Origin: Zoogloeaceae bacterium G21618-S1
Lineage (GTDB): Bacteria; Pseudomonadota; Gammaproteobacteria; Burkholderiales; Rhodocyclaceae
NCBI GenBank assembly: GCA_027214125.1
Contig: JAPWHF010000005.1
Span: 248,951-312,950, forward strand
Direction: 5' to 3'
DNA: 64,000 nt
The notes under the pieces were generated by a model that made no database searches, was not told the origin of the DNA, and saw nothing but the letters and a program-made list of their open reading frames with translations. Shown in pieces: positions 1 to 64,000 of this stretch. Numbering within the stretch: the first letter of the stretch is position 1; each line of letters opens with the position of its first letter. Both the position numbers and the translations under genes were made by a program.

Positions 1-851
1 CCCGCAAATACCACCCGGACGTGAACAAGGACGCCGATGCCGAGGCGCGCTTCAAGGAGCTGGGCGAAGCCTACGCCGTGCTCAAGGACCCCGAAAAGCG
101 AGCGGCCTACGACCAGATGGGCAACCAGTGGAAGGCCGGGCAGGACTTCCAGCCCCCGCCGGACTGGGACGCCGGCTTCGAGTTCCGCGGCGACGGTGCC
201 GACGACGGCATCGACGCCAGCGAGTTCTTCGAAGCCCTGTTTGGCCGACACGCGAACAGGGCCGGGCATCGGTCGAGCGGGCACGCCCGGGGCGAGGATC
301 ATCACGCCAAGGTGCTGATCGATCTGGAAGACGCCTACCGCGGCGCCGAGCGCAGCATCTCCCTGCGCGTGCCGGTGGTGGACGCTCAAGGCCATGTCAC
401 GCTGGCCGAGCGCCGGCTCGACGTCAGCATTCCCAAGGGCGTCCGGGCCGGGCAACACCTGCGTCTGGCCGGCCAGGGCGAACCGGGCCGGGGCAATGGC
501 CCGGCGGGTGATCTGTACCTCGAGATCGGTTTCAACCCCCACCCGCAGTTCCGCGTCGATGGGCGCGACGTCTTTATTGACCTGCCCCTGGCACCGTGGG
601 AAGCCGCCCTCGGCTGCTCAGTGAGCTTGCCGACACCTGGCGGATCGGTGCAACTGACCATTCCGGCTGGCTCGGCAGCAGGGCGCCGGCTACGCCTGCG
701 AGGCAAAGGCATTCCCGGCAATCCCCCCGGCGATCTCTACGCGGTGGCCACCCTCTCCCTGCCGCCGGCGACCAGCGACAGCGAGAAAGCGGCCTACCGC
801 ACGCTGGCCGACGCCTTCGACTTCAACCCACGCGCGCACATGAAAGGCTGA
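1..851 (+). CDS. cbpA: DnaJ-type co-chaperone CbpA, 5' end outside the window
   Basis: The window opens inside this gene. The frame runs from base 3 and already holds the HPD tripeptide of a J domain (bases 12-20), so only some 30-35 N-terminal residues are missing. After the J domain come a Gly/Asp-rich linker and two C-terminal substrate-binding domains; there are no CxxCxGxG zinc-finger repeats. This is the CbpA (type B DnaJ) layout. The family works with DnaK/Hsp70 in the cytoplasm and, in E. coli, also binds curved DNA. The next gene starts 6 bp downstream and encodes the CbpM modulator, the classical cbpAM operon, which makes the call firm. The GTG at base 21 is an internal valine, not a start. 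Confidence 0.93.
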   Translation, partial: RKYHPDVNKDADAEARFKELGEAYAVLKDPEKRAAYDQMGNQWKAGQDFQPPPDWDAGFEFRGDGADDGIDASEFFEALFGRHANRAGHRSSGHARGEDHHAKVLIDLEDAYRGAERSISLRVPVVDAQGHVTLAERRLDVSIPKGVRAGQHLRLAGQGEPGRGNGPAGDLYLEIGFNPHPQFRVDGRDVFIDLPLAPWEAALGCSVSLPTPGGSVQLTIPAGSAAGRRLRLRGKGIPGNPPGDLYAVATLSLPPATSDSEKAAYRTLADAFDFNPRAHMKG

Positions 852-857
852 TCCGTC

Positions 858-1175
858 ATGAGTACAAAAGACTCGCAACCCGCCCAGGGCACAATCGTTG
901 AAGAAGAACTCCACCTGACCCTGCTGGAACTGTGTCAGGCGACCCGCGCCTCGCAAGAATACGTGGTGACCTGGGTGTATGAAGGCGTGCTCGAACCCCT
1001 TGGCCAAGCGCCCGAGGACTGGCGCTTTACCGGAGAGTCGCTGCGGCGCGCGCGACTCGCCTGCTGGCTCACCCGCGACCTCGAGATCAACCCGCCCGGC
1101 GTCGCCATGGCGCTGGATCTGCTCGATGAAATCGCCACCTTGCAGGCTCGCTTGCAGCGCCTCGGCGAGCCATGA
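858..1175 (+). CDS. cbpM: Chaperone modulator CbpM (MerR-like HTH)
   Basis: This 105-residue protein has the CbpM profile: a small MerR-type helix-turn-helix fold with the segment VVTWVYEGVLEPLG and a C-terminal leucine-rich helix (residues about 80-102). CbpM binds the J domain of CbpA and blocks both its co-chaperone and DNA-binding functions. It lies 6 bp after cbpA and is certainly co-transcribed. The ATG start is preceded only by the end of cbpA, so translational coupling is likely. About 225 bp without any convincing gene follow before the phasin gene; that stretch presumably holds the phasin promoter. Confidence 0.9.
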   Translation: MSTKDSQPAQGTIVEEELHLTLLELCQATRASQEYVVTWVYEGVLEPLGQAPEDWRFTGESLRRARLACWLTRDLEINPPGVAMALDLLDEIATLQARLQRLGEP

Positions 1176-1402
1176 GCCCCGGATTCGATCGCCGCATTGT
1201 CGACGTGGTCCTACCGCCACAGGCTGAACACCCCGGACCTCCGGGCGGCAAAACGAGACATTGACTCCTGCCAGAGAGGGGCCATACTCAAGGGGCTGTT
1301 GCACCGCAGCAGCCCAGCCGCCAAGAACGGCACCGGTGACGTACAACACGAAACCCAACGTGCAAGCGCCACCTCACGCAAGAGCGCCAAAAAGGCAACA
1401 CC

Positions 1403-1888
1403 ATGTCCAGCACCTTACGCACCGCCGCCGCATCCTCTGCGGCCGCAGGAAACCCGTTCCTGACACTATCGAAAGTGTATTTGAGAAGTCTTGAAGACCT
1501 CTCTTCGCTCAACCTGAAAATTGCCCGCGAAGCCCTCGACGATTGCGCCTCCGCAACCCAGGCCCTGTCGGCACCCATGGACAGCAAGGCATACACCAAA
1601 TGCCTGTCGGGACTCGGTCAGCCGATGCTCAACAAGGCCGTGGCACATTCGCGCGAAATATGCGACGTCATGGCCAGTACGCACAAAGAAATGACCTCCG
1701 TCATCAAGGCGCAACTGGCGCAACCGCAGATGGCCTGGCCTGGCGCCGGCGACTGGAATGCGCTGCAGGGCATGTTCACCAAGGGCTTCGAGCAATTGAC
1801 TGCCAGCGCCACGGAAAATTTTGCCGCCGTGACCGACGCGAGCACCAAAGCCATCGCCGCGACGACAGACGCAAAAAAAACGCCCTGA
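1403..1888 (+). CDS. Phasin family protein
   Basis: The 161-residue product is helical, low in aromatic residues and rich in Ala, Ser, Lys and Thr. Segments such as NPFLTLSKVYLRSLEDLSSL and a C-terminal GMFTKGFEQLTASATENFA match the phasin (PhaP-type) family, amphipathic proteins that coat polyhydroxyalkanoate granules and limit their size. The gene is a single transcription unit with an intrinsic terminator directly behind it. PHA-type hydrolases lie a few kb downstream (the PHB esterase at 6586 and the PhaC-like protein at 8508), which supports a PHA role. Phasins diverge strongly, so which phasin paralogue this is cannot be told from the sequence. Confidence 0.8.
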   Translation: MSSTLRTAAASSAAAGNPFLTLSKVYLRSLEDLSSLNLKIAREALDDCASATQALSAPMDSKAYTKCLSGLGQPMLNKAVAHSREICDVMASTHKEMTSVIKAQLAQPQMAWPGAGDWNALQGMFTKGFEQLTASATENFAAVTDASTKAIAATTDAKKTP

Positions 1889-1913
1889 ACCCACGCTCGC
1901 AACCCACCAACAC

Positions 1914-1936
1914 ACCCCGCCCGTCGGGGTTTTTTA
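1914..1936 (+). terminator. Intrinsic terminator of the phasin gene
   Basis: A 6-bp GC-rich stem (ACCCCG at 1914-1919 with CGGGGT at 1925-1930) is followed by a run of six T. It begins about 25 bp after the phasin stop codon. Confidence 0.85.
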
Positions 1937-2091
1937 TTGCGGTCTCCCGCCCGGCGCGGCGCTCAGGCGCCGTCCCGCGCCCGTCGTGTGTGCGCTGGCG
2001 GACAGACCGTCATGCCCCCAGAGCGCAAACTCCCCCTAGCCGCAGCCCGCGCTACGGGTAACGCCCGCGCACACCGACAAGGACACCTACC

Positions 2092-2409
2092 ATGCTGATC
2101 ACCTTCAAATCCGCCGCCAGTGGCGACGTAATTTTCCTCGAAAAAACCGGCCAGAAAATGCTCGATGTCCTACACAAGGACCGGAACGCCACAAAAGGCA
2201 TTGTCACCGTCGAGCAACTGCCCGACACCATCGCGCGCGTACGCCAGGCCATCGCCGCCGACGTCGCCGAGCAAGCCGGCCTGCCCCCCGGTGACAACAC
2301 CGAAGAAACCCCCGACGCCGACCTCTCCTTCCACCAGCGCGGCCTGCCCCTGCTCGAATTGCTGGAACGCTCACTGGCGGAAAAAGCCCCGGTCACCTGG
2401 GGCGTGTAG
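2092..2409 (+). CDS. DUF1840 family protein
   Basis: The 105-residue soluble protein starts MLITFKSAASGDVIFLEKTGQ and contains KGIVTVEQLP, both hallmarks of DUF1840, a family widespread in beta- and gammaproteobacteria. The function is unknown. The second half has a Pro/Asp/Glu-rich linker (PPGDNTEETPDADLS) and a C-terminal helix (LPLLELLERSLAE). A purine-rich patch (acaaggaca) upstream can serve as ribosome binding site for the ATG. No neighbour suggests a pathway, and it is probably monocistronic. Confidence 0.8.
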   Translation: MLITFKSAASGDVIFLEKTGQKMLDVLHKDRNATKGIVTVEQLPDTIARVRQAIAADVAEQAGLPPGDNTEETPDADLSFHQRGLPLLELLERSLAEKAPVTWGV

Positions 2410-3245
2410 GCCTCGCGCGGAGGCCCCCCACCCCGGCGTGACGCGGGCGCTGCTCCGAGACTGAAACGGGAGAACCCGGCACGCTCGGACTTGGGGCGGC
2501 TACCGGCCATAAATGGGCATTCGACGGCCGCAAAATTGCCCCGAATAGCGTCAGCAGCAACTCACGCAGCCGGCACTCGTGCGGGCTTGGTCGTCTCGCG
2601 CAACGCCGCCCGAGCGCGACGCGCACCGTGGGTCAAGTGCTTGATTGCAAGACCTGGCACCGTGGCCATTGCGGGGTCGGGGAGGCAAGCCGCCGAGGTC
2701 CCGCCCATGAGGCTGCGGCCGAGGCTGGTTTTCCATCCTCATTCCGTTGCCCTCGGGCACATTCGGGTGGCCGCGAGCCTCTCGGCTATGCCGCAGAGGC
2801 GCTCGTCCCCCAAGGCGACTGGGAGCGCGAACAGGAGGGACTGGAGAGCGCTCGTTGCGTTTTCCGATCATTCGGCGAGGCGGGCGATACCCGCCTGCTC
2901 AAACAAGCGCGCCGCCTCGTCCAAAGTGTGCTGCAGGCCTCATACGACGTGAGTCGCGTCGGAGCTCTTCTGCCAATCCCCGACGTTGAGCGCACTGAGC
3001 GCACCAACCAACGCTGACCAATGATCTCCGTTCCCGCCAGCGGCAGCTCAAACGCTCCGCGGCTACTGAGTACCGTCGCTGCAGTCGTGTCCCCGCTGCA
3101 GCGTGTCGAATATTGCCTGGGCGAGGTCTGTACGGTGACACACAGACGACTCGCAGGCGCCTGTCCATACTCGACTGCAAGCGACGCCTGTGTCAGGCCG
3201 CTCCCCGCGTAGCGGGGTCCGTACACGAATAGCGAGGAACCCCAA
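2410..3245. other. Gene-poor stretch of 836 bp
   Basis: I see no gene here that I can support. The longest plus-strand frame (2628-3017) encodes an Arg/Gly-rich product with no recognisable domain, and the competing minus-strand frame is equally featureless. A GC-rich dyad (CCCCGC gtagc GGGG around 3203-3214) lies just upstream of the DUF4398 lipoprotein gene. The stretch looks like non-coding or decayed sequence that also carries the promoter for the lipoprotein/OmpA operon. Confidence 0.5.
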
Positions 3246-3641
3246 ATGAACCGCCTGCACCTGATCCTCAAACGGGCCACCGTGATCGCACTTGCGATCG
3301 CGTCGTCCGCGCTGCTGGTGCTCGGTGGCTGCGCGAGCACGCCTGCACCCATCGCGAAAATGGCCGTCGCCGAGGCCGCGCTCAAGCACGCCGGAACCAC
3401 CAACACCACTGAAAACGCCCCCGGCGAACTGCAGATCGCCACCGCCAAGCTGGCCAGAGCGCGCGCCGCCATGGACAACGAAGAGTACCTCCTTGCCGGA
3501 CAGCTCGCCGACCAGGTCGAAGTCGATGCCCAGGTCGCGGTGCTGCACGCCCAGTCGACACGTGCACGCAAGGCGGCGCAGGAGTCGCAGGATGCTGCCC
3601 GTGTGCTGCGCGAAGAGATCAACCGCAAGACCGTCCGCTGA
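3246..3641 (+). CDS. DUF4398 lipoprotein
   Basis: The N terminus is a bacterial lipoprotein signal: a basic start, a hydrophobic stretch and the lipobox LGGC (Cys about residue 29), so the mature protein should be acylated and, lacking Asp at +2, sorted to the outer membrane. The mature part (about 100 residues) is an alpha-helical DUF4398 domain, with AVAEAALKHAG at its beginning and ELQIATAKLARARAAM in the middle, as in small OmpA-associated lipoproteins. It lies 20 bp upstream of an OmpA-family gene with the same domain, so the two are an operon and probably act together at the cell envelope. The molecular role is unknown. Confidence 0.85.
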   Translation: MNRLHLILKRATVIALAIASSALLVLGGCASTPAPIAKMAVAEAALKHAGTTNTTENAPGELQIATAKLARARAAMDNEEYLLAGQLADQVEVDAQVAVLHAQSTRARKAAQESQDAARVLREEINRKTVR

Positions 3642-3661
3642 GCGGATCAGGAGCCCACAAC

Positions 3662-4504
3662 ATGAAAACCCGAATCTTCGTCCTTGCCACCCTGGCAGCC
3701 GCCCTCGCCGCCTGCGGTTCGGTGCCCAATCGCAACAGCTCGCTCGACCAGGCCCGCAGCAGCTATGCGGCCGCGCAGGCCAACCCGGAGATCAGTGCGC
3801 TCGCCGCGGATGAACTGAAAAGCGCCGCCGAGGCATTACGCATCGCCGATCAGGCCAACAAGGACGACAGCCCGACAGGCACCGTCGACCACCTTGCCTA
3901 CTTGGCCGCCCAGCGCGTGGTCATTGCCAAGGAGACTGCCTCAAGCCGCGCAGCGCAGGTCATTATTGCCGGTGCCGCGGCCGAGCGCGACAAGATGCGC
4001 CTGGCGCTGCGCACCGAGGAAGCCGACGCCGCCCAACGCCGCCTCGCCGAGGCGCAACAGAACGAGCAACGCAGCGACGCCCGGGTGAGCGATCTCGAAT
4101 CCCAGCTCGCCGCGCTCAATGCCAAGATGACCGAGCGCGGCATGGTGGTCACCCTGGGCGACGTGCTGTTCAAGTCCGGTCAGTCGCAGCTGCTGCCGGG
4201 TAGCGCGGACAACCTGGCCAAGCTGGCCGACTTCTTCCGCCGCAACCCGGAGCGCAAGGCCTCGATCGAGGGCCACACCGATAGCGTCGGCAACGCCAAC
4301 GCCAATCACACCCTGTCTGAACGGCGAGCCAATGCCGTGATGCGGGCCCTGATCAATCTCGGGGTCGGCGCCGAACGACTCAGAACTCACGCCTTCGGCG
4401 AAGAAAGCCCCACCGCCAGCAACGACAGCGCCACCGGCCGCCAGCTCAACCGCCGGGTCGAGATCGTGTTTCCGCCCCAAGCCGAGGACCTGTCGGCGAG
4501 GTAG
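3662..4504 (+). CDS. DUF4398-OmpA family peptidoglycan-binding lipoprotein
   Basis: The protein has 280 residues. A signal peptide with lipobox LAAC ends at about Cys18. A DUF4398 helical region follows (about 25-105), then a coiled coil rich in Ala, Glu and Arg (about 105-155). The C terminus is an OmpA-like domain (about 160-272) with GDVLFKSGQSQLLPGS, EGHTDSVGNANAN and LSERRANAVMRAL, including the Asp and Arg that bind diaminopimelate in peptidoglycan. This architecture anchors the outer membrane to the cell wall. It is co-transcribed with the DUF4398 lipoprotein 20 bp upstream. Confidence 0.9.
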   Translation: MKTRIFVLATLAAALAACGSVPNRNSSLDQARSSYAAAQANPEISALAADELKSAAEALRIADQANKDDSPTGTVDHLAYLAAQRVVIAKETASSRAAQVIIAGAAAERDKMRLALRTEEADAAQRRLAEAQQNEQRSDARVSDLESQLAALNAKMTERGMVVTLGDVLFKSGQSQLLPGSADNLAKLADFFRRNPERKASIEGHTDSVGNANANHTLSERRANAVMRALINLGVGAERLRTHAFGEESPTASNDSATGRQLNRRVEIVFPPQAEDLSAR

Positions 4505-4837
4505 TTCGCGCGCACGCCCCGGGCCAATCCACCGGCCCGATCTGTATTCCCGTCCTCAGAGGGAAGCACCATATCCCAGCCACAGGTTCCAACCGACACG
4601 CGTGCCCGCTAGCGTCTCGAAAAAGGCGCGGTGACGCTGGGTTACAGCGCCCACCGCAAGACCGTGCTGCGACGCATCAACGACGCGATGGCCCCCGAAG
4701 GATAAGACTGCCTGAGCTCCGGAGAGCATTCATGTGCGCCACCGCACCGACCGGGCCGCCCCCCGCGGCTACGCTCCCTTGATAATTTCCGGACACGGGC
4801 GCATCGCCCTGCCGCCGGATCGAGGAGATCGATCACC
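4505..4837. other. Intergenic stretch with a possible gene remnant
   Basis: No intact gene is visible in these 333 bp. A plus-strand frame from 4613 to the TAA at 4703-4705 reads RLEKGAVTLGYSAHRKTVLR and onward for ten more residues. It looks like the C-terminal end of a real protein, but it has no start and no upstream body, so I take it as a possible remnant. The last 60 bp should carry the promoter and ribosome binding site (gaggagatcgatcacc) of the hydrolase gene at 4838. Confidence 0.4.
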
Positions 4838-5593
4838 ATGGAAAAGATGAACCTGTTTCTGCTTCCGGGCCTGCTCAACGGGGCGAGCCTGTTCGAGCAA
4901 CAGGCCGATGCCCTCGCGAATCGGGTCGGCATCACGGTCGCGGACCTCACCGGTTCGGACTCGATCGCCGCGCTGGCCGCCGACGCGCTGGAGCAGGCCC
5001 CCGAGGGGCCCTTCGTGCTCATCGGGATGTCGATGGGCGGCTATGTCGCGCTCGAGATCATGCGCCAGGCGCCCAAGCGCGTGCGGGCGCTCGCCCTTCT
5101 CAGCACCAGCGCCCACCCCGACACGCACGAGGCCACCGCGGGCCGCGAGGAGCTGATCCGGCTCGCGAAAACCGATTTCCCCGCCGTCATCGAAAAGCTG
5201 CTGGCGCGCATGGCGCATCCCGAGCATGCGAACACGCCCGAAGTGGGCGGTATGTTCCAGTCGATGGCGACCGGACTCGGGGCCGAGGTGTTCGAGCGGC
5301 AGCAGCGCGCGATCATCGGCCGCGCGGACAGCCGTCCGACGCTGGCAGCGATCAAATGCCCGACGTTGATCGTGTGCGGGCGCGACGACCAGGTCACGCC
5401 GCCGGAAGTTCACCGCGAGCTGGCCGCGCGGATTCCCGGCGCGCGGCTCGAAATCATCGAGGAATGCGGCCATCTCGTGCCGCTGGAACAGCCCGAACAG
5501 GTCACCGAACTGCTGCGAGACTGGCTCGGCGAGCTCGCCGGCACGTCGCAGTCGAAGGCGGCCGCCCCGAAGGCCGGCACGACCGCTCCCTGA
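4838..5593 (+). CDS. Alpha/beta-fold hydrolase
   Basis: The 251-residue protein has a single alpha/beta-hydrolase domain. The nucleophile elbow is GMSMGGY (Ser about residue 69). The acid is probably the Asp in VCGRDDQVTPPEV and the base the His in EECGHLVPLEQPEQV, so the triad is complete. There is no signal peptide, so it is cytoplasmic. It lacks a long cap domain and resembles the BioH/MhpC-like esterase group; the substrate cannot be inferred. An Ala/Lys/Pro tail (SQSKAAAPKAGTTAP) follows the fold. A good ribosome binding site (GAGGAGAT) sits 10 bp before the ATG. Confidence 0.85.
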   Translation: MEKMNLFLLPGLLNGASLFEQQADALANRVGITVADLTGSDSIAALAADALEQAPEGPFVLIGMSMGGYVALEIMRQAPKRVRALALLSTSAHPDTHEATAGREELIRLAKTDFPAVIEKLLARMAHPEHANTPEVGGMFQSMATGLGAEVFERQQRAIIGRADSRPTLAAIKCPTLIVCGRDDQVTPPEVHRELAARIPGARLEIIEECGHLVPLEQPEQVTELLRDWLGELAGTSQSKAAAPKAGTTAP

Positions 5594-5657
5594 CGAACCC
5601 TACTCCCGGGCGCCCGCGGTGCCGCCGCCACCTGTGGAACCTAACCAAGGACATCCG

Positions 5658-5888
5658 ATGAAGAACCCCTGGACCAAGAAGAACCCATTCATGAGCATGT
5701 GGCTCAGCGCGGCCAACTCCGCGATCGCCCGCTCCCGTGGCCAGGCCACGGCCGCGGTCAAACGCGAGGCGACGAAGGCCGCGAAGACCGTAACGAACGA
5801 GGGCGTGAAGCAGGTGACCGACTTCTGGGTGAACGCGCTCAAGCCCCCGGCGGCGGTGAGCAAACCCCGTACGCGCAAGTCGCGCTGA
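5658..5888 (+). CDS. Small basic protein, possibly PHA-granule related
   Basis: I start this 76-residue protein at the ATG at 5658 because an AAGGA motif lies about 8 bp upstream. It is Lys/Arg/Ala-rich and probably an amphipathic helix (SAANSAIARSRGQATAAVKR). I do not recognise a named domain. Its N terminus (MKNPWTKKNPF) and basic amphipathic character recall the first 45 residues of the PHB-type esterase encoded 700 bp downstream, which suggests both might bind the same surface, for example a PHA granule; that is only an inference. It sits between the hydrolase and the FMN reductase on the same strand with short gaps. Confidence 0.6.
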   Translation: MKNPWTKKNPFMSMWLSAANSAIARSRGQATAAVKREATKAAKTVTNEGVKQVTDFWVNALKPPAAVSKPRTRKSR

Positions 5889-5944
5889 GGCGCGGCGCGA
5901 GCGCGCAGTCCGATCGCAACCCCAAACCTCGAAGGGCCCCCACC

Positions 5945-6499
5945 ATGAGCCAACATCAGATCGCCGTCATCGTCGGCAGCCTGCGCAAGGGTTCGATCAA
6001 CCGCAAGCTCGCGGATGCCATCACAAAGCTGGCGCCGTCGGCATTCGGCTTCAGGCAGCTCGAGATCGGCGATCTGCCGCTCTACAACCAGGACGACGAC
6101 GAGGACCAGGCGCCCGCAGTGAAACGCTTCAAGGGCGAGATCCTCGCCGCGACGGGCCTGATCTTCGTCACCCCCGAGTACAACCGCGGCCTCCCCGGCG
6201 TGCTGAAGAACGCCATCGACCACGCCTCGCGCCCGTACGGCAAGAGCGCCTGGACGAACAAGCCCGCCGGCATCCTCGGCGCCTCGGTCGGCGTCATCGG
6301 CACGGCCGTCGCGCAGCAGCAGTTGCGCACGGTCCTCGCCGCCCTGGACGTTCCCACGATGGGATTGCCGGAGGCGTTCATCCACGTCAAGGAGGGTTTC
6401 TTCGACGAGACCGGCAACATCGCGAGCGCCGGCACGTGCAAGTTCCTGCTCGAGTGGATGGACCGCTACGTAGCCTGGGTGACGCAGCACGCCGCCTGA
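5945..6499 (+). CDS. NAD(P)H-dependent FMN reductase (ChrR/YieF-like)
   Basis: I choose the ATG at 5945 because the fold begins right there: MSQHQIAVIVGSLRKGSINR is the first strand and FMN phosphate loop of a flavodoxin-like reductase. Further family motifs are LEIGDLPLYNQD and TPEYNRGLPGVLKNAIDHAS, the latter close to the flavin ring. The length, 184 residues, is normal. Members reduce quinones, azo dyes or chromate with NAD(P)H in the cytoplasm; which substrate matters here is unknown. The open frame extends upstream to 5699 but has no ribosome binding site and would overlap the small basic protein. Confidence 0.88.
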   Translation: MSQHQIAVIVGSLRKGSINRKLADAITKLAPSAFGFRQLEIGDLPLYNQDDDEDQAPAVKRFKGEILAATGLIFVTPEYNRGLPGVLKNAIDHASRPYGKSAWTNKPAGILGASVGVIGTAVAQQQLRTVLAALDVPTMGLPEAFIHVKEGFFDETGNIASAGTCKFLLEWMDRYVAWVTQHAA

Positions 6500-6585
6500 A
6501 CCGCGGACATGCGCGAGTCCGGCGCCGGTCACCGACGACCGTGTGAGACGATTTGCACGCAGTGCCACCCCGAAGGTAGCCACGA

Positions 6586-7647
6586 ATGACGAAACGCAAC
6601 CCGGCCGCGGCCTGGACCAGAATCTTCACCCGCGGCCTGACGACGATCACCCGCAGCACGATGCGCGCCGGCACCCGGGCCGTGGGCAAGGCGCTCAAGC
6701 CGGCGGTCGACAAGCACAAGCCGCCGCCCGGCGCGGGCGAGTGGCTGCGGGGCATGGCGTTCGGCCCGGCCGGGGCGCGCCGTTTCCGGCTCTACCGCCC
6801 GCTTGACGTGAAGGTCGGCGAGCGGCTGCCGCTGATGGTGATGCTGCACGGCTGCGGACAGGACGCGAAGAGCTTCGCGATGAGCACGCGCATGAACCGC
6901 GTCGCCGCACGCGAGCGCTTTCTCGTGCTCTACCCCGAGCAGGATCGCCTCGCCAATGCGCAGGGCTGCTGGAACTGGTACGACACCGCGTCCGGCCAAG
7001 CCTACGGTGAGGCCGCGCTGATCATGAAGGCCATCGACCAGGTGTGCCTGCTCTACCCGGTGGATCGCGAGCGCATCGCGGTGGCGGGGCTCTCGGCGGG
7101 CGCGAGCATGGCGGCACTGCTCGTCACCCGGCACCCCGAGCGCTTCAAGGCCGTGGTCATGCACTCGGGGATCGCGCCCGGCACCGCGCATTCGACGATG
7201 TCGGCCCTCGGTGCGATGCACGGCCGCCGCGCAGCCCTGCCGCTGAATGCCACGCCGGTGTCGATGGCGGCATCGTGGCCGCCGCTGATGGTGATACACG
7301 GCGGACGCGACCACGTGGTCGCGACCACCAACGGCCATGCCGCGGTGCGCGTGTGGGCCGACGCGGCCGGCGCGCGCGAGGGCGAGGGGCGCAACGTGCA
7401 GCGCGGCAAGCGCTACGCGATGACGGTGACGGACTTCAAGCGCGGCCGGAGCACGGTCGCGACGCTGGTCGAGGTCGGATCGCTCGGCCATGCGTGGAGC
7501 GGCGGCGCGGCGAAGCTGCCGTTCAGCGACGAACGGGGGCCGGACGCATCGCGCATGGCCTGGGCGTTCGCCGCGAAGCAGTTTCGCACCCCGGTCGCGC
7601 GGAAGGGCCCGAAGATCGCCGCGGCGATCGTCCGCCCGCGCGTCTGA
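6586..7647 (+). CDS. PHB-type esterase/depolymerase (extracellular type 1 catalytic domain)
   Basis: The 353-residue protein belongs to the esterase PHB / PHA depolymerase family. After a basic 50-residue N-terminal segment, the catalytic domain begins at RRFRLYRP. It has MLHGCGQDAKSFA (oxyanion region), the lipase box GLSAGAS (Ser about residue 172), a probable Asp in VIHGGRDHVV and His in GSLGHAWSGG. In secreted relatives a signal peptide precedes this domain; here the N terminus is basic and amphipathic with no clear signal, so an intracellular, granule-directed form is possible. The neighbours (phasin, small basic protein, PhaC-like protein) fit PHA or polyester turnover. Confidence 0.82.
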   Translation: MTKRNPAAAWTRIFTRGLTTITRSTMRAGTRAVGKALKPAVDKHKPPPGAGEWLRGMAFGPAGARRFRLYRPLDVKVGERLPLMVMLHGCGQDAKSFAMSTRMNRVAARERFLVLYPEQDRLANAQGCWNWYDTASGQAYGEAALIMKAIDQVCLLYPVDRERIAVAGLSAGASMAALLVTRHPERFKAVVMHSGIAPGTAHSTMSALGAMHGRRAALPLNATPVSMAASWPPLMVIHGGRDHVVATTNGHAAVRVWADAAGAREGEGRNVQRGKRYAMTVTDFKRGRSTVATLVEVGSLGHAWSGGAAKLPFSDERGPDASRMAWAFAAKQFRTPVARKGPKIAAAIVRPRV

Positions 7648-7728
7648 AACCCGGCCCCGAGCGGCGCCCGATCGCCGCGGTGATCGCCATCGCGAGCGCA
7701 CCCCATAAGGTGACCCGCCACACGCGCG

Positions 7729-7747
7729 GGCCGCGAAGCTCGCGGCC
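7729..7747 (+). terminator. Possible terminator after the PHB-type esterase
   Basis: A perfect 8-bp stem, GGCCGCGA (7729-7736) with TCGCGGCC (7740-7747), is followed by GATTTT. The T run is short, so termination efficiency is uncertain. Confidence 0.45.
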
Positions 7748-8065
7748 GATTTTCGCTCGGTCTTGCTCGGAGGCTTGAATTCGCCTTTTGGCATGGCTTT
7801 GGTGGGCAACGATCTCTACGTGGCCACCACCGATGCCGTGCTGCGCTTTCCCTACGAGGCGGGCGACACGCAGATCACTGTTCCCGGCAGCAAGGTCGTG
7901 ACGCTCCCGGCGGGGCCGATCAATCACCACTGGACCAAGAACCTGATTGCCAGTGTCGATGGCAGCAAGCTCTACGTGACAGTAGGTTCGAACAGCAATG
8001 TTGCCGAACGCGGGATGGCGGTTGAGGCCGAGCGAGCGGCGATCTGGGAGGTTGATATCAGGAAT
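7748..8065 (+). pseudogene. Internal fragment of a PQQ-dependent sugar (sorbosone-type) dehydrogenase
   Basis: The frame reads [20 protein letters not shown], then [18 protein letters not shown] and [20 protein letters not shown], and ends near AIWEVDI. This is the central beta-propeller part of soluble glucose/sorbosone dehydrogenases, normally about 400 residues. Only about 105 residues remain. There is no signal peptide or first blade upstream, where the esterase terminator hairpin lies, and the sequence after IWEVDI is unrelated. No start codon with a plausible ribosome binding site exists. I read it as a deletion remnant, not a working gene. Confidence 0.75.
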
Positions 8066-8290
8066 GACGCGCACCGGATATCGGAACGCGCCGAGCCACC
8101 TTCAGTTTCGCTTTCCCGCGACGCAGGGCAAACCACCAGCAGCCGGCCGTCAGTCCCATGCCGACGACCAGGGGGTGAGCAGAGTCACCCAGTCACGTGA
8201 GACCGAAAACCACGGGGAGAGCAGCGTAAAGCCATACAAATAGTGGCGCGAGGAGGCTGTCGGACTTGAGTGATCGTCGCGATCCGAGTG
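8058..8290 (-). pseudogene. Probable remnant of a membrane-protein 3' end
   Basis: Read on the minus strand, one frame gives a hydrophobic segment (SDSLLAPLFVWLYAALPVVF), then an in-frame TGA at 8193-8195, then a second hydrophobic stretch ([18 protein letters not shown]) and a basic tail ending at 8058. Two membrane-like segments interrupted by one stop codon suggest a decayed transporter or small membrane protein whose 3' end converges on the sugar dehydrogenase fragment. I cannot name the family. From about 8291 to 8507 I see no gene. Confidence 0.35.
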
Positions 8291-8507
8291 GGAAAGCGAG
8301 GCAAGATACGGCCATATTTGAGCCGCATAGTGGGGCTAGGTAACAAAAAGACGGTCGGATACGGACCGCGGGTTCCCATCGGCGCAGTAGATCAGCCTCA
8401 AGTTCGACAGCCCCCTAGGTGACTGCTCGAATCGGAAACCTGCCGTTCGATCTCGGACGGATCAAACGGCAACAAAGGGGCGACGCTAGCCCTACACGTC
8501 GCAACGC

Positions 8508-9650
8508 TCAGCGCCCCGGCCGCCCGCCGGCGCGTAGCCAGAGGGCAATCTGCGGCCAGCACTCGGTCAGTGTCCGGGAGCCCATAAACAGGCCGATGTG
8601 CCCGCCCGCGACGAGTTTCTTGACGATATCGGTCTTGGGGGTGCCGAGGTATTTCTCCGCGTCGAAGACCTGCTCCTTGGTGGTGATGTCGTCCTCCGAA
8701 CCGGCCAGCAGGTAGACCGGGCACACGATGTCCTTGAGCGACAGGCGTTGGCCAAGTCCAACGAACTCGCCCTTGGCTAAGCGGTTCTCCTTGAAGATCT
8801 GCTGGATGGTCTGAAGGTAGTAAGCGCCGGGCAGATCGATGGGGTTTTCGTACCATCGCTCGAAATGCTCGGTACGGCGCAGGAAGTTCTTGTCTTCGAT
8901 GTGTGCGTACAGGTCGATGAACTTGCCCAGGTATTGCTCGTCTGCGTTCATGCCTTTCCAGCCAGCGAGCATGGTCTGGCCGAGCATCCGGCCATCGCCC
9001 GCGGCCACCATTTGCTCGTAAAGGCTCAACGGCAGCGTATGCGCGAGCTTCTTGATCGGCCCGTCGCCGGCATCGGTGTCAATGGGCGCGCCGGCGAGCA
9101 CGAGGCAGCCCACCTTGTGCGGGAAGCGCGCCGCATACATGGCGCTCATCCACCCGCCCTGGCACAGGCCGACGAGGTCGACCTTGCCCCCCAGGTGATC
9201 GACGACCCTGTCGATGTCGGCCAGATAGGTGTCGATGTCGAAATCCTTCATCGCGGCGGTGGCGCTTTTCCAGTCGGTGACCAGCACCTGCGTGAGGCCA
9301 CCGGCCATGAGGGTTTCGACCAGGCTCTGGCCGACGGCGTAGTCGGCGATGGTCGAGCTGTGGCCGGCGTAGGGGGCGTCCACCAGCACCGGGGTTTGCG
9401 CGGCGTTCTGACCCAGGGGCGAGAAATCGCGCAGGCGCAGGGTGTCAAGCTCCAGCACGATGCGATTTTCGGTGACCCACTCGGGGTCGGGTGGGTCGCC
9501 GAACGCGATGGCTTTCTCGACGAATCGCAGGTTGTTCTGGAACAGGGTGAGGCCTTCCTCTCCGAGTTCGATCGCGGCGGCCATGGGCCAGAAGCACGGC
9601 ACGGAGTGTTCATGCCGGGGGGTGTGAATCGATTTAGGGACGGTGGTCAT
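8508..9650 (-). CDS. PhaC/PhaZ-like alpha/beta hydrolase with cysteine nucleophile
   Basis: I start at the ATG at 9650, which has GGAG at proper spacing; longer reading has no support. The 380-residue protein resembles polyhydroxyalkanoate synthases and intracellular PHB depolymerases in its central part: VLVTDWKSA, DIDTYLADIDRVVDHLGG, then the box GLCQGGW in which Cys replaces Ser, as in PhaC (GxCxGG) and PhaZ1-type depolymerases. A probable acid is in LLAGSEDDITT and the His is in AGGHIGLFMG. It is shorter than class I PhaC (about 560-600 residues) and lacks that enzyme's N-terminal domain, so hydrolysis or transacylation is more likely than polymerisation. No partner gene is adjacent on this strand. 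Confidence 0.75.
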   Translation of the reverse strand: MTTVPKSIHTPRHEHSVPCFWPMAAAIELGEEGLTLFQNNLRFVEKAIAFGDPPDPEWVTENRIVLELDTLRLRDFSPLGQNAAQTPVLVDAPYAGHSSTIADYAVGQSLVETLMAGGLTQVLVTDWKSATAAMKDFDIDTYLADIDRVVDHLGGKVDLVGLCQGGWMSAMYAARFPHKVGCLVLAGAPIDTDAGDGPIKKLAHTLPLSLYEQMVAAGDGRMLGQTMLAGWKGMNADEQYLGKFIDLYAHIEDKNFLRRTEHFERWYENPIDLPGAYYLQTIQQIFKENRLAKGEFVGLGQRLSLKDIVCPVYLLAGSEDDITTKEQVFDAEKYLGTPKTDIVKKLVAGGHIGLFMGSRTLTECWPQIALWLRAGGRPGR

Positions 9651-9770
9651 TTCGGGAACTCCATGGGCGCAGACGATCGGAAGATCGGTCGTCGATTCAC
9701 CCGGTCGGTGACAGCCTGCCGGCAACATGCCGACGGCCGATGTGACATGCCGCCCGATGGGGGCGCGGCC

Positions 9771-10676
9771 TTAAGGTTTGGCCTCGCCTCGGCCGTGTTC
9801 GTCTGCCAGCGCCTCGAAGCCCGCGACCACGTCGAACAGTTCGGCGTCGATGCCGCTCTGGCGCAAACGGTGGAAGCGGCGCTTCAGGACGTCGAGCAGT
9901 TCTCCAATGTTTTTCTCGGCCCGCTGCATGGCCGCCAGCCGGCTGGCGTTTTCACTGGCCAGCGATTCGGCACAGGCACGAAACAACGAGATGAACAGGT
10001 ATTCGCGCACGAAGGCCGGTAGCGTCCGGGCCGGGCCGTTCATCAGCTCGGGCAAGTTGCCGGTGGGCCAGGGCGTCTGCGCCCATTGCTGCCGCCACGC
10101 CGCGTCCAGCGGCAGCAGGCGCTGACCGACGGGCCGGTACAGCGCGCCCGGCTGCGGCTGGTTGTGGAACAGCCAGACAGCGCCCACCTCGCCCGCGTCA
10201 CGCCGTTGCTCCAGCGCGATCAGAACGCGCCCCACCAGTGCGGTGATGGCCGCGATGCCATTGGGCAGCGCAAAGGGCGCGCCCGCCGCCAGCCCGACGT
10301 CGGCCAGACGCGCCTGAATGCGCTCGCCCACCGCCCACACCACGGCCCCGCCCGGCGGCGCGCCCAGTGTTTCGACCACATACGACAGCAAGACCTCGTT
10401 GAAACGGCCGACCAGCCCTTGGTCGGAACCGAACACCACGGCGCCGACCGGCGCCTCGCGCCCCGACGCGGGCGCGAGCAGCGCGGTGGTGTCGAGCGGG
10501 CGCAAACTGGCGGCCAGCCCCAGTTGCACGGTGCGGGCGTATTCGTCGAGCGAACGCACTGCGTTCTCGTACTGACCGATGCTAGAAGCCGCCATGGCCT
10601 TCATGGTGCGCACCACCGTGGCCAACTCGCCGGCCCCGGCAATCTGGTGGCGCAGGCCAGCGACGCCGTCGCTCAT
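9771..10676 (-). CDS. atpG: N-type F-ATPase subunit gamma
   Basis: The 301-residue protein starts [20 protein letters not shown] and ends in a long helix before [16 protein letters not shown], the two coiled-coil helices of the F1 central shaft. The middle ([15 protein letters not shown]) is the conserved gamma Rossmann core. It is the last gene of the atpDCQRBEFAG operon. Its ATG at 10676 overlaps the TGA of atpA (ATGA), so I reject the longer frame to 10802, which reads through atpA. N-type gammas are divergent, matching the low similarity to housekeeping gamma subunits expected here. Confidence 0.9.
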
Positions 10677-12229
10677 GGGGTCGGCGCCTCGGTCGGTTCG
10701 GCGGCGTCTTTCACAAAGCCCGCCAGCGCCTCGCGTGCGCGCCCGACAATCTCTGCACGGTCGGCGTCGCTCAAGGTATCGGCCGCATCGAGCCGCGCAC
10801 ACAGCGCATCGGGCAGCGCCACCGCGACCGCGCGCACGGCGGCCTCGGCGGTGGGCATGTCAGACAAGGGCACTGCGTCAAACAGGCCATCGCTCAAGGC
10901 GAGCAGCACGGCAATCTGCGCGGGCATGGGGATCGGTGCGCCATCGGGCTGCTTGAGGCAGGCACGGATGCGTCGGCCGTGGTCGATCATGCGCACGGTG
11001 TCCTCGTCCAGCCGGGCACCAAAACGGGTAAAACTCTCCAGCTCTTCGAACTGGGCATAGGCCAGCTTCAGGTCGCCGGCCACTGCGCGGTAGGCAGCAC
11101 GTTGCGCCTTGCCGCCGACGCGCGACACCGACATGCCCACATCAACCGCCGGCAGCACGCCCAACTCGAACAGCGTCGGCGACAGGTAGATCTGCCCGTC
11201 GGTGATCGAAATCAGATTGGTCGGGATGTAGGCCGAAATATCCTGCGCCTCGGTCTCGATGATCGGCAGCGCCGTCAGCGAGCCGCCACCGAGGTCCTCG
11301 CGCAAGTGAGTAGCGCGTTCGAGCAGGCGCGAGTGAATATAGAAAATGTCGCCCGGAAAGGCCTCCCGCCCCGGCGGCCGACGCAGCAGCAAGGACAGCT
11401 CACGGTAGGCGCGCGCATGGTGGGTGAGATCGTCATACACCACCAGCACATCCCGCCCCTGGGCCATGAAATGCTCGGCAATGCTGGTGGCTGCATAGGG
11501 CGCGATATAGCTCAGCCCGGGCGGATCATTGCCCTCGGTGACCACCGCCACGGTGTAGGCCATGGCCTCGTGCTCACGCAGCATGGCGATCACCTTGGCC
11601 ACCCCGGCGGCGCGCTGGCCGATGGCGCAATACACGCACAGCACGTTCTTGCCGCGCTGGTTGAGGATGGTGTCGACGGCAATGGCGGTCTTGCCGCTTT
11701 GGCGGTCGCCGAGAATCAGCTCGCGCTGACCGCGCCCGATCGGGATCAGCGCATCGATGACCTTGATGCCGGTCTGCAGCGGCACGGTGACCGGCGCGCG
11801 ATCCATGATGTGCGCCGCCGGGCGTTCGACCGGCAGTCGTGCATCGGTCAGCAGCGGCGGGCCGCCATCCAGCACCCGCCCGGTGGGGTCGATGAGCCGG
11901 CCGATCAGGGCATCGCCCACCGGCACGTCGACCACATGCCCCAGCCGCGTCACCCGGTCTCCGGCCCGAAGCTGCCAGTAGTTGCCCAGCAACACCACAC
12001 CGATCTCGTCTTCGTCCACATTGAAGGCGATCCCGGTCAGCCCGCCGGGGAAGGCCAGCACCTCCTCGAAGGCCACCCCGGGCAGGCCCGAAACACGGGC
12101 GACACCGGCGGCGACATGGGTCACCGTGCCGACTTCCTTCGGCGCAAGCGGCGGCGAAAAGGCGTCGCATGCGCGGGCGATGGTGTCCAGACGCTGCCCG
12201 ACCGCCGAGGCGAGGCTGTCACTCGGCAT
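10673..12229 (-). CDS. atpA: N-type F-ATPase subunit alpha
   Basis: The 518-residue protein carries the alpha-subunit nucleotide-binding domain: P-loop [34 protein letters not shown]-like strand and the Arg-containing [21 protein letters not shown] region ([10 protein letters not shown] here). The start at 12229 ([10 protein letters not shown]) is chosen because it overlaps the end of atpF by only 11 bp and suits the usual length; the upstream frame lies within atpF. Together with beta it forms the F1 hexamer. Its C terminus (EALAGFKVKDAAEP-like region, here [15 protein letters not shown]) ends in the ATGA overlap with atpG. Confidence 0.93.
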
Positions 12230-13043
12230 CGGAGCGCGCCTTGAGTTTGATGCTGGGCTTGGCCTCGCCCGCCGGGGGCACCGGCGCCGGCGCCGCCAGC
12301 AGCTCGGCCACGCTCGCCTGCAGCGCATCAAGGTAGTCCGCGATGCTCCAGCCCAGCGTCTGGCCGGCCGAGGCGATTTCGATCCCGGCCACCCGGTCGG
12401 ACGCAATCTCGAATTGCGGCGCCTGGGCGATGCCCAAATCGTCCTTCAAGGCAGCCTGCACGGCGGCGCGATCCGCGTCGGACAAGGCGAAGGCGCTGCG
12501 CACCACCAAGGGCGCCACCGATGCCTTGAAGCCCGCCAACAGCGCCGCTTCGTCCGTCGCTCGGGCCGCCTGCAACCGACGCACGAAGGTGGCCACCATG
12601 CGCGACTCCAGGCCGGCATCGGCCAGGTCGCCCAGGGCCTTGCGACACACCGCAAACACTTCGCGCTGCGTGCGCTCGGCGAGCGCCTGCCTGAGCGCCG
12701 TCGCCTGCGTGGCCAGTCGCTGCGTCTGCTGGGCCTCCAGCTCAGTCGCACGCTGACGCGCGGCCTCGATCAGGCGCTTTCCTTCGACGTCGGCGTCGGC
12801 GGTTGCCGTGGCGAGCAGTGCCTCGCGCTGTGCCTCCAGCGCCGCCTGCTGCTCACGAAAATGCGTCTGCTCGGCCTCGGCCGCATCGCGCGTGGCATCG
12901 GCCTGCGCCAGTTCCTTGGCAATACGCTGCTCGCGCGCGTCGATCGCATCGAGCACTGGCTGATACAGGAAGCGCTTGAGCAACCACACCAGAATCAGAA
13001 AATTGAGCAGCTGCGCGACAACGGTAAACCAGTCGATGAGCAT
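12219..13043 (-). CDS. atpF: N-type F-ATPase subunit b with fused delta-like domain
   Basis: The 274-residue product is much longer than a normal b subunit (about 156-160). Residues 1-25 are one membrane helix ([20 protein letters not shown]), residues about 30-130 a charged coiled coil (the peripheral stalk), and the C-terminal 110 residues (from about [15 protein letters not shown]) resemble the delta/OSCP-type domain, with [12 protein letters not shown] and SDRVAGIEI near its end. The operon has no separate atpH, which is known for N-type ATPases and is explained by this fusion. It overlaps atpA by 11 bp and lies 3 bp after atpE. Confidence 0.92.
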
Positions 13044-13046
13044 GGC

Positions 13047-13328
13047 TCAACTTCCTGCACTCTGGGCAATGGCGTGCGACCAGAACGGGTTGGCAAAGAG
13101 CAGGATCATCGACACCACGAAGCAGTAGATCGCCACCGACTCGACCATCGCCAGGCCAACGAACAGGGTGCGGGTGATGGTGGCCGCGGCGTCGGGCTGC
13201 TGGGCCAGCGAAGTGAGCGCCGACGACACCGCCCGCCCCTCGCCCAGCGCCGGTCCGATGCTGCCGATCGCGATGGTGAGTCCAGCGGTGATGATCGACA
13301 CCACGGCAATGATGGTTTGACTATCCAT
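13047..13328 (-). CDS. atpE: N-type F-ATPase subunit c with sodium-ligand signature
   Basis: This is a 93-residue two-helix hairpin. Helix 1 has GSIGPALGEGRAV with Glu30 where the Na+-binding subunit of Ilyobacter has Gln32. The loop is AQQPDA. Helix 2 has MVESVAIYCF with Glu63, Ser64 and Tyr68, equivalent to Glu65, Ser66 and Tyr70 of the sodium site. These residues together are the established Na+ signature of rotor subunits and are typical of N-type ATPases; proton-type c subunits normally lack the Ser and Tyr. A strong ribosome binding site (GAGGAG) precedes the ATG. Confidence 0.95.
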   Translation of the reverse strand: MDSQTIIAVVSIITAGLTIAIGSIGPALGEGRAVSSALTSLAQQPDAAATITRTLFVGLAMVESVAIYCFVVSMILLFANPFWSHAIAQSAGS

Positions 13329-13337
13329 GATGACTCC

Positions 13338-14054
13338 TCAGAGTGTATTTGCAGACGCTGTGTCAGCCACAGCGCCGCCTGGAACCGGGGGGCGAACGCG
13401 CGTGGCCGCGGCGATGTACACCGCCGCCAGGACACTGAAAATATAGGCTTGCACCATCCCGGTCAGCAGCCCGAGGGCGCTGAGCATGATGGGGAAGATG
13501 AAGGGGGTGATAGTGAGCAAAATGGCCAGGATCATCGTCCCGCTCATCATGTTGCCAAACAGACGCGCCGCCAGCGCCAGGGTGCGCGACAGCTCGCTGA
13601 TGATGTTAAACGGCAGCATGATGACGGTCGGTTTCACATAGGCGGCGAGGTATTCGCGCAATCCGCATTCGGCAATGCCGAACATCGGCACCGCGACGAA
13701 CACCGCCAGCGCCAGCGCAGTGGTGGTCGACAGCGAGCCGGTGGGCGGCTCGTAGCCGGGTACGATGGTGAACAGGCTGGCCGTGGCAACAAACAGGAAC
13801 AAGGTGCCGAGAAAGCCCACATATTTGCGCGGCGCGACCAGCCCGATATCGGCAATCTGCGTTTCGATGCCGGTGACGATGATCTCGAGCAGGTTCTGCC
13901 AGCGCGAGCGGGCCAGACCGCGCGACAGCCGCCGCGTGATCGCCCAGGCGCCCACCGTCAGCACCGCCATCAGCGCCCAGGTGAAGGCGATGGTGGCGTT
14001 GATCTTGAAGAGGCCGAACTGCCACAGAATGATGTCGTCGGGGCTAAGGTGCAT
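13338..14054 (-). CDS. atpB: N-type F-ATPase subunit a
   Basis: I start at the ATG at 14054 (MHLSPDDIILWQFGLFKINA), giving 238 residues; an earlier in-frame codon lies in atpR and lacks a ribosome binding site. There are about five to six membrane segments. The helix SELSRTLALAARLFGNMMSG contains the essential Arg (RLFGNM context) that faces the c-ring ion site. C-terminal LTGMVQAYIFSVLAAVYIA is the last helix of the half-channel. It lies 9 bp upstream of atpE, and its start overlaps the atpR stop by 11 bp. Confidence 0.93.
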   Translation of the reverse strand: MHLSPDDIILWQFGLFKINATIAFTWALMAVLTVGAWAITRRLSRGLARSRWQNLLEIIVTGIETQIADIGLVAPRKYVGFLGTLFLFVATASLFTIVPGYEPPTGSLSTTTALALAVFVAVPMFGIAECGLREYLAAYVKPTVIMLPFNIISELSRTLALAARLFGNMMSGTMILAILLTITPFIFPIMLSALGLLTGMVQAYIFSVLAAVYIAAATRVRPPVPGGAVADTASANTL

Positions 14055-14337
14055 GGCTCGTCTCCGCATCTGCCGATCGGGTCAGCCGAGTGACCGCCAC
14101 ACGCGCCAGCACAAAGCCGACCAGTGCGGCCAGCCAGCGCCGCCAGTCGCTGCCACACACGGCAAAGAACCCGGCCAGCACGATCCCCATGCGCAGCACC
14201 AGACTGCCGAAAAACCACAGCGCCACCCGCGGCGACGAGACCGCCCGGCGCACGGTCCACCACAGGCCACCGAAAAAGATCGCGCCCAGCACACCGCCCA
14301 CCCCCAGCGGCAGCATCAGCGCCAGCGCTTCATGCAT
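14044..14337 (-). CDS. atpR: N-ATPase accessory protein AtpR
   Basis: The 97-residue protein has three hydrophobic segments, including LPLGVGGVLGAIFFGGLWW and LALWFFGSLVLRMGIVLAGF-like helix (VALWFFGSLVLRMGIVLAGF). It matches AtpR, a small membrane protein found only in N-ATPase operons, where it is thought to help rotor assembly. Of several in-frame ATG codons I pick 14337 because GGAGG lies 9 bp upstream; a start at 14346 would place the motif directly against the ATG. It overlaps atpQ and atpB at its two ends, so translation is coupled. Confidence 0.85.
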   Translation of the reverse strand: MHEALALMLPLGVGGVLGAIFFGGLWWTVRRAVSSPRVALWFFGSLVLRMGIVLAGFFAVCGSDWRRWLAALVGFVLARVAVTRLTRSADAETSHAP

Positions 14338-14657
14338 CGTCATCATCCTCCCGATCGCGGATTTGCTGCCCCTCGCGCAGCACCCAGTGCCAGGCGCTAA
14401 AGCAGCCGAACACCAGCCCGATCGGCATCAACACCAGCACCCAGGAGTGCCCGGCCGGATGGCGGGCATCGAGCCACCAGCCGATGCCCACCGCCACCAG
14501 GGTCGGCATGGCCACCGACCAGCCCACCAGGCCCATCATCCCCAGCCCGAACCAGATGGTGCGATTCACCTGCCGCTGGGCCTTGAGCTTGCGCGCCGCC
14601 TTGCGGCCGACCTCTCGGCTGAATTCGCGCTCAGGTGACGGGCGATTGTTGCGCGGC

Positions 14658-14665
<8 letters not shown>
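14330..14665 (-). CDS. atpQ: N-ATPase AtpQ (AtpI-like)
   Basis: This 111-residue protein has a basic N-terminal third (residues 1-35, with EREFSREVGRKAARKLKAQR) followed by two membrane helices (about 36-58 and 73-93) and an acidic tail REDDDDA. This is the AtpI-type two-helix protein called AtpQ in N-ATPase operons, proposed to assist c-ring assembly and perhaps Mg2+ or Na+ handling. Its start overlaps the atpC stop by 8 bp and its end overlaps atpR by 8 bp. Confidence 0.85.
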
Positions 14666-17490
<2,825 letters not shown>

Positions 17491-17518
17491 ACGCCCGTTT
17501 GATTTAGCCTACCCCGCC

Positions 17519-18127
17519 ATGAAACTGATCGGCATGCTCGATTCGCCCTTTGTGCGCCGCACCGTCGTGTCGGCGCACCTGATGCACCTGTCGCTGGATC
17601 TGGAACAGATCTCCGTGTTCCGTCAGTTCGACCAGTTCCAGGCGATCAATCCGCTGGTCAAGGCGCCGACACTGGTCTTTGACGACGGCACGGTAATGGT
17701 CGAGAGCCAGATCATCCTGCAATACCTCGAAACCCTCGCCGCCCCCAAAGACCGCCTCACGCCGACCGACCCGGTACTGCGCCAGCGCTGCCTGCGCCTG
17801 ACCAGCCTGGCGCTGGCCGCCTGTGATCGCTCCGTGCAGCGTTACTACGAAACCAGCGTGCGCCCCGAGGCCCATCGCTGGCTCGACTGGTCTGGCCGCC
17901 TGACCGAACAGCTACGTGCCAGCTACGACCTGCTCGAAGCCGAGTTTGGCGATAGCAACTGGCTGTGTGGCGACGACCTCACCCAGGCCGACGTCAGCAC
18001 CGCCGTCGCCTGGCGCTTTACGCAAAGCAAACTCCCCGGCGTGATTGACCCCGCCGATTACCCCCGCCTCGCCGCCCACGCCGCGGCAGCCGAGGCACTG
18101 CCAGCCTTCCAGGCTGCGGATTTCTAA
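17519..18127 (+). CDS. Glutathione S-transferase family protein
   Basis: The 202-residue protein has an N-terminal thioredoxin-like domain (MKLIGMLDSPFVRRTVVSAH; LVKAPTLVFDDGTVMVESQI with the cis-Pro and glutathione-binding Glu-Ser) and a C-terminal helical domain (from about residue 85, ending at DDLTQADVSTAVAWRF). SPFVRR is the active-site region, with Ser as the likely catalytic residue. Members conjugate glutathione or reduce adducts. The start at 17519 fixes the fold's first strand; a longer frame upstream lies over the HAD gene. The ruvA start is 3 bp after the stop. Confidence 0.87.
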   Translation: MKLIGMLDSPFVRRTVVSAHLMHLSLDLEQISVFRQFDQFQAINPLVKAPTLVFDDGTVMVESQIILQYLETLAAPKDRLTPTDPVLRQRCLRLTSLALAACDRSVQRYYETSVRPEAHRWLDWSGRLTEQLRASYDLLEAEFGDSNWLCGDDLTQADVSTAVAWRFTQSKLPGVIDPADYPRLAAHAAAAEALPAFQAADF

Positions 18128-18130
18128 ACA

Positions 18131-18730
18131 ATGATCGGACGCCTCACGGGCACCCTGCTCGAAAAGAACCCGCCACAAATCCTCATCGACGCCGGCGGTG
18201 TCGGCTATGAAGTCGACGTCCCCATGAGCACCTTCTACCATCTGCCCGCCACCGGTCAGGCAGTGAGCCTGCACACCCACCTCGCGGTGCGCGAAGACGG
18301 CCACTTTCTGTACGGCTTCGGCAGCGAAGATGAGCGCGTCGCCTTCCGCCAGCTCATCAAGGTCTCCGGCATCGGCGCGCGCACCGCACTGGCCGTGCTG
18401 TCGGGCCTGTCGGTCACCGATCTCGCCCAGGCCATCGCGCTGCAAGAGACCGGCCGACTGGTGAAGATCCCCGGCATCGGCAAGAAAACCGCCGAGCGCC
18501 TGCTGCTCGAACTCAAGGACAAGCTCGGCAAAGCCCTGCCCACCGTCTCCGCCAGCCTCAGCACCGGCGGCGCAAGCGCACATCCCGACGCGCGCAGCGA
18601 CATCCTCAACGCCCTGATCGCCCTCGGCTACAACGAAAAAGAAGCCCTCGGCGCCATGAAAGCCCTGGCCGACGACGCCACCGTCTCCGACGGCATCCGC
18701 CAGGCCCTCAAGCTACTCGCAAAACCCTGA
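18131..18730 (+). CDS. ruvA: Holliday junction branch migration protein RuvA
   Basis: This 199-residue protein starts [20 protein letters not shown] and has the tandem helix-hairpin-helix motifs [19 protein letters not shown] and [21 protein letters not shown] that bind the four-way junction, plus a flexible linker and a C-terminal domain III ([14 protein letters not shown]) that contacts RuvB. Length and motifs are standard. It is separated from ruvB by one small gene and no ruvC is present here; ruvC lies near 42 kb. Confidence 0.97.
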
Positions 18731-19242
18731 TGGGCACTGACACGCCCCCCAAGCCCAAACAAGGCTTCCTGCGCAGCATCCGCCTCGGCCCCGGCCTGCT
18801 CAAATGGGGCATCAACCTGTGGCCGCCCTTTCTCGGCGCCGGCATCCGGGTGCAACACATCGCGGCCGACTTCAGCGAAATCACCGTCGCCCTCAAAATG
18901 GGCCTGCTCAACCGAAACTATGTCGGCACCCACTTCGGCGGCTCGCTGTTCTCCATGACAGACCCGTTCTACATGCTGATGCTGATGCACCGCCTCGGCA
19001 AAGGCTATGTGGTGTGGGACCGCGCCGCGAAAATCGACTTCCTGCACCCCGCCAAAGGCACGGTTACCGCCCGCTTCATGCTCGACGACGCCACCGTCGA
19101 GGCCGTGCGCGTGGCCACCGCTGGCGGCGAGAAATACCTGCCGGTGTTCACTGTCGATGTCGTCGATACCGACGGCGAGCTCTGCGCGCGGGTCGAGAAG
19201 ACGGTGTATGTCCGCAAGGCGCAACCCAAGCCCGCCGCCTAG
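18730..19242 (+). CDS. DUF4442 hotdog-fold protein
   Basis: The 170-residue protein is a predicted single hotdog-fold domain of the DUF4442 group (related to PaaI/YbgC thioesterases). Features are LLNRNYVGTHFGGSLFSMTD (the helix/Asn-His catalytic region) and WDRAAKIDFLHPAKGTV. The ATG shares one base with the ruvA stop codon (TGATGG), implying translational coupling. Acyl-CoA or acyl-ACP thioesterase activity is the family expectation, but the substrate is unknown, and its place between ruvA and ruvB is probably fortuitous. Confidence 0.75.
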   Translation: MGTDTPPKPKQGFLRSIRLGPGLLKWGINLWPPFLGAGIRVQHIAADFSEITVALKMGLLNRNYVGTHFGGSLFSMTDPFYMLMLMHRLGKGYVVWDRAAKIDFLHPAKGTVTARFMLDDATVEAVRVATAGGEKYLPVFTVDVVDTDGELCARVEKTVYVRKAQPKPAA

Positions 19243-19288
19243 CGCCGCACTGGGCCCCGCGAACAACGGCATCCGTTAAACTGCCGCC

Positions 19289-20341
19289 ATGATCGAAACC
19301 GACAAACTCCAGGCGAGCACCGAGCGGCTGATTGCGCCGCAGACGGCCAACAAGCAGGAAGACGCCATCGAGCGCGCGCTGCGGCCCAAGCGGCTGGCCG
19401 AATACGTCGGGCAACAGAAGATCCGCGAGCAGCTGGAGATTTTCATTCAGGCCGCACGCCGTCGCGGCGAAGCGCTCGATCACGTCTTGCTGTTCGGCCC
19501 GCCGGGCCTGGGCAAGACCACGCTGGCGCATATCGTGGCGGCCGAGATGGGCGTCAACCTGCGTCAGACCTCCGGCCCGGTGCTGGAGCGCGCGGGCGAC
19601 CTGGCCGCATTGCTGACCAATCTTGAGCCGCACGATGTGCTGTTCATCGACGAGATCCATCGCCTGTCGCCGGTGGTGGAGGAGATCCTCTACCCAGCGC
19701 TGGAAGACTTCCAGATCGACATCATGATCGGCGAGGGGCCGGCGGCGCGCTCGGTCAAGCTGGATCTGCCGCCCTTTACGCTGGTTGGGGCCACCACCCG
19801 CGCCGGCATGCTCACCAATCCGCTGCGCGACCGCTTCGGCATCGTGTCGCGGCTGGAGTTTTATACCGCGGACGAGTTGCGCACCATCGTCAGCCGCTCC
19901 TCCGGCCTACTCAATGTGGACATCGACGACGCTGGCGCGCTCGAAATCGCCCGCCGCGCGCGCGGCACGCCGCGCATTGCCAACCGCTTGCTGCGCCGGG
20001 TGCGCGACTACGCCGAGGTGCGCGCCGACGGCCACATCTCGTCACCCGTGGCCGATGCGGCGCTGGTGATGCTCGACGTCGACTCACTCGGGCTGGATGT
20101 GATGGACCGCAAGCTGCTCAGCGCCGTGCTCGAAAAGTTCGGCGGCGGCCCGGTCGGGCTGGACAACATCGCCGCCGCCATCGGCGAGTCGCCCGACACC
20201 ATCGAGGACGTGCTCGAACCCTATCTGATTCAACAGGGTTATTTGCAGCGCACCCCGCGCGGGCGCATCGCCACGCACGCCATCTGGCAGCATTTCGGCC
20301 TCACGCCGCCGGGCAAGGCAGGCGACATGTTCGGCGGCTGA
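19289..20341 (+). CDS. ruvB: Holliday junction helicase RuvB
   Basis: The 350-residue AAA+ motor has [18 protein letters not shown], Walker [16 protein letters not shown], Walker [11 protein letters not shown], sensor 1 [18 protein letters not shown] with the arginine finger, and the winged-helix C terminus ending [13 protein letters not shown]. All catalytic features of RuvB are intact. RuvB pumps DNA through RuvA-bound junctions during recombination repair. It is followed after 3 bp by an unrelated gene on the same strand. Confidence 0.98.
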
Positions 20342-20344
20342 GCG

Positions 20345-21016
20345 GTGGCCGGCTTGAGTGTCTCGCTGCTGGTCGCTGGCGCGGTCGCCGTGATCAGCAG
20401 CGGCGTCCTGTGGCGCAAGCGTGTGGCTCGGGGGCGTGAGCACTTTCTCAAGCACTACGATTTCAGTCGCCTGCTCGACAAGCGCCTCGCCACCCGCCGG
20501 CCCGAACTGAGCCCCGCACAGCGCAAAGCGGTCTTTCACGGCCTGCGCGACTGGTTCGAAATCAACCACCGCGCCGGCCGACGCAAGCTATCAATGCCCT
20601 CGCAGGCAGTCGATGACGCGTGGCACGAGTTCATCCTGTTTACCCGCAACTATCAGGACTTCTGCCGCCGGGGGCTGGGACGTTTTCTGCACCATGTGCC
20701 CGCCGAGGCGATGACCCGCCCGACGCAGGCGCAAGACGGCCTCAAGCGCAGCTGGCGGCACGCCTGCTCCCATGAGGGCATCGATCCAAAATCGCCCACC
20801 CGCCTGCCCCGCCTGTTTGCCATCGACGCAACGCTCGGCCTGAGTGACGGTTTCAGCTACCAGCTCGACTGTCTCAAAGCGGGTGCGGCCGCCAGCGGCG
20901 CATACTGTGCGGGTCACATCGGTTGTGGCGGCGGTTGCAGCAGTTGCAGCAGCGACTCAGGCGGTTCGGATGGGGGTTGTGGCAGCGGCTGCGGTGGAGG
21001 CTGTGGCGGCGACTGA
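20345..21016 (+). CDS. Glycine-rich-domain protein with Cys/Gly tail
   Basis: I use the GTG at 20345, 3 bp after the ruvB stop, giving 223 residues. Residues 1-22 are a membrane-type helix, then a basic segment. The centre carries SQAVDDAWHEFILFTRNYQD and GRFLHHVP, typical of the glycine-rich domain (GRDP-like) family. From residue about 185 the tail holds seven cysteines spaced by Gly/Ser (patterns CGGGC, SSC, CGSGC, CGGGC). Such tails may bind metals or form disulfides. Function is unknown. The signal-like N terminus would place the domain outside or on the membrane. Confidence 0.65.
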   Translation: MAGLSVSLLVAGAVAVISSGVLWRKRVARGREHFLKHYDFSRLLDKRLATRRPELSPAQRKAVFHGLRDWFEINHRAGRRKLSMPSQAVDDAWHEFILFTRNYQDFCRRGLGRFLHHVPAEAMTRPTQAQDGLKRSWRHACSHEGIDPKSPTRLPRLFAIDATLGLSDGFSYQLDCLKAGAAASGAYCAGHIGCGGGCSSCSSDSGGSDGGCGSGCGGGCGGD

Positions 21017-21037
21017 TCCACACACAAGGGGATAGAG

Positions 21038-21697
21038 ATGCAACAGATTCTGGTGTACGGCGATTCATTGTCCTGGGGCATCATCCCCAACACTCGACAG
21101 CGCCACCCATTCCCGGTGCGCTGGCCCGGCCGGCTGGAAATCGCACTACGCGCCGCTGGGCAGGACGTGCGCATCATCGAAGACTGCCTGAACGGCCGGC
21201 GCACGGTATGGGACGACCCCTTCAAGGCCGGTCGCAAGGGCATCGACGGCCTCGCCCAGCGCATCGAAATCAACAGCCCGCTGGCGCTGGTGATCCTGAT
21301 GCTCGGTAACAACGACTTTCAATCCATGCACCCCCACAATGCCTGGCATGCCGCCGAGGGCGTGGGCGCGCTGATTGACGCGATCCGCCGCGCGCCGATC
21401 GAACCGGGTATGCCGGTTCCGCCCATCTTAATCGTCGCCCCACCGCCGATCGGCATGCCGGCGGGCACCATGGCGCAGAAGTTTCATGAAGGCGATCTGA
21501 AATGCACCGGCCTGTCCGCCGCACTTGAGCGCATCGCCAAGGAACATGGCTGCGCGTTCTTCAATGCCGGAAGCATCATCCACAGCAGCGCTTCCGATGG
21601 CGTACATCTGGACGCTCAGGCCCATGAGCAACTCGGCGATGCGCTCATCGCACCGGTCACCGCCGCCCTGTCCGCCGGAGACGCCACCGCATCATGA
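21038..21697 (+). CDS. SGNH-family esterase/arylesterase
   Basis: This 219-residue protein has the SGNH block I in VYGDSLSWGI (Ser about residue 9), block III in LMLGNNDF (Asn about 91) and block V in SDGVHLDAQAHEQLG (Asp and His near residue 195). There is no signal peptide, so it should be cytoplasmic. The fold and sequence resemble arylesterase/GDSL enzymes acting on short acyl esters. A second, secreted SGNH enzyme is encoded at 47 kb. The stop overlaps the start of the next gene by 4 bp (ATGA). Confidence 0.86.
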   Translation: MQQILVYGDSLSWGIIPNTRQRHPFPVRWPGRLEIALRAAGQDVRIIEDCLNGRRTVWDDPFKAGRKGIDGLAQRIEINSPLALVILMLGNNDFQSMHPHNAWHAAEGVGALIDAIRRAPIEPGMPVPPILIVAPPPIGMPAGTMAQKFHEGDLKCTGLSAALERIAKEHGCAFFNAGSIIHSSASDGVHLDAQAHEQLGDALIAPVTAALSAGDATAS

Positions 21698-22053
21698 TGC
21701 GCACGCTGTCGCTGTTCGTGGTGCTGCTCAGTGCCCTGGCCGGAGCATGGTTGTTCACGCGCGGCGAGTTCTATCTGCCCAACCGCTTTGATCTGTCGCT
21801 GGCCACGCATTTCAGCGGTATCTCGGCCCACTTGCTGGCCGGCGCCCTGCTGTGCCTGAGCGCGGCGGGACTCAGCTTCATGCAACGCATGGCCATGGGC
21901 ACCCGCGCCGGGGCCGACCGGGCCTGGCAGATACGGCACTTTGTGATCCTCTCGCTGTGCATCATGTTGTTCACCGCCGCCTTCATCAAATCCGAAGTCG
22001 TGCTCAACCCCGACTATCGCGCGCCATCTCGCAGCGCAACACACACACGCTGA
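21694..22053 (+). CDS. Small membrane protein, unknown
   Basis: This 119-residue protein starts at an ATG that overlaps the esterase stop. It has three hydrophobic segments (about residues 4-22, 40-60 and 82-102; LSLFVVLLSALAGAWLFTR is the first) separated by short charged loops. I do not recognise a domain. Translational coupling to the SGNH esterase argues that it is a real gene of that operon. The C terminus is basic. A possible role as membrane partner of the esterase is only an inference. Confidence 0.55.
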   Translation: MMRTLSLFVVLLSALAGAWLFTRGEFYLPNRFDLSLATHFSGISAHLLAGALLCLSAAGLSFMQRMAMGTRAGADRAWQIRHFVILSLCIMLFTAAFIKSEVVLNPDYRAPSRSATHTR

Positions 22054-22101
22054 CGCCGACCAGCGCCGGGCTTCATCTGCCGTTCGTCGTCGCTCGAATT
22101 T

Positions 22102-22131
22102 AAACATTGACCGACCGGTCGGTTAATGTTT
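22102..22131. promoter_or_regulatory. 30-bp palindrome, TetR-type operator
   Basis: A 15-bp inverted repeat (AAACATTGACCGACC with GGTCGGTTAATGTTT) has one mismatched pair. The core ACCGACCGGTCGGT has the shape of TetR-family operators. It sits about 120 bp upstream of the diiron oxygenase start and just before the best -35 element. Confidence 0.7.
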
Positions 22132-22137
22132 AATCTC

Positions 22138-22166
22138 TTGACCTGTATCAAAAGCACGTTTTTATG
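22138..22166 (+). promoter_or_regulatory. Candidate sigma-70 promoter of the diiron oxygenase operon
   Basis: TTGACC (22138-22143) is separated by 17 bp from TTTATG (22161-22166). The -10 element is weak. A second possible start uses TTGACC inside the palindrome (22107-22112) with TTAATC (22130-22135). Either way a repressor on the palindrome would cover or touch the promoter. Confidence 0.4.
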
Positions 22167-22249
22167 CGCCCTCTACTGTTGTCAGCAGGGCGCGCTCAGC
22201 ACAGGACGCCGCTCGTGACGACGCCCGGATACTCAGGAGGAGACAGCTA

Positions 22250-23272
22250 GTGAATAAAGAAAAAATCGCCCACACCATGGACCTGCCGCCGAACACCGAG
22301 CAGCCCAATGTGTTCCCGCTGTCGTGGAACGCGCAGACCGCCAAGATGGAAGAAGTCTGGGACGCCGCGCAGCGCGAAAACTGGGACCCCAAGCAACTGG
22401 CCTGGGACACCTTCGATGTCGAGAGCTATAGCTGGGAAGAGCGCGAGTCCATCGCCTACTGGTGGACCCTGCTGTCCTGTTTCGACGCCTCGGCACCCCC
22501 GGTTTTCGCCGAGGCGCTGATCAAGTGCTACGAGGACCATGAAGAAGACCCGGTGCGCCGCTGCTTCTTCTCGGTGACCCGCGACGAGCAGAACCATGAG
22601 CAGATGTGCGGCCTGGCCATCACCCGCCTGCTGGATCACCCGGACCCGCTCACCTACACACCCAAGACCGAGCTGGGCAAGAAGCTGCAGCGCAATGCCC
22701 ACTGGCTGTACTACAACGGCGGCCGCTACTGGACGGGCTACAAGAAGGCCGTGCCCAAATACAGCCTGGCCGTGCTGTTCAGCTCCTTCCTGATGGGCGA
22801 GATCGCCGCCGCGACGATCTTCAAGCAGATGCATGACAACACCCGCGAGCTGGTGTTCAAGGAAGCCTTCCGCAACATCGGTCGTGACGAAGGGCGCCAC
22901 ATGGCCATCTGCATGGCGTTGATGGAGCGCGATTACCCGAAGCTGCCGGACGAGGACCGCGCCATCGTCACCAAGCAGATCCGCGCCGGCTACCTGTTCC
23001 TGTCGGCCGTGCTGTTCGAGCCGCCAATGGACTTCTGGGACCTCCCGGCCGACTTCATCGACGTGCAGCGCGAGGCCGAGGAAGTGGCCCGCGGCGCCGG
23101 CTTCGGCATCCCGACCTACGAGGCCAAGAAGGAAAACTGGAAGAACGCCATGCTCAACCTGAAGGGCGTGCTCGACCGCTACGACATTCCCTTCCCGGCG
23201 ATTCCCGAAGTCGGCATCTCCGGCCAGGAGATTTCCGAGATCGAGATGGACGACATCATTCCGGTATTCTGA
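22250..23272 (+). CDS. Ferritin-like diiron protein (oxygenase/desaturase-type)
   Basis: The GTG start at 22250 has an excellent AGGAGG 9 bp upstream; the protein has 340 residues. Two helix motifs of non-haem diiron carboxylate proteins are clear: TRDEQNHEQM (Glu113, His116) and GRDEGRHMAI (Glu214, His217), with Glu88 and Glu184 (FLMGEIAAA) as likely further ligands. The spacing resembles ribonucleotide-reductase R2-like, acyl-ACP desaturase and AurF/BoxB-type oxygenases, but the length suits none exactly. A ferredoxin reductase follows, so the protein is presumably an O2-activating hydroxylase or desaturase supplied with electrons by it. Substrate unknown. Confidence 0.75.
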   Translation: MNKEKIAHTMDLPPNTEQPNVFPLSWNAQTAKMEEVWDAAQRENWDPKQLAWDTFDVESYSWEERESIAYWWTLLSCFDASAPPVFAEALIKCYEDHEEDPVRRCFFSVTRDEQNHEQMCGLAITRLLDHPDPLTYTPKTELGKKLQRNAHWLYYNGGRYWTGYKKAVPKYSLAVLFSSFLMGEIAAATIFKQMHDNTRELVFKEAFRNIGRDEGRHMAICMALMERDYPKLPDEDRAIVTKQIRAGYLFLSAVLFEPPMDFWDLPADFIDVQREAEEVARGAGFGIPTYEAKKENWKNAMLNLKGVLDRYDIPFPAIPEVGISGQEISEIEMDDIIPVF

Positions 23273-23341
23273 TCGTCATCACGCCGCGTCCGGGTCGCCA
23301 CGCAGGTGGCGGCCCGTTTTTGCCTCAACAGGAGAACAACA

Positions 23342-24391
23342 ATGAGCCGAATCCGCCTGCATCCCTCCGGTCGCGAAGTGGAGTGTGCCAGCGGTGACAC
23401 CGTCCTCGGTGCCCTCGAAAAAGCCGGTTACGCGCTGCCCAACAACTGCCGCGCCGGCGCCTGTGGCGAATGCAAGGTCAAGGTCGTCTCGGGCAACTTC
23501 GACCAGGGCATGGTGCTCGACATGGCCCTGTCGCACGACGAACGCAAGCAAGGCTTCGGGCTGATGTGCATGGCCAAGCCGCTCTCCGAAGAACTCATCA
23601 TCGAGTGGGGCACCGAAGACGCCAAGCCCAAACTCTTTCCGCCGCGCGAGAACCAGCGCTTCGTGGTGACCGACCGCATCCCGCGCACGCCGCGAATCGT
23701 CGAGTTGCGTCTGCGTCCGGTCGGCCCGGCCATGCGCTTCTGGCCCGGTCAGTACATCACCCTCGGCAACGAACGCGACGGCGCCCCGGCGCGCTGCTAC
23801 TCGATTGCCAACGCCCCACGCCCCGACGGCGAAATCGTGCTGCAGGTGACCCGCGTCGACGAAGGCCAGACCAGCCTGTGGGTGCACGACAAGCTCGCCA
23901 TCGGCGAGCTGGTCAAACTCTCCGGTCCCTACGGTACCTTCATTGGCGACCCGGCCGTCGAGTCCCCCGTGCTCTGCCTCGCCGCCGGCTCGGGCCTCGC
24001 GCCCATCCTGTCGCTGGCCGAAGCGGCCCTGCGTCGCGGATACCGCAAACCGGTTGATCTGGTGTTCTCCGCCCGCGAGCGATCCGACCTCTACGATGGC
24101 GGCCTGATGAAGTATTGGGAAACCAAGCACCGCAACTTCACCTACCGCCCCACGCTCACGCGCGAGACCTGCGACGGCATGCTGCACGGCCGGATTCCCG
24201 AAGTGCTGGCCAAGCAGTTTCCCGACCTGTCCAAGCACAGCGTTTTCGTCGCCGGCAGCCCAGAATTTGTTGCCGACTGCGTCGCCGCCGCCAAGGCACT
24301 TGGGGCCACCGACGAGATGATTCACACCGAAGGCTACTTTGGTCAGGCCCAGCCGCAGACCGCGCCGCAAAGCCATCTCACGCCTTACTGA
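23342..24391 (+). CDS. 2Fe-2S ferredoxin / FAD oxidoreductase (oxygenase reductase)
   Basis: The 349-residue protein has an N-terminal plant-type ferredoxin with Cys36, Cys41, Cys44 (NNCRAGACGECKVKV) and Cys76 (GLMCMAKPL), then a ferredoxin-NADP reductase module: RCYSIANAP for FAD binding (about residues 160-168), AAGSGLAPILSLAE for NAD(P)H pyrophosphate and a C-terminal FVAGSPEFV segment. This is the three-part reductase of multicomponent oxygenases. It lies 69 bp after the diiron protein on the same strand, with a terminator behind it, so the two form an isolated two-component oxygenase. Confidence 0.9.
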   Translation: MSRIRLHPSGREVECASGDTVLGALEKAGYALPNNCRAGACGECKVKVVSGNFDQGMVLDMALSHDERKQGFGLMCMAKPLSEELIIEWGTEDAKPKLFPPRENQRFVVTDRIPRTPRIVELRLRPVGPAMRFWPGQYITLGNERDGAPARCYSIANAPRPDGEIVLQVTRVDEGQTSLWVHDKLAIGELVKLSGPYGTFIGDPAVESPVLCLAAGSGLAPILSLAEAALRRGYRKPVDLVFSARERSDLYDGGLMKYWETKHRNFTYRPTLTRETCDGMLHGRIPEVLAKQFPDLSKHSVFVAGSPEFVADCVAAAKALGATDEMIHTEGYFGQAQPQTAPQSHLTPY

Positions 24392-24406
24392 CCGCCCTCG
24401 GTCAAG

Positions 24407-24438
24407 AAAAAAGCGCGCCTCTCGGGGCGCGCTTTTTT
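24407..24438 (+). terminator. Intrinsic terminator of the diiron oxygenase operon
   Basis: A 13-bp stem with six A/T pairs and seven GC pairs (AAAAAAGCGCGCC, 24407-24419, with GGCGCGCTTTTTT, 24426-24438) and a 6-base loop. The A and T arms make it usable in both directions, serving the convergent DUF2249 gene too. Confidence 0.93.
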
Positions 24439-24455
24439 ACGACCGGGCGCAGTAA

Positions 24456-24788
24456 TCAGCCGCCCGAGCAGCCGCAACCACCGCCGCCGCCACCGCAACC
24501 GCCGCCACCTTGTTCAGGCGCCGACTCGGCCGGCGCGCCATTGGCCACACCGAGCTGGATGGTGAAGTCGATGACGATTTCGCCAGCTTCGCGGGTCACA
24601 TAGTTGATGCCGACCTGGTTGCCATAGCGCTGCTGGATCTGGCCCAGCAGGGGCAGCGGGTCGTGGTCATTCACAAAACGCATGGTCTCGCCGTCGGCGA
24701 GGGACTCCAGCGCACCGAAAATCGACGCATGGCGGAAGCGCTTGGCGACTCCACGGGCGTCGAACGGAAAGACGTTGCTATCGTTCAT
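24456..24788 (-). CDS. DUF2249 protein with Gly/Cys-rich tail
   Basis: I start at ATG 24788 (MNDSNVFPFDARGVAKRFRH). The 110-residue protein matches DUF2249, with FGALESLADGETMRFVNDHD and PLLGQIQQRYGNQ. These proteins appear with nitrogen-oxide and haem metabolism in many bacteria but have no proven activity. The last 20 residues are almost all Gly with three Cys (GGGGCGGGGGGCGCSGG), resembling the tail on the protein encoded at 20345. The longer frame upstream to 25244 lacks a start context. Confidence 0.75.
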   Translation of the reverse strand: MNDSNVFPFDARGVAKRFRHASIFGALESLADGETMRFVNDHDPLPLLGQIQQRYGNQVGINYVTREAGEIVIDFTIQLGVANGAPAESAPEQGGGGCGGGGGGCGCSGG

Positions 24789-25014
24789 GTTGGTTTCACT
24801 CTTGGGGTTTGCAGAGGTGGCCAGCGCTGACGCTGACCTCGTGCGGCGATGATCCGGATTTGCCCGCACCGACGCCTTGAGTTGGCGCAAACTTTTGCCG
24901 CGCCGACGAACGGCGGATTCGCGAACCCCCTCACTCACACGAAAAAACCTTGACGGCACGCCATGCGCTGTCCGCAAAATGTCTCTGACACCGTGGTGGG
25001 GAGGCGACACCAAT

Positions 25015-26493
25015 ATGGGTATCGAAATTTCCGAGACCGGCTTTACGCCGCAGATGGAGCAGGCATTCGCGGCACGGTTGCAGGACAATCTCGCCGCCCT
25101 GAAGCAGGTGCTGGCACGTCGCGGGTTTGGCCAGGGCGAGGCATCGCTCGGCGCCGAGCTGGAGATGTATATCATCGATGCCGACGGCCGCCCCCTGTGC
25201 GTCAACCAGCAGATTCTGGACGCCGCGCACGACCCGCAGCTCACCCCGGAGCTGAACCGCTACAACCTCGAATACAACCTGTCGCCCTCTCCGATCTCGG
25301 CGCGGGCCTTCCACGCGACCGAGCAAGAGATCCTCGACAAGCTCCAGCACCTGCGCCAACGCACGGCCGAGATTGGCGGGCGCATCGTGCTCATCGGCAT
25401 CTTGCCGACACTGACACCCGGCGACTTCGGCCCGCAGTCGATGACCGAACGCAAGCGCTACCAGGTGCTGGTCGAGCGCCTGAAGCGCAGCCGAGGTGAG
25501 CAGTTCAAGGTCAATATCGACGGGCGCGATCCACTGCAGCTGACCATGGATGACGTCACGCTCGAAGGCGCCAACACCTCCTTCCAGGTTCACTACCGCG
25601 TCAGGCCCGACGCCTACGCCGACACCTTCAACGCCGTGCAGCTAATCACCCCGCTGGTGCTCGCCATTTCGGCCAACTCGCCCGGGCTGTTCGGCCACGA
25701 GCTGTGGCACGAAACCCGCGTGCCGCTATTCAAGCAATCCATCGACACCCGCATCAAGGATCGCTACCGCTGGCACCAGAGCCCGCGCGTCGGCTTCGGC
25801 CACGGCTGGGTGCGCCAGGGCGCCTACGAATTGTTCGCCGAATCGGTCTTGCTGTATCCGCCCTTCTTTCCGATCTGCGGTGAGCACGATCCGCTCGACG
25901 AAATCGCCCAGGGTCGCACCCCGGCGCTCGAAGAATTGCGCCTGCACCAAAGCTCGGTGTGGCTGTGGAACCGCCCGGTGTATGACGACGCCGGCGGCGG
26001 CCACCTGCGCATCGAGATCCGAGCCCTGCCAGCCGGCCCGACCCCCATCGACATGGTGGCCAACGCCGCCCTATGCATCGGGCTGGCCGAGGGCTTGCGC
26101 CCGCAGATCAACGCCCTGCTGCCGGCACTGCCCTTCGCGCTGGCCGAGTACAATTTCTATCGTGCGGCACAGGATGGACTGGCGGCCCGGCTGGTGTGGC
26201 CCGACCCGCAACAACCGGGTTGTCACGAGCAGAGTGCGGCCGATCTGCTCACGCGCTACCTGCCACTCGCCCACGACGGCCTGCGAGCCATCGGTGTCGC
26301 AGACGAAGAGGCCAGTGCCTATCTCGCCGTCATCGAACAACGGCTGGCCAGCGGACAAACCGGCGCCCGCTGGCAGCGTGACACGCTGCATCGACTTGAA
26401 ACAAAACACGCGCCCGAGCGCGCCGCACGCGACATGCTGGCCCGCTACTATGAGCACAGTCTGTCGAATACGCCGGTCGGCGATTGGAACTGA
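25015..26493 (+). CDS. Glutamate-cysteine ligase family (GCS2-type carboxylate-amine ligase)
   Basis: I start at ATG 25015 (MGIEISETGF), preceded by GGGGAGG at 10 bp; the upstream frame lacks such a site. The 492-residue product has the GCS2 acidic motif in SLGAELEMYIID and the conserved NRYNLEYNLSP and ISANSPGLFGHELWHETR. Members ligate glutamate to an amine, as in gamma-glutamylcysteine synthesis, but many homologues act on other amines. The next gene encodes an aspartoacylase-family hydrolase 5 bp downstream, so the pair may make and break one amide (inference). Not the canonical E. coli GshA family. Confidence 0.75.
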   Translation: MGIEISETGFTPQMEQAFAARLQDNLAALKQVLARRGFGQGEASLGAELEMYIIDADGRPLCVNQQILDAAHDPQLTPELNRYNLEYNLSPSPISARAFHATEQEILDKLQHLRQRTAEIGGRIVLIGILPTLTPGDFGPQSMTERKRYQVLVERLKRSRGEQFKVNIDGRDPLQLTMDDVTLEGANTSFQVHYRVRPDAYADTFNAVQLITPLVLAISANSPGLFGHELWHETRVPLFKQSIDTRIKDRYRWHQSPRVGFGHGWVRQGAYELFAESVLLYPPFFPICGEHDPLDEIAQGRTPALEELRLHQSSVWLWNRPVYDDAGGGHLRIEIRALPAGPTPIDMVANAALCIGLAEGLRPQINALLPALPFALAEYNFYRAAQDGLAARLVWPDPQQPGCHEQSAADLLTRYLPLAHDGLRAIGVADEEASAYLAVIEQRLASGQTGARWQRDTLHRLETKHAPERAARDMLARYYEHSLSNTPVGDWN

Positions 26494-26498
26494 ACGCA

Positions 26499-27581
26499 AT
26501 GCCCCTGTCTGATCTGCCCGCCGCCCTGGCGCCGCATTTTTACACTCTGCAAAACCCCATGCCCGAGGCTTTGGGGGACACGCCGGAAGCCTTTCTGGCC
26601 TCGCTCGACGGCCCCACCTGTATCGTCCTGACCGGCGCCGATCCCAGCCGCTGTCGTGCGCTGGTCACACTGCTCCACGGCAACGAGCCCTCCGGCATGC
26701 GGGCGCTGCATCGCTGGCTGCACGCCGGCGTTCAGCCCGCAGTCACCATCGTGTGCGTGATCGCCTCTGTCGAGGCGGCGCAGCACCCACCGGTGTTCAG
26801 CCACCGCGTGCTCACCGGCCGGCGCGATCTGAACCGCTGTTTTCGCGCGCCCTTTGATATCGACGCGCAAGGCCTGCTGGCGCAGCGCATTCTCGACCTG
26901 CTGGTACACTTCGCGCCCGAAGCGGTGATCGACCTGCACAACACCTCGGGCTCCGGCCCCTCGTTTGGCGTATCGATCTGCGCCGATGACGCCCATCTCG
27001 CCCTGACCACGCTATTCACCCGGCGCCTGGTGCACACCGATCTGCGCCTCGGCTCACTGATGGAAATCAGCGAGCATCTGGTGCCGACGGTGACGATCGA
27101 GTGCGGCGGCCGGGCGGACGACGCCGCCCACGCTGTCGCCTGGGCTGGCATCGATCACTACTTTAGCCGCCCCGATGTGCTGACGCGCCGCGCCGACATC
27201 GATGTCGACATCATGCGCAACCCCGTGCGCCTCGAACTCACCCCCGCGTGCTCACTGGCTTATGCCGATGCGCCGCGGGACGATGTGCACCTGACCTTGC
27301 GGCCCGACATCGAGCACTACAACTTCGGTGTGACTGCCGCCGGCACCTCGCTGGGCTGGGTGCGCGGCGCCCGGCTGGATGAGCTATTCATCGCAAAAAA
27401 CACCGCCCGCAACTGCCTGCTCAAGGACGTGCTCTCACTCACCGATGGCGAACTGATGACCCGACAGTCGCTCAAGCTGTTCATGATCACCACCGACCCG
27501 ACCATCGCCAAAATGGACTGTCTTTGCTATGCCGTGCAGGCGGATGGGCGCGAGCTGATCGCGGGGCAGCGGCCCGTGTAG
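26499..27581 (+). CDS. Succinylglutamate desuccinylase/aspartoacylase family hydrolase
   Basis: The 360-residue protein is a zinc carboxypeptidase-fold hydrolase (M14-like). Zn ligands are probable in LLHGNEPSGMRAL (His and Glu) and VIDLHNTSG (His); the substrate-binding RRDLNRCF and a possible catalytic Glu in IECGG are also seen. The C-terminal half (from about residue 250) is family-specific. Reactions in the family split N-acyl amino acids (AstE, Aspa). The start at 26499 avoids the upstream TTG, and the gene is translationally close (5 bp) to the GCS2 gene. Confidence 0.8.
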   Translation: MPLSDLPAALAPHFYTLQNPMPEALGDTPEAFLASLDGPTCIVLTGADPSRCRALVTLLHGNEPSGMRALHRWLHAGVQPAVTIVCVIASVEAAQHPPVFSHRVLTGRRDLNRCFRAPFDIDAQGLLAQRILDLLVHFAPEAVIDLHNTSGSGPSFGVSICADDAHLALTTLFTRRLVHTDLRLGSLMEISEHLVPTVTIECGGRADDAAHAVAWAGIDHYFSRPDVLTRRADIDVDIMRNPVRLELTPACSLAYADAPRDDVHLTLRPDIEHYNFGVTAAGTSLGWVRGARLDELFIAKNTARNCLLKDVLSLTDGELMTRQSLKLFMITTDPTIAKMDCLCYAVQADGRELIAGQRPV

Positions 27582-27609
27582 CCAAGGCCGGATTCAAGCG
27601 ATCGGAACC

Positions 27610-28335
27610 TCAGGCGTGGGTGCGCGCCAGATACACCGAACACGACGACTCGCCGCCGGTGTAGAAATTGGGAAAAGGCACCACATGCGCCTCGCTCGAG
27701 GCAAACACACGCCAGAGCAACTGCATGAAGGCATCGTCCGGCGGATCGTTGGACCATAGCGCGAACACGCCGCCAGGATGAATCTTGTCGGCCAGCATGC
27801 CCAGCGTTTCATCGGTATAGAACAGGCTGTTCCCACTGTTCAGCCAGTGGCTGGGCGAATGGTCGATGTCGAGCAGCACCGCATGCACGCGTTGGTCGCT
27901 CGTGCCCTCACCAAAGCCCTTGCCCGGTGCGCCGGCGCGCGCAAAGAAATCGGCTTCGACCAGCGAACAGCGCGGATCGCCCGTCAGCGTCGGGCCCAGC
28001 GGCACCAGGCCACGCCGGTGCCAATCGATGACCGGGGCCATCACGTCAATCACCGTCAGTGATCGGACGGCCGGGTTGGCCAGCGCCTCGACCGCGGTAT
28101 AGCCCAACCCCAGCCCGCCGACCACCACATCCAACGCGTCGCCCGACAGCGCCGCCAGCCCCATCCGGGCGAGCTGGATTTCAGACTCGGTGAACAGACT
28201 CGACATGAGGAAATCGTCGTTCAGCTTCACCTCATACACGATCCGCCCGGCCAGGCGCGGCTCGGCGCGCCGCCGCAGGCTGATGTCACCGAGCGGGGTG
28301 GGCTGAAAATCGAGCTCCTCAAAAGCAAAGGCCAT
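27610..28335 (-). CDS. Spermidine-synthase-like protein
   Basis: The 241-residue protein has a Rossmann-type class-I methyltransferase fold with VVGGLGLGYTAVEALANP as the glycine-rich loop, VIDVMAPVIDWH as the acidic loop and LLDIDHSPSHWLN later. It matches the polyamine-synthase-like group, but it lacks the full decarboxylated-SAM and putrescine motifs of true spermidine synthase, so SAM-dependent transfer is only a family-level guess. It converges on the AstE-family gene with 28 bp between stops. Confidence 0.65.
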   Translation of the reverse strand: MAFAFEELDFQPTPLGDISLRRRAEPRLAGRIVYEVKLNDDFLMSSLFTESEIQLARMGLAALSGDALDVVVGGLGLGYTAVEALANPAVRSLTVIDVMAPVIDWHRRGLVPLGPTLTGDPRCSLVEADFFARAGAPGKGFGEGTSDQRVHAVLLDIDHSPSHWLNSGNSLFYTDETLGMLADKIHPGGVFALWSNDPPDDAFMQLLWRVFASSEAHVVPFPNFYTGGESSCSVYLARTHA

Positions 28336-28380
28336 CCGTGTCTCCCGTTCGGTCGCGGCCCGGTCCGCAGGCCAGCGTCT

Positions 28381-29034
28381 TTAGTTGGACTTCTGACGCT
28401 CAGCGTCCGGCTCGGAGCTGTCTGTTGCCGTGTCGGTCAGCTCACTCACCTCGGCCGCGGTGTCGTCCACTGTGTTGTCCGCGCCCTCGGCCGGCGTGTC
28501 GTCAGATGCCCTGTCCGCCGTCTCATCGCTCAGTTCGGGTTCGGGGGTGGTCTCGGCGGTGGAAGAGGCCACTGTCTCGTCCGCCGGCACCGGCGTGCTC
28601 ACGTCGGCCAAGGCTGCCTCCACTTCTTCAGCATTCGCCGCGTCGGCAGCCAGTGCTGCGCCCGTCGCGGCCGCAGCCGCCACGCCATCGGTCAACTGCC
28701 TGGCATCCGCCGCCTCACCGAGCAACATCGCATCAACTCGCTCGCGGAAGCGCTTGCGTGCCGGGCCCGCGGAGATCCGCTCGGAGCCGGACGACAGATG
28801 ATCAAACAAATCCTTGTAGGAGCCGGCCATGGACACGAAGAGCGACGCGGTCTTGTCGAAATGCGCCTCGACATCCTGTTTGTAATCCGTCAGTTCGGTC
28901 TGCTTGCGATCAAGCTCCATCTGCAACTCGACCATACGGCTCTTGTTGCCACTGAAGATGCGCCCGAGCATGAAGCCCAGCACCAGCGTCACCAGCCCCA
29001 CGCCCACAACCACCATCCACATTTCATATTCCAT
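28381..29034 (-). CDS. zapG: ZapG/YhcB-like membrane coiled-coil protein (DUF1043)
   Basis: I start at ATG 29034, with GGGGG at 6 bp. Residues 5-25 form a membrane helix (MWMVVVGVGLVTLVLGFMLG), followed by a coiled coil (about 35-60) and the conserved FDKTASLFVSMAGSYKDLFD motif of YhcB/ZapG, an inner-membrane protein linking cell division and elongation. The last 100 residues are Ala/Thr/Glu-rich low-complexity sequence, an extension beyond the E. coli protein (about 130 residues). Confidence rests on the core motif. Confidence 0.85.
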   Translation of the reverse strand: MEYEMWMVVVGVGLVTLVLGFMLGRIFSGNKSRMVELQMELDRKQTELTDYKQDVEAHFDKTASLFVSMAGSYKDLFDHLSSGSERISAGPARKRFRERVDAMLLGEAADARQLTDGVAAAAATGAALAADAANAEEVEAALADVSTPVPADETVASSTAETTPEPELSDETADRASDDTPAEGADNTVDDTAAEVSELTDTATDSSEPDAERQKSN

Positions 29035-29176
29035 CACATCCCCCTTTGTCGTACTCAGCCAACACTGGACGACCCGCGTCTCGGTGAGCGTCGATTCATT
29101 TCCAGCCAGTATACCGGGGCGCCCCCGACCACACGCCTACCAAGGCTGTGGCAAAACGTAACGCGCACGCAATCGT

Positions 29177-30364
29177 TTAGCCCACCTGGCAGGCCAAGCC
29201 TTTCAGATACTCGCCCTCTGGCACCGACAAGCCGACCGGATGGTCTGGTGCCGCGCCCAGGCGATGCAAAATGCGGCCATCCACGCCGGCATCGGCGGCG
29301 GCGCCCGCAATGATCTTGTGGAACAGCTCGATGCCGATACCACCGGAGCAGGAGTAGGTCATCAGAAAACCGCCCGGATTGAGCAAACGGAAGCCGTACA
29401 TGTTGATGTCCTTATAGGCACGCGCGGCGCGCTCGGCGTGCGCCGCCGAGGGGGCGAACTTGGGCGGATCGAGAATGATCATGTCGAAACGCTCGCCGGC
29501 CTCGCGCAATTCGCGCAGCGCGGCAAACACATCGGCCTCGCGCCACTCGGCACGGCTGGCGTCAAGCTGCGGATTCATTGCCAGATTGGCCGCCGCCGTC
29601 ACCAGCGCCGGACCGGACGAGTCGATCGACAAGGCCGACGTTGCCCCGCCCGCCAGCGCCTGCAACGAAAAGCCGCCGGTGTAGCAAAAACAGTTGAGCA
29701 CCCGCCGACCCGCCGCCAACTCACCGGTCAACCGGCGGTTGTCGCGCTGGTCCAGATAGAAGCCGGTCTTGTGGCCACCGACCACATCCACCGCCATGCG
29801 CACGCCGTTCTCGACAATCGACAGATCCGCCGGCAACTCGCCATACACACAGCCGGTCACCGGTGCCAGCCCCTCGCGTCCACGCACATCGGAGTCGGAA
29901 CGCTCATACACCGCTGCGCAGCCGGTCGCCTGCACCAGCGCAGCCACGATCGCATCGCGCCACTTGTCGGCGCCCGCGCTGGTCAGCTGCATCACTACCA
30001 CCGGGCCGTAACGATCCACCACCACGCCCGGCAAACCGTCCGACTCGCCGTGAATCAGCCGCAACCCCTCCTGCCCCGCCAGCGCCGGATGCGTCTGGCG
30101 GCGCGCTACCGATGCGGCGACCGCCCGCTTGAAAAAAGCATGATCCACGGTCTCATCAGGATCGAACGTCCACATCCGCGCCCGAATCTTCGACTCCGGC
30201 GACCATGCCGCCTTGCCCAGCACCTTGCCACTATCGGCCAGCACCGTGACGGTATCGCCCGACCGGGCACGACCATCGAGCTGCGCCACGGCAGAGTCGT
30301 AGATCCAGGGGTGGCGCCGGATCAAGGCGCGATCCTTGCCGGACTTGAGAATGAGCTGTGCCAT
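29177..30364 (-). CDS. rlmI: 23S rRNA m5C1962 methyltransferase RlmI
   Basis: I start at ATG 30364 (MAQLILKSGKDRALIRRHPW), giving 395 residues. An N-terminal PUA domain (to about residue 75) is followed by a central RlmI domain (GLRLIHGESDGLPGVVVDRY) and a SAM-methyltransferase domain with LNCFCYTGGFSLQAL, the Asp loop and the DPPKFAP catalytic motif. It is a cytoplasmic rRNA modifying enzyme. The first 94 bp upstream are followed by a repeat element, so the gene's promoter must sit close to the start. Confidence 0.93.
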   Translation of the reverse strand: MAQLILKSGKDRALIRRHPWIYDSAVAQLDGRARSGDTVTVLADSGKVLGKAAWSPESKIRARMWTFDPDETVDHAFFKRAVAASVARRQTHPALAGQEGLRLIHGESDGLPGVVVDRYGPVVVMQLTSAGADKWRDAIVAALVQATGCAAVYERSDSDVRGREGLAPVTGCVYGELPADLSIVENGVRMAVDVVGGHKTGFYLDQRDNRRLTGELAAGRRVLNCFCYTGGFSLQALAGGATSALSIDSSGPALVTAAANLAMNPQLDASRAEWREADVFAALRELREAGERFDMIILDPPKFAPSAAHAERAARAYKDINMYGFRLLNPGGFLMTYSCSGGIGIELFHKIIAGAAADAGVDGRILHRLGAAPDHPVGLSVPEGEYLKGLACQVG

Positions 30365-30457
30365 AGGTGCGTTGTGAGGTTCGAAAGCCTGCGAGTGTAC
30401 GCGGGGGGAGGACTTGTGACCAGTTGGTCGTTTGGCAACGGCGGTGCGTGCTTCGAG
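30365..30457. other. Gap between rlmI and the 533-bp repeat element
   Basis: The 93 bp contain no gene. Together with the repeat element (30458-30990) and a 40-bp spacer they make a 666-bp stretch without a host gene between rlmI and the end of xerC; the rlmI promoter should lie here. Confidence 0.5.
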
Positions 30458-30990
30458 GATTCGTTGGCCGGGTTTCGCCCCGGCGGGCGACTTACTTTCT
30501 TGCTTGTGCAAGAAAGCTAAGCAAAGAAGCACAGCCCGCTTTCGCGCCCCTTCGGGGTGCCCGCCCTACGGAGGTGTCAGGCGGGGTGCTTCGCAAACTC
30601 GCCCTACGGGCTCAAACAGCGAAGCCCCTTTTTCCGCCCGCCCCCTCCTTCGGTTGGCGCGGCAGAGGACGGGTCAATGGTGCCCGACTCGACCATCATG
30701 GGGCTTGACCGGGGCAACAGTATCTACGGCCAATACCCCGGGCGGGCGATGGCGAAACCGAGCCCGCGAGCCTCTCCCCTTCTGTACCGCCGAACGAAGA
30801 CCACGGACGGCGGGAATTGTCGTGTCGCTTGTCTGAGCCCGCAGGGCGAGTTTGCGACACGACCCGCCGGGCGGGGGCGCAGAGAGGGCACCGGCGAAGC
30901 CGGCGGCACAGCGGGGGCGCTTCTTTGGTGACTTTCTTGTCGCTACAAGAAAGTTACTCGCCCGCCGGGGCGAAACCCGGCCAACGAATC
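30458..30990. repeat. 533-bp element with perfect 33-bp terminal inverted repeats
   Basis: The ends (30458-30490 and 30958-30990) are perfect inverted copies, starting GATTCGTTGGCCGGG. Just inside each lies a short hairpin: CTTTCTTG with CAAGAAAG on the left, ACTTTCTTG with CAAGAAAGT on the right. The 467-bp interior has Pro/Arg-rich frames but no transposase. It lies between rlmI and xerC. The structure suggests a non-autonomous mobile element or a large paired-repeat; I cannot count copies elsewhere. Confidence 0.8.
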
Positions 30991-31030
30991 ATCGAAGTAG
31001 CACTGGCCGGAAAGCGCCCACCGGAAGGCG

Positions 31031-31948
31031 TCAGTCCTTCCCCCGCTTCCGTGCTCTCGGATGCGCCGCGTCATACACCTTGGCCAGATGCTGAAAATCG
31101 AGATGGGTATACACCTGCGTGCTGCGGATGCTGGCATGGCCGAGCATCTCTTGCACCGCACGCAAATCACCGCTCGATTGCAGCACATGGCTGGCGAAAC
31201 TGTGGCGCAACATGTGCGGATGGACATGCGTGCCGTCGCCATGCAGCTTGGCCCATCGATCCAACCGGCTGCGCACCGCTGCCTGCGACGGCCGCGTACC
31301 CCCTCGCGTAACAAACAAGGCTTTCTCATGTGCGGGGGCGAAACCGCCGCGCACCGCCAGCCACGCATCAAGCGCGGCCAGTGCGGCTCGCCCGACCGGC
31401 ACAATGCGCGTCTTGCCGCGCTTGCCGGTCACCGTCACTTCGCCGGCCGCGACATCCACCCCGCGATCCACATCCAGCGACAACAGCTCGGCCAGGCGCA
31501 GGCCGGCGCTGTAGAGCAGCTCGAACATGGCGTGGTCGCGCACTTCGAGCGGGTCGTCGGGTGGCGCATTGAGCAGGCCGACCATGGCGTCGGGACTGAG
31601 GTTCTTGGGCAGGGTTCGCGGCGCGCGCGGCGGTCGAACGCCCTCGGCGGGGTTGTCGGCGGCACCGTGGTGGCGCACCCGCCAGCGGAAGAAGCCCCGC
31701 CAGGCCGACAGTGCCCGCGCGACAGAGCGCGGCGACAAGCCATCGCCATGCAGACGTGCTGCAAAACGGCGAATCTGCGCGGCGGTGATGCCATCGGGCG
31801 TCGTATCGCCGGCGTACTCGACCAGCTTGTGCAGCTCGCGACGATAGCTGGTGAGGGTGTGTGCGCTCGCCCGACGCTGGCTGGCAAGGTAGGCGAGGTA
31901 AGCGTCGATCAGCGGATCGAAGGACGAGGCCGCCCCCCCCCCGGCCAT
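31031..31948 (-). CDS. xerC: Site-specific tyrosine recombinase XerC
   Basis: The 305-residue protein has the N-terminal SAM-like domain (about residues 10-95) and a C-terminal catalytic domain with Arg in SAGLRLAELL, Lys in VTGKRGKTR, HMLRHSFASH (His-x-x-Arg) and GHASIRSTQVYTHLD with the nucleophile Tyr. XerC/D resolves chromosome dimers at dif. It is the third gene of the dapF-DUF484-xerC operon, starting 1 bp after the DUF484 stop codon. Directly after ATG GCC lies a run of ten G (31933-31942), in codons 3-6. A length change there would shift the frame. Confidence 0.94.
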   Translation of the reverse strand: MAGGGAASSFDPLIDAYLAYLASQRRASAHTLTSYRRELHKLVEYAGDTTPDGITAAQIRRFAARLHGDGLSPRSVARALSAWRGFFRWRVRHHGAADNPAEGVRPPRAPRTLPKNLSPDAMVGLLNAPPDDPLEVRDHAMFELLYSAGLRLAELLSLDVDRGVDVAAGEVTVTGKRGKTRIVPVGRAALAALDAWLAVRGGFAPAHEKALFVTRGGTRPSQAAVRSRLDRWAKLHGDGTHVHPHMLRHSFASHVLQSSGDLRAVQEMLGHASIRSTQVYTHLDFQHLAKVYDAAHPRARKRGKD

Positions 31949-31949
31949 G

Positions 31950-32600
31950 TCAGCCCAGTCGACGCTGAACCGCGGCGCTGACCATCTCGCCGATACGGCT
32001 TACATATAGCGTGCCCATTTCGGCGTAGAAGCGCTCGGGGTCTTCGCTGCCCATGGCCAGCAGGCCCAGCAGGCGGCCGTCTTGCTTGAGCGGCACCAGC
32101 GCGACGGAACGCACATGCGGCGCGGCTTCGCCGAACCAGTCAGTGATTTCGACATGTGCTGGCGCACCGCAGAAGGGACGGCGCATGTCGCCAACGAAGA
32201 AGCGAATTTCTTCCGACACGGGCGTGAACTCGGAGGTCTCGCGGCTGAGCACGCTGTTCCAGATGCGGATGGCCACATGCGGCACGGAGAAGTCTTCGCG
32301 CAGATGGCTGAAGACGGCATCGCGCACCGCCTCGAAACTGTCGGCATCGAGCAGCGCCAGCACCATGCGATGCACCTTCTCGCTGATTTCGTCGTTTTCT
32401 TCGCCGAAGCGGATCAGCTCGGTGAGTTTGACTTCGAGCTGGCGGATTTTTTCGCGCAAGGCGTGCAGCTGCCGCTCGGCCAGCGAGATCGCCTGCCCGT
32501 TGTGCGGATGCGCCACGGTGAGAGCGTCGAGCAGCTCACCGTTCTGGTCGAAGAAATCGGGGTTGTCCTTGAGAAACTGGACGATGTCATCGGTCTTCAT
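31950..32600 (-). CDS. DUF484 family protein
   Basis: The 216-residue protein starts MKTDDIVQFLKDNPDFFDQ and carries AISLAERQLHALREKIRQLE and a GAF-like domain (about residues 70-210) with SVALVPLKQDGRLLGLLAMG. DUF484 genes are conserved between dapF and xerC in beta- and gammaproteobacteria. The GAF-like fold may bind a small ligand, but no function is established. It lies 34 bp after dapF and is followed by xerC with 1 bp spacing, so all three are one operon. Confidence 0.92.
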   Translation of the reverse strand: MKTDDIVQFLKDNPDFFDQNGELLDALTVAHPHNGQAISLAERQLHALREKIRQLEVKLTELIRFGEENDEISEKVHRMVLALLDADSFEAVRDAVFSHLREDFSVPHVAIRIWNSVLSRETSEFTPVSEEIRFFVGDMRRPFCGAPAHVEITDWFGEAAPHVRSVALVPLKQDGRLLGLLAMGSEDPERFYAEMGTLYVSRIGEMVSAAVQRRLG

Positions 32601-32634
32601 CTACGCATTTCTCCTCGCGCCCGTCGCGACGCTT

Positions 32635-33468
32635 TCAATCCAGTTCGATCTCGGCCTCGAATACCGTCACCGCCGGTCCGGTCATCAGCACCGGCGTGCC
32701 CGGCCCATCCCAGGCAATAGTCAATACACCACCGCGCGTCTCAACCTGCACCGGGCTGACCAGCAGTTCGCGCAAGATGCCGGCGACCACGGCCGCGCAG
32801 GCACCAGTACCGCAGGCCAGGGTCTCGCCCGCGCCGCGCTCCCACACCCGCAAGCGAATATGGTGTTCATCCACGACCTGCATGAAGCCGGCATTGACCC
32901 GCGCGGGGAAACGTTCATGGGTTTCAATGCTCGGTCCCTGGGTAGTGACCGGCGCGGCGTCCACATCGGCCACCACCTGCACGGCGTGCGGGTTGCCCAT
33001 GCTCACCGCGGTGATCAGGACGCGCACATCGCCCAGCGACAAGGGCTGGACGACCGCATCGCTGTCCGAATCGAAGGGAACGTCTTCCGGGTCCAGGCGC
33101 GGCTCGCCCATGTCGACGGTCACCTGACCGTCCGGCTCAAGGCGGGGTTCGATCAGACCGGACTGGGTTTCGACCCGGATGTGCGTCTTGTCGGTCAGGC
33201 CGCGGTCGTGCACAAAGCGCACAAAGCAGCGCGCACCGTTGCCACATTGCTCGACCTCGCCGCCATCGGCATTGAAGATGCGATAGCGGAAGTCGACGCC
33301 GGGCTGGCTCGGCGCTTCGACCACCAGCAGCTGGTCGCAGCCGACGCCAAAGTGGCGATCCGCCAGGAAGCGGACCCGCTCGGGGGTCAGATCAATGGGC
33401 GCACGCGTGGCGTCGAGCACGACGAAGTCGTTGCCCAGCCCGTGCATCTTGGTAAAGCGCAGTCGCAT
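32635..33468 (-). CDS. dapF: Diaminopimelate epimerase DapF
   Basis: The 277-residue enzyme starts [20 protein letters not shown], the DapF signature. The two active-site cysteines are in [12 protein letters not shown] and [16 protein letters not shown]. It interconverts LL- and meso-diaminopimelate in lysine and peptidoglycan synthesis in the cytoplasm. It is the first gene of the dapF-DUF484-xerC operon. Its start has a GGGA 8 bp upstream. An Lrp-type gene on the same strand ends 85 bp upstream. Confidence 0.97.
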
Positions 33469-33552
33469 TGCCGCATCCCGCCATATCTACTGGGAAGGCA
33501 TTGTCCCGCAGGGACGCGAGCGCGTCCACTTCGTCCTCGCCCGCCGGGCACC

Positions 33553-34011
33553 TCAAATGGGCAAGGCAGTGTCGTGCTTGACTTCGCGCAGCGCGACGAC
33601 GGAGCGCACCGTCGCCACCTCGGGCAGTTTGAGCAAAAAATTGTGCATGAACATGGCGTAGCTCTCAACGTCCGGCAGGAACACCTTGAGCATGTAATCG
33701 CTGTCGCCCGACAAGGCGTAGCACTCGACAATCTCGCGGCGCGAGTGGATGTGCCGCTCGACCTGATCGGTCACCCGCGCGTCGTGCGTCTTGAGCTGCA
33801 GATTGACCAGCACGCAGGTGCCCAGGCCGAGCTTGCGCCGGTCGAGCACCGCCACATAGCGCTTGATCAGGCCGGAGGTTTCCAGGTCGCGCACCCGCCG
33901 CCAACATGGCGACACCGACAGACCGACACGATCGGCCAACTCCTGATTGCTGACACGTGCATTGAGTTGCAGCTCGCTGAGCAACTGTCGCTGTACGCGA
34001 TCGATCTTCAT
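33553..34011 (-). CDS. Lrp/AsnC-family transcription regulator
   Basis: I start at ATG 34011, preceded by GGAGGAG. The 152-residue protein has an N-terminal winged helix (MKIDRVQRQLLSELQLNARV to about residue 60, with LSVSPCWRRVRDLETSGLI as the recognition region) and a C-terminal RAM/ACT-like ligand domain (ECYALSGDSDYMLKVFLPDV). It is transcribed away from the TyrR-like regulator. A TyrR-type box sits between the two, so the pair may be cross-regulated. Which amino acid it senses is unknown. Confidence 0.88.
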   Translation of the reverse strand: MKIDRVQRQLLSELQLNARVSNQELADRVGLSVSPCWRRVRDLETSGLIKRYVAVLDRRKLGLGTCVLVNLQLKTHDARVTDQVERHIHSRREIVECYALSGDSDYMLKVFLPDVESYAMFMHNFLLKLPEVATVRSVVALREVKHDTALPI

Positions 34012-34147
34012 GACGGGGTCTCCTCCCTGCGATCCGGTGATGTCCGGCTTGGCAAGAGCAGATCCTATGCAAGCGTCGTGCCACACGCAAAAATCCGCGA
34101 CTTTATTGGCTTACAGAGGCATCAACTGATCGTCTGCACGCGGAAAT

Positions 34148-34165
34148 CGTAAACAATTATTTACA
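34148..34165. promoter_or_regulatory. TyrR box
   Basis: The sequence CGTAAACAATTATTTACA fits the strong TyrR box TGTAAA-N6-TTTACA with one mismatch at the first base. It lies 137 bp upstream of the TyrR-like start, between two divergent regulator genes. A weaker half-match follows at 34230-34247 (GTAAAcaaatcGATACA) and a TTTACA half-site near 34261. Confidence 0.8.
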
Positions 34166-34280
34166 CCGGCCTGTCTTTTATCGCCGGCAAGCGTCGAACT
34201 TGCGCACTGAATCAAGCGCTTGCGCCAGCCGTAAACAAATCGATACACTGTAGCCCTTCGTTTACACCGCGAACCCGAGC

Positions 34281-35834
34281 ATGCGTCTTGTCGTCACCTT
34301 CAAGGATCGAGTCGGTATCGCCCAGGAGATCCTCGCCCAGATGGCGCGGCGCCAGCTGAGCGTGGTGAATGTGGAGGTGGACATGTCCCACGTCTACATC
34401 GACGCCCCCGACCTGCACGAGCCCTACTTTCTCGAGACGCGCGCCGCGCTGTTCAGCGTGCCCGGCGTGGTCGCGGTCGAGGCGATCGACATGCTGCCCG
34501 GCATGCGCCAGCGCCTGCACCTGGAGGCCTTGCTGGCTGCCATGGCCGACCCGGTGCTGGCCGTCGACGCCGGCGGCGAACTGATCAACGCCAACCCTGC
34601 CGCCACGCCGCTGGCCGATGGCAGTCGAAACGCCGGAGGGCAGGTGACGCTGCACCAACTGCTCGACGACCGCGCACTGGCCGACGAGCTGCTGCGCCAG
34701 GGCTTCCGCGTGCCGGCGCGCGAAATCTCGGTCCGCGGCAAACCGTTTCTGCTCGACGTACGGCCTATCCACGACCCGGCCTATGGCGCCGACGCGCCGC
34801 CGGTTGGCGGGCTGATCACCTTGCACGCGCCGCAACGGCTCGGCGAACGCCTGCATGCCCTGCAGCACCCGGACGACCACGGCTTTGACGCCATTCTCGG
34901 CAGCTCAACCGCACTGCGCGCGGTCAAGGAACGCGCCGTGCGCATGGCCGGCACCGACAGCCCGCTGATGCTGCTGGGTGAAACCGGCACCGGCAAAGAG
35001 TTGATTGCGCTGGCCTGCCACCGCGCAAGCGGCCGGCACGAGGCGCCGTTTCTGGCGCTGAACTGCGCTGCGCTACCCGAGAGCCTGGCGGAGAGCGAGC
35101 TGTTTGGCTATGCCCCCGGCGCCTTCAGCGGCGCCCAGCGTGGCGGCAAGCCCGGCCTGCTGGAAATGGCCGACGGCGGCTCGGTGTTTCTCGACGAAGT
35201 CGGCGAGATGTCGCCTTACCTGCAGGCCAAATTGCTACGTTTTCTGAATGACGGCCGCTTCCGCCGGGTAGGCGGCTCGCGCGAGACACAGGTCGATGTG
35301 CGCATCATCAGCGCCACCCACCGCAATCTCGAGCGCATGGTGGCCGAGGGCGATTTTCGCGAGGACCTGTACTACCGACTGAACGTACTGACCCTGCAGG
35401 TGCCCCCCCTGCGCGAGCGCCGCGAGGACATCCCGCTGCTGGCCCACCACTTCATCCGCCGCGCCTGCACCCAGTCGGGCCGACCGCCCGTACGCCTGTC
35501 GAGTGCCGCGCTGGACAAACTCACCGCCAACCACTGGCCGGGCAATGTGCGCCAGTTGCAGAACGTGATCTTCCGCGCAGTCACCATGCAGGACCGCCCC
35601 TTGATCGACGCCGAGGATGTGGATCTGGCCGGCGCCGTCGGGTCGGCCGACGACACGCCGCACCCCGATCAAGTCGTCGACTGGGCCGGAGCCATCGACG
35701 ACTTCGAGCGCGTGCTGCTAAGCCGTCTCTACCCGCACTATCCGTCCAGCCGGCGTCTGGCGACACGGCTCAACACCTCGCACACCATGATTGCCAACAA
35801 GCTGCGCAAGCACCACATCCGCCGGAGCCCCTGA
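34281..35834 (+). CDS. TyrR/PhhR-type aromatic amino acid regulator
   Basis: The 517-residue protein has an N-terminal ACT domain (MRLVVTFKDRVGIAQEILAQ, about residues 1-75), a PAS domain (about 80-190), an AAA+ domain with Walker A GETGTGKE (233-240) and YAPGAFSGA (278-285), and a C-terminal TyrR-type helix-turn-helix (LATRLNTSHTMIANKLRKH). This is the TyrR/PhhR architecture. GAFSGA has Ser for the Thr of the sigma-54 contacting GAFTGA loop, a mild change, so activation with sigma-54 remains possible. Tyr and Phe are the expected ligands. A TyrR box upstream implies autoregulation. Confidence 0.9.
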   Translation: MRLVVTFKDRVGIAQEILAQMARRQLSVVNVEVDMSHVYIDAPDLHEPYFLETRAALFSVPGVVAVEAIDMLPGMRQRLHLEALLAAMADPVLAVDAGGELINANPAATPLADGSRNAGGQVTLHQLLDDRALADELLRQGFRVPAREISVRGKPFLLDVRPIHDPAYGADAPPVGGLITLHAPQRLGERLHALQHPDDHGFDAILGSSTALRAVKERAVRMAGTDSPLMLLGETGTGKELIALACHRASGRHEAPFLALNCAALPESLAESELFGYAPGAFSGAQRGGKPGLLEMADGGSVFLDEVGEMSPYLQAKLLRFLNDGRFRRVGGSRETQVDVRIISATHRNLERMVAEGDFREDLYYRLNVLTLQVPPLRERREDIPLLAHHFIRRACTQSGRPPVRLSSAALDKLTANHWPGNVRQLQNVIFRAVTMQDRPLIDAEDVDLAGAVGSADDTPHPDQVVDWAGAIDDFERVLLSRLYPHYPSSRRLATRLNTSHTMIANKLRKHHIRRSP

Positions 35835-35835
35835 G

Positions 35836-36081
35836 ATGGCCGCACTACCGACCCAATCGCCCCCCGTCCTCGCATCGTTTCTGATCGCGCTCGGCGTCTT
35901 GTGCGTCATCTTCGGACTGGCGCTGACGGCCGGTCTGGGCGCCGACTGGCATCCGCTGCTGGCCACAGACGGCGCCGGCATCGTCATGCTCGTATCGGGC
36001 ATTGCGCTGGCGGGCAGCGGCGCCTTCCCGCTGGTGTTCGCGCGGCTGGCCGCGCGCGACGACACGCCTCAGAAGTTGTGA
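35836..36081 (+). CDS. Small two-helix membrane protein
   Basis: This 81-residue protein follows the TyrR-like gene after 1 bp. It has two hydrophobic segments (about residues 12-32 and 42-66) with a short connecting loop; GVLCVIFGLALTAGLGADW and VMLVSGIALAGSGAFPLVF are the two. I do not recognise it. Coupling to the regulator gene suggests it is translated. Its stop codon (36079-36081) lies within the left end of the next repeat element, so its last residues may derive from the repeat. Confidence 0.55.
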   Translation: MAALPTQSPPVLASFLIALGVLCVIFGLALTAGLGADWHPLLATDGAGIVMLVSGIALAGSGAFPLVFARLAARDDTPQKL

Positions 36082-36216
36082 AGAAATCGTAGCGAGCGCC
36101 GGCAGGTCGGGGGCGGCCGGCGCGCAGCAAGCGGAATGTACTGAAGTACATGAGCATTGCGAGCACCGCCCAACCCCGAGATGCCAAGCGCAGTAGATTT
36201 ATTCACAATTTCTCAG
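36072..36216. repeat. About 145-bp palindromic dispersed-type repeat
   Basis: Imperfect inverted ends (GAAGTTGTGAAGAAATC at 36072-36088, and the complement of GAGAAATTGTGAATAAATC around 36195-36214) flank a GC-rich interior with a perfect 7-bp hairpin ATGTACT-GA-AGTACAT (36136-36151). The plus-strand membrane gene and the minus-strand lpxL-like gene both terminate inside its ends. Confidence 0.7.
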
Positions 36217-37085
36217 TAGAAGCGCCGCTCGCCCTCGGGCCGGGTCTTGAAGCGACGATGCACCCAGTAGTACTGCTCGGGTGCCTCGCGAACCATGCGT
36301 TCGATCTCGGCGTTCATATGCGCCACATCGGCGGCGACATCGCCCGTCGGGTAGTCGGCCCAGGGTTCACCCAGCGTCACTTCATAACCCGCGCCGCCCG
36401 GCAGCATGCGGGTCTGGCAAGGCACAACCGCCGCGCCGGCCATGCGGGCAAAGCGCGGCAGGCCGGTAATGGTCGCCGTCGCAATGCCGAAAAAGGGTAC
36501 AAAAATCGACTCCTTGCGCCCGTGATCCATGTCCGGCAGGTAGTAGAACGGCCGACCGTCCTTCATCGCCCGCACGGTGCTGCGGATGCTCTCGTCGCGT
36601 GGCAGCAGGCGTTGATCGCCGAAGCGGCTGCGGCCGCGATGGAGCCAGCGGTCGATCACCTTGTCGCGCTGGCGAGCGTAGATGCTGACGATGTCGAAAG
36701 CCATGGTGACCCGCGTGCCGCCCATGTCGAGACCGACAAAATGCGGTGCCATCAGAATCACCGGCGTGCCGGCATCGCGCAGCGCCTGCACGCGCTCGAT
36801 GCCCGAGATGCGAATGATGCGTTCAAGCCGCTCACGCGGCGCCCACCACAGCAGACCGCGTTCGAACAGGCTGCGCCCCAGCAACCGAAAGTGCCGGCGG
36901 GCGAGTTCTCGGCACTCGCCTTCCGACCACTCAGGAAAACAATGTCGCAGATTGGTCAGCACCACCTTGCGGCGCGCGCTCACCACGCGGTAGAGCAGCA
37001 GCCCCAGCCCCTCGCCCAGCGGTGCCAGCACCACCAGCGGCAACCAGTGCAGCAACCAAAGTAAAGCCACCAGCAGTCGGCTCAC
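36213..37085 (-). CDS. LpxL/HtrB-type lipid A acyltransferase
   Basis: I start at GTG 37085 because AGGAGG lies 8 bp upstream. The 290-residue protein has an N-terminal membrane helix (LLVALLWLLHWLPLVVLAPL) and the HX4D acyltransferase motif in APHFVGLDMGG, followed by PDMDHGRKESIFVPFFG, conserved in lysophospholipid/lipid A acyltransferases (LpxL/LpxM). It should add a secondary acyl chain to lipid A at the inner membrane. The neighbouring gene encodes another enzyme of the family, so the two may act on different positions or on one lipid. Confidence 0.88.
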   Translation of the reverse strand: MSRLLVALLWLLHWLPLVVLAPLGEGLGLLLYRVVSARRKVVLTNLRHCFPEWSEGECRELARRHFRLLGRSLFERGLLWWAPRERLERIIRISGIERVQALRDAGTPVILMAPHFVGLDMGGTRVTMAFDIVSIYARQRDKVIDRWLHRGRSRFGDQRLLPRDESIRSTVRAMKDGRPFYYLPDMDHGRKESIFVPFFGIATATITGLPRFARMAGAAVVPCQTRMLPGGAGYEVTLGEPWADYPTGDVAADVAHMNAEIERMVREAPEQYYWVHRRFKTRPEGERRFY

Positions 37086-37110
37086 TGAACGATCCTCCTG
37101 TCGGGCGTGC

Positions 37111-37971
37111 TCATGCCCCACCCTCCGGCGGCGCCACTTTCGACGGACGCTTGTAGCGGTGGTAGCCCCACAGGTATTGCGTCGGACAGACTCGGATCAT
37201 CGCCTCCATCTGGCGGTTGATCGCCGCCACGCGGGCAGCGGTATCGCCTTCGATGGGTTCGGTCGGCGCCTGAAACCGAACGTGGTAGCCACGACCACCC
37301 GGCAATCGCTCGGCCCAACAGCAGATCACCCGCACGCCTTTGACTTCACTGAGCCGGGCGGCCAACGTCATCGTCCACGCCGGGCGATCAAAAAAGGGCG
37401 CCCACATGCCCTCACCCACATCGGGGGTCTGGTCGGGCAGCATGCCGATCGCCTCGCCGCTGCGCAGCGCCTTGATCAGCTTGCGCACACCGCTCATCTC
37501 CGCCGGGGCGATGCTCATGCCGCCGCGCTGACGGCCAGACGTGATCAAGGGCATCAGTTCTGCAAAATTGGGGGGGCGATACAGCACCGTGATCTTGCCG
37601 CGCGCCGCGTAGTACTGAGCCGTGACCTCGAAGCCCCCCAGATGCGGCACCAGAAACAACACGCCCGCACCCTCGGCCTTGGCCGTCTCGACCAACTCCC
37701 AGCCGCTGACCTGAACCACCTTGGCCACCACCTCGGCATGCGGGCGCAGCAAAATCCACGGTAGCTCCAGCGCCTGCTTGCCCGACTCGGCAATCACGCC
37801 CGCACGCAAACGATTCGCCGCCGGCCCCATCGCCTGCGCCAGATTGCCCGTCAGGCGCGCACGATACTTGGGCGACAGCGCATAGCTCAGCCACCCGACC
37901 AGCGCACCGAGACGATGCACGAGCGAGAGCGGCAAGGCAGCAAGAAGGCGAAACAAAACCTGAGCAGGCAC
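37111..37971 (-). CDS. LpxL-type acyltransferase, second copy
   Basis: The 286-residue protein starts at GTG 37971. It has an N-terminal hydrophobic helix, HX4E in PHLGGFEVTAQYYA, and PDQTPDVGEGMWAPFFDRPA, matching the lauroyl/myristoyl acyltransferase family. It precedes the first copy by 25 bp on the same strand; both are on the minus strand, divergent from metK. Its similarity to the neighbour is visible but partial, so an old tandem duplication is likely. The GTG start has no strong ribosome binding site, so the exact start is less sure. Confidence 0.87.
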   Translation of the reverse strand: MPAQVLFRLLAALPLSLVHRLGALVGWLSYALSPKYRARLTGNLAQAMGPAANRLRAGVIAESGKQALELPWILLRPHAEVVAKVVQVSGWELVETAKAEGAGVLFLVPHLGGFEVTAQYYAARGKITVLYRPPNFAELMPLITSGRQRGGMSIAPAEMSGVRKLIKALRSGEAIGMLPDQTPDVGEGMWAPFFDRPAWTMTLAARLSEVKGVRVICCWAERLPGGRGYHVRFQAPTEPIEGDTAARVAAINRQMEAMIRVCPTQYLWGYHRYKRPSKVAPPEGGA

Positions 37972-38024
37972 GAGCGCGTTTATAACCGATTCCGCCGTTC
38001 AGCGGGCGCACCGGCGCGGGGATT

Positions 38025-38052
38025 TTGCATGCGCCGCAAGTTGCCCTATAAT
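38025..38052 (+). promoter_or_regulatory. metK promoter
   Basis: TTGCAT (38025-38030) and a perfect TATAAT (38047-38052) are separated by 16 bp. The transcript would begin near 38059, right at the first stem of the leader. Confidence 0.75.
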
Positions 38053-38059
38053 CCGCGGC

Positions 38060-38189
38060 TACCGCCGAGTTAAAGACAACTTGCAGGGCGGCAGGCTGCT
38101 TCGGCAGCCAAATACTGCTAAAGCGTCGTCGCTCGACAGAAATCCCCCGAGCTGGCTTCGCCGGCGATTGACGGGGATTTTTTGTTTTT
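38060..38189 (+). promoter_or_regulatory. Structured metK leader ending in a terminator hairpin
   Basis: Between the promoter and metK lies an RNA of about 140 nt with ordered hairpins: CCGCC/GGCGG (38062-38066 with 38087-38091) enclosing AGTT/AACT; GGCTGC-TTCG-GCAGCC (38094-38109); a third around GTCG/CGAC; then a terminator stem AAATCCCC (38140-38147) with GGGGATTT (38173-38180), an inner GCTGGC/GCCGGC hairpin and a T-rich tail. The design is that of an attenuator or riboswitch. It does not match the SAH riboswitch that I know, nor SAM-I or SAM-II. Confidence 0.6.
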
Positions 38190-38202
38190 GGAGCATCAAT
38201 TC

Positions 38203-39369
38203 ATGGCCAATGCCTTCCTGTTTACTTCGGAATCCGTGTCCGAAGGCCATCCCGACAAAGTCGCCGACCAGGTCTCGGACGCGATCCTCGACGCCATCCT
38301 GACCGACGACCCGAACGGCCGCGTGGCCTGCGAGACGCTGGTGTCCACCGGTCTGGTGGTCATCTCGGGCGAGATCACCACCAGCACCCACATCAACTAC
38401 CGCGAAGTCGCGCAGGACACGATCCGCCGCATCGGCTACGACGACTCGTCCTCGGGCTTCGACTACAAGTCCTGCGCCATCCTCACCGCCATCAACCGCC
38501 AGTCGGCCGACATCGCCCAGGGCGTGAATGAAGGCGAGGGTCTCGACCTCGACCAGGGCGCCGGCGACCAGGGCCTGATGTTTGGCTACGCCTGCAACGA
38601 AACCCCGTCGCTGATGCCGTTGCCGATCTACTACGCCCACCGCGTGATGCAGCGCCAGGCCGAACTGCGCAAGGACGGCCGCCTGCCGTGGCTGCGCCCG
38701 GACGCCAAGTGCCAGCTCACCGTCAAGTACGTGGACGGCAAGCCGGTGGGCATCGACACCGTGGTGGTGTCCACCCAGCACCACCCGGACATCTCCCACG
38801 CCCAGCTCTCCGAAGCCGTGATCGAAGAGATCATCAAGCCGGTGCTGCCGAGCGAGATGATCGGCGAAAAGGTGCGCTACCTGATCAACCCCACTGGCCG
38901 CTTCGTGGTTGGCGGCCCGCACGGCGATTGCGGCCTGACCGGTCGCAAGATCATCGTCGACACCTACGGCGGCGCAGCCCACCACGGTGGTGGCGCGTTC
39001 TCCGGCAAGGATCCGTCCAAGGTTGACCGCTCGGCCGCCTACGCCGGCCGTTACGTGGCCAAAAATATCGTCGCCGCCGGTCTGGCCGACAAGTGCGAGG
39101 TGCAGATCGCCTACGCCATCGGCGTGGCCCAGCCCGTGTCGCTGATGGTTAACACCTTCGGCACCGGCAAGATCGAGGAAGACCACATCGAAGCCCTGGT
39201 GCGCCGCCACTTCGACCTGCGTCCGAAAGGCATCATCCAGACCCTCGACCTGCTGCGCCCGATCTACGGCAAAACGGCCGCCTACGGTCACTTCGGTCGC
39301 GACGAGCCCGAGTTCACCTGGGAAGCCACCGACAAGGCCGCCCAGCTGCGCGCCGACGCCGGCCTATAA
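38203..39369 (+). CDS. metK: S-adenosylmethionine synthetase MetK
   Basis: The 388-residue enzyme has [34 protein letters not shown] and [19 protein letters not shown] (the P-loop with Lys and the K+ site). The GGAG ribosome binding site is 9 bp before the ATG. It makes SAM from ATP and methionine. The leader upstream and the intrinsic terminator downstream show it is a monocistronic, regulated unit. The two acyltransferase genes are divergent. Confidence 0.98.
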
Positions 39370-39385
39370 GCGACTCACCCGCATC

Positions 39386-39420
39386 ACGAAAAACCCCGTC
39401 CGTGTGGCGGGGTTTTTCGT
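39386..39420 (+). terminator. Intrinsic terminator of metK
   Basis: ACGAAAAACCCCG (39386-39398) pairs perfectly with CGGGGTTTTTCGT (39408-39420); the T run sits in the right arm. Confidence 0.92.
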
Positions 39421-39489
39421 TGACTGGCCCGGTACTTCCACGCCGATGCGTTCCGGGTCAAACCGCCGTCTTTGGGCGACAATGCCACC

Positions 39490-40365
39490 ATGAATTCGCG
39501 CGCCAAAGCCCTCCTCCCGCTGCTCTTCGTCCTGCTCTGGAGCACCGGCTTCATCGGCGCCAAGCTTGGCCTGCCCTATGCCGAGCCGCTGACCTTCCTC
39601 AGCACACGCTATGTGCTGGTCATCGCCGTGATGCTGGGTGTTGCCTTGGCCAGCCGCGCCCCCTGGCCAAAGAGCTGGGCCATGGCCGGCCACATTGCCG
39701 CCACAGGCCTGATGGTGCACGGCCTCTACCTCGGCGGCGTCTTCGTCTCCATCAAGCACGGCCTGCCGGCGGGCGTAGCCAGCCTGGTCGTCGGCATGCA
39801 ACCGCTGCTCACCGCAGTCGGTGCCGGCTGGCTGCTGGGCGAAAAAGTCACCCGCCGGCAGTGGTTCGGACTCGCCCTCGGCTTCATCGGCGTAGCGCTG
39901 GTGGTCGGCGGTCGTGCACGGCTCGACACCGTCACCGCCGACACCCTGTGGCACATGCTGTGGCCCGCCCTTATCGCCCTGATGGGCATCACCGTCGGCA
40001 CGCTCTACCAGAAACGTCATTGCCCCAGCTTCGATCTGCGCACCGGCAGCGTCATCCAGTTCCTGCCCGCCCTGCTCGTCACCGGCCTGATCGCCGCGCA
40101 AACTGAAACCCTGCAGATCGAGTGGGACGGCCGCTTCATCTTCGCGCTGTTATGGCTCGTGCTGGTGCTCTCGGTCGGCGCCATCAGCCTGCTCAACCTG
40201 CTCATCCGCCAAGGCAGCGCCACCAACGTCGCCAGCCTGTTCTACCTCACCCCGCCGGTCACCGCGGTCATCGCTTGGGCGTTGTTCGACGAAACGCTCT
40301 CGCCGATGGCGATTGCCGGCATGGGGGTGGCGGTGGGTGGGGTGTGGCTGGCGCGTCGCGCCTGA
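39490..40365 (+). CDS. EamA/DMT-family transporter
   Basis: I start at ATG 39490. The 291-residue protein has ten predicted membrane helices in two EamA repeats of five; the first begins LLPLLFVLLWSTGFIGAK and the second at about residue 150. SLVVGMQPLLTAVGAGWLLG and TPPVTAVIAWALFDE are the family-typical end-of-repeat motifs. This RhaT/YdcZ/EamA-type family exports metabolites such as amino acids or nucleosides; no substrate can be deduced. No partner is obvious: the histidine phosphatase gene starts 44 bp downstream. Confidence 0.85.
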   Translation: MNSRAKALLPLLFVLLWSTGFIGAKLGLPYAEPLTFLSTRYVLVIAVMLGVALASRAPWPKSWAMAGHIAATGLMVHGLYLGGVFVSIKHGLPAGVASLVVGMQPLLTAVGAGWLLGEKVTRRQWFGLALGFIGVALVVGGRARLDTVTADTLWHMLWPALIALMGITVGTLYQKRHCPSFDLRTGSVIQFLPALLVTGLIAAQTETLQIEWDGRFIFALLWLVLVLSVGAISLLNLLIRQGSATNVASLFYLTPPVTAVIAWALFDETLSPMAIAGMGVAVGGVWLARRA

Positions 40366-40409
40366 ACCTTCGCCCGCCCAAGCAGTCTGCCGATGAGAGG
40401 TAGCCTGCC

Positions 40410-41042
40410 ATGACCGATCCTGATGTTCGCTCCCAACATTTCGTGTCCATCGGCCAATGGGCCAGCCTTTGGGCACTACTACTCTGCTTCCTGAGCCCAC
40501 ATGCCGCCGCGGCCAATAACGCGCACCTGGTCGATGCCTTGCGCTCCGGCGGCCTTGTCGTGCTGATCCGGCATGCCGCGACCGAATCCGGCACCGGTGA
40601 TCCACCCGGCTTCCAACTCGACGATTGCACCACTCAGCGGAATCTGTCGGTCGCCGGACGCGACCAGGCCCGCGCACTGGGCGCGTGGTTCGGTGCGCAG
40701 CGCATCCCCGTCGGCGAAGTGCGCAGTAGCCGATGGTGTCGTTGCCTCGACACCGCGAAGTTGGCTTTCGCCGCGCAGACCAAGGTGATCCCATCGCCGC
40801 CACTGGACTCCTTCTTCGATGCCCGCCATCGCGCCGACGCTGCCACCGCCGCCGCCCTGGCCGGGCTGGCCAACCCGATCGCTGGCAACCGGATCTGGGT
40901 CACGCATCAGGTCAACATCACCGCCTTGAGCGGCATTTATCCGGCGCCTGGCGAACTGGTCGTCATGCAGCCGCGCGCCCGTCCCGATGGCGGATATCGA
41001 CTTGAGCTCATGGGTCGTCTGACGCCGGGCATGGCGCCCTGA
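40410..41042 (+). CDS. Histidine phosphatase family protein, exported
   Basis: The 210-residue protein has an N-terminal signal-like helix (about residues 15-34, WASLWALLLCFLSPHAAAA) and the histidine-phosphatase motif VVLIRHAATESGTG, where RHA replaces the common RHG; a second Arg in VRSSRWCRCLDTA and a His in WVTHQVNITAL. The fold is that of phosphoglycerate-mutase-like phosphatases. The signal peptide suggests a periplasmic enzyme. The substitution of Gly by Ala beside the catalytic His is found in divergent members, so activity is likely but not certain. Confidence 0.75.
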   Translation: MTDPDVRSQHFVSIGQWASLWALLLCFLSPHAAAANNAHLVDALRSGGLVVLIRHAATESGTGDPPGFQLDDCTTQRNLSVAGRDQARALGAWFGAQRIPVGEVRSSRWCRCLDTAKLAFAAQTKVIPSPPLDSFFDARHRADAATAAALAGLANPIAGNRIWVTHQVNITALSGIYPAPGELVVMQPRARPDGGYRLELMGRLTPGMAP

Positions 41043-41111
41043 CGCATCGCACCGGCACGGCTTGCCGAGCACGGCGTTAGAATGCCGGCATCCCCTCGAC
41101 GGAGTATCGCC

Positions 41112-41432
41112 ATGCTGATGAGCACTACCCCCACTCTCGAAGGCCAGACCATCACCCGCTATCTCGGCGTGGTCAATGGCGAGGCCATCATTGGCGCCAA
41201 CATCTTCAAGGACATGTTCGCCGCCGTGCGCAACGTGGTCGGCGGTCGCGCCGGGGCGTATGAACGCACGCTGGCCGATGCACGCAATATCGCCTTCGAA
41301 GAAGCCGCCGAGGCCGCGTCCAAGCTCGGAGCCAACGCGGTGGTCGGCATCGATGTCGACTATGAAGTGCTCGGCTCCGACAACGGCATGTTGATGGTGT
41401 GCGTGAGCGGCACGGCCGTGGTTGTCGGTTGA
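41112..41432 (+). CDS. YbjQ/DUF74 family protein
   Basis: The 106-residue protein matches YbjQ (DUF74). Motifs are [36 protein letters not shown] and a C-terminal [16 protein letters not shown] strand pair. YbjQ homologues form pentameric rings resembling heavy-metal-binding or lipid-binding domains, but their function is not established. ATG at 41112 is preceded by GGAG at 9 bp. A DinB-family gene follows 12 bp downstream on the same strand, suggesting an operon, possibly of stress genes. Confidence 0.85.
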
Positions 41433-41444
41433 CCGGTCGTCGCC

Positions 41445-42002
41445 ATGGACCGAATCGCTCATATGCGCGCAATGGCGCATTACAACCGCTGGATGAACGA
41501 GCGCCTGTACGCGGCCGCGGCCACACTCGACCACGACGCGCTGCATGCCGACCGCGGTGCCTTTTTCGGCTCGCTGTTTGGCACGCTCAACCATATCGTG
41601 GTCGCCGACACGGTCTGGCTCAAACGCTTTGCCACGCTGCCGGCCTGCCTCACTACGCTGGCCCCCCTGCGCGATGAGCCGCAACCCGCGGCCCTCGACG
41701 CGCCGCGCTGCCCCGACCTGCAGGCACTCACCGCGCATCGCGAAAAACTCGACGCCCTGATTACCGACTGGGCGAGCACGCTCACCGACGCCGATCTCGA
41801 CGCGGCGCTGCCCTACCACAACATGCGCGGCATCCCGGCCACGCGCAATGTCTTCGCGCTGCTGATGCATTTCTTCAACCACCAGACCCACCACCGCGGT
41901 CAGGCCACCACGCTGCTGTCGCAGTCCGGCGTCGACATGGGCGCCACCGATCTGTTGCTGCTGATCCCCGACCTCAACGACCCGCCGGTCGCCACGCCGT
42001 GA
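41445..42002 (+). CDS. DinB family protein
   Basis: The 185-residue protein is a four-helix-bundle DinB/YfiT domain. The three metal-ligand His are probably in [30 protein letters not shown] (HxxxH). The family includes thiol transferases (BST, mycothiol- or glutathione-type) and nickel-binding enzymes. The gene overlaps ruvC by 4 bp (GTGA), so it is co-transcribed with it. The link to DNA damage in E. coli naming refers to a different DinB; here the domain does not imply a polymerase. Confidence 0.85.
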
Positions 42003-42553
42003 GCGGCACCGCCTCGGCCATCACCGCCACCCGCATCCTCGGACTCGACCCCGGCCTGCGGGTAACAGGCTTCGGCGTCATCGACACCCTCGGCCAGCAG
42101 CTGCGCTATGTGGCCAGCGGCTGCATCAAGACCCAGGATGGCGAGCTGCCCGGCCGGCTCAAGACCCTGCTCGACGGCGTGCGCGAAGTGATCGCCACCT
42201 ACCAGCCCGATCAGGTCGCGGTCGAGAAAGTCTTTGTAAACGTGAACCCGCAATCGACCCTGCTGCTCGGTCAAGCGCGCGGCGCGGTCATTTGTGGCGC
42301 CGTCTCCTGCGACTTGCCGGTGCTCGAATACACCGCGCTGCAGGTCAAGCAGGCGGTGGTCGGCCATGGCAAGGCGCACAAGGACCAAGTGCAGCACATG
42401 GTCCAGCGCCTGCTCGACCTCGCCGCCGCGCCGCAGGCGGACGCCGCCGACGCGCTGGCCTGCGCCATCTGCCATGCCCACGGCGGGCTGGGTCTGGGCG
42501 CGCTTGCCACCGCCGGCATGCGCCGCCGGGGCGGACGCATCAGCGCGCGGTAG
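41999..42553 (+). CDS. ruvC: Crossover junction endodeoxyribonuclease RuvC
   Basis: GTG at 41999 overlaps the DinB stop codon; the protein has 184 residues. RNase-H fold motifs are [18 protein letters not shown] (first Asp), [20 protein letters not shown] (Glu) and [17 protein letters not shown] (Asp pair). RuvC resolves Holliday junctions. In most bacteria it is next to ruvA; here it is 21 kb away, coupled to DinB. The three Ruv proteins of the window are nevertheless all present and intact. Confidence 0.95.
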
Positions 42554-42555
42554 TC

Positions 42556-42831
42556 ATGGTCACGCGGTTGATTTATGCCATCCTCGGCTGCGTACTCAGC
42601 GCCATATTGCTGTGGTGGCTGCTCGGTGAAATTGCCATTCAGTATGAAATGGCCGCCACCAATACGCCGACACGCGAAGCCCTTGGGGACGACCTGGGAT
42701 TTGGCATGCTGATTGGATTGGTGGTTTTTCCGCTCACTGTGCTCGGTAGCGTGCTCACCGGCATCGTCACCTGGTTCGTACTTCGGGCGCGCGCGAATCG
42801 CGTACATGAATCTGCTTCACCCCCGCCCTGA
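42556..42831 (+). CDS. Small membrane protein, unknown
   Basis: This 91-residue protein starts 2 bp after the ruvC stop. Two hydrophobic helices (about residues 4-24 and 49-74; VTRLIYAILGCVLSAILLWW is the first) are joined by a polar loop and followed by a basic tail ending SASPPP. I do not recognise a domain. The gap of 94 bp to lutA probably holds the lutABC promoter. Spacing to ruvC supports coding status; a role is not apparent. Confidence 0.55.
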   Translation: MVTRLIYAILGCVLSAILLWWLLGEIAIQYEMAATNTPTREALGDDLGFGMLIGLVVFPLTVLGSVLTGIVTWFVLRARANRVHESASPPP

Positions 42832-42925
42832 AAAGCTTTCGCTTGTGGCAGGCGGCGCGCACTGACTACTATCAGACTCACGATGCGACCGCCAGGCAGC
42901 GGTTCGCGCACTTTGGAGGCAAGCA

Positions 42926-43711
42926 ATGTCCGATACCCCCACCAAGCCGCGCCCCCGCGTTGGCCTGTTCGCCACCTGCGTGATGAACGCCTTCCGGCCA
43001 AGCATCGGCTTTGCCAGCGCCAAGCTGCTCGAAGACGCCGGCTGCCATGTGAGCGTGCCCGCCGCACAAACCTGTTGCGGCCAGCCCGGCCTCAACAGCG
43101 GTGACGAAGACAGCGCCCTCGCACTGGCCAAACAAGTCATCGAAGCCTTCGAAGAATTCGACTACGTGGTCGGCCCCTCCGGCTCGTGCATGGCCACCAT
43201 CCGCCACGATTACCCCAATCTGTTCGCTGACATGGCCGACTGGCGCAAGCGCGCCGAAGCCCTGGCGGCCAAGAGCTACGAGCTGCTGTCCTTCCTCACC
43301 GATGTGATGGGCGTGACCGAAGTCGACGCCGAGTACCACGGCACCATCACCTATCACGATTCCTGTAGCGGCCTGCGCAGCATGGGCGTCAAGGGTCAGC
43401 CGCGCCAGCTGCTCGGTACGGTGAAGGGCCTGACGATCAAGGAAATGGAAGACACCGATGTGTGCTGCGGCTTTGGCGGCACCTTCTGCGTCAAGTACCC
43501 CGAAATCTCCGAGAAGATGGCCGACGACAAGCTCGCCAACGCCGCGGCCACCGGCGCCGACACGCTGCTCGGCGGCGACCTCGGCTGCCTGCTGCACTTG
43601 GCCGGGCGCCTGCGCCGCAAGGGCTCGCCGGTCAAGGTCTATCACACCGCCGAAGTGCTGGCCGGCCTGGCCGATGGCCCGAGTCTGGGCGAAGCCCCGA
43701 AGGAAGCCTGA
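42926..43711 (+). CDS. lutA: Lactate utilisation protein LutA (CCG iron-sulfur)
   Basis: The 261-residue protein contains two CCG domains: Cys in FATCVMNAFRPSIG with QTCCGQPGLNSGD, and YHDSCSGLRSMG with DVCCGFGGTFCVKYPE. This is the LutA/GlcF-like subunit that binds a non-cubane iron-sulfur cluster through the CCG motifs and passes electrons, as part of LutABC, the cytoplasmic L-lactate oxidation complex. The ribosome binding site (GGAGG) sits 8 bp before the ATG. lutB starts 2 bp after the stop. Confidence 0.9.
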   Translation: MSDTPTKPRPRVGLFATCVMNAFRPSIGFASAKLLEDAGCHVSVPAAQTCCGQPGLNSGDEDSALALAKQVIEAFEEFDYVVGPSGSCMATIRHDYPNLFADMADWRKRAEALAAKSYELLSFLTDVMGVTEVDAEYHGTITYHDSCSGLRSMGVKGQPRQLLGTVKGLTIKEMEDTDVCCGFGGTFCVKYPEISEKMADDKLANAAATGADTLLGGDLGCLLHLAGRLRRKGSPVKVYHTAEVLAGLADGPSLGEAPKEA

Positions 43712-43713
43712 TC

Positions 43714-45123
43714 ATGGAATTCCGCTCCCCCGAGTTCAAGACCCGCGCGGTGCATGCCCTGCATGACGCCAACCTGCAAAAGGCTTTGAGCAACACCAAG
43801 GCCGGCTTTGTGGTCAAGCGCGCCCAGGCCGCCGCCGAGATGCCCGAGTTCGAGGCGCTGCGCGACACCGCCGCCGAGATCAAGAACCACGTCCTCGCCA
43901 ATCTCGACCACTACCTCGAAAAGTACGAAGCCGCGGTCACCGCCGCCGGTGGCCATGTGCACTACGCCACCGACGCCGAAGACGCGCGCCGCATCATCCT
44001 CGGCATCTGCAAAAAGGCCAACGCCAAACGGATCACCAAGGGCAAGTCGATGGTCTCCGAAGAGATGAGTCTCAACGAGGCGCTGATCGGCGAGGGCTAC
44101 GAAGTGGTCGAGACCGACCTGGGCGAGTACATCATCCAGCTCGCCGACGAGCCGCCCTCGCACATCATCGCGCCGGCCATCCACAAGACCAAGGACCAGG
44201 TCGCCGACCTCTTCGCCGCCGCCCACAACAAGCCACGCAAGACCGACCGCGCCGCGCTGGTGGCCGAAGCGCGCGAAGTGCTGCGCGAGAAGTACTTCAC
44301 CGCCGAGGTCGGCATCACCGGTGGCAACTTCCTGGTGGCCGAAACCGGCTCGTCCGTCATCGTCACCAACGAAGGCAACGGCGACCTCACCCAGACGCTG
44401 GCCAAGGTGCACATCGTCACCAGCGGCATCGAGCGCGTGATCCCCACGCTCGACGACCTCTCCGTGTTCCTGCGCATTCTGGCGCGCAGCGCCACCGGCC
44501 AGGAGACCGAAAGCTACACCACCTTCTCCACCGGCCCGCGCCGCCCGGGCGACATCGACGGCCCCGAGGAATACCACGTGGTGCTGCTCGACAACGGCCG
44601 CTCCAAGATGCTCGGCAGCCGCTTCCAGGACATGCTGCGCTGCATCCGCTGCGGCGCCTGCATGAACCACTGCCCGGTCTATGGCTCCATCGGCGGCCAC
44701 GCCTACGGCTGGGTCTACCCCGGCCCGATGGGCTCGGTGCTCACCCCGCTGATCAAGGGCATGGACGGCACCTACGACCTGCCCAATGCCTGCACACTCA
44801 ACGGCCGCTGCCAATCGGTGTGCCCGGTGCGCATCCCGCTGCCCGATCTGCTGCGCGAGATCCGCCATCAGCAGTTCCGCAAGGACATGACACCAAAACG
44901 CCAGAAACAGGCGCTCAAACTGTGGCGCTATGTGGCCGAGCGGCCAAAGCTTTACCACTTCGCCGAGCGCATCGGCGTGCGCATTCTGGCCAGCATGGCC
45001 AACGGCAAGGGCAAGCTGCGCAGCCTGCCCTTCGACCCCGGCTGGACCGGCGCGCGCGACCTGCCCGCCCCCACCGGACGCACCTTCCTCGAACTGTGGC
45101 AAGCCAAGCGGGGTGACAAATGA
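43714..45123 (+). CDS. lutB: Lactate utilisation iron-sulfur protein LutB
   Basis: The 469-residue protein has an N-terminal LUD domain (about 1-250: GGHVHYATDAEDARRIILGI, KGKSMVSEEMSLNEAL) and a C-terminal ferredoxin-like part with CIRCGACMNHCPVYG and CTLNGRCQSVCPVRIP, two 4Fe-4S motifs. This is LutB. The C-terminal extension (about 60 residues) contains YHFAERIGVRILASM. It is the central electron-transfer subunit of LutABC. The stop overlaps lutC by 4 bp. Confidence 0.93.
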   Translation: MEFRSPEFKTRAVHALHDANLQKALSNTKAGFVVKRAQAAAEMPEFEALRDTAAEIKNHVLANLDHYLEKYEAAVTAAGGHVHYATDAEDARRIILGICKKANAKRITKGKSMVSEEMSLNEALIGEGYEVVETDLGEYIIQLADEPPSHIIAPAIHKTKDQVADLFAAAHNKPRKTDRAALVAEAREVLREKYFTAEVGITGGNFLVAETGSSVIVTNEGNGDLTQTLAKVHIVTSGIERVIPTLDDLSVFLRILARSATGQETESYTTFSTGPRRPGDIDGPEEYHVVLLDNGRSKMLGSRFQDMLRCIRCGACMNHCPVYGSIGGHAYGWVYPGPMGSVLTPLIKGMDGTYDLPNACTLNGRCQSVCPVRIPLPDLLREIRHQQFRKDMTPKRQKQALKLWRYVAERPKLYHFAERIGVRILASMANGKGKLRSLPFDPGWTGARDLPAPTGRTFLELWQAKRGDK

Positions 45124-45764
45124 GCAGCCGCGACACCATCTTCAAGGCCATCCGACAGGGCCTCGGCCGCGGCCCGCTCGACGACGCTGCACGCGCCAAA
45201 CTCGACGCACGCATCGCCGAACCACCGCAGCACATCCGCGCCACGGTGGACGACGCCGATCTGGTCGCCCGCTTCGCCCAGCGCTTCGAATCGCGCTCCG
45301 GCACCACCGAGCGCATCGCCAGCCTGGCCGACGTGCCCGCCGCCGTCGCGGCACTGGCCGAAAGCTATGCCATCGCGCCATCGGCCGTCGTCGGCACCGC
45401 CCTGGGCGAACTCGCCTGGCCGGAGGGCTGGCAGATTGACCACGGCGCTGCCACCATCGACGTCATGCTCGGCGTCTCGCTCGCCTGGCGCGGCATCGCC
45501 GAGACCGGCAGCATCCTCATGCTCTCCGGCCCCGAGCGCCCGATCACCCACAACTTCGTGCCCGAAACCCATGTCGTCGTGCTGCCGGTCGAACACCTCG
45601 TCCGCCACTACGAAGACTGCTGGGTCGCCCTGCGCGAGGCCGGCCAAGGCGCCCCGCGCGCCATGAACTTCATCTCCGGCCCCTCGCGCACCGGCGACGT
45701 CGAACAGACCATCGAACTCGGCGCGCATGGACCACGGCGGATGCATGTGTTGATTCTGGGGTAA
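45120..45764 (+). CDS. lutC: Lactate utilisation protein LutC
   Basis: The 214-residue protein is an LUD domain (LutC/YkgG) with VGTALGELAWPEGWQIDHG, GIAETGSILMLSGPERPI and HVVVLPVEHLV, the last part of LutABC. Its ATG overlaps the lutB stop (ATGA). No lactate permease, such as lldP or lctP, and no GntR-type lutR regulator are near; both may lie elsewhere. The operon probably oxidises L-lactate to pyruvate with electrons going to the respiratory chain. The end is followed by about 170 bp before a repeat hairpin. Confidence 0.92.
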   Translation: MSSRDTIFKAIRQGLGRGPLDDAARAKLDARIAEPPQHIRATVDDADLVARFAQRFESRSGTTERIASLADVPAAVAALAESYAIAPSAVVGTALGELAWPEGWQIDHGAATIDVMLGVSLAWRGIAETGSILMLSGPERPITHNFVPETHVVVLPVEHLVRHYEDCWVALREAGQGAPRAMNFISGPSRTGDVEQTIELGAHGPRRMHVLILG

Positions 45765-45932
45765 AGCCGCCCCACGTCGGGTGGGCAGCTCACCGCCCAT
45801 CCGCACTATTTGCCGTGAGGCACGATGGTGGGCTGCGAAGCTGACCACCCTACGAAGTCGCACCGTCGCGCCTGAACACGCACAGATGCCTGTGCTCGAT
45901 GGCTTCACTGCGGGCAGCGGCATCACGGCCAT

Positions 45933-46015
45933 CGTAGGGCGGATAAGCGCAGCGCATCCGCCATCGGTGGGAGCAAGGGGCGCGGCGGATGCGCCTGCGG
46001 CTTATCCGCCCTACG
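45933..46015. repeat. REP-like palindrome downstream of the LysR gene
   Basis: Inverted arms of about 30 bp (cgtagggcggataagcgcag at 45933-45952 and its relative at 45984-46015) form a long hairpin. The right arm provides the stop codon (46011-46013) of the LysR gene. An 18-bp segment, AAGCGCAGCGCATCCGCC (45945-45962), recurs exactly at 48813-48830. Confidence 0.8.
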
Positions 46016-46901
46016 ACAGCTCGCGGGCGAGGTCGATGAAGGCGCGCAGCGGTGCCGGCATCTGGCGACGGCTCGAGGTGTAGAGGTAGAAGTGTTCGGC
46101 CGGCGGCATCCAGTCGGCCAGCACCGGCACCAGGGTGCCCGCGTCGATAGCATCGGCTGCCAGCGAAGCGAGCCCATAGGCCAGGCCCAGGCCGGCCTGA
46201 GCGGCGTTTAGCGCCATGGCGTGATCATTCACGATGAGGGCGGCCTTCACCTCCACCGCGCGGCTCACGCCAGCCCGTTCGAATTCCCAGCGATACACCA
46301 CACCACTCGGAAAGCGCTGGCCGATGCAGGCATGCGCCAGCACATCTTCCGGCGTGCGCGGCGCCGGATGGGTCGCCAGATAACTCGGCGAGGCAACTGC
46401 CGTGAAGCGCTGCGGCAGACCGATCGGCAGCGCGACGCGGTCGGCGGCGAGGCGCTCACCAAAGCGGATGCCTGCATCGAAACCCTCGGCCACGATATCG
46501 ACCAGCCCGTCGTCGGCCACCACCTCGACCGCCACCTCCGGGTAGCGCACCCGGAACGCACTCAAGATCGGCAGCAGCACGGCGTGCATGGCAATCCGCG
46601 GCACCGTCAGGCGCAAGCTCCCGCGCGGCGTGTCGCGAAAAGCGTTGAGCTCGTCGAGCGCCTGCGCGATATCGCTCAGCGCCGGATCGAGCCGGTCGAG
46701 CAGACGCGCACCGGCCTCGGTCGGCATCACGCTGCGGGTGCTGCGATTGAGCAGGCGCACCCCCAGCCGTTCTTCGAGCCCGCGCACCGCATGGCTCAGC
46801 GCCGAGGCCGACACGCCCATCTCGTCGGCCGCGCGCCGAAAGCTGCGCTGCCGCGCCACGCTGGCAAAGGCCGCCAGCTCGCCGTAGTCACTTCGTTTCA
46901 T
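46011..46901 (-). CDS. LysR-family transcription regulator
   Basis: The 296-residue protein has a LysR winged helix (residues 5-64: FRRAADEMGVSASALSHAVR as the helix-turn-helix) and a periplasmic-binding-like effector domain from about residue 90. It is divergent from the SGNH/aldo-keto reductase operon, 99 bp away, and is therefore the natural candidate to control it, in the classical LysR arrangement. The stop lies in a REP-like palindrome. The effector is unknown. Confidence 0.9.
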   Translation of the reverse strand: MKRSDYGELAAFASVARQRSFRRAADEMGVSASALSHAVRGLEERLGVRLLNRSTRSVMPTEAGARLLDRLDPALSDIAQALDELNAFRDTPRGSLRLTVPRIAMHAVLLPILSAFRVRYPEVAVEVVADDGLVDIVAEGFDAGIRFGERLAADRVALPIGLPQRFTAVASPSYLATHPAPRTPEDVLAHACIGQRFPSGVVYRWEFERAGVSRAVEVKAALIVNDHAMALNAAQAGLGLAYGLASLAADAIDAGTLVPVLADWMPPAEHFYLYTSSRRQMPAPLRAFIDLARELS

Positions 46902-47000
46902 TGCTGAATTCTACTCATGACGACATCAAGCAAGCATCGGATTGTCTGAACAATCGATCCGCGCGATCCTGCTCCACATCCCCTTATGCCGGAGTACCCG

Positions 47001-47777
47001 ATGTCTCAGCTTCTCTCCCGCGCCGCCAAAGCGCTGTGCTGCCTCGCTCTGTTGGCCATAGCACACGCCGCCCAGGCCGAGCGCCTGCCCCGCGTTCTGG
47101 TGCTTGGAGATTCCAACAGCTGGGGCTGGATCGCCTCGCCACAGGGCTTCCCCGCACAACGGCTGAACGACGCCGCACGGTGGCCGGGCGTCCTCGGCGC
47201 CGCCCTCGCAGGCCAGGCCACCGTCCTCGTCGATGGACTCTCCGGCCGCACGGTGGATGTCGACTACCCCAAACCGCTGGTCGGCCTGCCCGGCGCCCTG
47301 TTCAACGGCAGCCGCAGCCTGCCCGAAGCCCTGGCGCGCGAGACGCCGCTCGACCTGCTGATCGTGATGCTCGGCACCAACGACCTGCGCAGCGATCTCG
47401 GCCGCACGCCGGACGCCATCGCCCACGGCCTGCGCACACTTGTCGAACAGGCACGCCGCTTCGGTCACGGCGTGGCCACCCCTTACGCACCGCCGGCCGT
47501 GCTGGTGGTGGTTCCCCCACCGCTGGGCGATGTCTCGCGCACACCGCTACGCGCCTTCTTTGCCGGCATGGAAGCCAAGTCGCGTGCCCTCGCCCCGGCC
47601 GTGCAGCGTGCGCTGACCGGCACGCCCATCTTCGACGCGGCCGAGACCACCGGCCCCCTCGCCGGTATCGACGGCGTCCACCTCAGCGCCGCCCAGCATG
47701 CGATGCTGGGCCAGGCGCTGGCGCCAGCCGTGCGCCGCGCGCTCATCCTCCCCACCGCTCAGGAGACTGCACGATGA
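47001..47777 (+). CDS. Secreted SGNH-family esterase
   Basis: I start at ATG 47001 (MSQLLSRAAKALCC), with GGAG 7 bp upstream; the protein has 258 residues. A signal peptide (about residues 1-26) precedes SGNH block I VLGDSNSWGWIA, block III MLGTNDLRSD and block V DGVHLSAAQHAMLG. It is a periplasmic esterase or acyltransferase. Its sequence is related to the cytoplasmic SGNH enzyme at 21 kb, including the pattern GDSxSWG. The aldo/keto reductase gene overlaps its stop (ATGA), so the two are coupled. Confidence 0.85.
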   Translation: MSQLLSRAAKALCCLALLAIAHAAQAERLPRVLVLGDSNSWGWIASPQGFPAQRLNDAARWPGVLGAALAGQATVLVDGLSGRTVDVDYPKPLVGLPGALFNGSRSLPEALARETPLDLLIVMLGTNDLRSDLGRTPDAIAHGLRTLVEQARRFGHGVATPYAPPAVLVVVPPPLGDVSRTPLRAFFAGMEAKSRALAPAVQRALTGTPIFDAAETTGPLAGIDGVHLSAAQHAMLGQALAPAVRRALILPTAQETAR

Positions 47778-48766
47778 TCCCCACTCGCACGCTCGGCCCC
47801 AAAGGGCCCACGCTCTCCGCCCTCGGCTTCGGCTGCATGGGCATGTCGGAGTTCTACGGCCCGAGCGACGACGCCGAATCGCGGCGCGTACTCGAAGCCG
47901 CCGTCGAGGCCGGCATCCAGATGTTCGACACCGCCGACACCTACGGCCTCGGCCACAACGAGCGCCTGCTGGCGCCGCTGATCGCCGCCCATGGCGCGCG
48001 CATCTGTGTGGCCACCAAGTTCGGCATCGCGCGCGAACCGGGGCAATACGCGCGCAGCATCAACAACCAGCCCGACTACATCCGCCGTGCCTGCGACGCC
48101 TCACGCGCCCGGCTCGGCGTCGACACCCTCGACCTCTACTACTGCCACCGGCGCGACCCGGCCGTGCCGATCGAAGCACTGATGGACACCCTGGCCGCAC
48201 TGGTGGCCGAAGGCAAGGTGCGCGCCATCGGCCTGTCAGAAGTCAGCGCCGACACCCTGCGCCGCGCCGCCGTAATCCACCCGGTGGCCGCGGTGCAGAG
48301 CGAATACTCGCTGTGGAGCCGTGAGCCCGAGCACGGCCTGCTCGAGGCCTGCCGCGAGCTGGGCACCACGCTGGTCGCCTACAGCCCGCTCGGCCGCGGC
48401 TTCCTGACCGGCGCGCTGGCCTCGACCGAGGCACTGGCCGAGGACGACTTCCGCCGCCGCAGCCCGCGTTTTGCCGAGGACGCCATGGCACGCAACCAGC
48501 GGCTGGTCGACGCGCTCACCGCCTTCGCCACCGCGCGCGACGCCACCCCGGCGCAGATCGCGCTGGCCTGGCTGATCAACAAGCAGCCGCACGTGATGCC
48601 GATTCCCGGCACCCGAAAAATATTCCGCCTGCACGAGAACCTCGCCGGCGCGGCACTGACGCTCGATACCACTGAAATTACCGAACTCGACACGCTGTTT
48701 GACCCCGCCGCCATCGCTGGCGAGCGCTACCCGGAGGCCGGCTGGACGGGCATCGAACGCACGTAG
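47774..48766 (+). CDS. Aldo/keto reductase
   Basis: The 330-residue protein is a TIM-barrel AKR. The tetrad is Asp in DTADTYGLGHNE, Tyr in that motif, Lys in VATKFGIAR and His in YYCHRRDP. NADPH binding is seen at IPGTRKIFRLHENLAG near the C terminus. The family reduces aldehydes and ketones; this group resembles the YajO/Tas-type or general stress AKRs. It overlaps the SGNH gene by 4 bp and is presumably under the divergent LysR. Substrate unknown. Confidence 0.9.
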   Translation: MIPTRTLGPKGPTLSALGFGCMGMSEFYGPSDDAESRRVLEAAVEAGIQMFDTADTYGLGHNERLLAPLIAAHGARICVATKFGIAREPGQYARSINNQPDYIRRACDASRARLGVDTLDLYYCHRRDPAVPIEALMDTLAALVAEGKVRAIGLSEVSADTLRRAAVIHPVAAVQSEYSLWSREPEHGLLEACRELGTTLVAYSPLGRGFLTGALASTEALAEDDFRRRSPRFAEDAMARNQRLVDALTAFATARDATPAQIALAWLINKQPHVMPIPGTRKIFRLHENLAGAALTLDTTEITELDTLFDPAAIAGERYPEAGWTGIERT

Positions 48767-48803
48767 GGCGACGCATCGCCACCGCGTTCAGCGCGATTCT
48801 TGC

Positions 48804-48832
48804 AGGGCGGTCAAGCGCAGCGCATCCGCCCT
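48804..48832. repeat. Short REP-like palindrome
   Basis: AGGGCGG (48804-48810) pairs with CCGCCCT (48826-48832). The internal 18-bp AAGCGCAGCGCATCCGCC is identical to the element at 45945. It follows the aldo/keto reductase gene and could mark its transcript end. Confidence 0.7.
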
Positions 48833-48966
48833 ACCCGCGAGACACCATTCTCCAGCCTGAAGCGAGGGGCCAACGCGCCGGTGCTTGATGTAAACGCCAC
48901 TTCGGTCTAAAAGACGAATAGCCCACGTCAAACAGGAGAGACAGGCGAAACGCCTGCAGCGCCCCC

Positions 48967-49419
48967 ATGGACCGGATTGATCGTAAAATTCTCGCCGAGC
49001 TGCAAAACGATGCCCGACTGTCGGTGGTGGAAATTTCGCGGCGTGTGGGGCTGACCAAGACGCCTTGTGCCGAGCGCATCCGCCGCCTGGAAAAAAGCAG
49101 GGTGATCCGCGGCTACCACGCCGAGCTCGACCCCGAAGCGCTGGATGTGGGCCATGTGGTGATGGTGCAGGTGCTTCTGACCAGCACCACCGGCTATGAC
49201 CTCAAGCGCTTCAACGACGCCGCGCGCGAGATACCCGAAATCGAGTCATGCCACATGATCGCAGGTGATTTCGACTACCTGCTGAAGGTCCGCACCCGCG
49301 ACATTGCGGCGTATCGCGAGGTGATGGGCGACAAGATTTCCGCCCTGCCCTGCGTCCGCCAGACGCACACCTATGTGGTGATGGAGATGGTCAAGGACGC
49401 GCACACGCTGCCGCTTTGA
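48967..49419 (+). CDS. Lrp/AsnC-family regulator beside putA
   Basis: The 150-residue protein has the winged helix (MDRIDRKILAELQNDARLSV; SRRVGLTKTPCAERIRRLEK) and a RAM domain (SCHMIAGDFDYLLKVRTRDI). It is convergent to putA, with 51 bp between the stops. PutA here has no N-terminal ribbon-helix-helix DNA-binding domain and cannot autoregulate, so this Lrp, a relative of PutR/BkdR regulators, is the likely control of proline catabolism. That assignment is by proximity. Confidence 0.85.
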   Translation: MDRIDRKILAELQNDARLSVVEISRRVGLTKTPCAERIRRLEKSRVIRGYHAELDPEALDVGHVVMVQVLLTSTTGYDLKRFNDAAREIPEIESCHMIAGDFDYLLKVRTRDIAAYREVMGDKISALPCVRQTHTYVVMEMVKDAHTLPL

Positions 49420-49470
49420 CCCCTCCATCACTCAGCGGGCGAGCGGCCCATCGGCCGCCTGCCCGCCGTC

Positions 49471-52400
49471 TCAGGCGCCCATGGTCATCAGGCTGGCATT
49501 GCCGCCGGCGGCGGCCGTGTTGACGCTCAGCGTGCGCTCGTGCACCAGCCGGGCCAGGTCGTACTCCGGCTCGGCACGCACCAGTGGGGTGATCGGCGCG
49601 TCGCGCGCGGCAAGGCGTTGCCGCCACATATCAGCATCGGCATCCTTGCCATCGAAGAGCACGGCATCGACACCGGCGCCGAGCCAGTCGTCCTCCACCG
49701 ACACCCAGGGCTTCAGCGTCTTGGGCAGCAGTCCGAGCAGCGCCTGGGCGCTGGCATTGGCGGCAAAGACGATGCGGTTGCCACTGGCGAGCGCCGCCAA
49801 TAGCTGATGCACCCGCGCCACCTGGTTGCTGGCCACGCCGGCCACCCGGCCGCGGGGGACGAAGCGCAGACTGTTGTCCTCGCCCGTGGGCCCGGGCAGA
49901 TCGAGCTTGAGCCCGGACAGCCGCCGCGCCCGGTAGGCGTCGGCGCGGTCGCGCAACACCTGGACGTCGTCGCCTTCCAGAATGGCACGCCCGCCCCCGT
50001 CGATCCACTCGAGCAGCGCCTGGAACGGCACCGGATCGTCGATGACCGCCGCACTCTGGCTGAGCACGGCACCCGGCGTACGGCGCAGCAGGCGGTGCAG
50101 ATAGAGCGGCCCGCCTGCCTTCGGGCCGGTGCCGGAGCGCCCCTCGCCACCGAAGGGCTGCACGCCGACCACGGCGCCGATCATGTTGCGGTTCACATAC
50201 ATGTTGCCCACATGGGCGCGCTTGGCAATGCGCTCGATACATTCGTCAATGCGCGAATGTACGCCCAGCGTCAGGCCGTAGCCCGAGGCGTTGATCTGCT
50301 CGACCACTTTGTCGATGTCGCGCGCCTTGAAGCGCATGACATGCAGGATGGGGCCGAACTGCTCGCGCGCCAGATCGGCCAGCGAAGCGATCTCGATCAC
50401 CGTCGGCGCCACGAAAGTACCATTGGCGCAATCAGCGCCGAGCGGCATGCGGGTCACACGCGCGCCTTTTTCCTGCATGTCGGCCACATGGCGCTCCAAA
50501 TTGGCCTGCGCCTCGGCATCGATCACTGGGCCGATGTCTACCCGCACATCGGCGGTGTTGCCGATCGACAGCTCACGAGTCGCGCCCGCCAGCATTTCCA
50601 GCACATGGTCGGCAACATCTGCCTGCAGACACAGCACGCGCAGCGCCGAGCAGCGCTGGCCGGCGGAATCGAAGCTGGAGGCGACCACGTCGGCCACCAC
50701 TTGCTCGGGCAAGGCGGTGGAGTCGACAATCATCACGTTCTGGCCACCGGTTTCGGCAATCAGCGGCACATCGCCACCACGGGCGGCCACGGTGCGGTTG
50801 ATGATGTTGGCCACTTCGGTGGAGCCGGTGAACATCACGCCGCGCACCCGCGCATCGCCCACCAGCGCGGCGCCCACGGTTTCGCCGGGGCCGGGCAAGA
50901 GTTGCAACGCGGCATCCGGCACGCCGGCTTCACGGAACAGGCGCACCGCGGCAGCCGCGATCAGCGGCGTCTGCTCGGCCGGCTTGGCGAGCACTGGGTT
51001 ACCGGCGGCCAGGGCCGCAGCCACCTGGCCGGAGAAGATGGCCAGCGGGAAGTTCCACGGGCTGATGCACAGCACCGGTCCGACCGGACGATGGGAGCCA
51101 TTGTCGAACTCGGCCGCCTGCGCGGCGTAGTAGCGGCAGAAGTCGACCGCTTCACGCAGCTCGGCCACGGCGTTGGCCCACGACTTGCCGGCTTCGCGCA
51201 CGGCCAGCGCAATCAGGGCCGGGCCGTCGCGCTCCATCAGGTCACCCACCCGCGCGATGATCTCAGCGCGCTCGGCGGGCGCACGCATGGCCCAGGGGTC
51301 GGCCACGGCATCGGCGGCGGCGAGTGCGACATCCACATCGGCGAGCGTCGCTTCGAGCACGCTCCCGACGGTGTCCGAATGATCGGCCGGATTGCGCACC
51401 GGGCGGGCAAGCGCTGCGGCCGCTGCCGGCAAGGCGTCGGCCAGCATGGGGGCGGCCTCAAATCGCCGGCCGGCGCTCTTGGCCAGCGCATGGGCCAGCG
51501 TCGCGCGCACGCCCTCGTTCGATAGGTCGTAGCCAGCCGAATTACGGCGGCCTGCACCATACAGCTCCGCCGGCAGAACAATTTTCGGGTGTGGCGCACC
51601 GCTCAGTCGGGCAGCCTCTTCGACCGGATCGGCAATCAGCTCGTCGATGGGCACGTTCTCATCGACGATGCGATTCACAAAACTGGTGTTGGCGCCATTT
51701 TCCAGCAAGCGGCGCACCAGATAGGCGAGCAGCGTCTCGTGGCTACCCACCGGCGCGTAGATGCGCACCAGGCGGGCAATCTCGCGGCTGCTCACGACCT
51801 GGTCGTAGAGTGGCTCGCCCATGCCGTGCAGGCACTGAAACTCGTAACTGCCCTTCTGCCAGTCGGGGCCGGCCATGTGCATGATCGCCGCCATGCTCTG
51901 GGCGTTATGAGTGGCAAACTGCGGGTAGATGTGTGCGCGCGCATCGAGCAGCTTCCTGGCGCAGGCGAGGTAGGACACATCGGTAAACACCTTGCGGGTG
52001 AACACCGGGTAGCCGTCGAGCCCGTCGATCTGGGCGCGCTTGATTTCGGCGTCCCAATAGGCGCCCTTGACCAGCCTCACCATCAGCCGCTGGCCACTGC
52101 GTTCGGCCAGATCAATGATGTAGTCGAGCACGAATGGCGCCCGCTTCTGGTAGGCCTGAACCACAAAGCCCAGCCCGGACCAGCCGGCCAGTTCCTCGTC
52201 CATTGCGAGGGCTTCTAGCAGGTCGAGCGAGAGCTCAAGGCGGTCCGCTTCTTCGGCGTCGATATTCAGACCGATATCGAAGGAGCGCGCCAGCAGGCAC
52301 AATGCTTTGACCCGCGGCAGCAGTTCGGCCATGACGCGGTCGGGCTGCGACCACACATAGCGCGGGTGCAGCGCCGAGAGCTTGATCGAGATGCCATTGC

Positions 52401-53148
52401 CGTCGACCACGCCGCGGCCTGTCGAATCCTTGCCGATGGCCTCGATGGCGCCGACGTAGGCGTCGAGATAGCGCTGCGCGTCTTCGGCCGTCATGGCCGC
52501 CTCGCCCAGCATGTCGAAGGAATAGCGGTAGCCACGTTTCTCGGTGGCCTTGCCGCGTTGCAGGGCTTCGTCGATATCACGACCGGTGACGAACTGCTCG
52601 CCCAGCATGCGCATCGCCAGATCCATGCCTTTGCGGATCACCGGTTCGCCGCCGCGCTGCATCAGCTTGCTCAGCGCGCTGCCCAGGCTCTGCTCGCTGC
52701 GGGTGGCCACCAGCCGCCCGGTTACCAACAGGCCCCAGGTGGCGGCATTGACGAACAGCGAGGGGCTGTTGCCCAGGTGGGCGCGCCAGTCGCCGTCCGA
52801 CAGCTTGTCGCGAATCAGCCGGTCGGCGGTGGCCTTGTCGGGCACGCGAAGCAGCGCCTCGGCCAGACACATCAGCGCAACGCCCTCCTGGCTCGACAGC
52901 GAGAATTCCTTCATCAGCGCATCGACGCCACTGGAACGACTGCGGTCGCCGCGCAGGCCGGCGACCAGCCGCGCGGCCAGCGCCTGAACCTTGTCGTGCA
53001 ACTCGGGGGCCAGGCGCGCGGCGTCGACCAGCGGCGGCACACACTCGGGCTCGGGGCTGCGGTAGTGGGCGGTGATGCGCTCGCGCAGCACGCTGCGCGG
53101 CGCCATCGGCAAGGCTGCCGCAGCCGGATTCATTGGGGACGTGTTCAT
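49471..53148 (-). CDS. putA: Bifunctional proline dehydrogenase / P5C dehydrogenase PutA
   Basis: The 1225-residue protein has a helical N-terminal region (to about 150), the FAD-dependent PRODH barrel (LMVRLVKGAYWDAEIKRAQ and FATHNAQSMAAIMH) and an aldehyde-dehydrogenase domain (about 560-1020) with ETGGQNVMIVDS and Cys in SAGQRCSALRVL. A C-terminal domain ends ASLMTMGA, typical of long (type B/C) PutA. There is no ribbon-helix-helix domain at the N terminus, so it is a bifunctional, not trifunctional, enzyme. It oxidises proline to glutamate at the inner membrane. The symporter gene lies 73 bp upstream on the same strand. Confidence 0.95.
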   Translation of the reverse strand: MNTSPMNPAAAALPMAPRSVLRERITAHYRSPEPECVPPLVDAARLAPELHDKVQALAARLVAGLRGDRSRSSGVDALMKEFSLSSQEGVALMCLAEALLRVPDKATADRLIRDKLSDGDWRAHLGNSPSLFVNAATWGLLVTGRLVATRSEQSLGSALSKLMQRGGEPVIRKGMDLAMRMLGEQFVTGRDIDEALQRGKATEKRGYRYSFDMLGEAAMTAEDAQRYLDAYVGAIEAIGKDSTGRGVVDGNGISIKLSALHPRYVWSQPDRVMAELLPRVKALCLLARSFDIGLNIDAEEADRLELSLDLLEALAMDEELAGWSGLGFVVQAYQKRAPFVLDYIIDLAERSGQRLMVRLVKGAYWDAEIKRAQIDGLDGYPVFTRKVFTDVSYLACARKLLDARAHIYPQFATHNAQSMAAIMHMAGPDWQKGSYEFQCLHGMGEPLYDQVVSSREIARLVRIYAPVGSHETLLAYLVRRLLENGANTSFVNRIVDENVPIDELIADPVEEAARLSGAPHPKIVLPAELYGAGRRNSAGYDLSNEGVRATLAHALAKSAGRRFEAAPMLADALPAAAAALARPVRNPADHSDTVGSVLEATLADVDVALAAADAVADPWAMRAPAERAEIIARVGDLMERDGPALIALAVREAGKSWANAVAELREAVDFCRYYAAQAAEFDNGSHRPVGPVLCISPWNFPLAIFSGQVAAALAAGNPVLAKPAEQTPLIAAAAVRLFREAGVPDAALQLLPGPGETVGAALVGDARVRGVMFTGSTEVANIINRTVAARGGDVPLIAETGGQNVMIVDSTALPEQVVADVVASSFDSAGQRCSALRVLCLQADVADHVLEMLAGATRELSIGNTADVRVDIGPVIDAEAQANLERHVADMQEKGARVTRMPLGADCANGTFVAPTVIEIASLADLAREQFGPILHVMRFKARDIDKVVEQINASGYGLTLGVHSRIDECIERIAKRAHVGNMYVNRNMIGAVVGVQPFGGEGRSGTGPKAGGPLYLHRLLRRTPGAVLSQSAAVIDDPVPFQALLEWIDGGGRAILEGDDVQVLRDRADAYRARRLSGLKLDLPGPTGEDNSLRFVPRGRVAGVASNQVARVHQLLAALASGNRIVFAANASAQALLGLLPKTLKPWVSVEDDWLGAGVDAVLFDGKDADADMWRQRLAARDAPITPLVRAEPEYDLARLVHERTLSVNTAAAGGNASLMTMGA

Positions 53149-53221
53149 GGTTCAGGACTCCAGTCTTGCCCGGCCGGGGGCATGCTGCCGCCGGCCGGGA
53201 TGTATCAAAAGGCCGGTGCGC

Positions 53222-54733
53222 TCAGCGGTGACGCTTGATCTCGCCAGAGGCAAGCTTGGCCTGATATTGCGCCAGTTCGCGCTTGACCACCGGCAGCAGC
53301 ATATAGAGGCCGATCACGTTGGGGATGGCCATGGCGAAGATCATCGAGTCGGAAAAGTCGATGACCGGGCCGAGGCTCATGCTCGCGCCGATCACCACGC
53401 AGATGCAGAAGAACAGCTTGTAGATGTTCTCGACGGTCTTGTTCTCGCCGAACAGATAGGTCGTTGCCTTCAGGCCATAGTAAGACCACGAGATCATGGT
53501 CGAAAAGGCAAACAACACCACCGCCACCGCCAGCACCACCGGGAACCACGGGAAGGCCGTCGCAAACGCGGCCGAGGTCAGCTCGACACCGGTCAGGCCA
53601 GAATCCAGCGTACCGCTGACTACGATCACCAATGCGGTCATGGTGCAGATCACCACCGTATCAATGAAGGGCTCGAGCAGCGCAACGAAGCCTTCGGTCA
53701 CCGGCTCCTTGGTGCGCACCGCCGAGTGGGCGATGGCCGCCGAGCCGATACCGGCCTCGTTTGAAAACGCGGCCCGTTTGAAGCCCTGAATCAGCGCACC
53801 AAGAATACCGCCGGCCACACCTTCGCCGGTGAAAGCGCCCGACACGATCTGACCAAACGCCCAGCCGATCTTGTCCGAGTTGGCGACGATGATGACGATG
53901 CCGGCGCCGACATAAATGGCGGCCATGAAGGGGACGATTTTTTCGGTGACATGGGCGATCGACTTCAGACCGCCGATGATGACCATGCCCACGACCACCG
54001 CCAGCACCAGGCCGATCAACCAGCCCTTGTCGGCAAAGAAACTCAAATCACCGCCGGTCACATTGGCGATCTGCTTGGCGGCCTGGTTCGCCTGGAACAT
54101 GTTGCCGCCGCCGATCGCCCCGCCGATGCAACACACCGAGAAGATCGCTGCCAGCGCACGCCCGAGGCCCGGCTTGCCGAGGTCGGCAAAGCCACGCGAC
54201 AGGTAATACATCGGGCCGCCGGAAATGGTGCCATCGGCGTTCTCGCGCCGAAACTTCACGCCCAGCGTGCATTCAGTGAACTTGGAGGCCATGCCGAGCA
54301 GGCCGGCCAGAATCATCCAGAAGGTCGCACCGGCACCGCCGATGGACACCGCCACCGCCACCCCGGCGATGTTGCCCAGCCCGACCGTCGCCGACAGCGC
54401 GGTGGTCAGGGCCTGAAAATGCGACACCTCACCGGCGTCATTGGGGTCGGCATAGCGACCACGCACCAGATCGAGCGAATGTTTGACCCCGCGAAACTGG
54501 ATAAAACCAAAGTAGATCGAGCACACCGCCGCGGCAGTAATCAACCAGCCAACGATCAGCGGAAACGACACATCGCCGATCTGGACCGAGTAGAAAATGA
54601 TGCTCACGATGAAGTTGGATACGGGTGCCACCGCGGCGTTGATTGCCGCATCGATGCCACCACCTTCCTGAGCCTGCGCAAGCGCCGGCGTCAGCGCAGC
54701 CACAATGGCGGCGCCCAGCTTGAAAATGGACAT
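53222..54733 (-). CDS. Na+:alanine/glycine symporter (AGCS family)
   Basis: I start at ATG 54733, giving 503 residues. After a signal-like segment there are about 11 membrane helices. AGCS motifs are [22 protein letters not shown]-like stretch ([14 protein letters not shown]), [29 protein letters not shown] and [14 protein letters not shown]. It takes up alanine, glycine or proline with Na+. The position between putA and uspA suggests that it feeds proline to PutA (inference). The Na+ dependence fits the window's N-type Na+-type ATPase, though no direct link is shown. Confidence 0.92.
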
Positions 54734-54789
54734 GGATTGTCTCCTGGATATTTTTGTAGTGAGAGTCGCGTTGGTCAAGCGCACCCGAC

Positions 54790-55221
54790 TCAGGGGACCA
54801 CCGTGACCGGCACCGGCGATGCCTGAATCAGCGAAATGCCCAGCGTGCCCATGAAGCGCGATGCAAGGTTCGAGGTGCCCTTGCGGCCGACGACGATGAT
54901 CGACTCAGGGTGCTTGGCCGCGATATCACACATGATCTCGGCCGGATCGCCGTATTGAACTTCGCTGCTCACGTTCAGCCCGTCGGCGCGCAGTTTGTCG
55001 CACACCGGATCCACCACCGCTTTGGCGCGGATCACCTCCTGTTCGCGGAGCTTGTGCCGCTCGGCAATCTCTTCCATGGTCAGAAAGCTGTAGGGCGACC
55101 ACTCCAGCACATGGACCACCAGCACCGAGGCGCCCCGCCCCTTGGCCGCCCTGCTGGCGAATTCGAGCGCACGCTCGGATGGTTTGGTTCCGTCGTATCC
55201 GACGATGAATGTCTTGATCAT
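54790..55221 (-). CDS. Universal stress protein UspA family
   Basis: I start at ATG 55221. The 143-residue protein has the Usp fold: [20 protein letters not shown] with the first strand, and the C-terminal [20 protein letters not shown], which follows the ATP-binding pattern Gx2Gx9G(S/T). It should bind ATP and act in stress survival. A ribosome binding site (GGAGG) lies 9 bp upstream. It begins the transcript with the symporter and putA behind it. The upstream 420-bp AT-rich stretch should hold its promoter. Confidence 0.9.
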
Positions 55222-55643
55222 GGTTCGGCTCCTCCTCTTGGGTGAGTGTCGGTTCCGACTTTCCCTGCACCGGCCGACCATTTAATTATGGTTCGATAAC
55301 CGCAGTAAATGTCTCCATAATCGTCATTTATAAGACAACTTAGTCTTGTTATTCATCGATATTTAGACTTTTCGTCTCTGTGCAATCATCGCGGCAATAC
55401 CGTTCGCCAGTCCCGTGCGCAGCCCTTGTTGAGCGCAATTCGCCTGCAACGGGCGAGCGAGCAACAGCCGACGGTCACGACGACTGGATCGCTCAGCAGG
55501 AGCCTGAGAACGACTGCGGGGCAAAAAGGAATGGACTAGCGAAAGCCTGGACGTTGGTCGGAAAGATCAGCGCATCTAGCGCGAATCCTGCGCAATCCGC
55601 AGGGCGGGCTTCAAGCCACCCCACGTCAGCTCACGAAACCGCC
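55222..55643. other. AT-rich intergenic stretch of 422 bp
   Basis: No gene is evident. The first 150 bp (up to about 55380) are unusually AT-rich for this chromosome and hold an inverted repeat AAGAC-aactta-GTCTT (55332-55347) plus AGAC-type half sites nearby, reasonable for a regulated promoter of the uspA transcript on the minus strand. The second half is GC-rich without a supported frame. Confidence 0.5.
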
Positions 55644-56228
55644 CTACCGGGCCGGAAAGGTCTGGGCGAATGCGCGGGCGTCGGACAGGAAGGTCTGAGC
55701 GTCGGCAGCGAATCCGGCATAGTCGGCACGCAGCGCTTCGCCGCAGCCAAGGAAAGGCTCGGGGCGCTTGAGGCGGTGGGCAATGCGGTCCAACGCGTAG
55801 ACAATGGTGTCGACCTCACGGTAGGACGTGAGCCAGTCGTGCTCAGCCATGCGCGCCAGCACGGGTGCGGCGCGCGGCGGCAGACGGTGTTGGTGCGCGG
55901 CGAGCAGAGCGTATTGACGGGCGGCGTAGTCAGCCAGCGCCTCTTGCGGGTGCCAGTGCGCCCACTGCGCGGCCAGAAAGTGGTCGTAGAACATATCGAC
56001 CATCACCCCGGCAAAGCGCCGATGCGGGCCAGTCACCCGCTCGCGCGAGCGCTGGAAGGTCGGGTGAGCCTCGGCATACATGTCGATCGCGCGGTGCAGC
56101 GCCACGCCGGTGGCGATGTCGGCCGGCAGATTGCCGGGCAGCACGCCTTTCACGAAATCACCCGCCACCGCGCCCAGTCGCGCGCCTTCGTTTGGCCCTG
56201 CCAGCCACAGGTGGGCAAGAAAATTCAC
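55644..56228 (-). CDS. acpH: Acyl carrier protein phosphodiesterase AcpH
   Basis: The 194-residue protein starts MNFLAHLWLAGPNEGARLGA and has AGDFVKGVLPGNLP and GVALHRAIDMYAEAHPTFQR, with the His and Asp residues of the HD-like metal site. VMVDMFYDHFLAAQWA follows. AcpH removes 4'-phosphopantetheine from holo-ACP. The gene overlaps the upstream LysR-type gene by 4 bp, which is odd for its usual isolated context but implies co-transcription. Length is standard. Confidence 0.9.
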   Translation of the reverse strand: MNFLAHLWLAGPNEGARLGAVAGDFVKGVLPGNLPADIATGVALHRAIDMYAEAHPTFQRSRERVTGPHRRFAGVMVDMFYDHFLAAQWAHWHPQEALADYAARQYALLAAHQHRLPPRAAPVLARMAEHDWLTSYREVDTIVYALDRIAHRLKRPEPFLGCGEALRADYAGFAADAQTFLSDARAFAQTFPAR

Positions 56229-57142
56229 TCCGCCAGCCCTTCACGCAACCAGTCCAAGAAGTCCGCCACTTCGGGGCGATCCTGGTCGGCGGTGGCGCAA
56301 GTCACGTAGTAGCTGAGCGGCGAGACGGCGGTCACCTCGGTGATCGGCACCAGTCGCCCCGAATCCAGCCAGGCGGCCGCCAAGCGGCGCGGGCTCATCG
56401 CCACGCCGAGGCCGGCGCTGGCCGCTTCGAGCAGCATGCCCAGGTCGTTGAACACCGCACCGCGCTCGGGCTCGGACGGCGGCAAGCCCGCCGCCTGCAG
56501 CCACGCCCCCCACGGCAACAGCGGCGAGCGCAGCAAGGTCGCGCTGGCCACGTCGTCCACACTGCGCAACCCGTGGGCGGTGATATAGGTGGGCGCGGCC
56601 AGGGGGCCGAGACGGTCTTCGAACAAGCGGTGGACTACGCCGCTCAGCTCCTTGCCGTCGCTCCAGCGAATGGCCACATCGGCCGGCTCGGTGACCTCGG
56701 CGAGCAGCGAGTTGCCCACATGCACTTCAAGATCGATGTCGTCACGGTCCTGCAAAAACGCGGGCAGGCGCGGCATGAGCAACTGCCGGGCAAAGGTCGG
56801 CGGCGCGGACACCCGCAGCCGCACCCGGCCCGCGGCAAAGCGCCCGCCCGAGTGAGCCAGCGCGGCAAAGGCTTCGCGCACCTGGGTGAGGTACATGCGC
56901 CCGCCGGTGGTCAGGCGCACGCCAGTCGAGCTGCGCTCGAACAACTGCATCGCAAGCTGCTGCTCCAACTGACGGATGCGATGGCTCACCGCGCTGGGCG
57001 TCACGCACAACTCGTCGGCCGCCTGCGCAAAGCCGCCCAGACGCGCCGCGGCCTCAAAAGCGGCCAGGGCATGCATGGGCGGTACGCGGCGAAACAGGGG
57101 TTCGGTGCTCACGGCAGGACTCGTCTCGGGCAACCCGGCCAT
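56225..57142 (-). CDS. LysR-family regulator (GcvA-like)
   Basis: The 305-residue protein has a LysR helix-turn-helix (GFAQAADELCVTPSAVSHRI) starting at about residue 35, after an extended N terminus (MAGLPETSPAVSTEPLFRRV) that may use the later Met at PPMHALAAFEA. The effector domain follows from about residue 105. It resembles the GcvA group (RRVPPMHALAAFEAAAR is typical of that group). It ends overlapping acpH by 4 bp. The AhpD-like gene lies 51 bp upstream on the same strand. Confidence 0.88.
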   Translation of the reverse strand: MAGLPETSPAVSTEPLFRRVPPMHALAAFEAAARLGGFAQAADELCVTPSAVSHRIRQLEQQLAMQLFERSSTGVRLTTGGRMYLTQVREAFAALAHSGGRFAAGRVRLRVSAPPTFARQLLMPRLPAFLQDRDDIDLEVHVGNSLLAEVTEPADVAIRWSDGKELSGVVHRLFEDRLGPLAAPTYITAHGLRSVDDVASATLLRSPLLPWGAWLQAAGLPPSEPERGAVFNDLGMLLEAASAGLGVAMSPRRLAAAWLDSGRLVPITEVTAVSPLSYYVTCATADQDRPEVADFLDWLREGLAE

Positions 57143-57193
57143 TGCACCACAAATTGCCGACGCGGACGATGGGTGGCCCGCGCCGACGGCCGA

Positions 57194-57775
57194 TCAACTG
57201 CCCTTCGGCAACCGACCCATCAGGTAGAAGGGCTCGTTCGGCGGTGTGCCGGTGAGATGCACCAGACGGTTGCTCATGGCAAAGAAGGCCGTAATCGCGC
57301 CGATGTCCCAGATCGCCTCGTCGTCAAAACCATGTTCGCGCAGTGCGGCCATGTCGGCGTCTTCGACCGCGCCGCCGTTGGTCGACAGCTTCATGGCGAA
57401 GTCGAGCATCGCGCGCTGGCGCTCGGTGAGCTCGGCCTTGCGATAGTTAGTGGCGAGCTGGTCGGCCACGCGCGGATTCTTGGCGCGGATGCGCAGCACG
57501 GCACCGTGCGCCACCACGCAATACAGGCAGTTTCCGGCACCCGAGGTGGCGACCACGATCATCTCGCGCTCCGCCTTGGTCAGGCCTTCGTTCTTTTCCA
57601 TCAGCGCATCGTGGTAGTCAAAAAAGGCGCGGAACTCGGCCGGGCGATGCGCCAGCATCAGAAACACATTGGGGATGAAGCCGGCCTTCTCCTGCACACC
57701 GAGAATGCGCTCGCGCACATCGTCGGCCAGGTCGGCAAGTTCGGGCACGGGGAAACGGCTGAGACGGTCGGACAT
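57194..57775 (-). CDS. AhpD-like/carboxymuconolactone decarboxylase family protein
   Basis: The 193-residue protein has the CMD/AhpD motif with the redox pair in SGAGNCLYCVVAHGAVLR (CxxC and His), preceded by KAEREMIVVATS. An upstream helical part is seen (about residues 1-60). Proteins of this type are peroxidase-related alkylhydroperoxidase-like proteins. The position after acuI (60 bp) suggests that it belongs to the AcuI/TetR regulon, where it may help deal with electrophile stress. This is an inference. Confidence 0.85.
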   Translation of the reverse strand: MSDRLSRFPVPELADLADDVRERILGVQEKAGFIPNVFLMLAHRPAEFRAFFDYHDALMEKNEGLTKAEREMIVVATSGAGNCLYCVVAHGAVLRIRAKNPRVADQLATNYRKAELTERQRAMLDFAMKLSTNGGAVEDADMAALREHGFDDEAIWDIGAITAFFAMSNRLVHLTGTPPNEPFYLMGRLPKGS

Positions 57776-57835
57776 GGCAACACTCCAAGATCACACATCA
57801 AACACGCCGGGCGGCGCCAACCGCCCGGCAGGGGT

Positions 57836-58819
57836 TCATCGATTCACATCCACCACAACGCGGCCGCGGATGGTGCCGGCCATCAACTCGCCTGCGGCAT
57901 CAATGGCTTCGGACAGCCCGATCTCGCGGGTAATGAGATCCAGCTTGCTCACATCCAGATCAGTGGCCAGCCGGTTCCAGGCGTCGATGCGGTCAGCCTT
58001 GGGCGCCATCACGCTGTCGATACCTGCCAACGTCACGCCACGCAGGATGAACGGCGCCACCGAGGACGGGAAATCCATGCCCTGTGCCAGGCCACAGCAG
58101 GTGACCACGCCGCGATACTTGGTGGTCGCGCATACGTTGGCCAGCGTGTAACTGCCGACGGTATCCACCGCACCCGCCCAGCGCTCCTTGCCCAGCGGAC
58201 GGCCCGGCTCGGTGAACATCGCGCGGTCCACAATCTCCGCCGCGCCCAGCGTCTTCAGATACTCGCCCTCGGCCGGGCGCCCGGTCGAGGCCACCACGGT
58301 GTAGCCCAGCTTGGCCAAAATCGCCACCGCCACGCTGCCCACGCCGCCGGCCGCGCCGGTGACCAGAATCTCGCCCTTGTCGGGGGTCACGCCATGGCGC
58401 TCCAGCGCCATCACGCACAGCATCGCCGTGTAGCCGGCCGTACCGATCGCCATCGCCTGCTCGGGCGAAAACGCCGCAGGCAGCGGCACCAGCCAGTCAC
58501 CCTTCAAGCGCGCCTTCTGCGCCAACCCGCCCGGATGGCCTTCGCCCACGCCCCAGCCGTTGAGCACCACCGCGTCACCGACCTTGAAATCGGCATGCGA
58601 ACTGGCCATCACCGACCCGGCCAGATCGATACCCGGCACCATCGGAAACTTGCGAACCACCGGCCCCTTGCCGGTAATCGCCAAGCCGTCCTTATAGTTC
58701 AGCGTCGAGTACGCCACCTTCACTGTCACATCGCCCTCGGGCAGATCCTCGTCGTTCTGGTCCTTCAATTCGGCGCGATAGCCAGCCTCGTCCTTGTTGA
58801 TCACGATCGCTTTATACAT
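57836..58819 (-). CDS. acuI: Acryloyl-CoA reductase / NADPH-quinone oxidoreductase AcuI family
   Basis: The 327-residue MDR-type protein starts at ATG 58819. It has no zinc ligands. Motifs are [28 protein letters not shown], and the Rossmann [25 protein letters not shown] selectivity is suggested by [13 protein letters not shown]. This is the AcuI/YhdH family, which reduces acryloyl-CoA. It is transcribed with the same direction as the tetR gene upstream, with an operator between them in the promoter (see 58864). Its own ribosome binding site (GAGGAG) is good. Confidence 0.9.
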
Positions 58820-58863
58820 AGTGTTCTCCTCTCTCTTTGTGACCCATCGTTGGGGTCGGTCCA

Positions 58864-58880
58864 ATTAGACCGATCGTCTA
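58864..58880. promoter_or_regulatory. TetR operator in the acuI promoter
   Basis: The 17-bp ATTAGACCGATCGTCTA is exactly repeated at 59544-59560. Read on the minus strand it lies between a -35 (TTGATC, 58891-58886) and a -10 (CTAATT, 58868-58863) with 17-bp spacing, so a bound repressor would cover the acuI promoter. Confidence 0.85.
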
Positions 58881-58898
58881 GCGTCGATCAAAAAAATG

Positions 58899-59534
58899 TT
58901 ACCGCGCAATCGCGGTAAAGAAACCGTCGGTAAAACAGCGCAGCGGCTTGTCACTACGCATCAGGCGGGCGCGCAGCACCGCGCCTTCCCAACCCACCCA
59001 AAAAAACGCCGCCCAGTGCTCGCAATCAAGCTCCGGCGCCAGCGTGCCTTCCGCCTGCGCCGTGCGCAAACATTGCGCCAACCGCGCCTGCCAGTCAGCA
59101 AACACCGCCTCCAGCCGATCGCGATACGACTCCGGCAAGGCGCTCACCTCCTGTCCCAGATTGCCGATCAGACAGCCGCGACGAAAGCCATGCCGCGCAA
59201 TCCCCGCCGCCGCGTCATCCACAAAATCTGCAATCCTCAACAAAGCCGGTCGATCCGCCGCCAGAAACCAGCGGTCCAGCTTGCGTGCAAAGTAGTCTGC
59301 GTAGGCCGCGATCACCGCATGGCCAAAAGCTTCCTTGCTCTCAAAGTAATGATAGAACGAGCCCTTGGGCACGCCCACCTTCTTCAATACCTCTTCAATC
59401 CCCGTCGCCGAAAACCCCTTCTCCGTCAGCGTCGCCATGCCACAGCGCACCAGCGCATCGCGGGTGTCGAACTGGTCGACCTGGCGCTTCGGCGGGCGTC
59501 CGCGACGGCGCGGCTCGATGTGGGTTTCGGTCAT
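58899..59534 (-). CDS. TetR-family regulator (AcuR/NemR-like)
   Basis: The 211-residue protein has a TetR helix-turn-helix (GFSATGIEEVLKKVGVPKGS FYHYF in register; residues about 40-62) and a ligand domain with FRRGCLIGNLGQEVSALP, whose Cys is the kind used by NemR-type sensors of electrophiles. It is 79 bp upstream of acuI, the same order as acuR-acuI. Two identical operators lie before tetR and before acuI, so it should repress both. A longer basic N-terminal arm (RRRGRPPKRQ) precedes the HTH. Confidence 0.9.
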   Translation of the reverse strand: MTETHIEPRRRGRPPKRQVDQFDTRDALVRCGMATLTEKGFSATGIEEVLKKVGVPKGSFYHYFESKEAFGHAVIAAYADYFARKLDRWFLAADRPALLRIADFVDDAAAGIARHGFRRGCLIGNLGQEVSALPESYRDRLEAVFADWQARLAQCLRTAQAEGTLAPELDCEHWAAFFWVGWEGAVLRARLMRSDKPLRCFTDGFFTAIAR

Positions 59535-59543
59535 GGACTGAAT

Positions 59544-59560
59544 ATTAGACCGATCGTCTA
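59544..59560. promoter_or_regulatory. TetR operator in the tetR promoter
   Basis: Second exact copy of ATTAGACCGATCGTCTA. On the minus strand it lies between TTGCTT (59569-59564) and TAATAT (59547-59542) with 16-bp spacing, directly upstream of the tetR start. Confidence 0.85.
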
Positions 59561-59708
59561 TAAAAGCAAGCGCTTTTCACATTTTGGCCACTTCCCACAC
59601 CCGAACATCGGCGCGCAAGACGACGCACCGGTGCGCCTGCATCGGCGCATCCGCTCATGGCAAACACCCGGCACCGCCTTCGGTATGGCGATTCGCGTGT
59701 TCCGATCG

Positions 59709-59726
59709 TGTCGCACAACTGCGTCA
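59709..59726. promoter_or_regulatory. Candidate activator (UAS) site
   Basis: TGTCGCA-CAAC-TGCGTCA is an inverted repeat with one mismatched pair, about 155 bp upstream of the -24 element, the normal distance for a bacterial enhancer-binding protein. Only one such site is seen. Confidence 0.4.
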
Positions 59727-59879
59727 GTGCTGTCCTAGCCCTTTGGTTTGAAGCGCTCTGCTGCGCCGCACCGCGGCTCGCCAGAATTTTCGGGGTACGA
59801 CACCTACCCAGGCTGGAATGCCCATCAATAAAAGCGATGCCGGCCACCAGTCAAAACCCGTTCGCATAATTCTGCAGAG

Positions 59880-59894
59880 TGGCCCGCTTGTTGC
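59880..59894 (+). promoter_or_regulatory. Sigma-54-type promoter of the Rieske/PQQ operon
   Basis: TGGCCCGCTTGTTGC matches TGGCACG-N4-TTGC with one mismatch, and the GG (59881-59882) and GC (59893-59894) dinucleotides are exactly 10 bp apart. The Rieske start lies 45 bp further on, with TAAGGAG between. Confidence 0.8.
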
Positions 59895-59939
59895 GAAGAG
59901 GGGAAAAAGAAAAATTTCAACCACGCTAAGGAGACATGA

Positions 59940-60548
59940 ATGAAGTGTGACCACCCAGATGAGCCGGCCGGTTGCGGTGCCGCGTGCAACCAAGCCAGAC
60001 GGACCGCACTGAAGTTGTGCGCAGGGGCGGTGATCGGACTGGTGGCCACCGCCAAGGACAATGCATACGCCAACGACGCGGCCAGTAGCCGGCCCCAGGC
60101 CGGAGACCGCCTGGTCCTGGCGGATGGGGAGTCAGGCGCCAACGCCCCGCTGGAGCTCACCAGCATCGCTGTGGGCGACAAGCCAGTGCCCGCCTATCCG
60201 TTTGACCCCGCCACCGGCACCTTGCGCGACGGCTCCCGGCTCAACCGCGTTCTGCTGGTCCGTCTGGACCCCACCGGGTTGGATGAGCGCACCCGCGCCC
60301 GGTCCGCCGACGGCGTTGTCGCCTATTCGAGTGTATGCACCCATCAAGGATGTGACATCACCGAGTACAACCCGGACGAGAACGTCCTGTTCTGCTTTTG
60401 TCATTTTTCGAAATTTCAGCCGTCACACGGCGGGGAAGTCGTCGGGGGGCCCGCGCCCCGCAATCTGCCGATGTTGCCGCTGCGTCTTGAAGGCGGCCAG
60501 CTGGTCGTTGCCGACACCTTCACCTCCCGGCCCGGCGCCACCATGTAA
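59940..60548 (+). CDS. Tat-exported Rieske 2Fe-2S protein
   Basis: I start at ATG 59940, with TAAGGAG 6 bp upstream. The 202-residue protein has a twin-arginine signal (NQARRTALKLCAGAVIGLVA, residues 17-36) and a bc1-type Rieske fold: CTHQGC (Cys133, His135, Cys138) and CFCHFS (Cys152, Cys154, His155). Ligands are Cys133, His135, Cys152 and His155, with Cys138 and Cys154 as the disulfide. No cytochrome b or c1 is encoded nearby, so it is not simply a bc1 subunit. It is the first gene behind the sigma-54 promoter, followed by a PQQ dehydrogenase, and presumably acts in its electron transfer. Confidence 0.85.
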   Translation: MKCDHPDEPAGCGAACNQARRTALKLCAGAVIGLVATAKDNAYANDAASSRPQAGDRLVLADGESGANAPLELTSIAVGDKPVPAYPFDPATGTLRDGSRLNRVLLVRLDPTGLDERTRARSADGVVAYSSVCTHQGCDITEYNPDENVLFCFCHFSKFQPSHGGEVVGGPAPRNLPMLPLRLEGGQLVVADTFTSRPGATM

Positions 60549-60603
60549 CAACGCCGCCGCGTTTTTTTCTCAACCCACCAAGAAGAACCGCAGGAGACAT
60601 TGC

Positions 60604-62325
60604 ATGCACAAGAACCTGAAACCTCTCGTCGCCGCCCTGGTGCTGGCACCCACGGTTGCACTGGCGGCACTGCCGCCCTACGCTGCCGTGACCGACAAAC
60701 GCCTCGACAAGCCCGAGCCGCACAACTGGTTGTCCTACCGGGGCAACTACGCGGGCTGGGGCTACAGCCCATTGAGTCAGATCACCCCGGAAAACGTGGG
60801 CAAGCTGACGCTGGCCTGGTCGTATTCGACCGGGATGACCGAGGGGCACCAGTCACCGCCCATCGTCAACAACGGCTACATGTACATCACGACACCGAAC
60901 AACCAGGTGATCGCGATGGAAGCGGCCACCGGCAAGGAACTATGGCGCTACAAGAAGTCCATCCCCGAGGAACTGCAGCAGCTGCACCCGACCAACCGCG
61001 GCGTCGCGCTGTATGGCAATCGTGTCTATCTGGCCACCACCGATGCCAACCTGGTGGCGCTGGACGCGACCACCGGCAAGGAGTTGTGGCGCACCCAGGT
61101 GGCCGACTGGCGCAAGGGCTATTACATGACCCTGGCGCCGCTGGCCGCCAAGGGCAAGATCATGGTCGGCTCCTCCGGCGGTGAATACGGCATCCGCGGT
61201 TTTGTCGCGGCCTTTGACGCCGAGACCGGCAAGGAAGCGTGGCGCACCTATACCATCCCCGCGCCGGGCGAACCGGGCGGCGAAACCTGGCCGGGCGACA
61301 CCTACAAGCGAGGCGGCGGCTCGGTGTGGATCACCGGCACCTACGACGCCGATAGCAATATCGCTTACTGGGGCGTCGGCAACGCCGGGCCTTGGATGCC
61401 GGACACCCGCGCTGGCGACAACCTCTACGCCAACTCGACCATCGCCCTCGACGTCGACACCGGCAAGCTCAAGGGCTACCACCAGTATCACCATAACGAC
61501 GCCTGGGACTGGGATGAGGTATCCGCGCCGTTATTGATCGATATGCCGTACAAGGGCCGCAACATCAAATCCCTGGTGCACGCGGGGCGCAACGGTTACC
61601 TGTGGCTGCTCGACCGAGAAAAGGGCGGCGAGATCGGCTTCGTCGACGCCTGGCCTTTCGTTGAACAGAACGTGTTCAAGAGCATCGACCCGAAAACCGG
61701 CCGGCCGACCTATGACCAGGACCGCGTGCCCGGCACTGGCAAAACGGTGAATTTCTGTCCGTCGCTGTGGGGTGGCAAGGACTGGCCGCCCGAGGCCTAC
61801 AACCCGAAGACCGGCCTGCTCTACATCCCGGCCAACAACCACCTGTGCTCCGAACTCACCGGCGAACCGACCAAGTATCAGGAAGGCCAGCTCTACATCG
61901 GCGTCGCGCTGCAGAACATTCTCACCAACGTGCGCATCGGCGAGAAAGCCAAAACATCCGTGGGCGAAGTGCAGGCCTGGGACATGAAGACCGGCAAGCA
62001 GGTATGGACCCACACCTATCCCGAGATGAACTGGGGCCCGCTGCTGACCACCGGCGGCAACCTGCTCTTCGGCGGCGGTACCAACGACCGTGAGTTCCAC
62101 GCCTTTGACGCCTCCACCGGCAAATTGCTGTGGAAATTCCCGGCACCGTCCGGCGTCACCGGCGTGCCGTCGAGTTTCGAGGTCGATGGCGAGCAATACA
62201 TCGCCGTTCAGGCCGGCTGGGGCGTAGATGCCCAGCGCATGCAGGGCGCATTCGATGCCGTGCTGCCCCACAAGACCGTCGTCCCCCAGGGCGGCGTGCT
62301 GATGGTGTTCAAGCTCTCCCACTAA
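60604..62325 (+). CDS. PQQ-dependent alcohol dehydrogenase (predicted lanthanide type)
   Basis: The 573-residue protein has a signal peptide (about residues 1-22) and an eight-bladed quinoprotein propeller of the methanol/ethanol family. Active-site residues are seen as Glu194 (SSGGEYGIRG), Asn260 (WGVGNAGPW) and catalytic Asp302 in NDAWDWDEV. Asp304, two residues on, is the extra lanthanide ligand of XoxF/ExaF-type enzymes; Ca2+ enzymes have Ala, Ser or Thr there. The vicinal Cys-Cys of most members is absent: LQQLHPTNRG lies in its place. There is no fused cytochrome domain. It should oxidise a primary or secondary alcohol in the periplasm. Substrate unknown. Confidence 0.9.
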   Translation: MHKNLKPLVAALVLAPTVALAALPPYAAVTDKRLDKPEPHNWLSYRGNYAGWGYSPLSQITPENVGKLTLAWSYSTGMTEGHQSPPIVNNGYMYITTPNNQVIAMEAATGKELWRYKKSIPEELQQLHPTNRGVALYGNRVYLATTDANLVALDATTGKELWRTQVADWRKGYYMTLAPLAAKGKIMVGSSGGEYGIRGFVAAFDAETGKEAWRTYTIPAPGEPGGETWPGDTYKRGGGSVWITGTYDADSNIAYWGVGNAGPWMPDTRAGDNLYANSTIALDVDTGKLKGYHQYHHNDAWDWDEVSAPLLIDMPYKGRNIKSLVHAGRNGYLWLLDREKGGEIGFVDAWPFVEQNVFKSIDPKTGRPTYDQDRVPGTGKTVNFCPSLWGGKDWPPEAYNPKTGLLYIPANNHLCSELTGEPTKYQEGQLYIGVALQNILTNVRIGEKAKTSVGEVQAWDMKTGKQVWTHTYPEMNWGPLLTTGGNLLFGGGTNDREFHAFDASTGKLLWKFPAPSGVTGVPSSFEVDGEQYIAVQAGWGVDAQRMQGAFDAVLPHKTVVPQGGVLMVFKLSH

Positions 62326-62353
62326 CCGCGCGCTGCACTTCGTAGCACCCACC

Positions 62354-62373
62354 GATCCGCCGAAGGGCGGATC
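62354..62373. repeat. Short hairpin after the PQQ dehydrogenase gene
   Basis: GATCCGCC (62354-62361) pairs with GGCGGATC (62366-62373) across a 4-base loop. It has no T run and may stabilise the upstream mRNA. Confidence 0.5.
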
Positions 62374-62408
62374 GCTGGATCGCTGTCGCCAAAAATCCGA
62401 ACAAGACA

Positions 62409-63269
62409 ATGGAAAACATCATGACTACACACTCATCACACATGCGCCACCTGCTGGTCGGCAGCGCCTTGATTCTGTCCGGCCTGTCGGGTGTCACCCA
62501 GGCACAGACCACGTTCGACGTGATCGGCCCGCACGAATACGAGCTGCCGGTTGGCTTCGACCCGTTCAACGTCTTTGTGCAATACGCCTATGTTCAACGC
62601 AACAACCGGACATTCAACACCGACGGCGATCGCGTCAAAGGCTCCGGCAGCACCGCCATCGTGGGTCTGTCGAAGTACGTTCGCTTCTGGACCCCGGAAT
62701 CGAACCCGAACATCGGTCTCGCCTACGAGGTCATCGTCCCCGAAATCAGCGTGCGCGATCACCACGCAAATACGCAGGCCAGCGGTCTCGGCGACCCGCT
62801 GACCGGCTTCGCCATCTGGTACAAGCCCACGCCCAACAGCACGCTCGGCTTCCAGTCCTTCATCCAGATTCCTGCCGGCAGCTCGGATGTCAGCGACACC
62901 AACTGGAAGAACCTCTCCAGCGTGCTGTGGGACGTTCGCTTCACGGATCAGCTCGGCTGGACGGGCGACGCCGGTTTTGTGTTCCAGGGCGAGAAGACAA
63001 ACGGCACAAGGCCGGGGACGTCCTTCCACACCAACCATCGCCTGGGCTATCGCGTGAGTGATCTGGTCGAGCCCTTCGTGGCGATGGACTACGAGCGTAC
63101 GGCCAAGACCTCGACCGTGGCCGGCAGCCATGTGCTCGACGCTGGCGTGGGCCTGATGCTGCATACCTTCGACAACCAGTCCATCACCGTGCGCTATTCC
63201 AAGAGCGTCAGCGGTGAGAACCATGCCGCAAACAACAGCTTCAACCTCAAGTACGCCTACGTCTGGTAA
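62409..63269 (+). CDS. Outer-membrane protein of the MetA-pathway (phenol degradation) type
   Basis: The 286-residue protein has a signal peptide (MRHLLVGSALILSGLSGVTQ is its core; starts at 62409, 62421 and 62442 are all possible) and an antiparallel beta-barrel. The last residues (KYAYVW) end in an aromatic, as outer-membrane barrels do. The segment FVQYAYVQRNNRTFNTDGDR and GLGDPLTGFAIWYKPT fit the phenol MetA-pathway/SphA-like family, proposed channels for hydrophobic substrates. Its place behind the PQQ enzyme suggests that it admits the alcohol substrate. No riboswitch or promoter is seen in the 83-bp gap. Confidence 0.8.
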   Translation: MENIMTTHSSHMRHLLVGSALILSGLSGVTQAQTTFDVIGPHEYELPVGFDPFNVFVQYAYVQRNNRTFNTDGDRVKGSGSTAIVGLSKYVRFWTPESNPNIGLAYEVIVPEISVRDHHANTQASGLGDPLTGFAIWYKPTPNSTLGFQSFIQIPAGSSDVSDTNWKNLSSVLWDVRFTDQLGWTGDAGFVFQGEKTNGTRPGTSFHTNHRLGYRVSDLVEPFVAMDYERTAKTSTVAGSHVLDAGVGLMLHTFDNQSITVRYSKSVSGENHAANNSFNLKYAYVW

Positions 63270-63322
63270 GCGCGCAGGTCGGCCCTGGCCGGCCTGACAT
63301 CCAGACCACCAAGGAGACAACC

Positions 63323-63790
63323 ATGAAATTCCTTCACGCCCTTGCATTGAGCATTGCCCTGCTGGTCGCACTCTGGGTCTACCTGAGCGTCGGCAATCCG
63401 GAACTGCGCTTCACTCCCTGGATCGGCTTCGTCGCCTGGGCCGCCTACTTCGCCGCCGGTGGCGGCGCAGACGGGGTCCGCAAGTCGATCGCCGCCGGGC
63501 TGGCCGGCGCGCTGCTGACCGCCTTCACGCTGTTCGGCGTCCAGGCGCTCGGGGGCAGTCTGGTCGTCCTGATCGGCCTGGTCGCGATCCTGGCCTTTGT
63601 CCTGGTCGCGATGGCCGATATCCCCCTGCTGGCCTACACGCCCGCCGCCTTCCTCGGCGCCGCGTGCTTCTTCGGGTCGGGCGCCAAGCTGGATGTCAGC
63701 GCGGTGTTCGTCGGCCTGACCTGGTGCCTCGGCGTGCTGTTCGGCCTGATGTCCGAACAGATCGGAAAACGCCTCGCTCGTCCCGCCTGA
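63323..63790 (+). CDS. DUF1097 membrane protein
   Basis: The 155-residue protein has five hydrophobic segments and matches DUF1097. LALSIALLVALWVYLSVGNP is the first; FTPWIGFVAWAAYFAAGGG and LAYTPAAFLGAACFFGSGAK follow. In other genomes the family occurs with alcohol or amino-alcohol catabolic genes, but its role is unknown. Here it sits between the outer-membrane protein and an aldehyde dehydrogenase. AAGGAG precedes the ATG at 6 bp. It would be the inner-membrane component of the pathway, possibly a transporter (inference). Confidence 0.8.
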   Translation: MKFLHALALSIALLVALWVYLSVGNPELRFTPWIGFVAWAAYFAAGGGADGVRKSIAAGLAGALLTAFTLFGVQALGGSLVVLIGLVAILAFVLVAMADIPLLAYTPAAFLGAACFFGSGAKLDVSAVFVGLTWCLGVLFGLMSEQIGKRLARPA

Positions 63791-63865
63791 ACGCCCCCCA
63801 TCGTCGGCTCAAGCTGAAAAGCCCAGTCGAATAACCAACCTACGCGTATTCCTTTGGAGAAAAAC

Positions 63866-64000
63866 ATGACAAGGAAACTGGAAAACTTCATCAATGGCCG
63901 CTTTGTCAGCGGCAACGGACTTGAGCACATCGAGGTCCGCAACCCCGCCAACGGCGACGTTCTCGCGCACTTTCCGCTCTCAAACGAGGCGGTGACCGAA
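63866..64000 (+). CDS. Aldehyde dehydrogenase, 3' end outside the window
   Basis: Only the first 45 residues are present. They read MTRKLENFINGRFVSGNGLE and EVRNPANGDVLAHFP, the N-terminal strand and NP-x-NG-x-V pattern of NAD(P)-dependent aldehyde dehydrogenases. A GGAG ribosome binding site lies 8 bp upstream. It belongs to the same operon as the PQQ enzyme and should oxidise the aldehyde it makes. The catalytic Cys and Glu are beyond the window. Confidence 0.85.
   Translation, partial: MTRKLENFINGRFVSGNGLEHIEVRNPANGDVLAHFPLSNEAVTE

Follow-up and report, generated by a model that had tools for sequence, protein, structure and literature searches.

Pairing of a Rieske protein gene with a ring-less PQQ alcohol dehydrogenase clade points to a possible new electron route

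Quinoprotein alcohol dehydrogenases (PQQ-ADHs) of type I are thought to pass electrons to c-type cytochromes, and a vicinal Cys-Cys ring and an adjacent cytochrome c gene are common but not obligatory in this family. The role of the ring is unsettled; a 2009 study by Mennenga reportedly found it, to go by its title, essential for efficient electron transfer to cytochrome c550. In arsenite oxidase, a Rieske protein, AioB, serves a periplasmic dehydrogenase. The ring is reported to be essential for efficient electron transfer to cytochrome c550 (PMC12997753), and Mdh2 is described as an ExaA/PedE-type enzyme with its own cytochrome, Mdh2G (PMC5023235, PMC6028718).

The operon analysed here shares with ExaA/PedE and PedH the type I PQQ-ADH fold (6ZCV, 1FLG) and the catalytic Asp, and with the ped cluster the presence of an aldehyde dehydrogenase and a regulator in one cluster (PMC12997753). 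It differs from these systems, in which the partner is cytochrome c550 (ExaB/PedF), in having a Rieske gene instead and in lacking the vicinal Cys-Cys ring. MxaF/XoxF, which work with cytochrome cL (MxaG/XoxG), belong to the same enzyme superfamily, and 84 of the 96 clade members described below carry a lanthanide-type Asp; unlike MxaF/XoxF, the operon has no adjoining CxxCH gene. Arsenite oxidase (AioAB) likewise combines a Rieske protein with a periplasmic dehydrogenase, but AioA is a molybdenum enzyme, and the operon Rieske protein falls under the cut-off of the arsenite oxidase small subunit profile (TIGR02694; 52.3 against 95.65 bits). A Pfam scan found no AioA molybdenum subunit among six operon-region proteins.

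All features of the operon lie on the forward strand of the window, the whole stretch of 64,000 nucleotides that was analysed. A promoter-like site of the sigma-54 type (-24/-12), TGGCCCGCTTGTTGCG (59880–59895), ends 44 bases 5′ of the start codon of the first gene, which encodes a 202-aa Rieske [2Fe-2S] protein (59940–60548; PF00355, E = 2e-9) with a Tat-like signal and the motif CTHQGC...CFCHFSKF. It is followed by genes for a type I PQQ-ADH without a haem motif (60604–62325, 573 aa; TIGR03075, 585 bits, cut-off 480), a 286-aa protein (62409–63269) that belongs to no known family and whose N-terminus resembles a signal sequence, a DUF1097 protein (63323–63790; PF06496, E = 5e-30) and an AldA-family aldehyde dehydrogenase, which starts near 63866 and continues past the window end at 64000. 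The last gene is complete in the contig (479 aa, L009:7817–9256) and scores 727 bits against NF007497 (cut-off 500); a sigma-54 GAF regulator gene follows it beyond the window (L009:9445–11373). The initial annotation had read the same Rieske-led series of genes, and two details are amended. The PQQ-ADH start is refined to 60604, a longer open frame from 60061 being set aside; and the gene at 62409–63269 keeps its place in the operon, but its label 'outer-membrane channel-like' is unproven because no Pfam/NCBIfam family matched the protein. A 36%-identical relative in an Azoarcus KH32C operon is annotated 'transporter', and the protein is possibly an outer-membrane channel.

Of 80 related loci, 19 have a homologue of this protein no more than 7 kb away and on the strand of the Rieske gene; a DUF1097 protein so placed is likewise encoded at 19 of the 80. 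Genes on the substrate side vary: an AldA-family dehydrogenase is present here, and molybdenum aldehyde-oxidase-like or TPP/AMP-binding genes at other loci. A sigma-54-type site scoring at least 9/11 lies 5′ of the Rieske gene in 22 of 23 activator-bearing loci (this one included), in 20 of the 22 at a similar distance from that gene. The inferred regulation is that the sigma-54 activator probably controls the operon.

The AlphaFold model of the Rieske protein (mean pLDDT 84.5) has as its closest solved structure in Foldseek the Rieske protein of the Thermus bc complex (1NYK; TM 0.73/0.94, 39% identity), followed by actinobacterial Rieske proteins and then AioB. A 17-row alignment shows no variation at any cluster ligand or at the two disulfide cysteines. 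Judged by motifs alone, without a signal predictor, 97 of 100 scanned Rieske proteins carry RR, and in 76 of the 100 an AxA-like site comes after it; the remaining 3 of the 103 did not match the pattern used. A single scan found no viral relative. The Rieske tree is poorly resolved, with AioB joined to one member by a long branch, so we draw no conclusion on the origin of the protein.

The closest fold to the operon PQQ-ADH is that of PedH (6ZCV), and the absence of CxxCH from its frame marks it as a quinoprotein rather than a quinohaemoprotein. The catalytic Asp is present here and in 95 of 96 Rieske-linked members, with a gap in the remaining one. Two residues further on, the operon enzyme carries the extra Asp of the lanthanide type (WDWD), a position occupied in the Rieske-linked enzymes that lack this Asp by Ala (11/96) or a gap (1/96). 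Where relatives read CCDxxNRG in alignments it reads LHPTNRG: the vicinal Cys-Cys ring is missing from this enzyme and from 94 of 95 clade members (L095, a fragment without that region, is excluded), and is kept in 53 of 54 controls. A Deinococcus member has both the ring and a Rieske gene. In a tree with control enzymes, the Rieske-linked dehydrogenases form a single clade (SH-aLRT 99), in which the branch of the Deinococcus enzyme is long. This tree, which contains the 48 Rieske-linked enzymes left at 85% identity, comes from a quick search without bootstrap or AU test, and its comparators are the control enzymes, with no separate MxaF/XoxF reference sequences. As there is only this one clade, the ring may have been lost just once, and the pairing too may have arisen just once. 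Types 5 and 6a of the PQQ-ADHs in Keltjens 2014 may include this clade.

The Rieske and PQQ-ADH genes form a conserved, reciprocal two-gene unit. The initial annotation had proposed a search for conserved neighbourhoods of the two genes, and such neighbourhoods exist: 96 of the 103 Rieske loci have a PQQ-ADH gene next to the Rieske gene and in the same orientation, and a Rieske gene lies near other PQQ-ADHs in none of 50 control loci, so that adjacency exceeds chance. The test loci (L009, seven plasmid loci L023–L029, L031, L037, L039, L041, L042–L121 and L130–L140) include the best 80 of 130 loci; they were picked by Rieske similarity and many are close relatives. A Thermus locus without PQQ-ADH (L030) and seven duplicates (L032–L036, L038 and L040) were omitted. 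The controls consist of 49 regions (about every second of 100 listed rows, clade members skipped), several of them shortened by contig ends, plus L127.

Among 300 genomes of the same order, the 11 with a Rieske protein of this subfamily are also the 11 with a dehydrogenase of the clade. In phylum samples, the Rieske protein was found in 12 of 398 genomes and the PQQ-ADH in 11 of 396, and the two sets of genomes coincide except for G669, whose locus (L140) nonetheless shows the pair. Among plasmids, the nine best PQQ-ADH records (46–72% identity; the next has 42%) all have Rieske matches. No clade enzyme without a Rieske gene in its genome was found in the order and phylum samples. Two Piscinibacter genomes have the Rieske gene and lack the clade enzyme, and more distant Rieske relatives on Thermus and Meiothermus plasmids have no PQQ-ADH alongside. 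Divergence of the two proteins is correlated (Mantel r 0.56, 47 loci; 0 of 2000 permutations as high), a result that carries little weight because species relatedness is uncorrected. The pair is distributed over alpha-, beta- and gammaproteobacteria, Rokubacteria, Acidobacteria and Deinococcus, and Methyloversatilis and Methylibium hold the operon (L050 and L051). Identity of the operon enzyme with Mdh2 of these genera was considered and dropped on account of the ExaA/PedE type and own cytochrome of Mdh2 cited above.

That no cytochrome c partner is visible in the operon, as had been stated from the window alone, is borne out by the extended region: no CxxCH ORF of at least 70 aa was found in 20 kb (L009), and hence none past the aldehyde dehydrogenase to 12 kb beyond the window end. 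A same-strand CxxCH ORF lies within 3 kb in 7 of 79 Rieske loci (L094, directly upstream; L026, L130, L102, L103, L073 and L133) against 22 of 42 controls. These are counts over all ORFs, preferred because a GC-based gene caller (5/79 against 23/41) missed AT-rich genomes. Since 20 of the 42 controls also have no such ORF, a missing neighbouring cytochrome gene is weak evidence by itself. The other two PQQ-ADHs above the cut-off in this genome flank a CxxCH protein gene, and a Caballeronia locus outside the clade (42% identity) has the order sigma-54 activator, pqqA, PQQ-ADH with the Cys-Cys pair kept, c-type cytochrome and aldehyde dehydrogenase. Both observations count in favour of the Rieske protein as a replacement for the cytochrome.

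We propose that the operon codes for an alcohol-oxidation system of the periplasm, probably governed by the sigma-54 activator, in which a Rieske protein exported folded by Tat, and inferred to be soluble, would be the dedicated one-electron acceptor of the PQQ-ADH in the slot of the c-type cytochrome (MxaG/XoxG/ExaB/PedF). Alcohol would be oxidised to aldehyde at PQQ and a metal, probably a lanthanide (metal and substrate are inferred); the Rieske cluster would reoxidise PQQH2 in two single-electron steps and pass the electrons to the respiratory chain through an inferred, still unidentified receiver; and the AldA-type dehydrogenase would oxidise the aldehyde. The initial annotation had inferred that the Rieske protein either is the electron acceptor or assists it, and the reciprocal co-occurrence, the single clade, the absence of the ring and the scarcity of nearby cytochrome-like genes support this. 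Neither of the two findings it named as refuting, a cytochrome c gene just downstream or a stray petA duplicate, has turned up. We regard the acceptor role as probable; without biochemical data or any electron-transfer measurement it remains an inference. Against it count the restriction of all members to one clade, the few loci with a CxxCH protein nearby, the ring-bearing Deinococcus member with its Rieske gene, the Piscinibacter genomes and the Thermus/Meiothermus plasmids.

The acceptor might still be a cytochrome c whose gene lies elsewhere. Such a cytochrome would draw the electrons from PQQ, leaving the Rieske protein as a second carrier for another step, for example aldehyde oxidation, which would fit the CxxCH protein genes elsewhere in this genome and near some loci, and the molybdenum aldehyde-oxidase-like gene at seven loci. 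However, the constant partner within 7 kb is the PQQ-ADH (73/80 loci) and not the aldehyde dehydrogenase (36/80, >55% identical), and the ring reported for transfer to cytochrome c550 is almost always missing, which makes this unlikely. The CxxCH proteins by a minority of loci and the ring of the Deinococcus member would also be compatible with a Rieske protein and a generic cytochrome c that replace each other depending on conditions; we hold this to be quite unlikely, as the sampled order and phyla contain no Rieske-less genome with a clade enzyme.

Tight pairing is also compatible with a maturation factor, and instead of carrying electrons the Rieske protein might act as a redox sensor or help to assemble or protect the PQQ-ADH. 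This appears very unlikely: the invariant ligands and disulfide cysteines are as expected of a high-potential carrier, and the operon would be left without a visible acceptor. The genome does contain another Rieske gene in a full petABC(-like) set on a different contig (L010), as a stray bc1 Rieske (petA) duplicate landed in an alcohol operon would imply. Yet the operon protein reaches only 36 bits with the PetA profile (TIGR01416, cut-off 97.4), no cytochrome b/c1 genes are encoded with it, its nearest structures are those of Thermus and then of actinobacterial Rieske proteins and AioB, and its pairing is conserved across several phyla; we rejected the duplicate as scarcely credible. Returning to the Rieske protein as acceptor, a more general statement, that a clade of PQQ-ADHs, most of lanthanide type, has swapped cytochrome c for a soluble Rieske protein and lost the disulfide ring, and so has an undescribed electron exit, seems to us reasonably likely.

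We found no description of a Rieske/PQQ-ADH pair in the open-access literature searched, and an earlier mention in Kalyuzhnaya 2008 or Keltjens 2014 is not excluded. The Rieske-linked, ring-less PQQ-ADH family suggests an undescribed electron route. A natural clade without the ring, with a Rieske gene present and a cytochrome gene seldom adjacent, makes the role of the ring directly testable, and a Rieske partner would add to those already known for alcohol oxidation in the periplasm, partly with lanthanide-type enzymes.

The operon is cut by the end of the window and sits on a 358-kb contig. It starts with a sigma-54 type promoter-like site (59880–59895), followed by a Rieske gene (59940–60548), a type I PQQ alcohol dehydrogenase (PQQ-ADH) gene (60604–62325), and genes for a 286-aa protein without family, a DUF1097 protein, an AldA-type aldehyde dehydrogenase and, beyond the window, a GAF/sigma-54 activator. 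This promoter-like site is conserved, scoring at least 9 of 11 in 22 of the 23 activator-bearing loci (own locus counted) and at least 10 of 11 in 15 (shuffles: 0.02). No CxxCH motif occurs in ORFs of at least 70 aa across the 20-kb locus of this operon. The source genome lies near Denitromonas, and the Rieske protein shares 87% identity with its D. ohlonensis counterpart (L042).

The Rieske motifs (CTHQGC and CFCH) provide the four cluster ligands and two disulfide cysteines of bc-type (i.e. high-potential) Rieske proteins, which do not vary across 17 aligned members. The N-terminus, with RR, a short hydrophobic segment and AYA, would fit a cleaved Tat signal on a putatively soluble protein. 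The motif pattern is matched in 100 of 103 loci chosen by Rieske similarity (including the best 80 of 130 from one search); in the other three (L131, L135 and L138), the first motif reads CAH or CVH. By pattern scan only, RR is present in 97 of these 100 proteins and an AxA-like site follows it in 76. The serine adjoining the cluster is retained (S 88, T 11 and A 1), while the Tyr position is Phe in 92 of 100, which, judging from mutant studies, should lower the potential somewhat. The best match of the AlphaFold model is the Thermus Rieske protein 1NYK (TM-scores of 0.73 and 0.94 when normalized to query and target, respectively), followed by an actinobacterial bc Rieske protein and then by the arsenite oxidase subunit AioB. 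The protein scores under the cut-offs of the PetA, AioB and actinobacterial QcrA families.

Selection by the Rieske protein alone retained, within the order, 11 of 300 genomes (E ≤ 1e-20) and, within the phylum, 12 of 398 (E ≤ 1e-25); selection by the PQQ-ADH clade alone (E ≤ 1e-170) retained 11 of 300 and 11 of 396. The two order lists comprise the identical 11 genomes, with adjoining genes in ten and each gene at a contig end in the other (G126). The phylum lists differ by G669 only, whose locus L140 contains the pair. On plasmids, the nine closest PQQ-ADHs (46–72% identity, dropping to 42% thereafter) belong to nine records that also have Rieske matches; eight were inspected, and adjacency in the ninth (P. 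yeei NZ_CP044082) was taken from listed positions. Thermus and Meiothermus plasmids carry Rieske relatives without PQQ-ADH (20 of the 42 records matching at 1e-5 were listed). A same-strand PQQ-ADH adjoins the Rieske gene in 96 of the 103 Rieske loci, with Rieske first in 89 and PQQ-ADH first in seven, and no Rieske ORF was found within ∼5 kb on each side, where the contig permits, in 50 control loci carrying 54 other PQQ-ADHs. In the PQQ-ADH-first branch (Paracoccus and Alteromonas), a small protein (∼15 kDa) with a signal-like start is encoded after the Rieske gene (L025:4177-4587, L026:8586-9047, L027:8498-8938 and L029:8459-8905) and is a possible third component.

Seven Rieske loci lack an adjacent PQQ-ADH. 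Two of them, L072 and L088, are at contig ends, and the L088 genome has a clade PQQ-ADH on a different contig; the L078, L081 and L114 genomes contain another complete pair elsewhere. The two Piscinibacter genomes (L112 and L115) gave no clade-level PQQ-ADH match (best 480 and 475 bits, compared with >850 bits for complete proteobacterial clade enzymes). Their Rieske neighbours (∼6.9–16 kb) resemble hyi, glxR, gcl and glycerate kinase genes, presumably a glyoxylate carboligase pathway, with gene names inferred from sequence alone; this may point to metabolism of glycolate or ethylene glycol.

In a 94-row PQQ-ADH tree built by a quick method, the Rieske-linked enzymes lie on one side of a single branch (48 versus 46 rows; SH-aLRT 99), and the outermost of them is the long-branched Deinococcus enzyme. 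Before NRG, PedH has Cys-Cys-Asp, whereas the window enzyme has Leu-(deletion)-His in pairwise alignment. This vicinal Cys-Cys ring, reported (Mennenga and co-workers, 2009) as required for efficient transfer of electrons to cytochrome c550, is missing in 94 of the 95 Rieske-linked enzymes that include the region (Deinococcus is the sole exception), whereas 53 of 54 controls have it. Since all clade members share one ancestor, ring loss and Rieske pairing may have been one evolutionary event. The lanthanide-type Asp occurs in 84 Rieske-linked enzymes, with Ala in 11 and a gap in one; the eight of these 11 Ala-type enzymes that are in the tree group together in a single sub-branch, Paracoccus and Alteromonas among them.

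With truncated loci left out (17 Rieske-linked, 12 control), a same-strand CxxCH ORF lies within 3 kb of seven of 79 Rieske-linked enzymes versus 22 of 42 controls. It is directly upstream in L094 and also within 3 kb in L102, L103, L073 and L133. L026 (9067-12387; annotated FG-GAP-like) and L130 have a large two-CxxCH protein downstream of the pair, which could be the next electron acceptor in their branch. A missing neighbouring cytochrome alone proves little because 20 of the 42 controls also lack one. In the source genome, a gene for a CxxCH protein lies between the two best-scoring PQQ-ADHs, and no clear one lies alongside the fourth, lower-scoring PQQ-ADH (contig C11). A Caballeronia operon (L207) comprises a sigma-54 activator, pqqA, a PQQ-ADH with Cys-Cys, a c-type cytochrome and an aldehyde dehydrogenase, i.e. 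the layout of the Rieske operon with a cytochrome in place of Rieske.

We propose that (i) PQQ and a metal would oxidize an alcohol, with metal and substrate inferred; (ii) the Rieske cluster would reoxidize PQQH2 one electron per step, an inferred transfer; and (iii) the Rieske protein would carry electrons onward to an inferred acceptor. AioAB offers a precedent, with a Rieske protein that serves a dehydrogenase in the periplasm. The source genome is likely to have PQQ synthesis: two PqqE matches exceed the curated cut-off (C1:112351-113394 and C33:283160-284188), which suggests two synthesis loci. Close to the pair, a molybdenum aldehyde-oxidase-like gene occurs in L023 (directly downstream), L062, L084, L085, L097, L105 and L108. 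A TPP-binding enzyme gene is near Rieske in 13 loci (L024, L037, L041, L056, L061, L081, L090, L101, L106, L113, L116, L117 and one more); on the annotated Azoarcus plasmid L024 it is accompanied by genes for a GntR regulator and an AMP-binding enzyme, a set that is a possible clue to the substrate. No description of the partnership was found in the open-access literature (two key subscription papers were outside the scope); the enzyme superfamily is known, and its proposed electron partner here is different and apparently undescribed.
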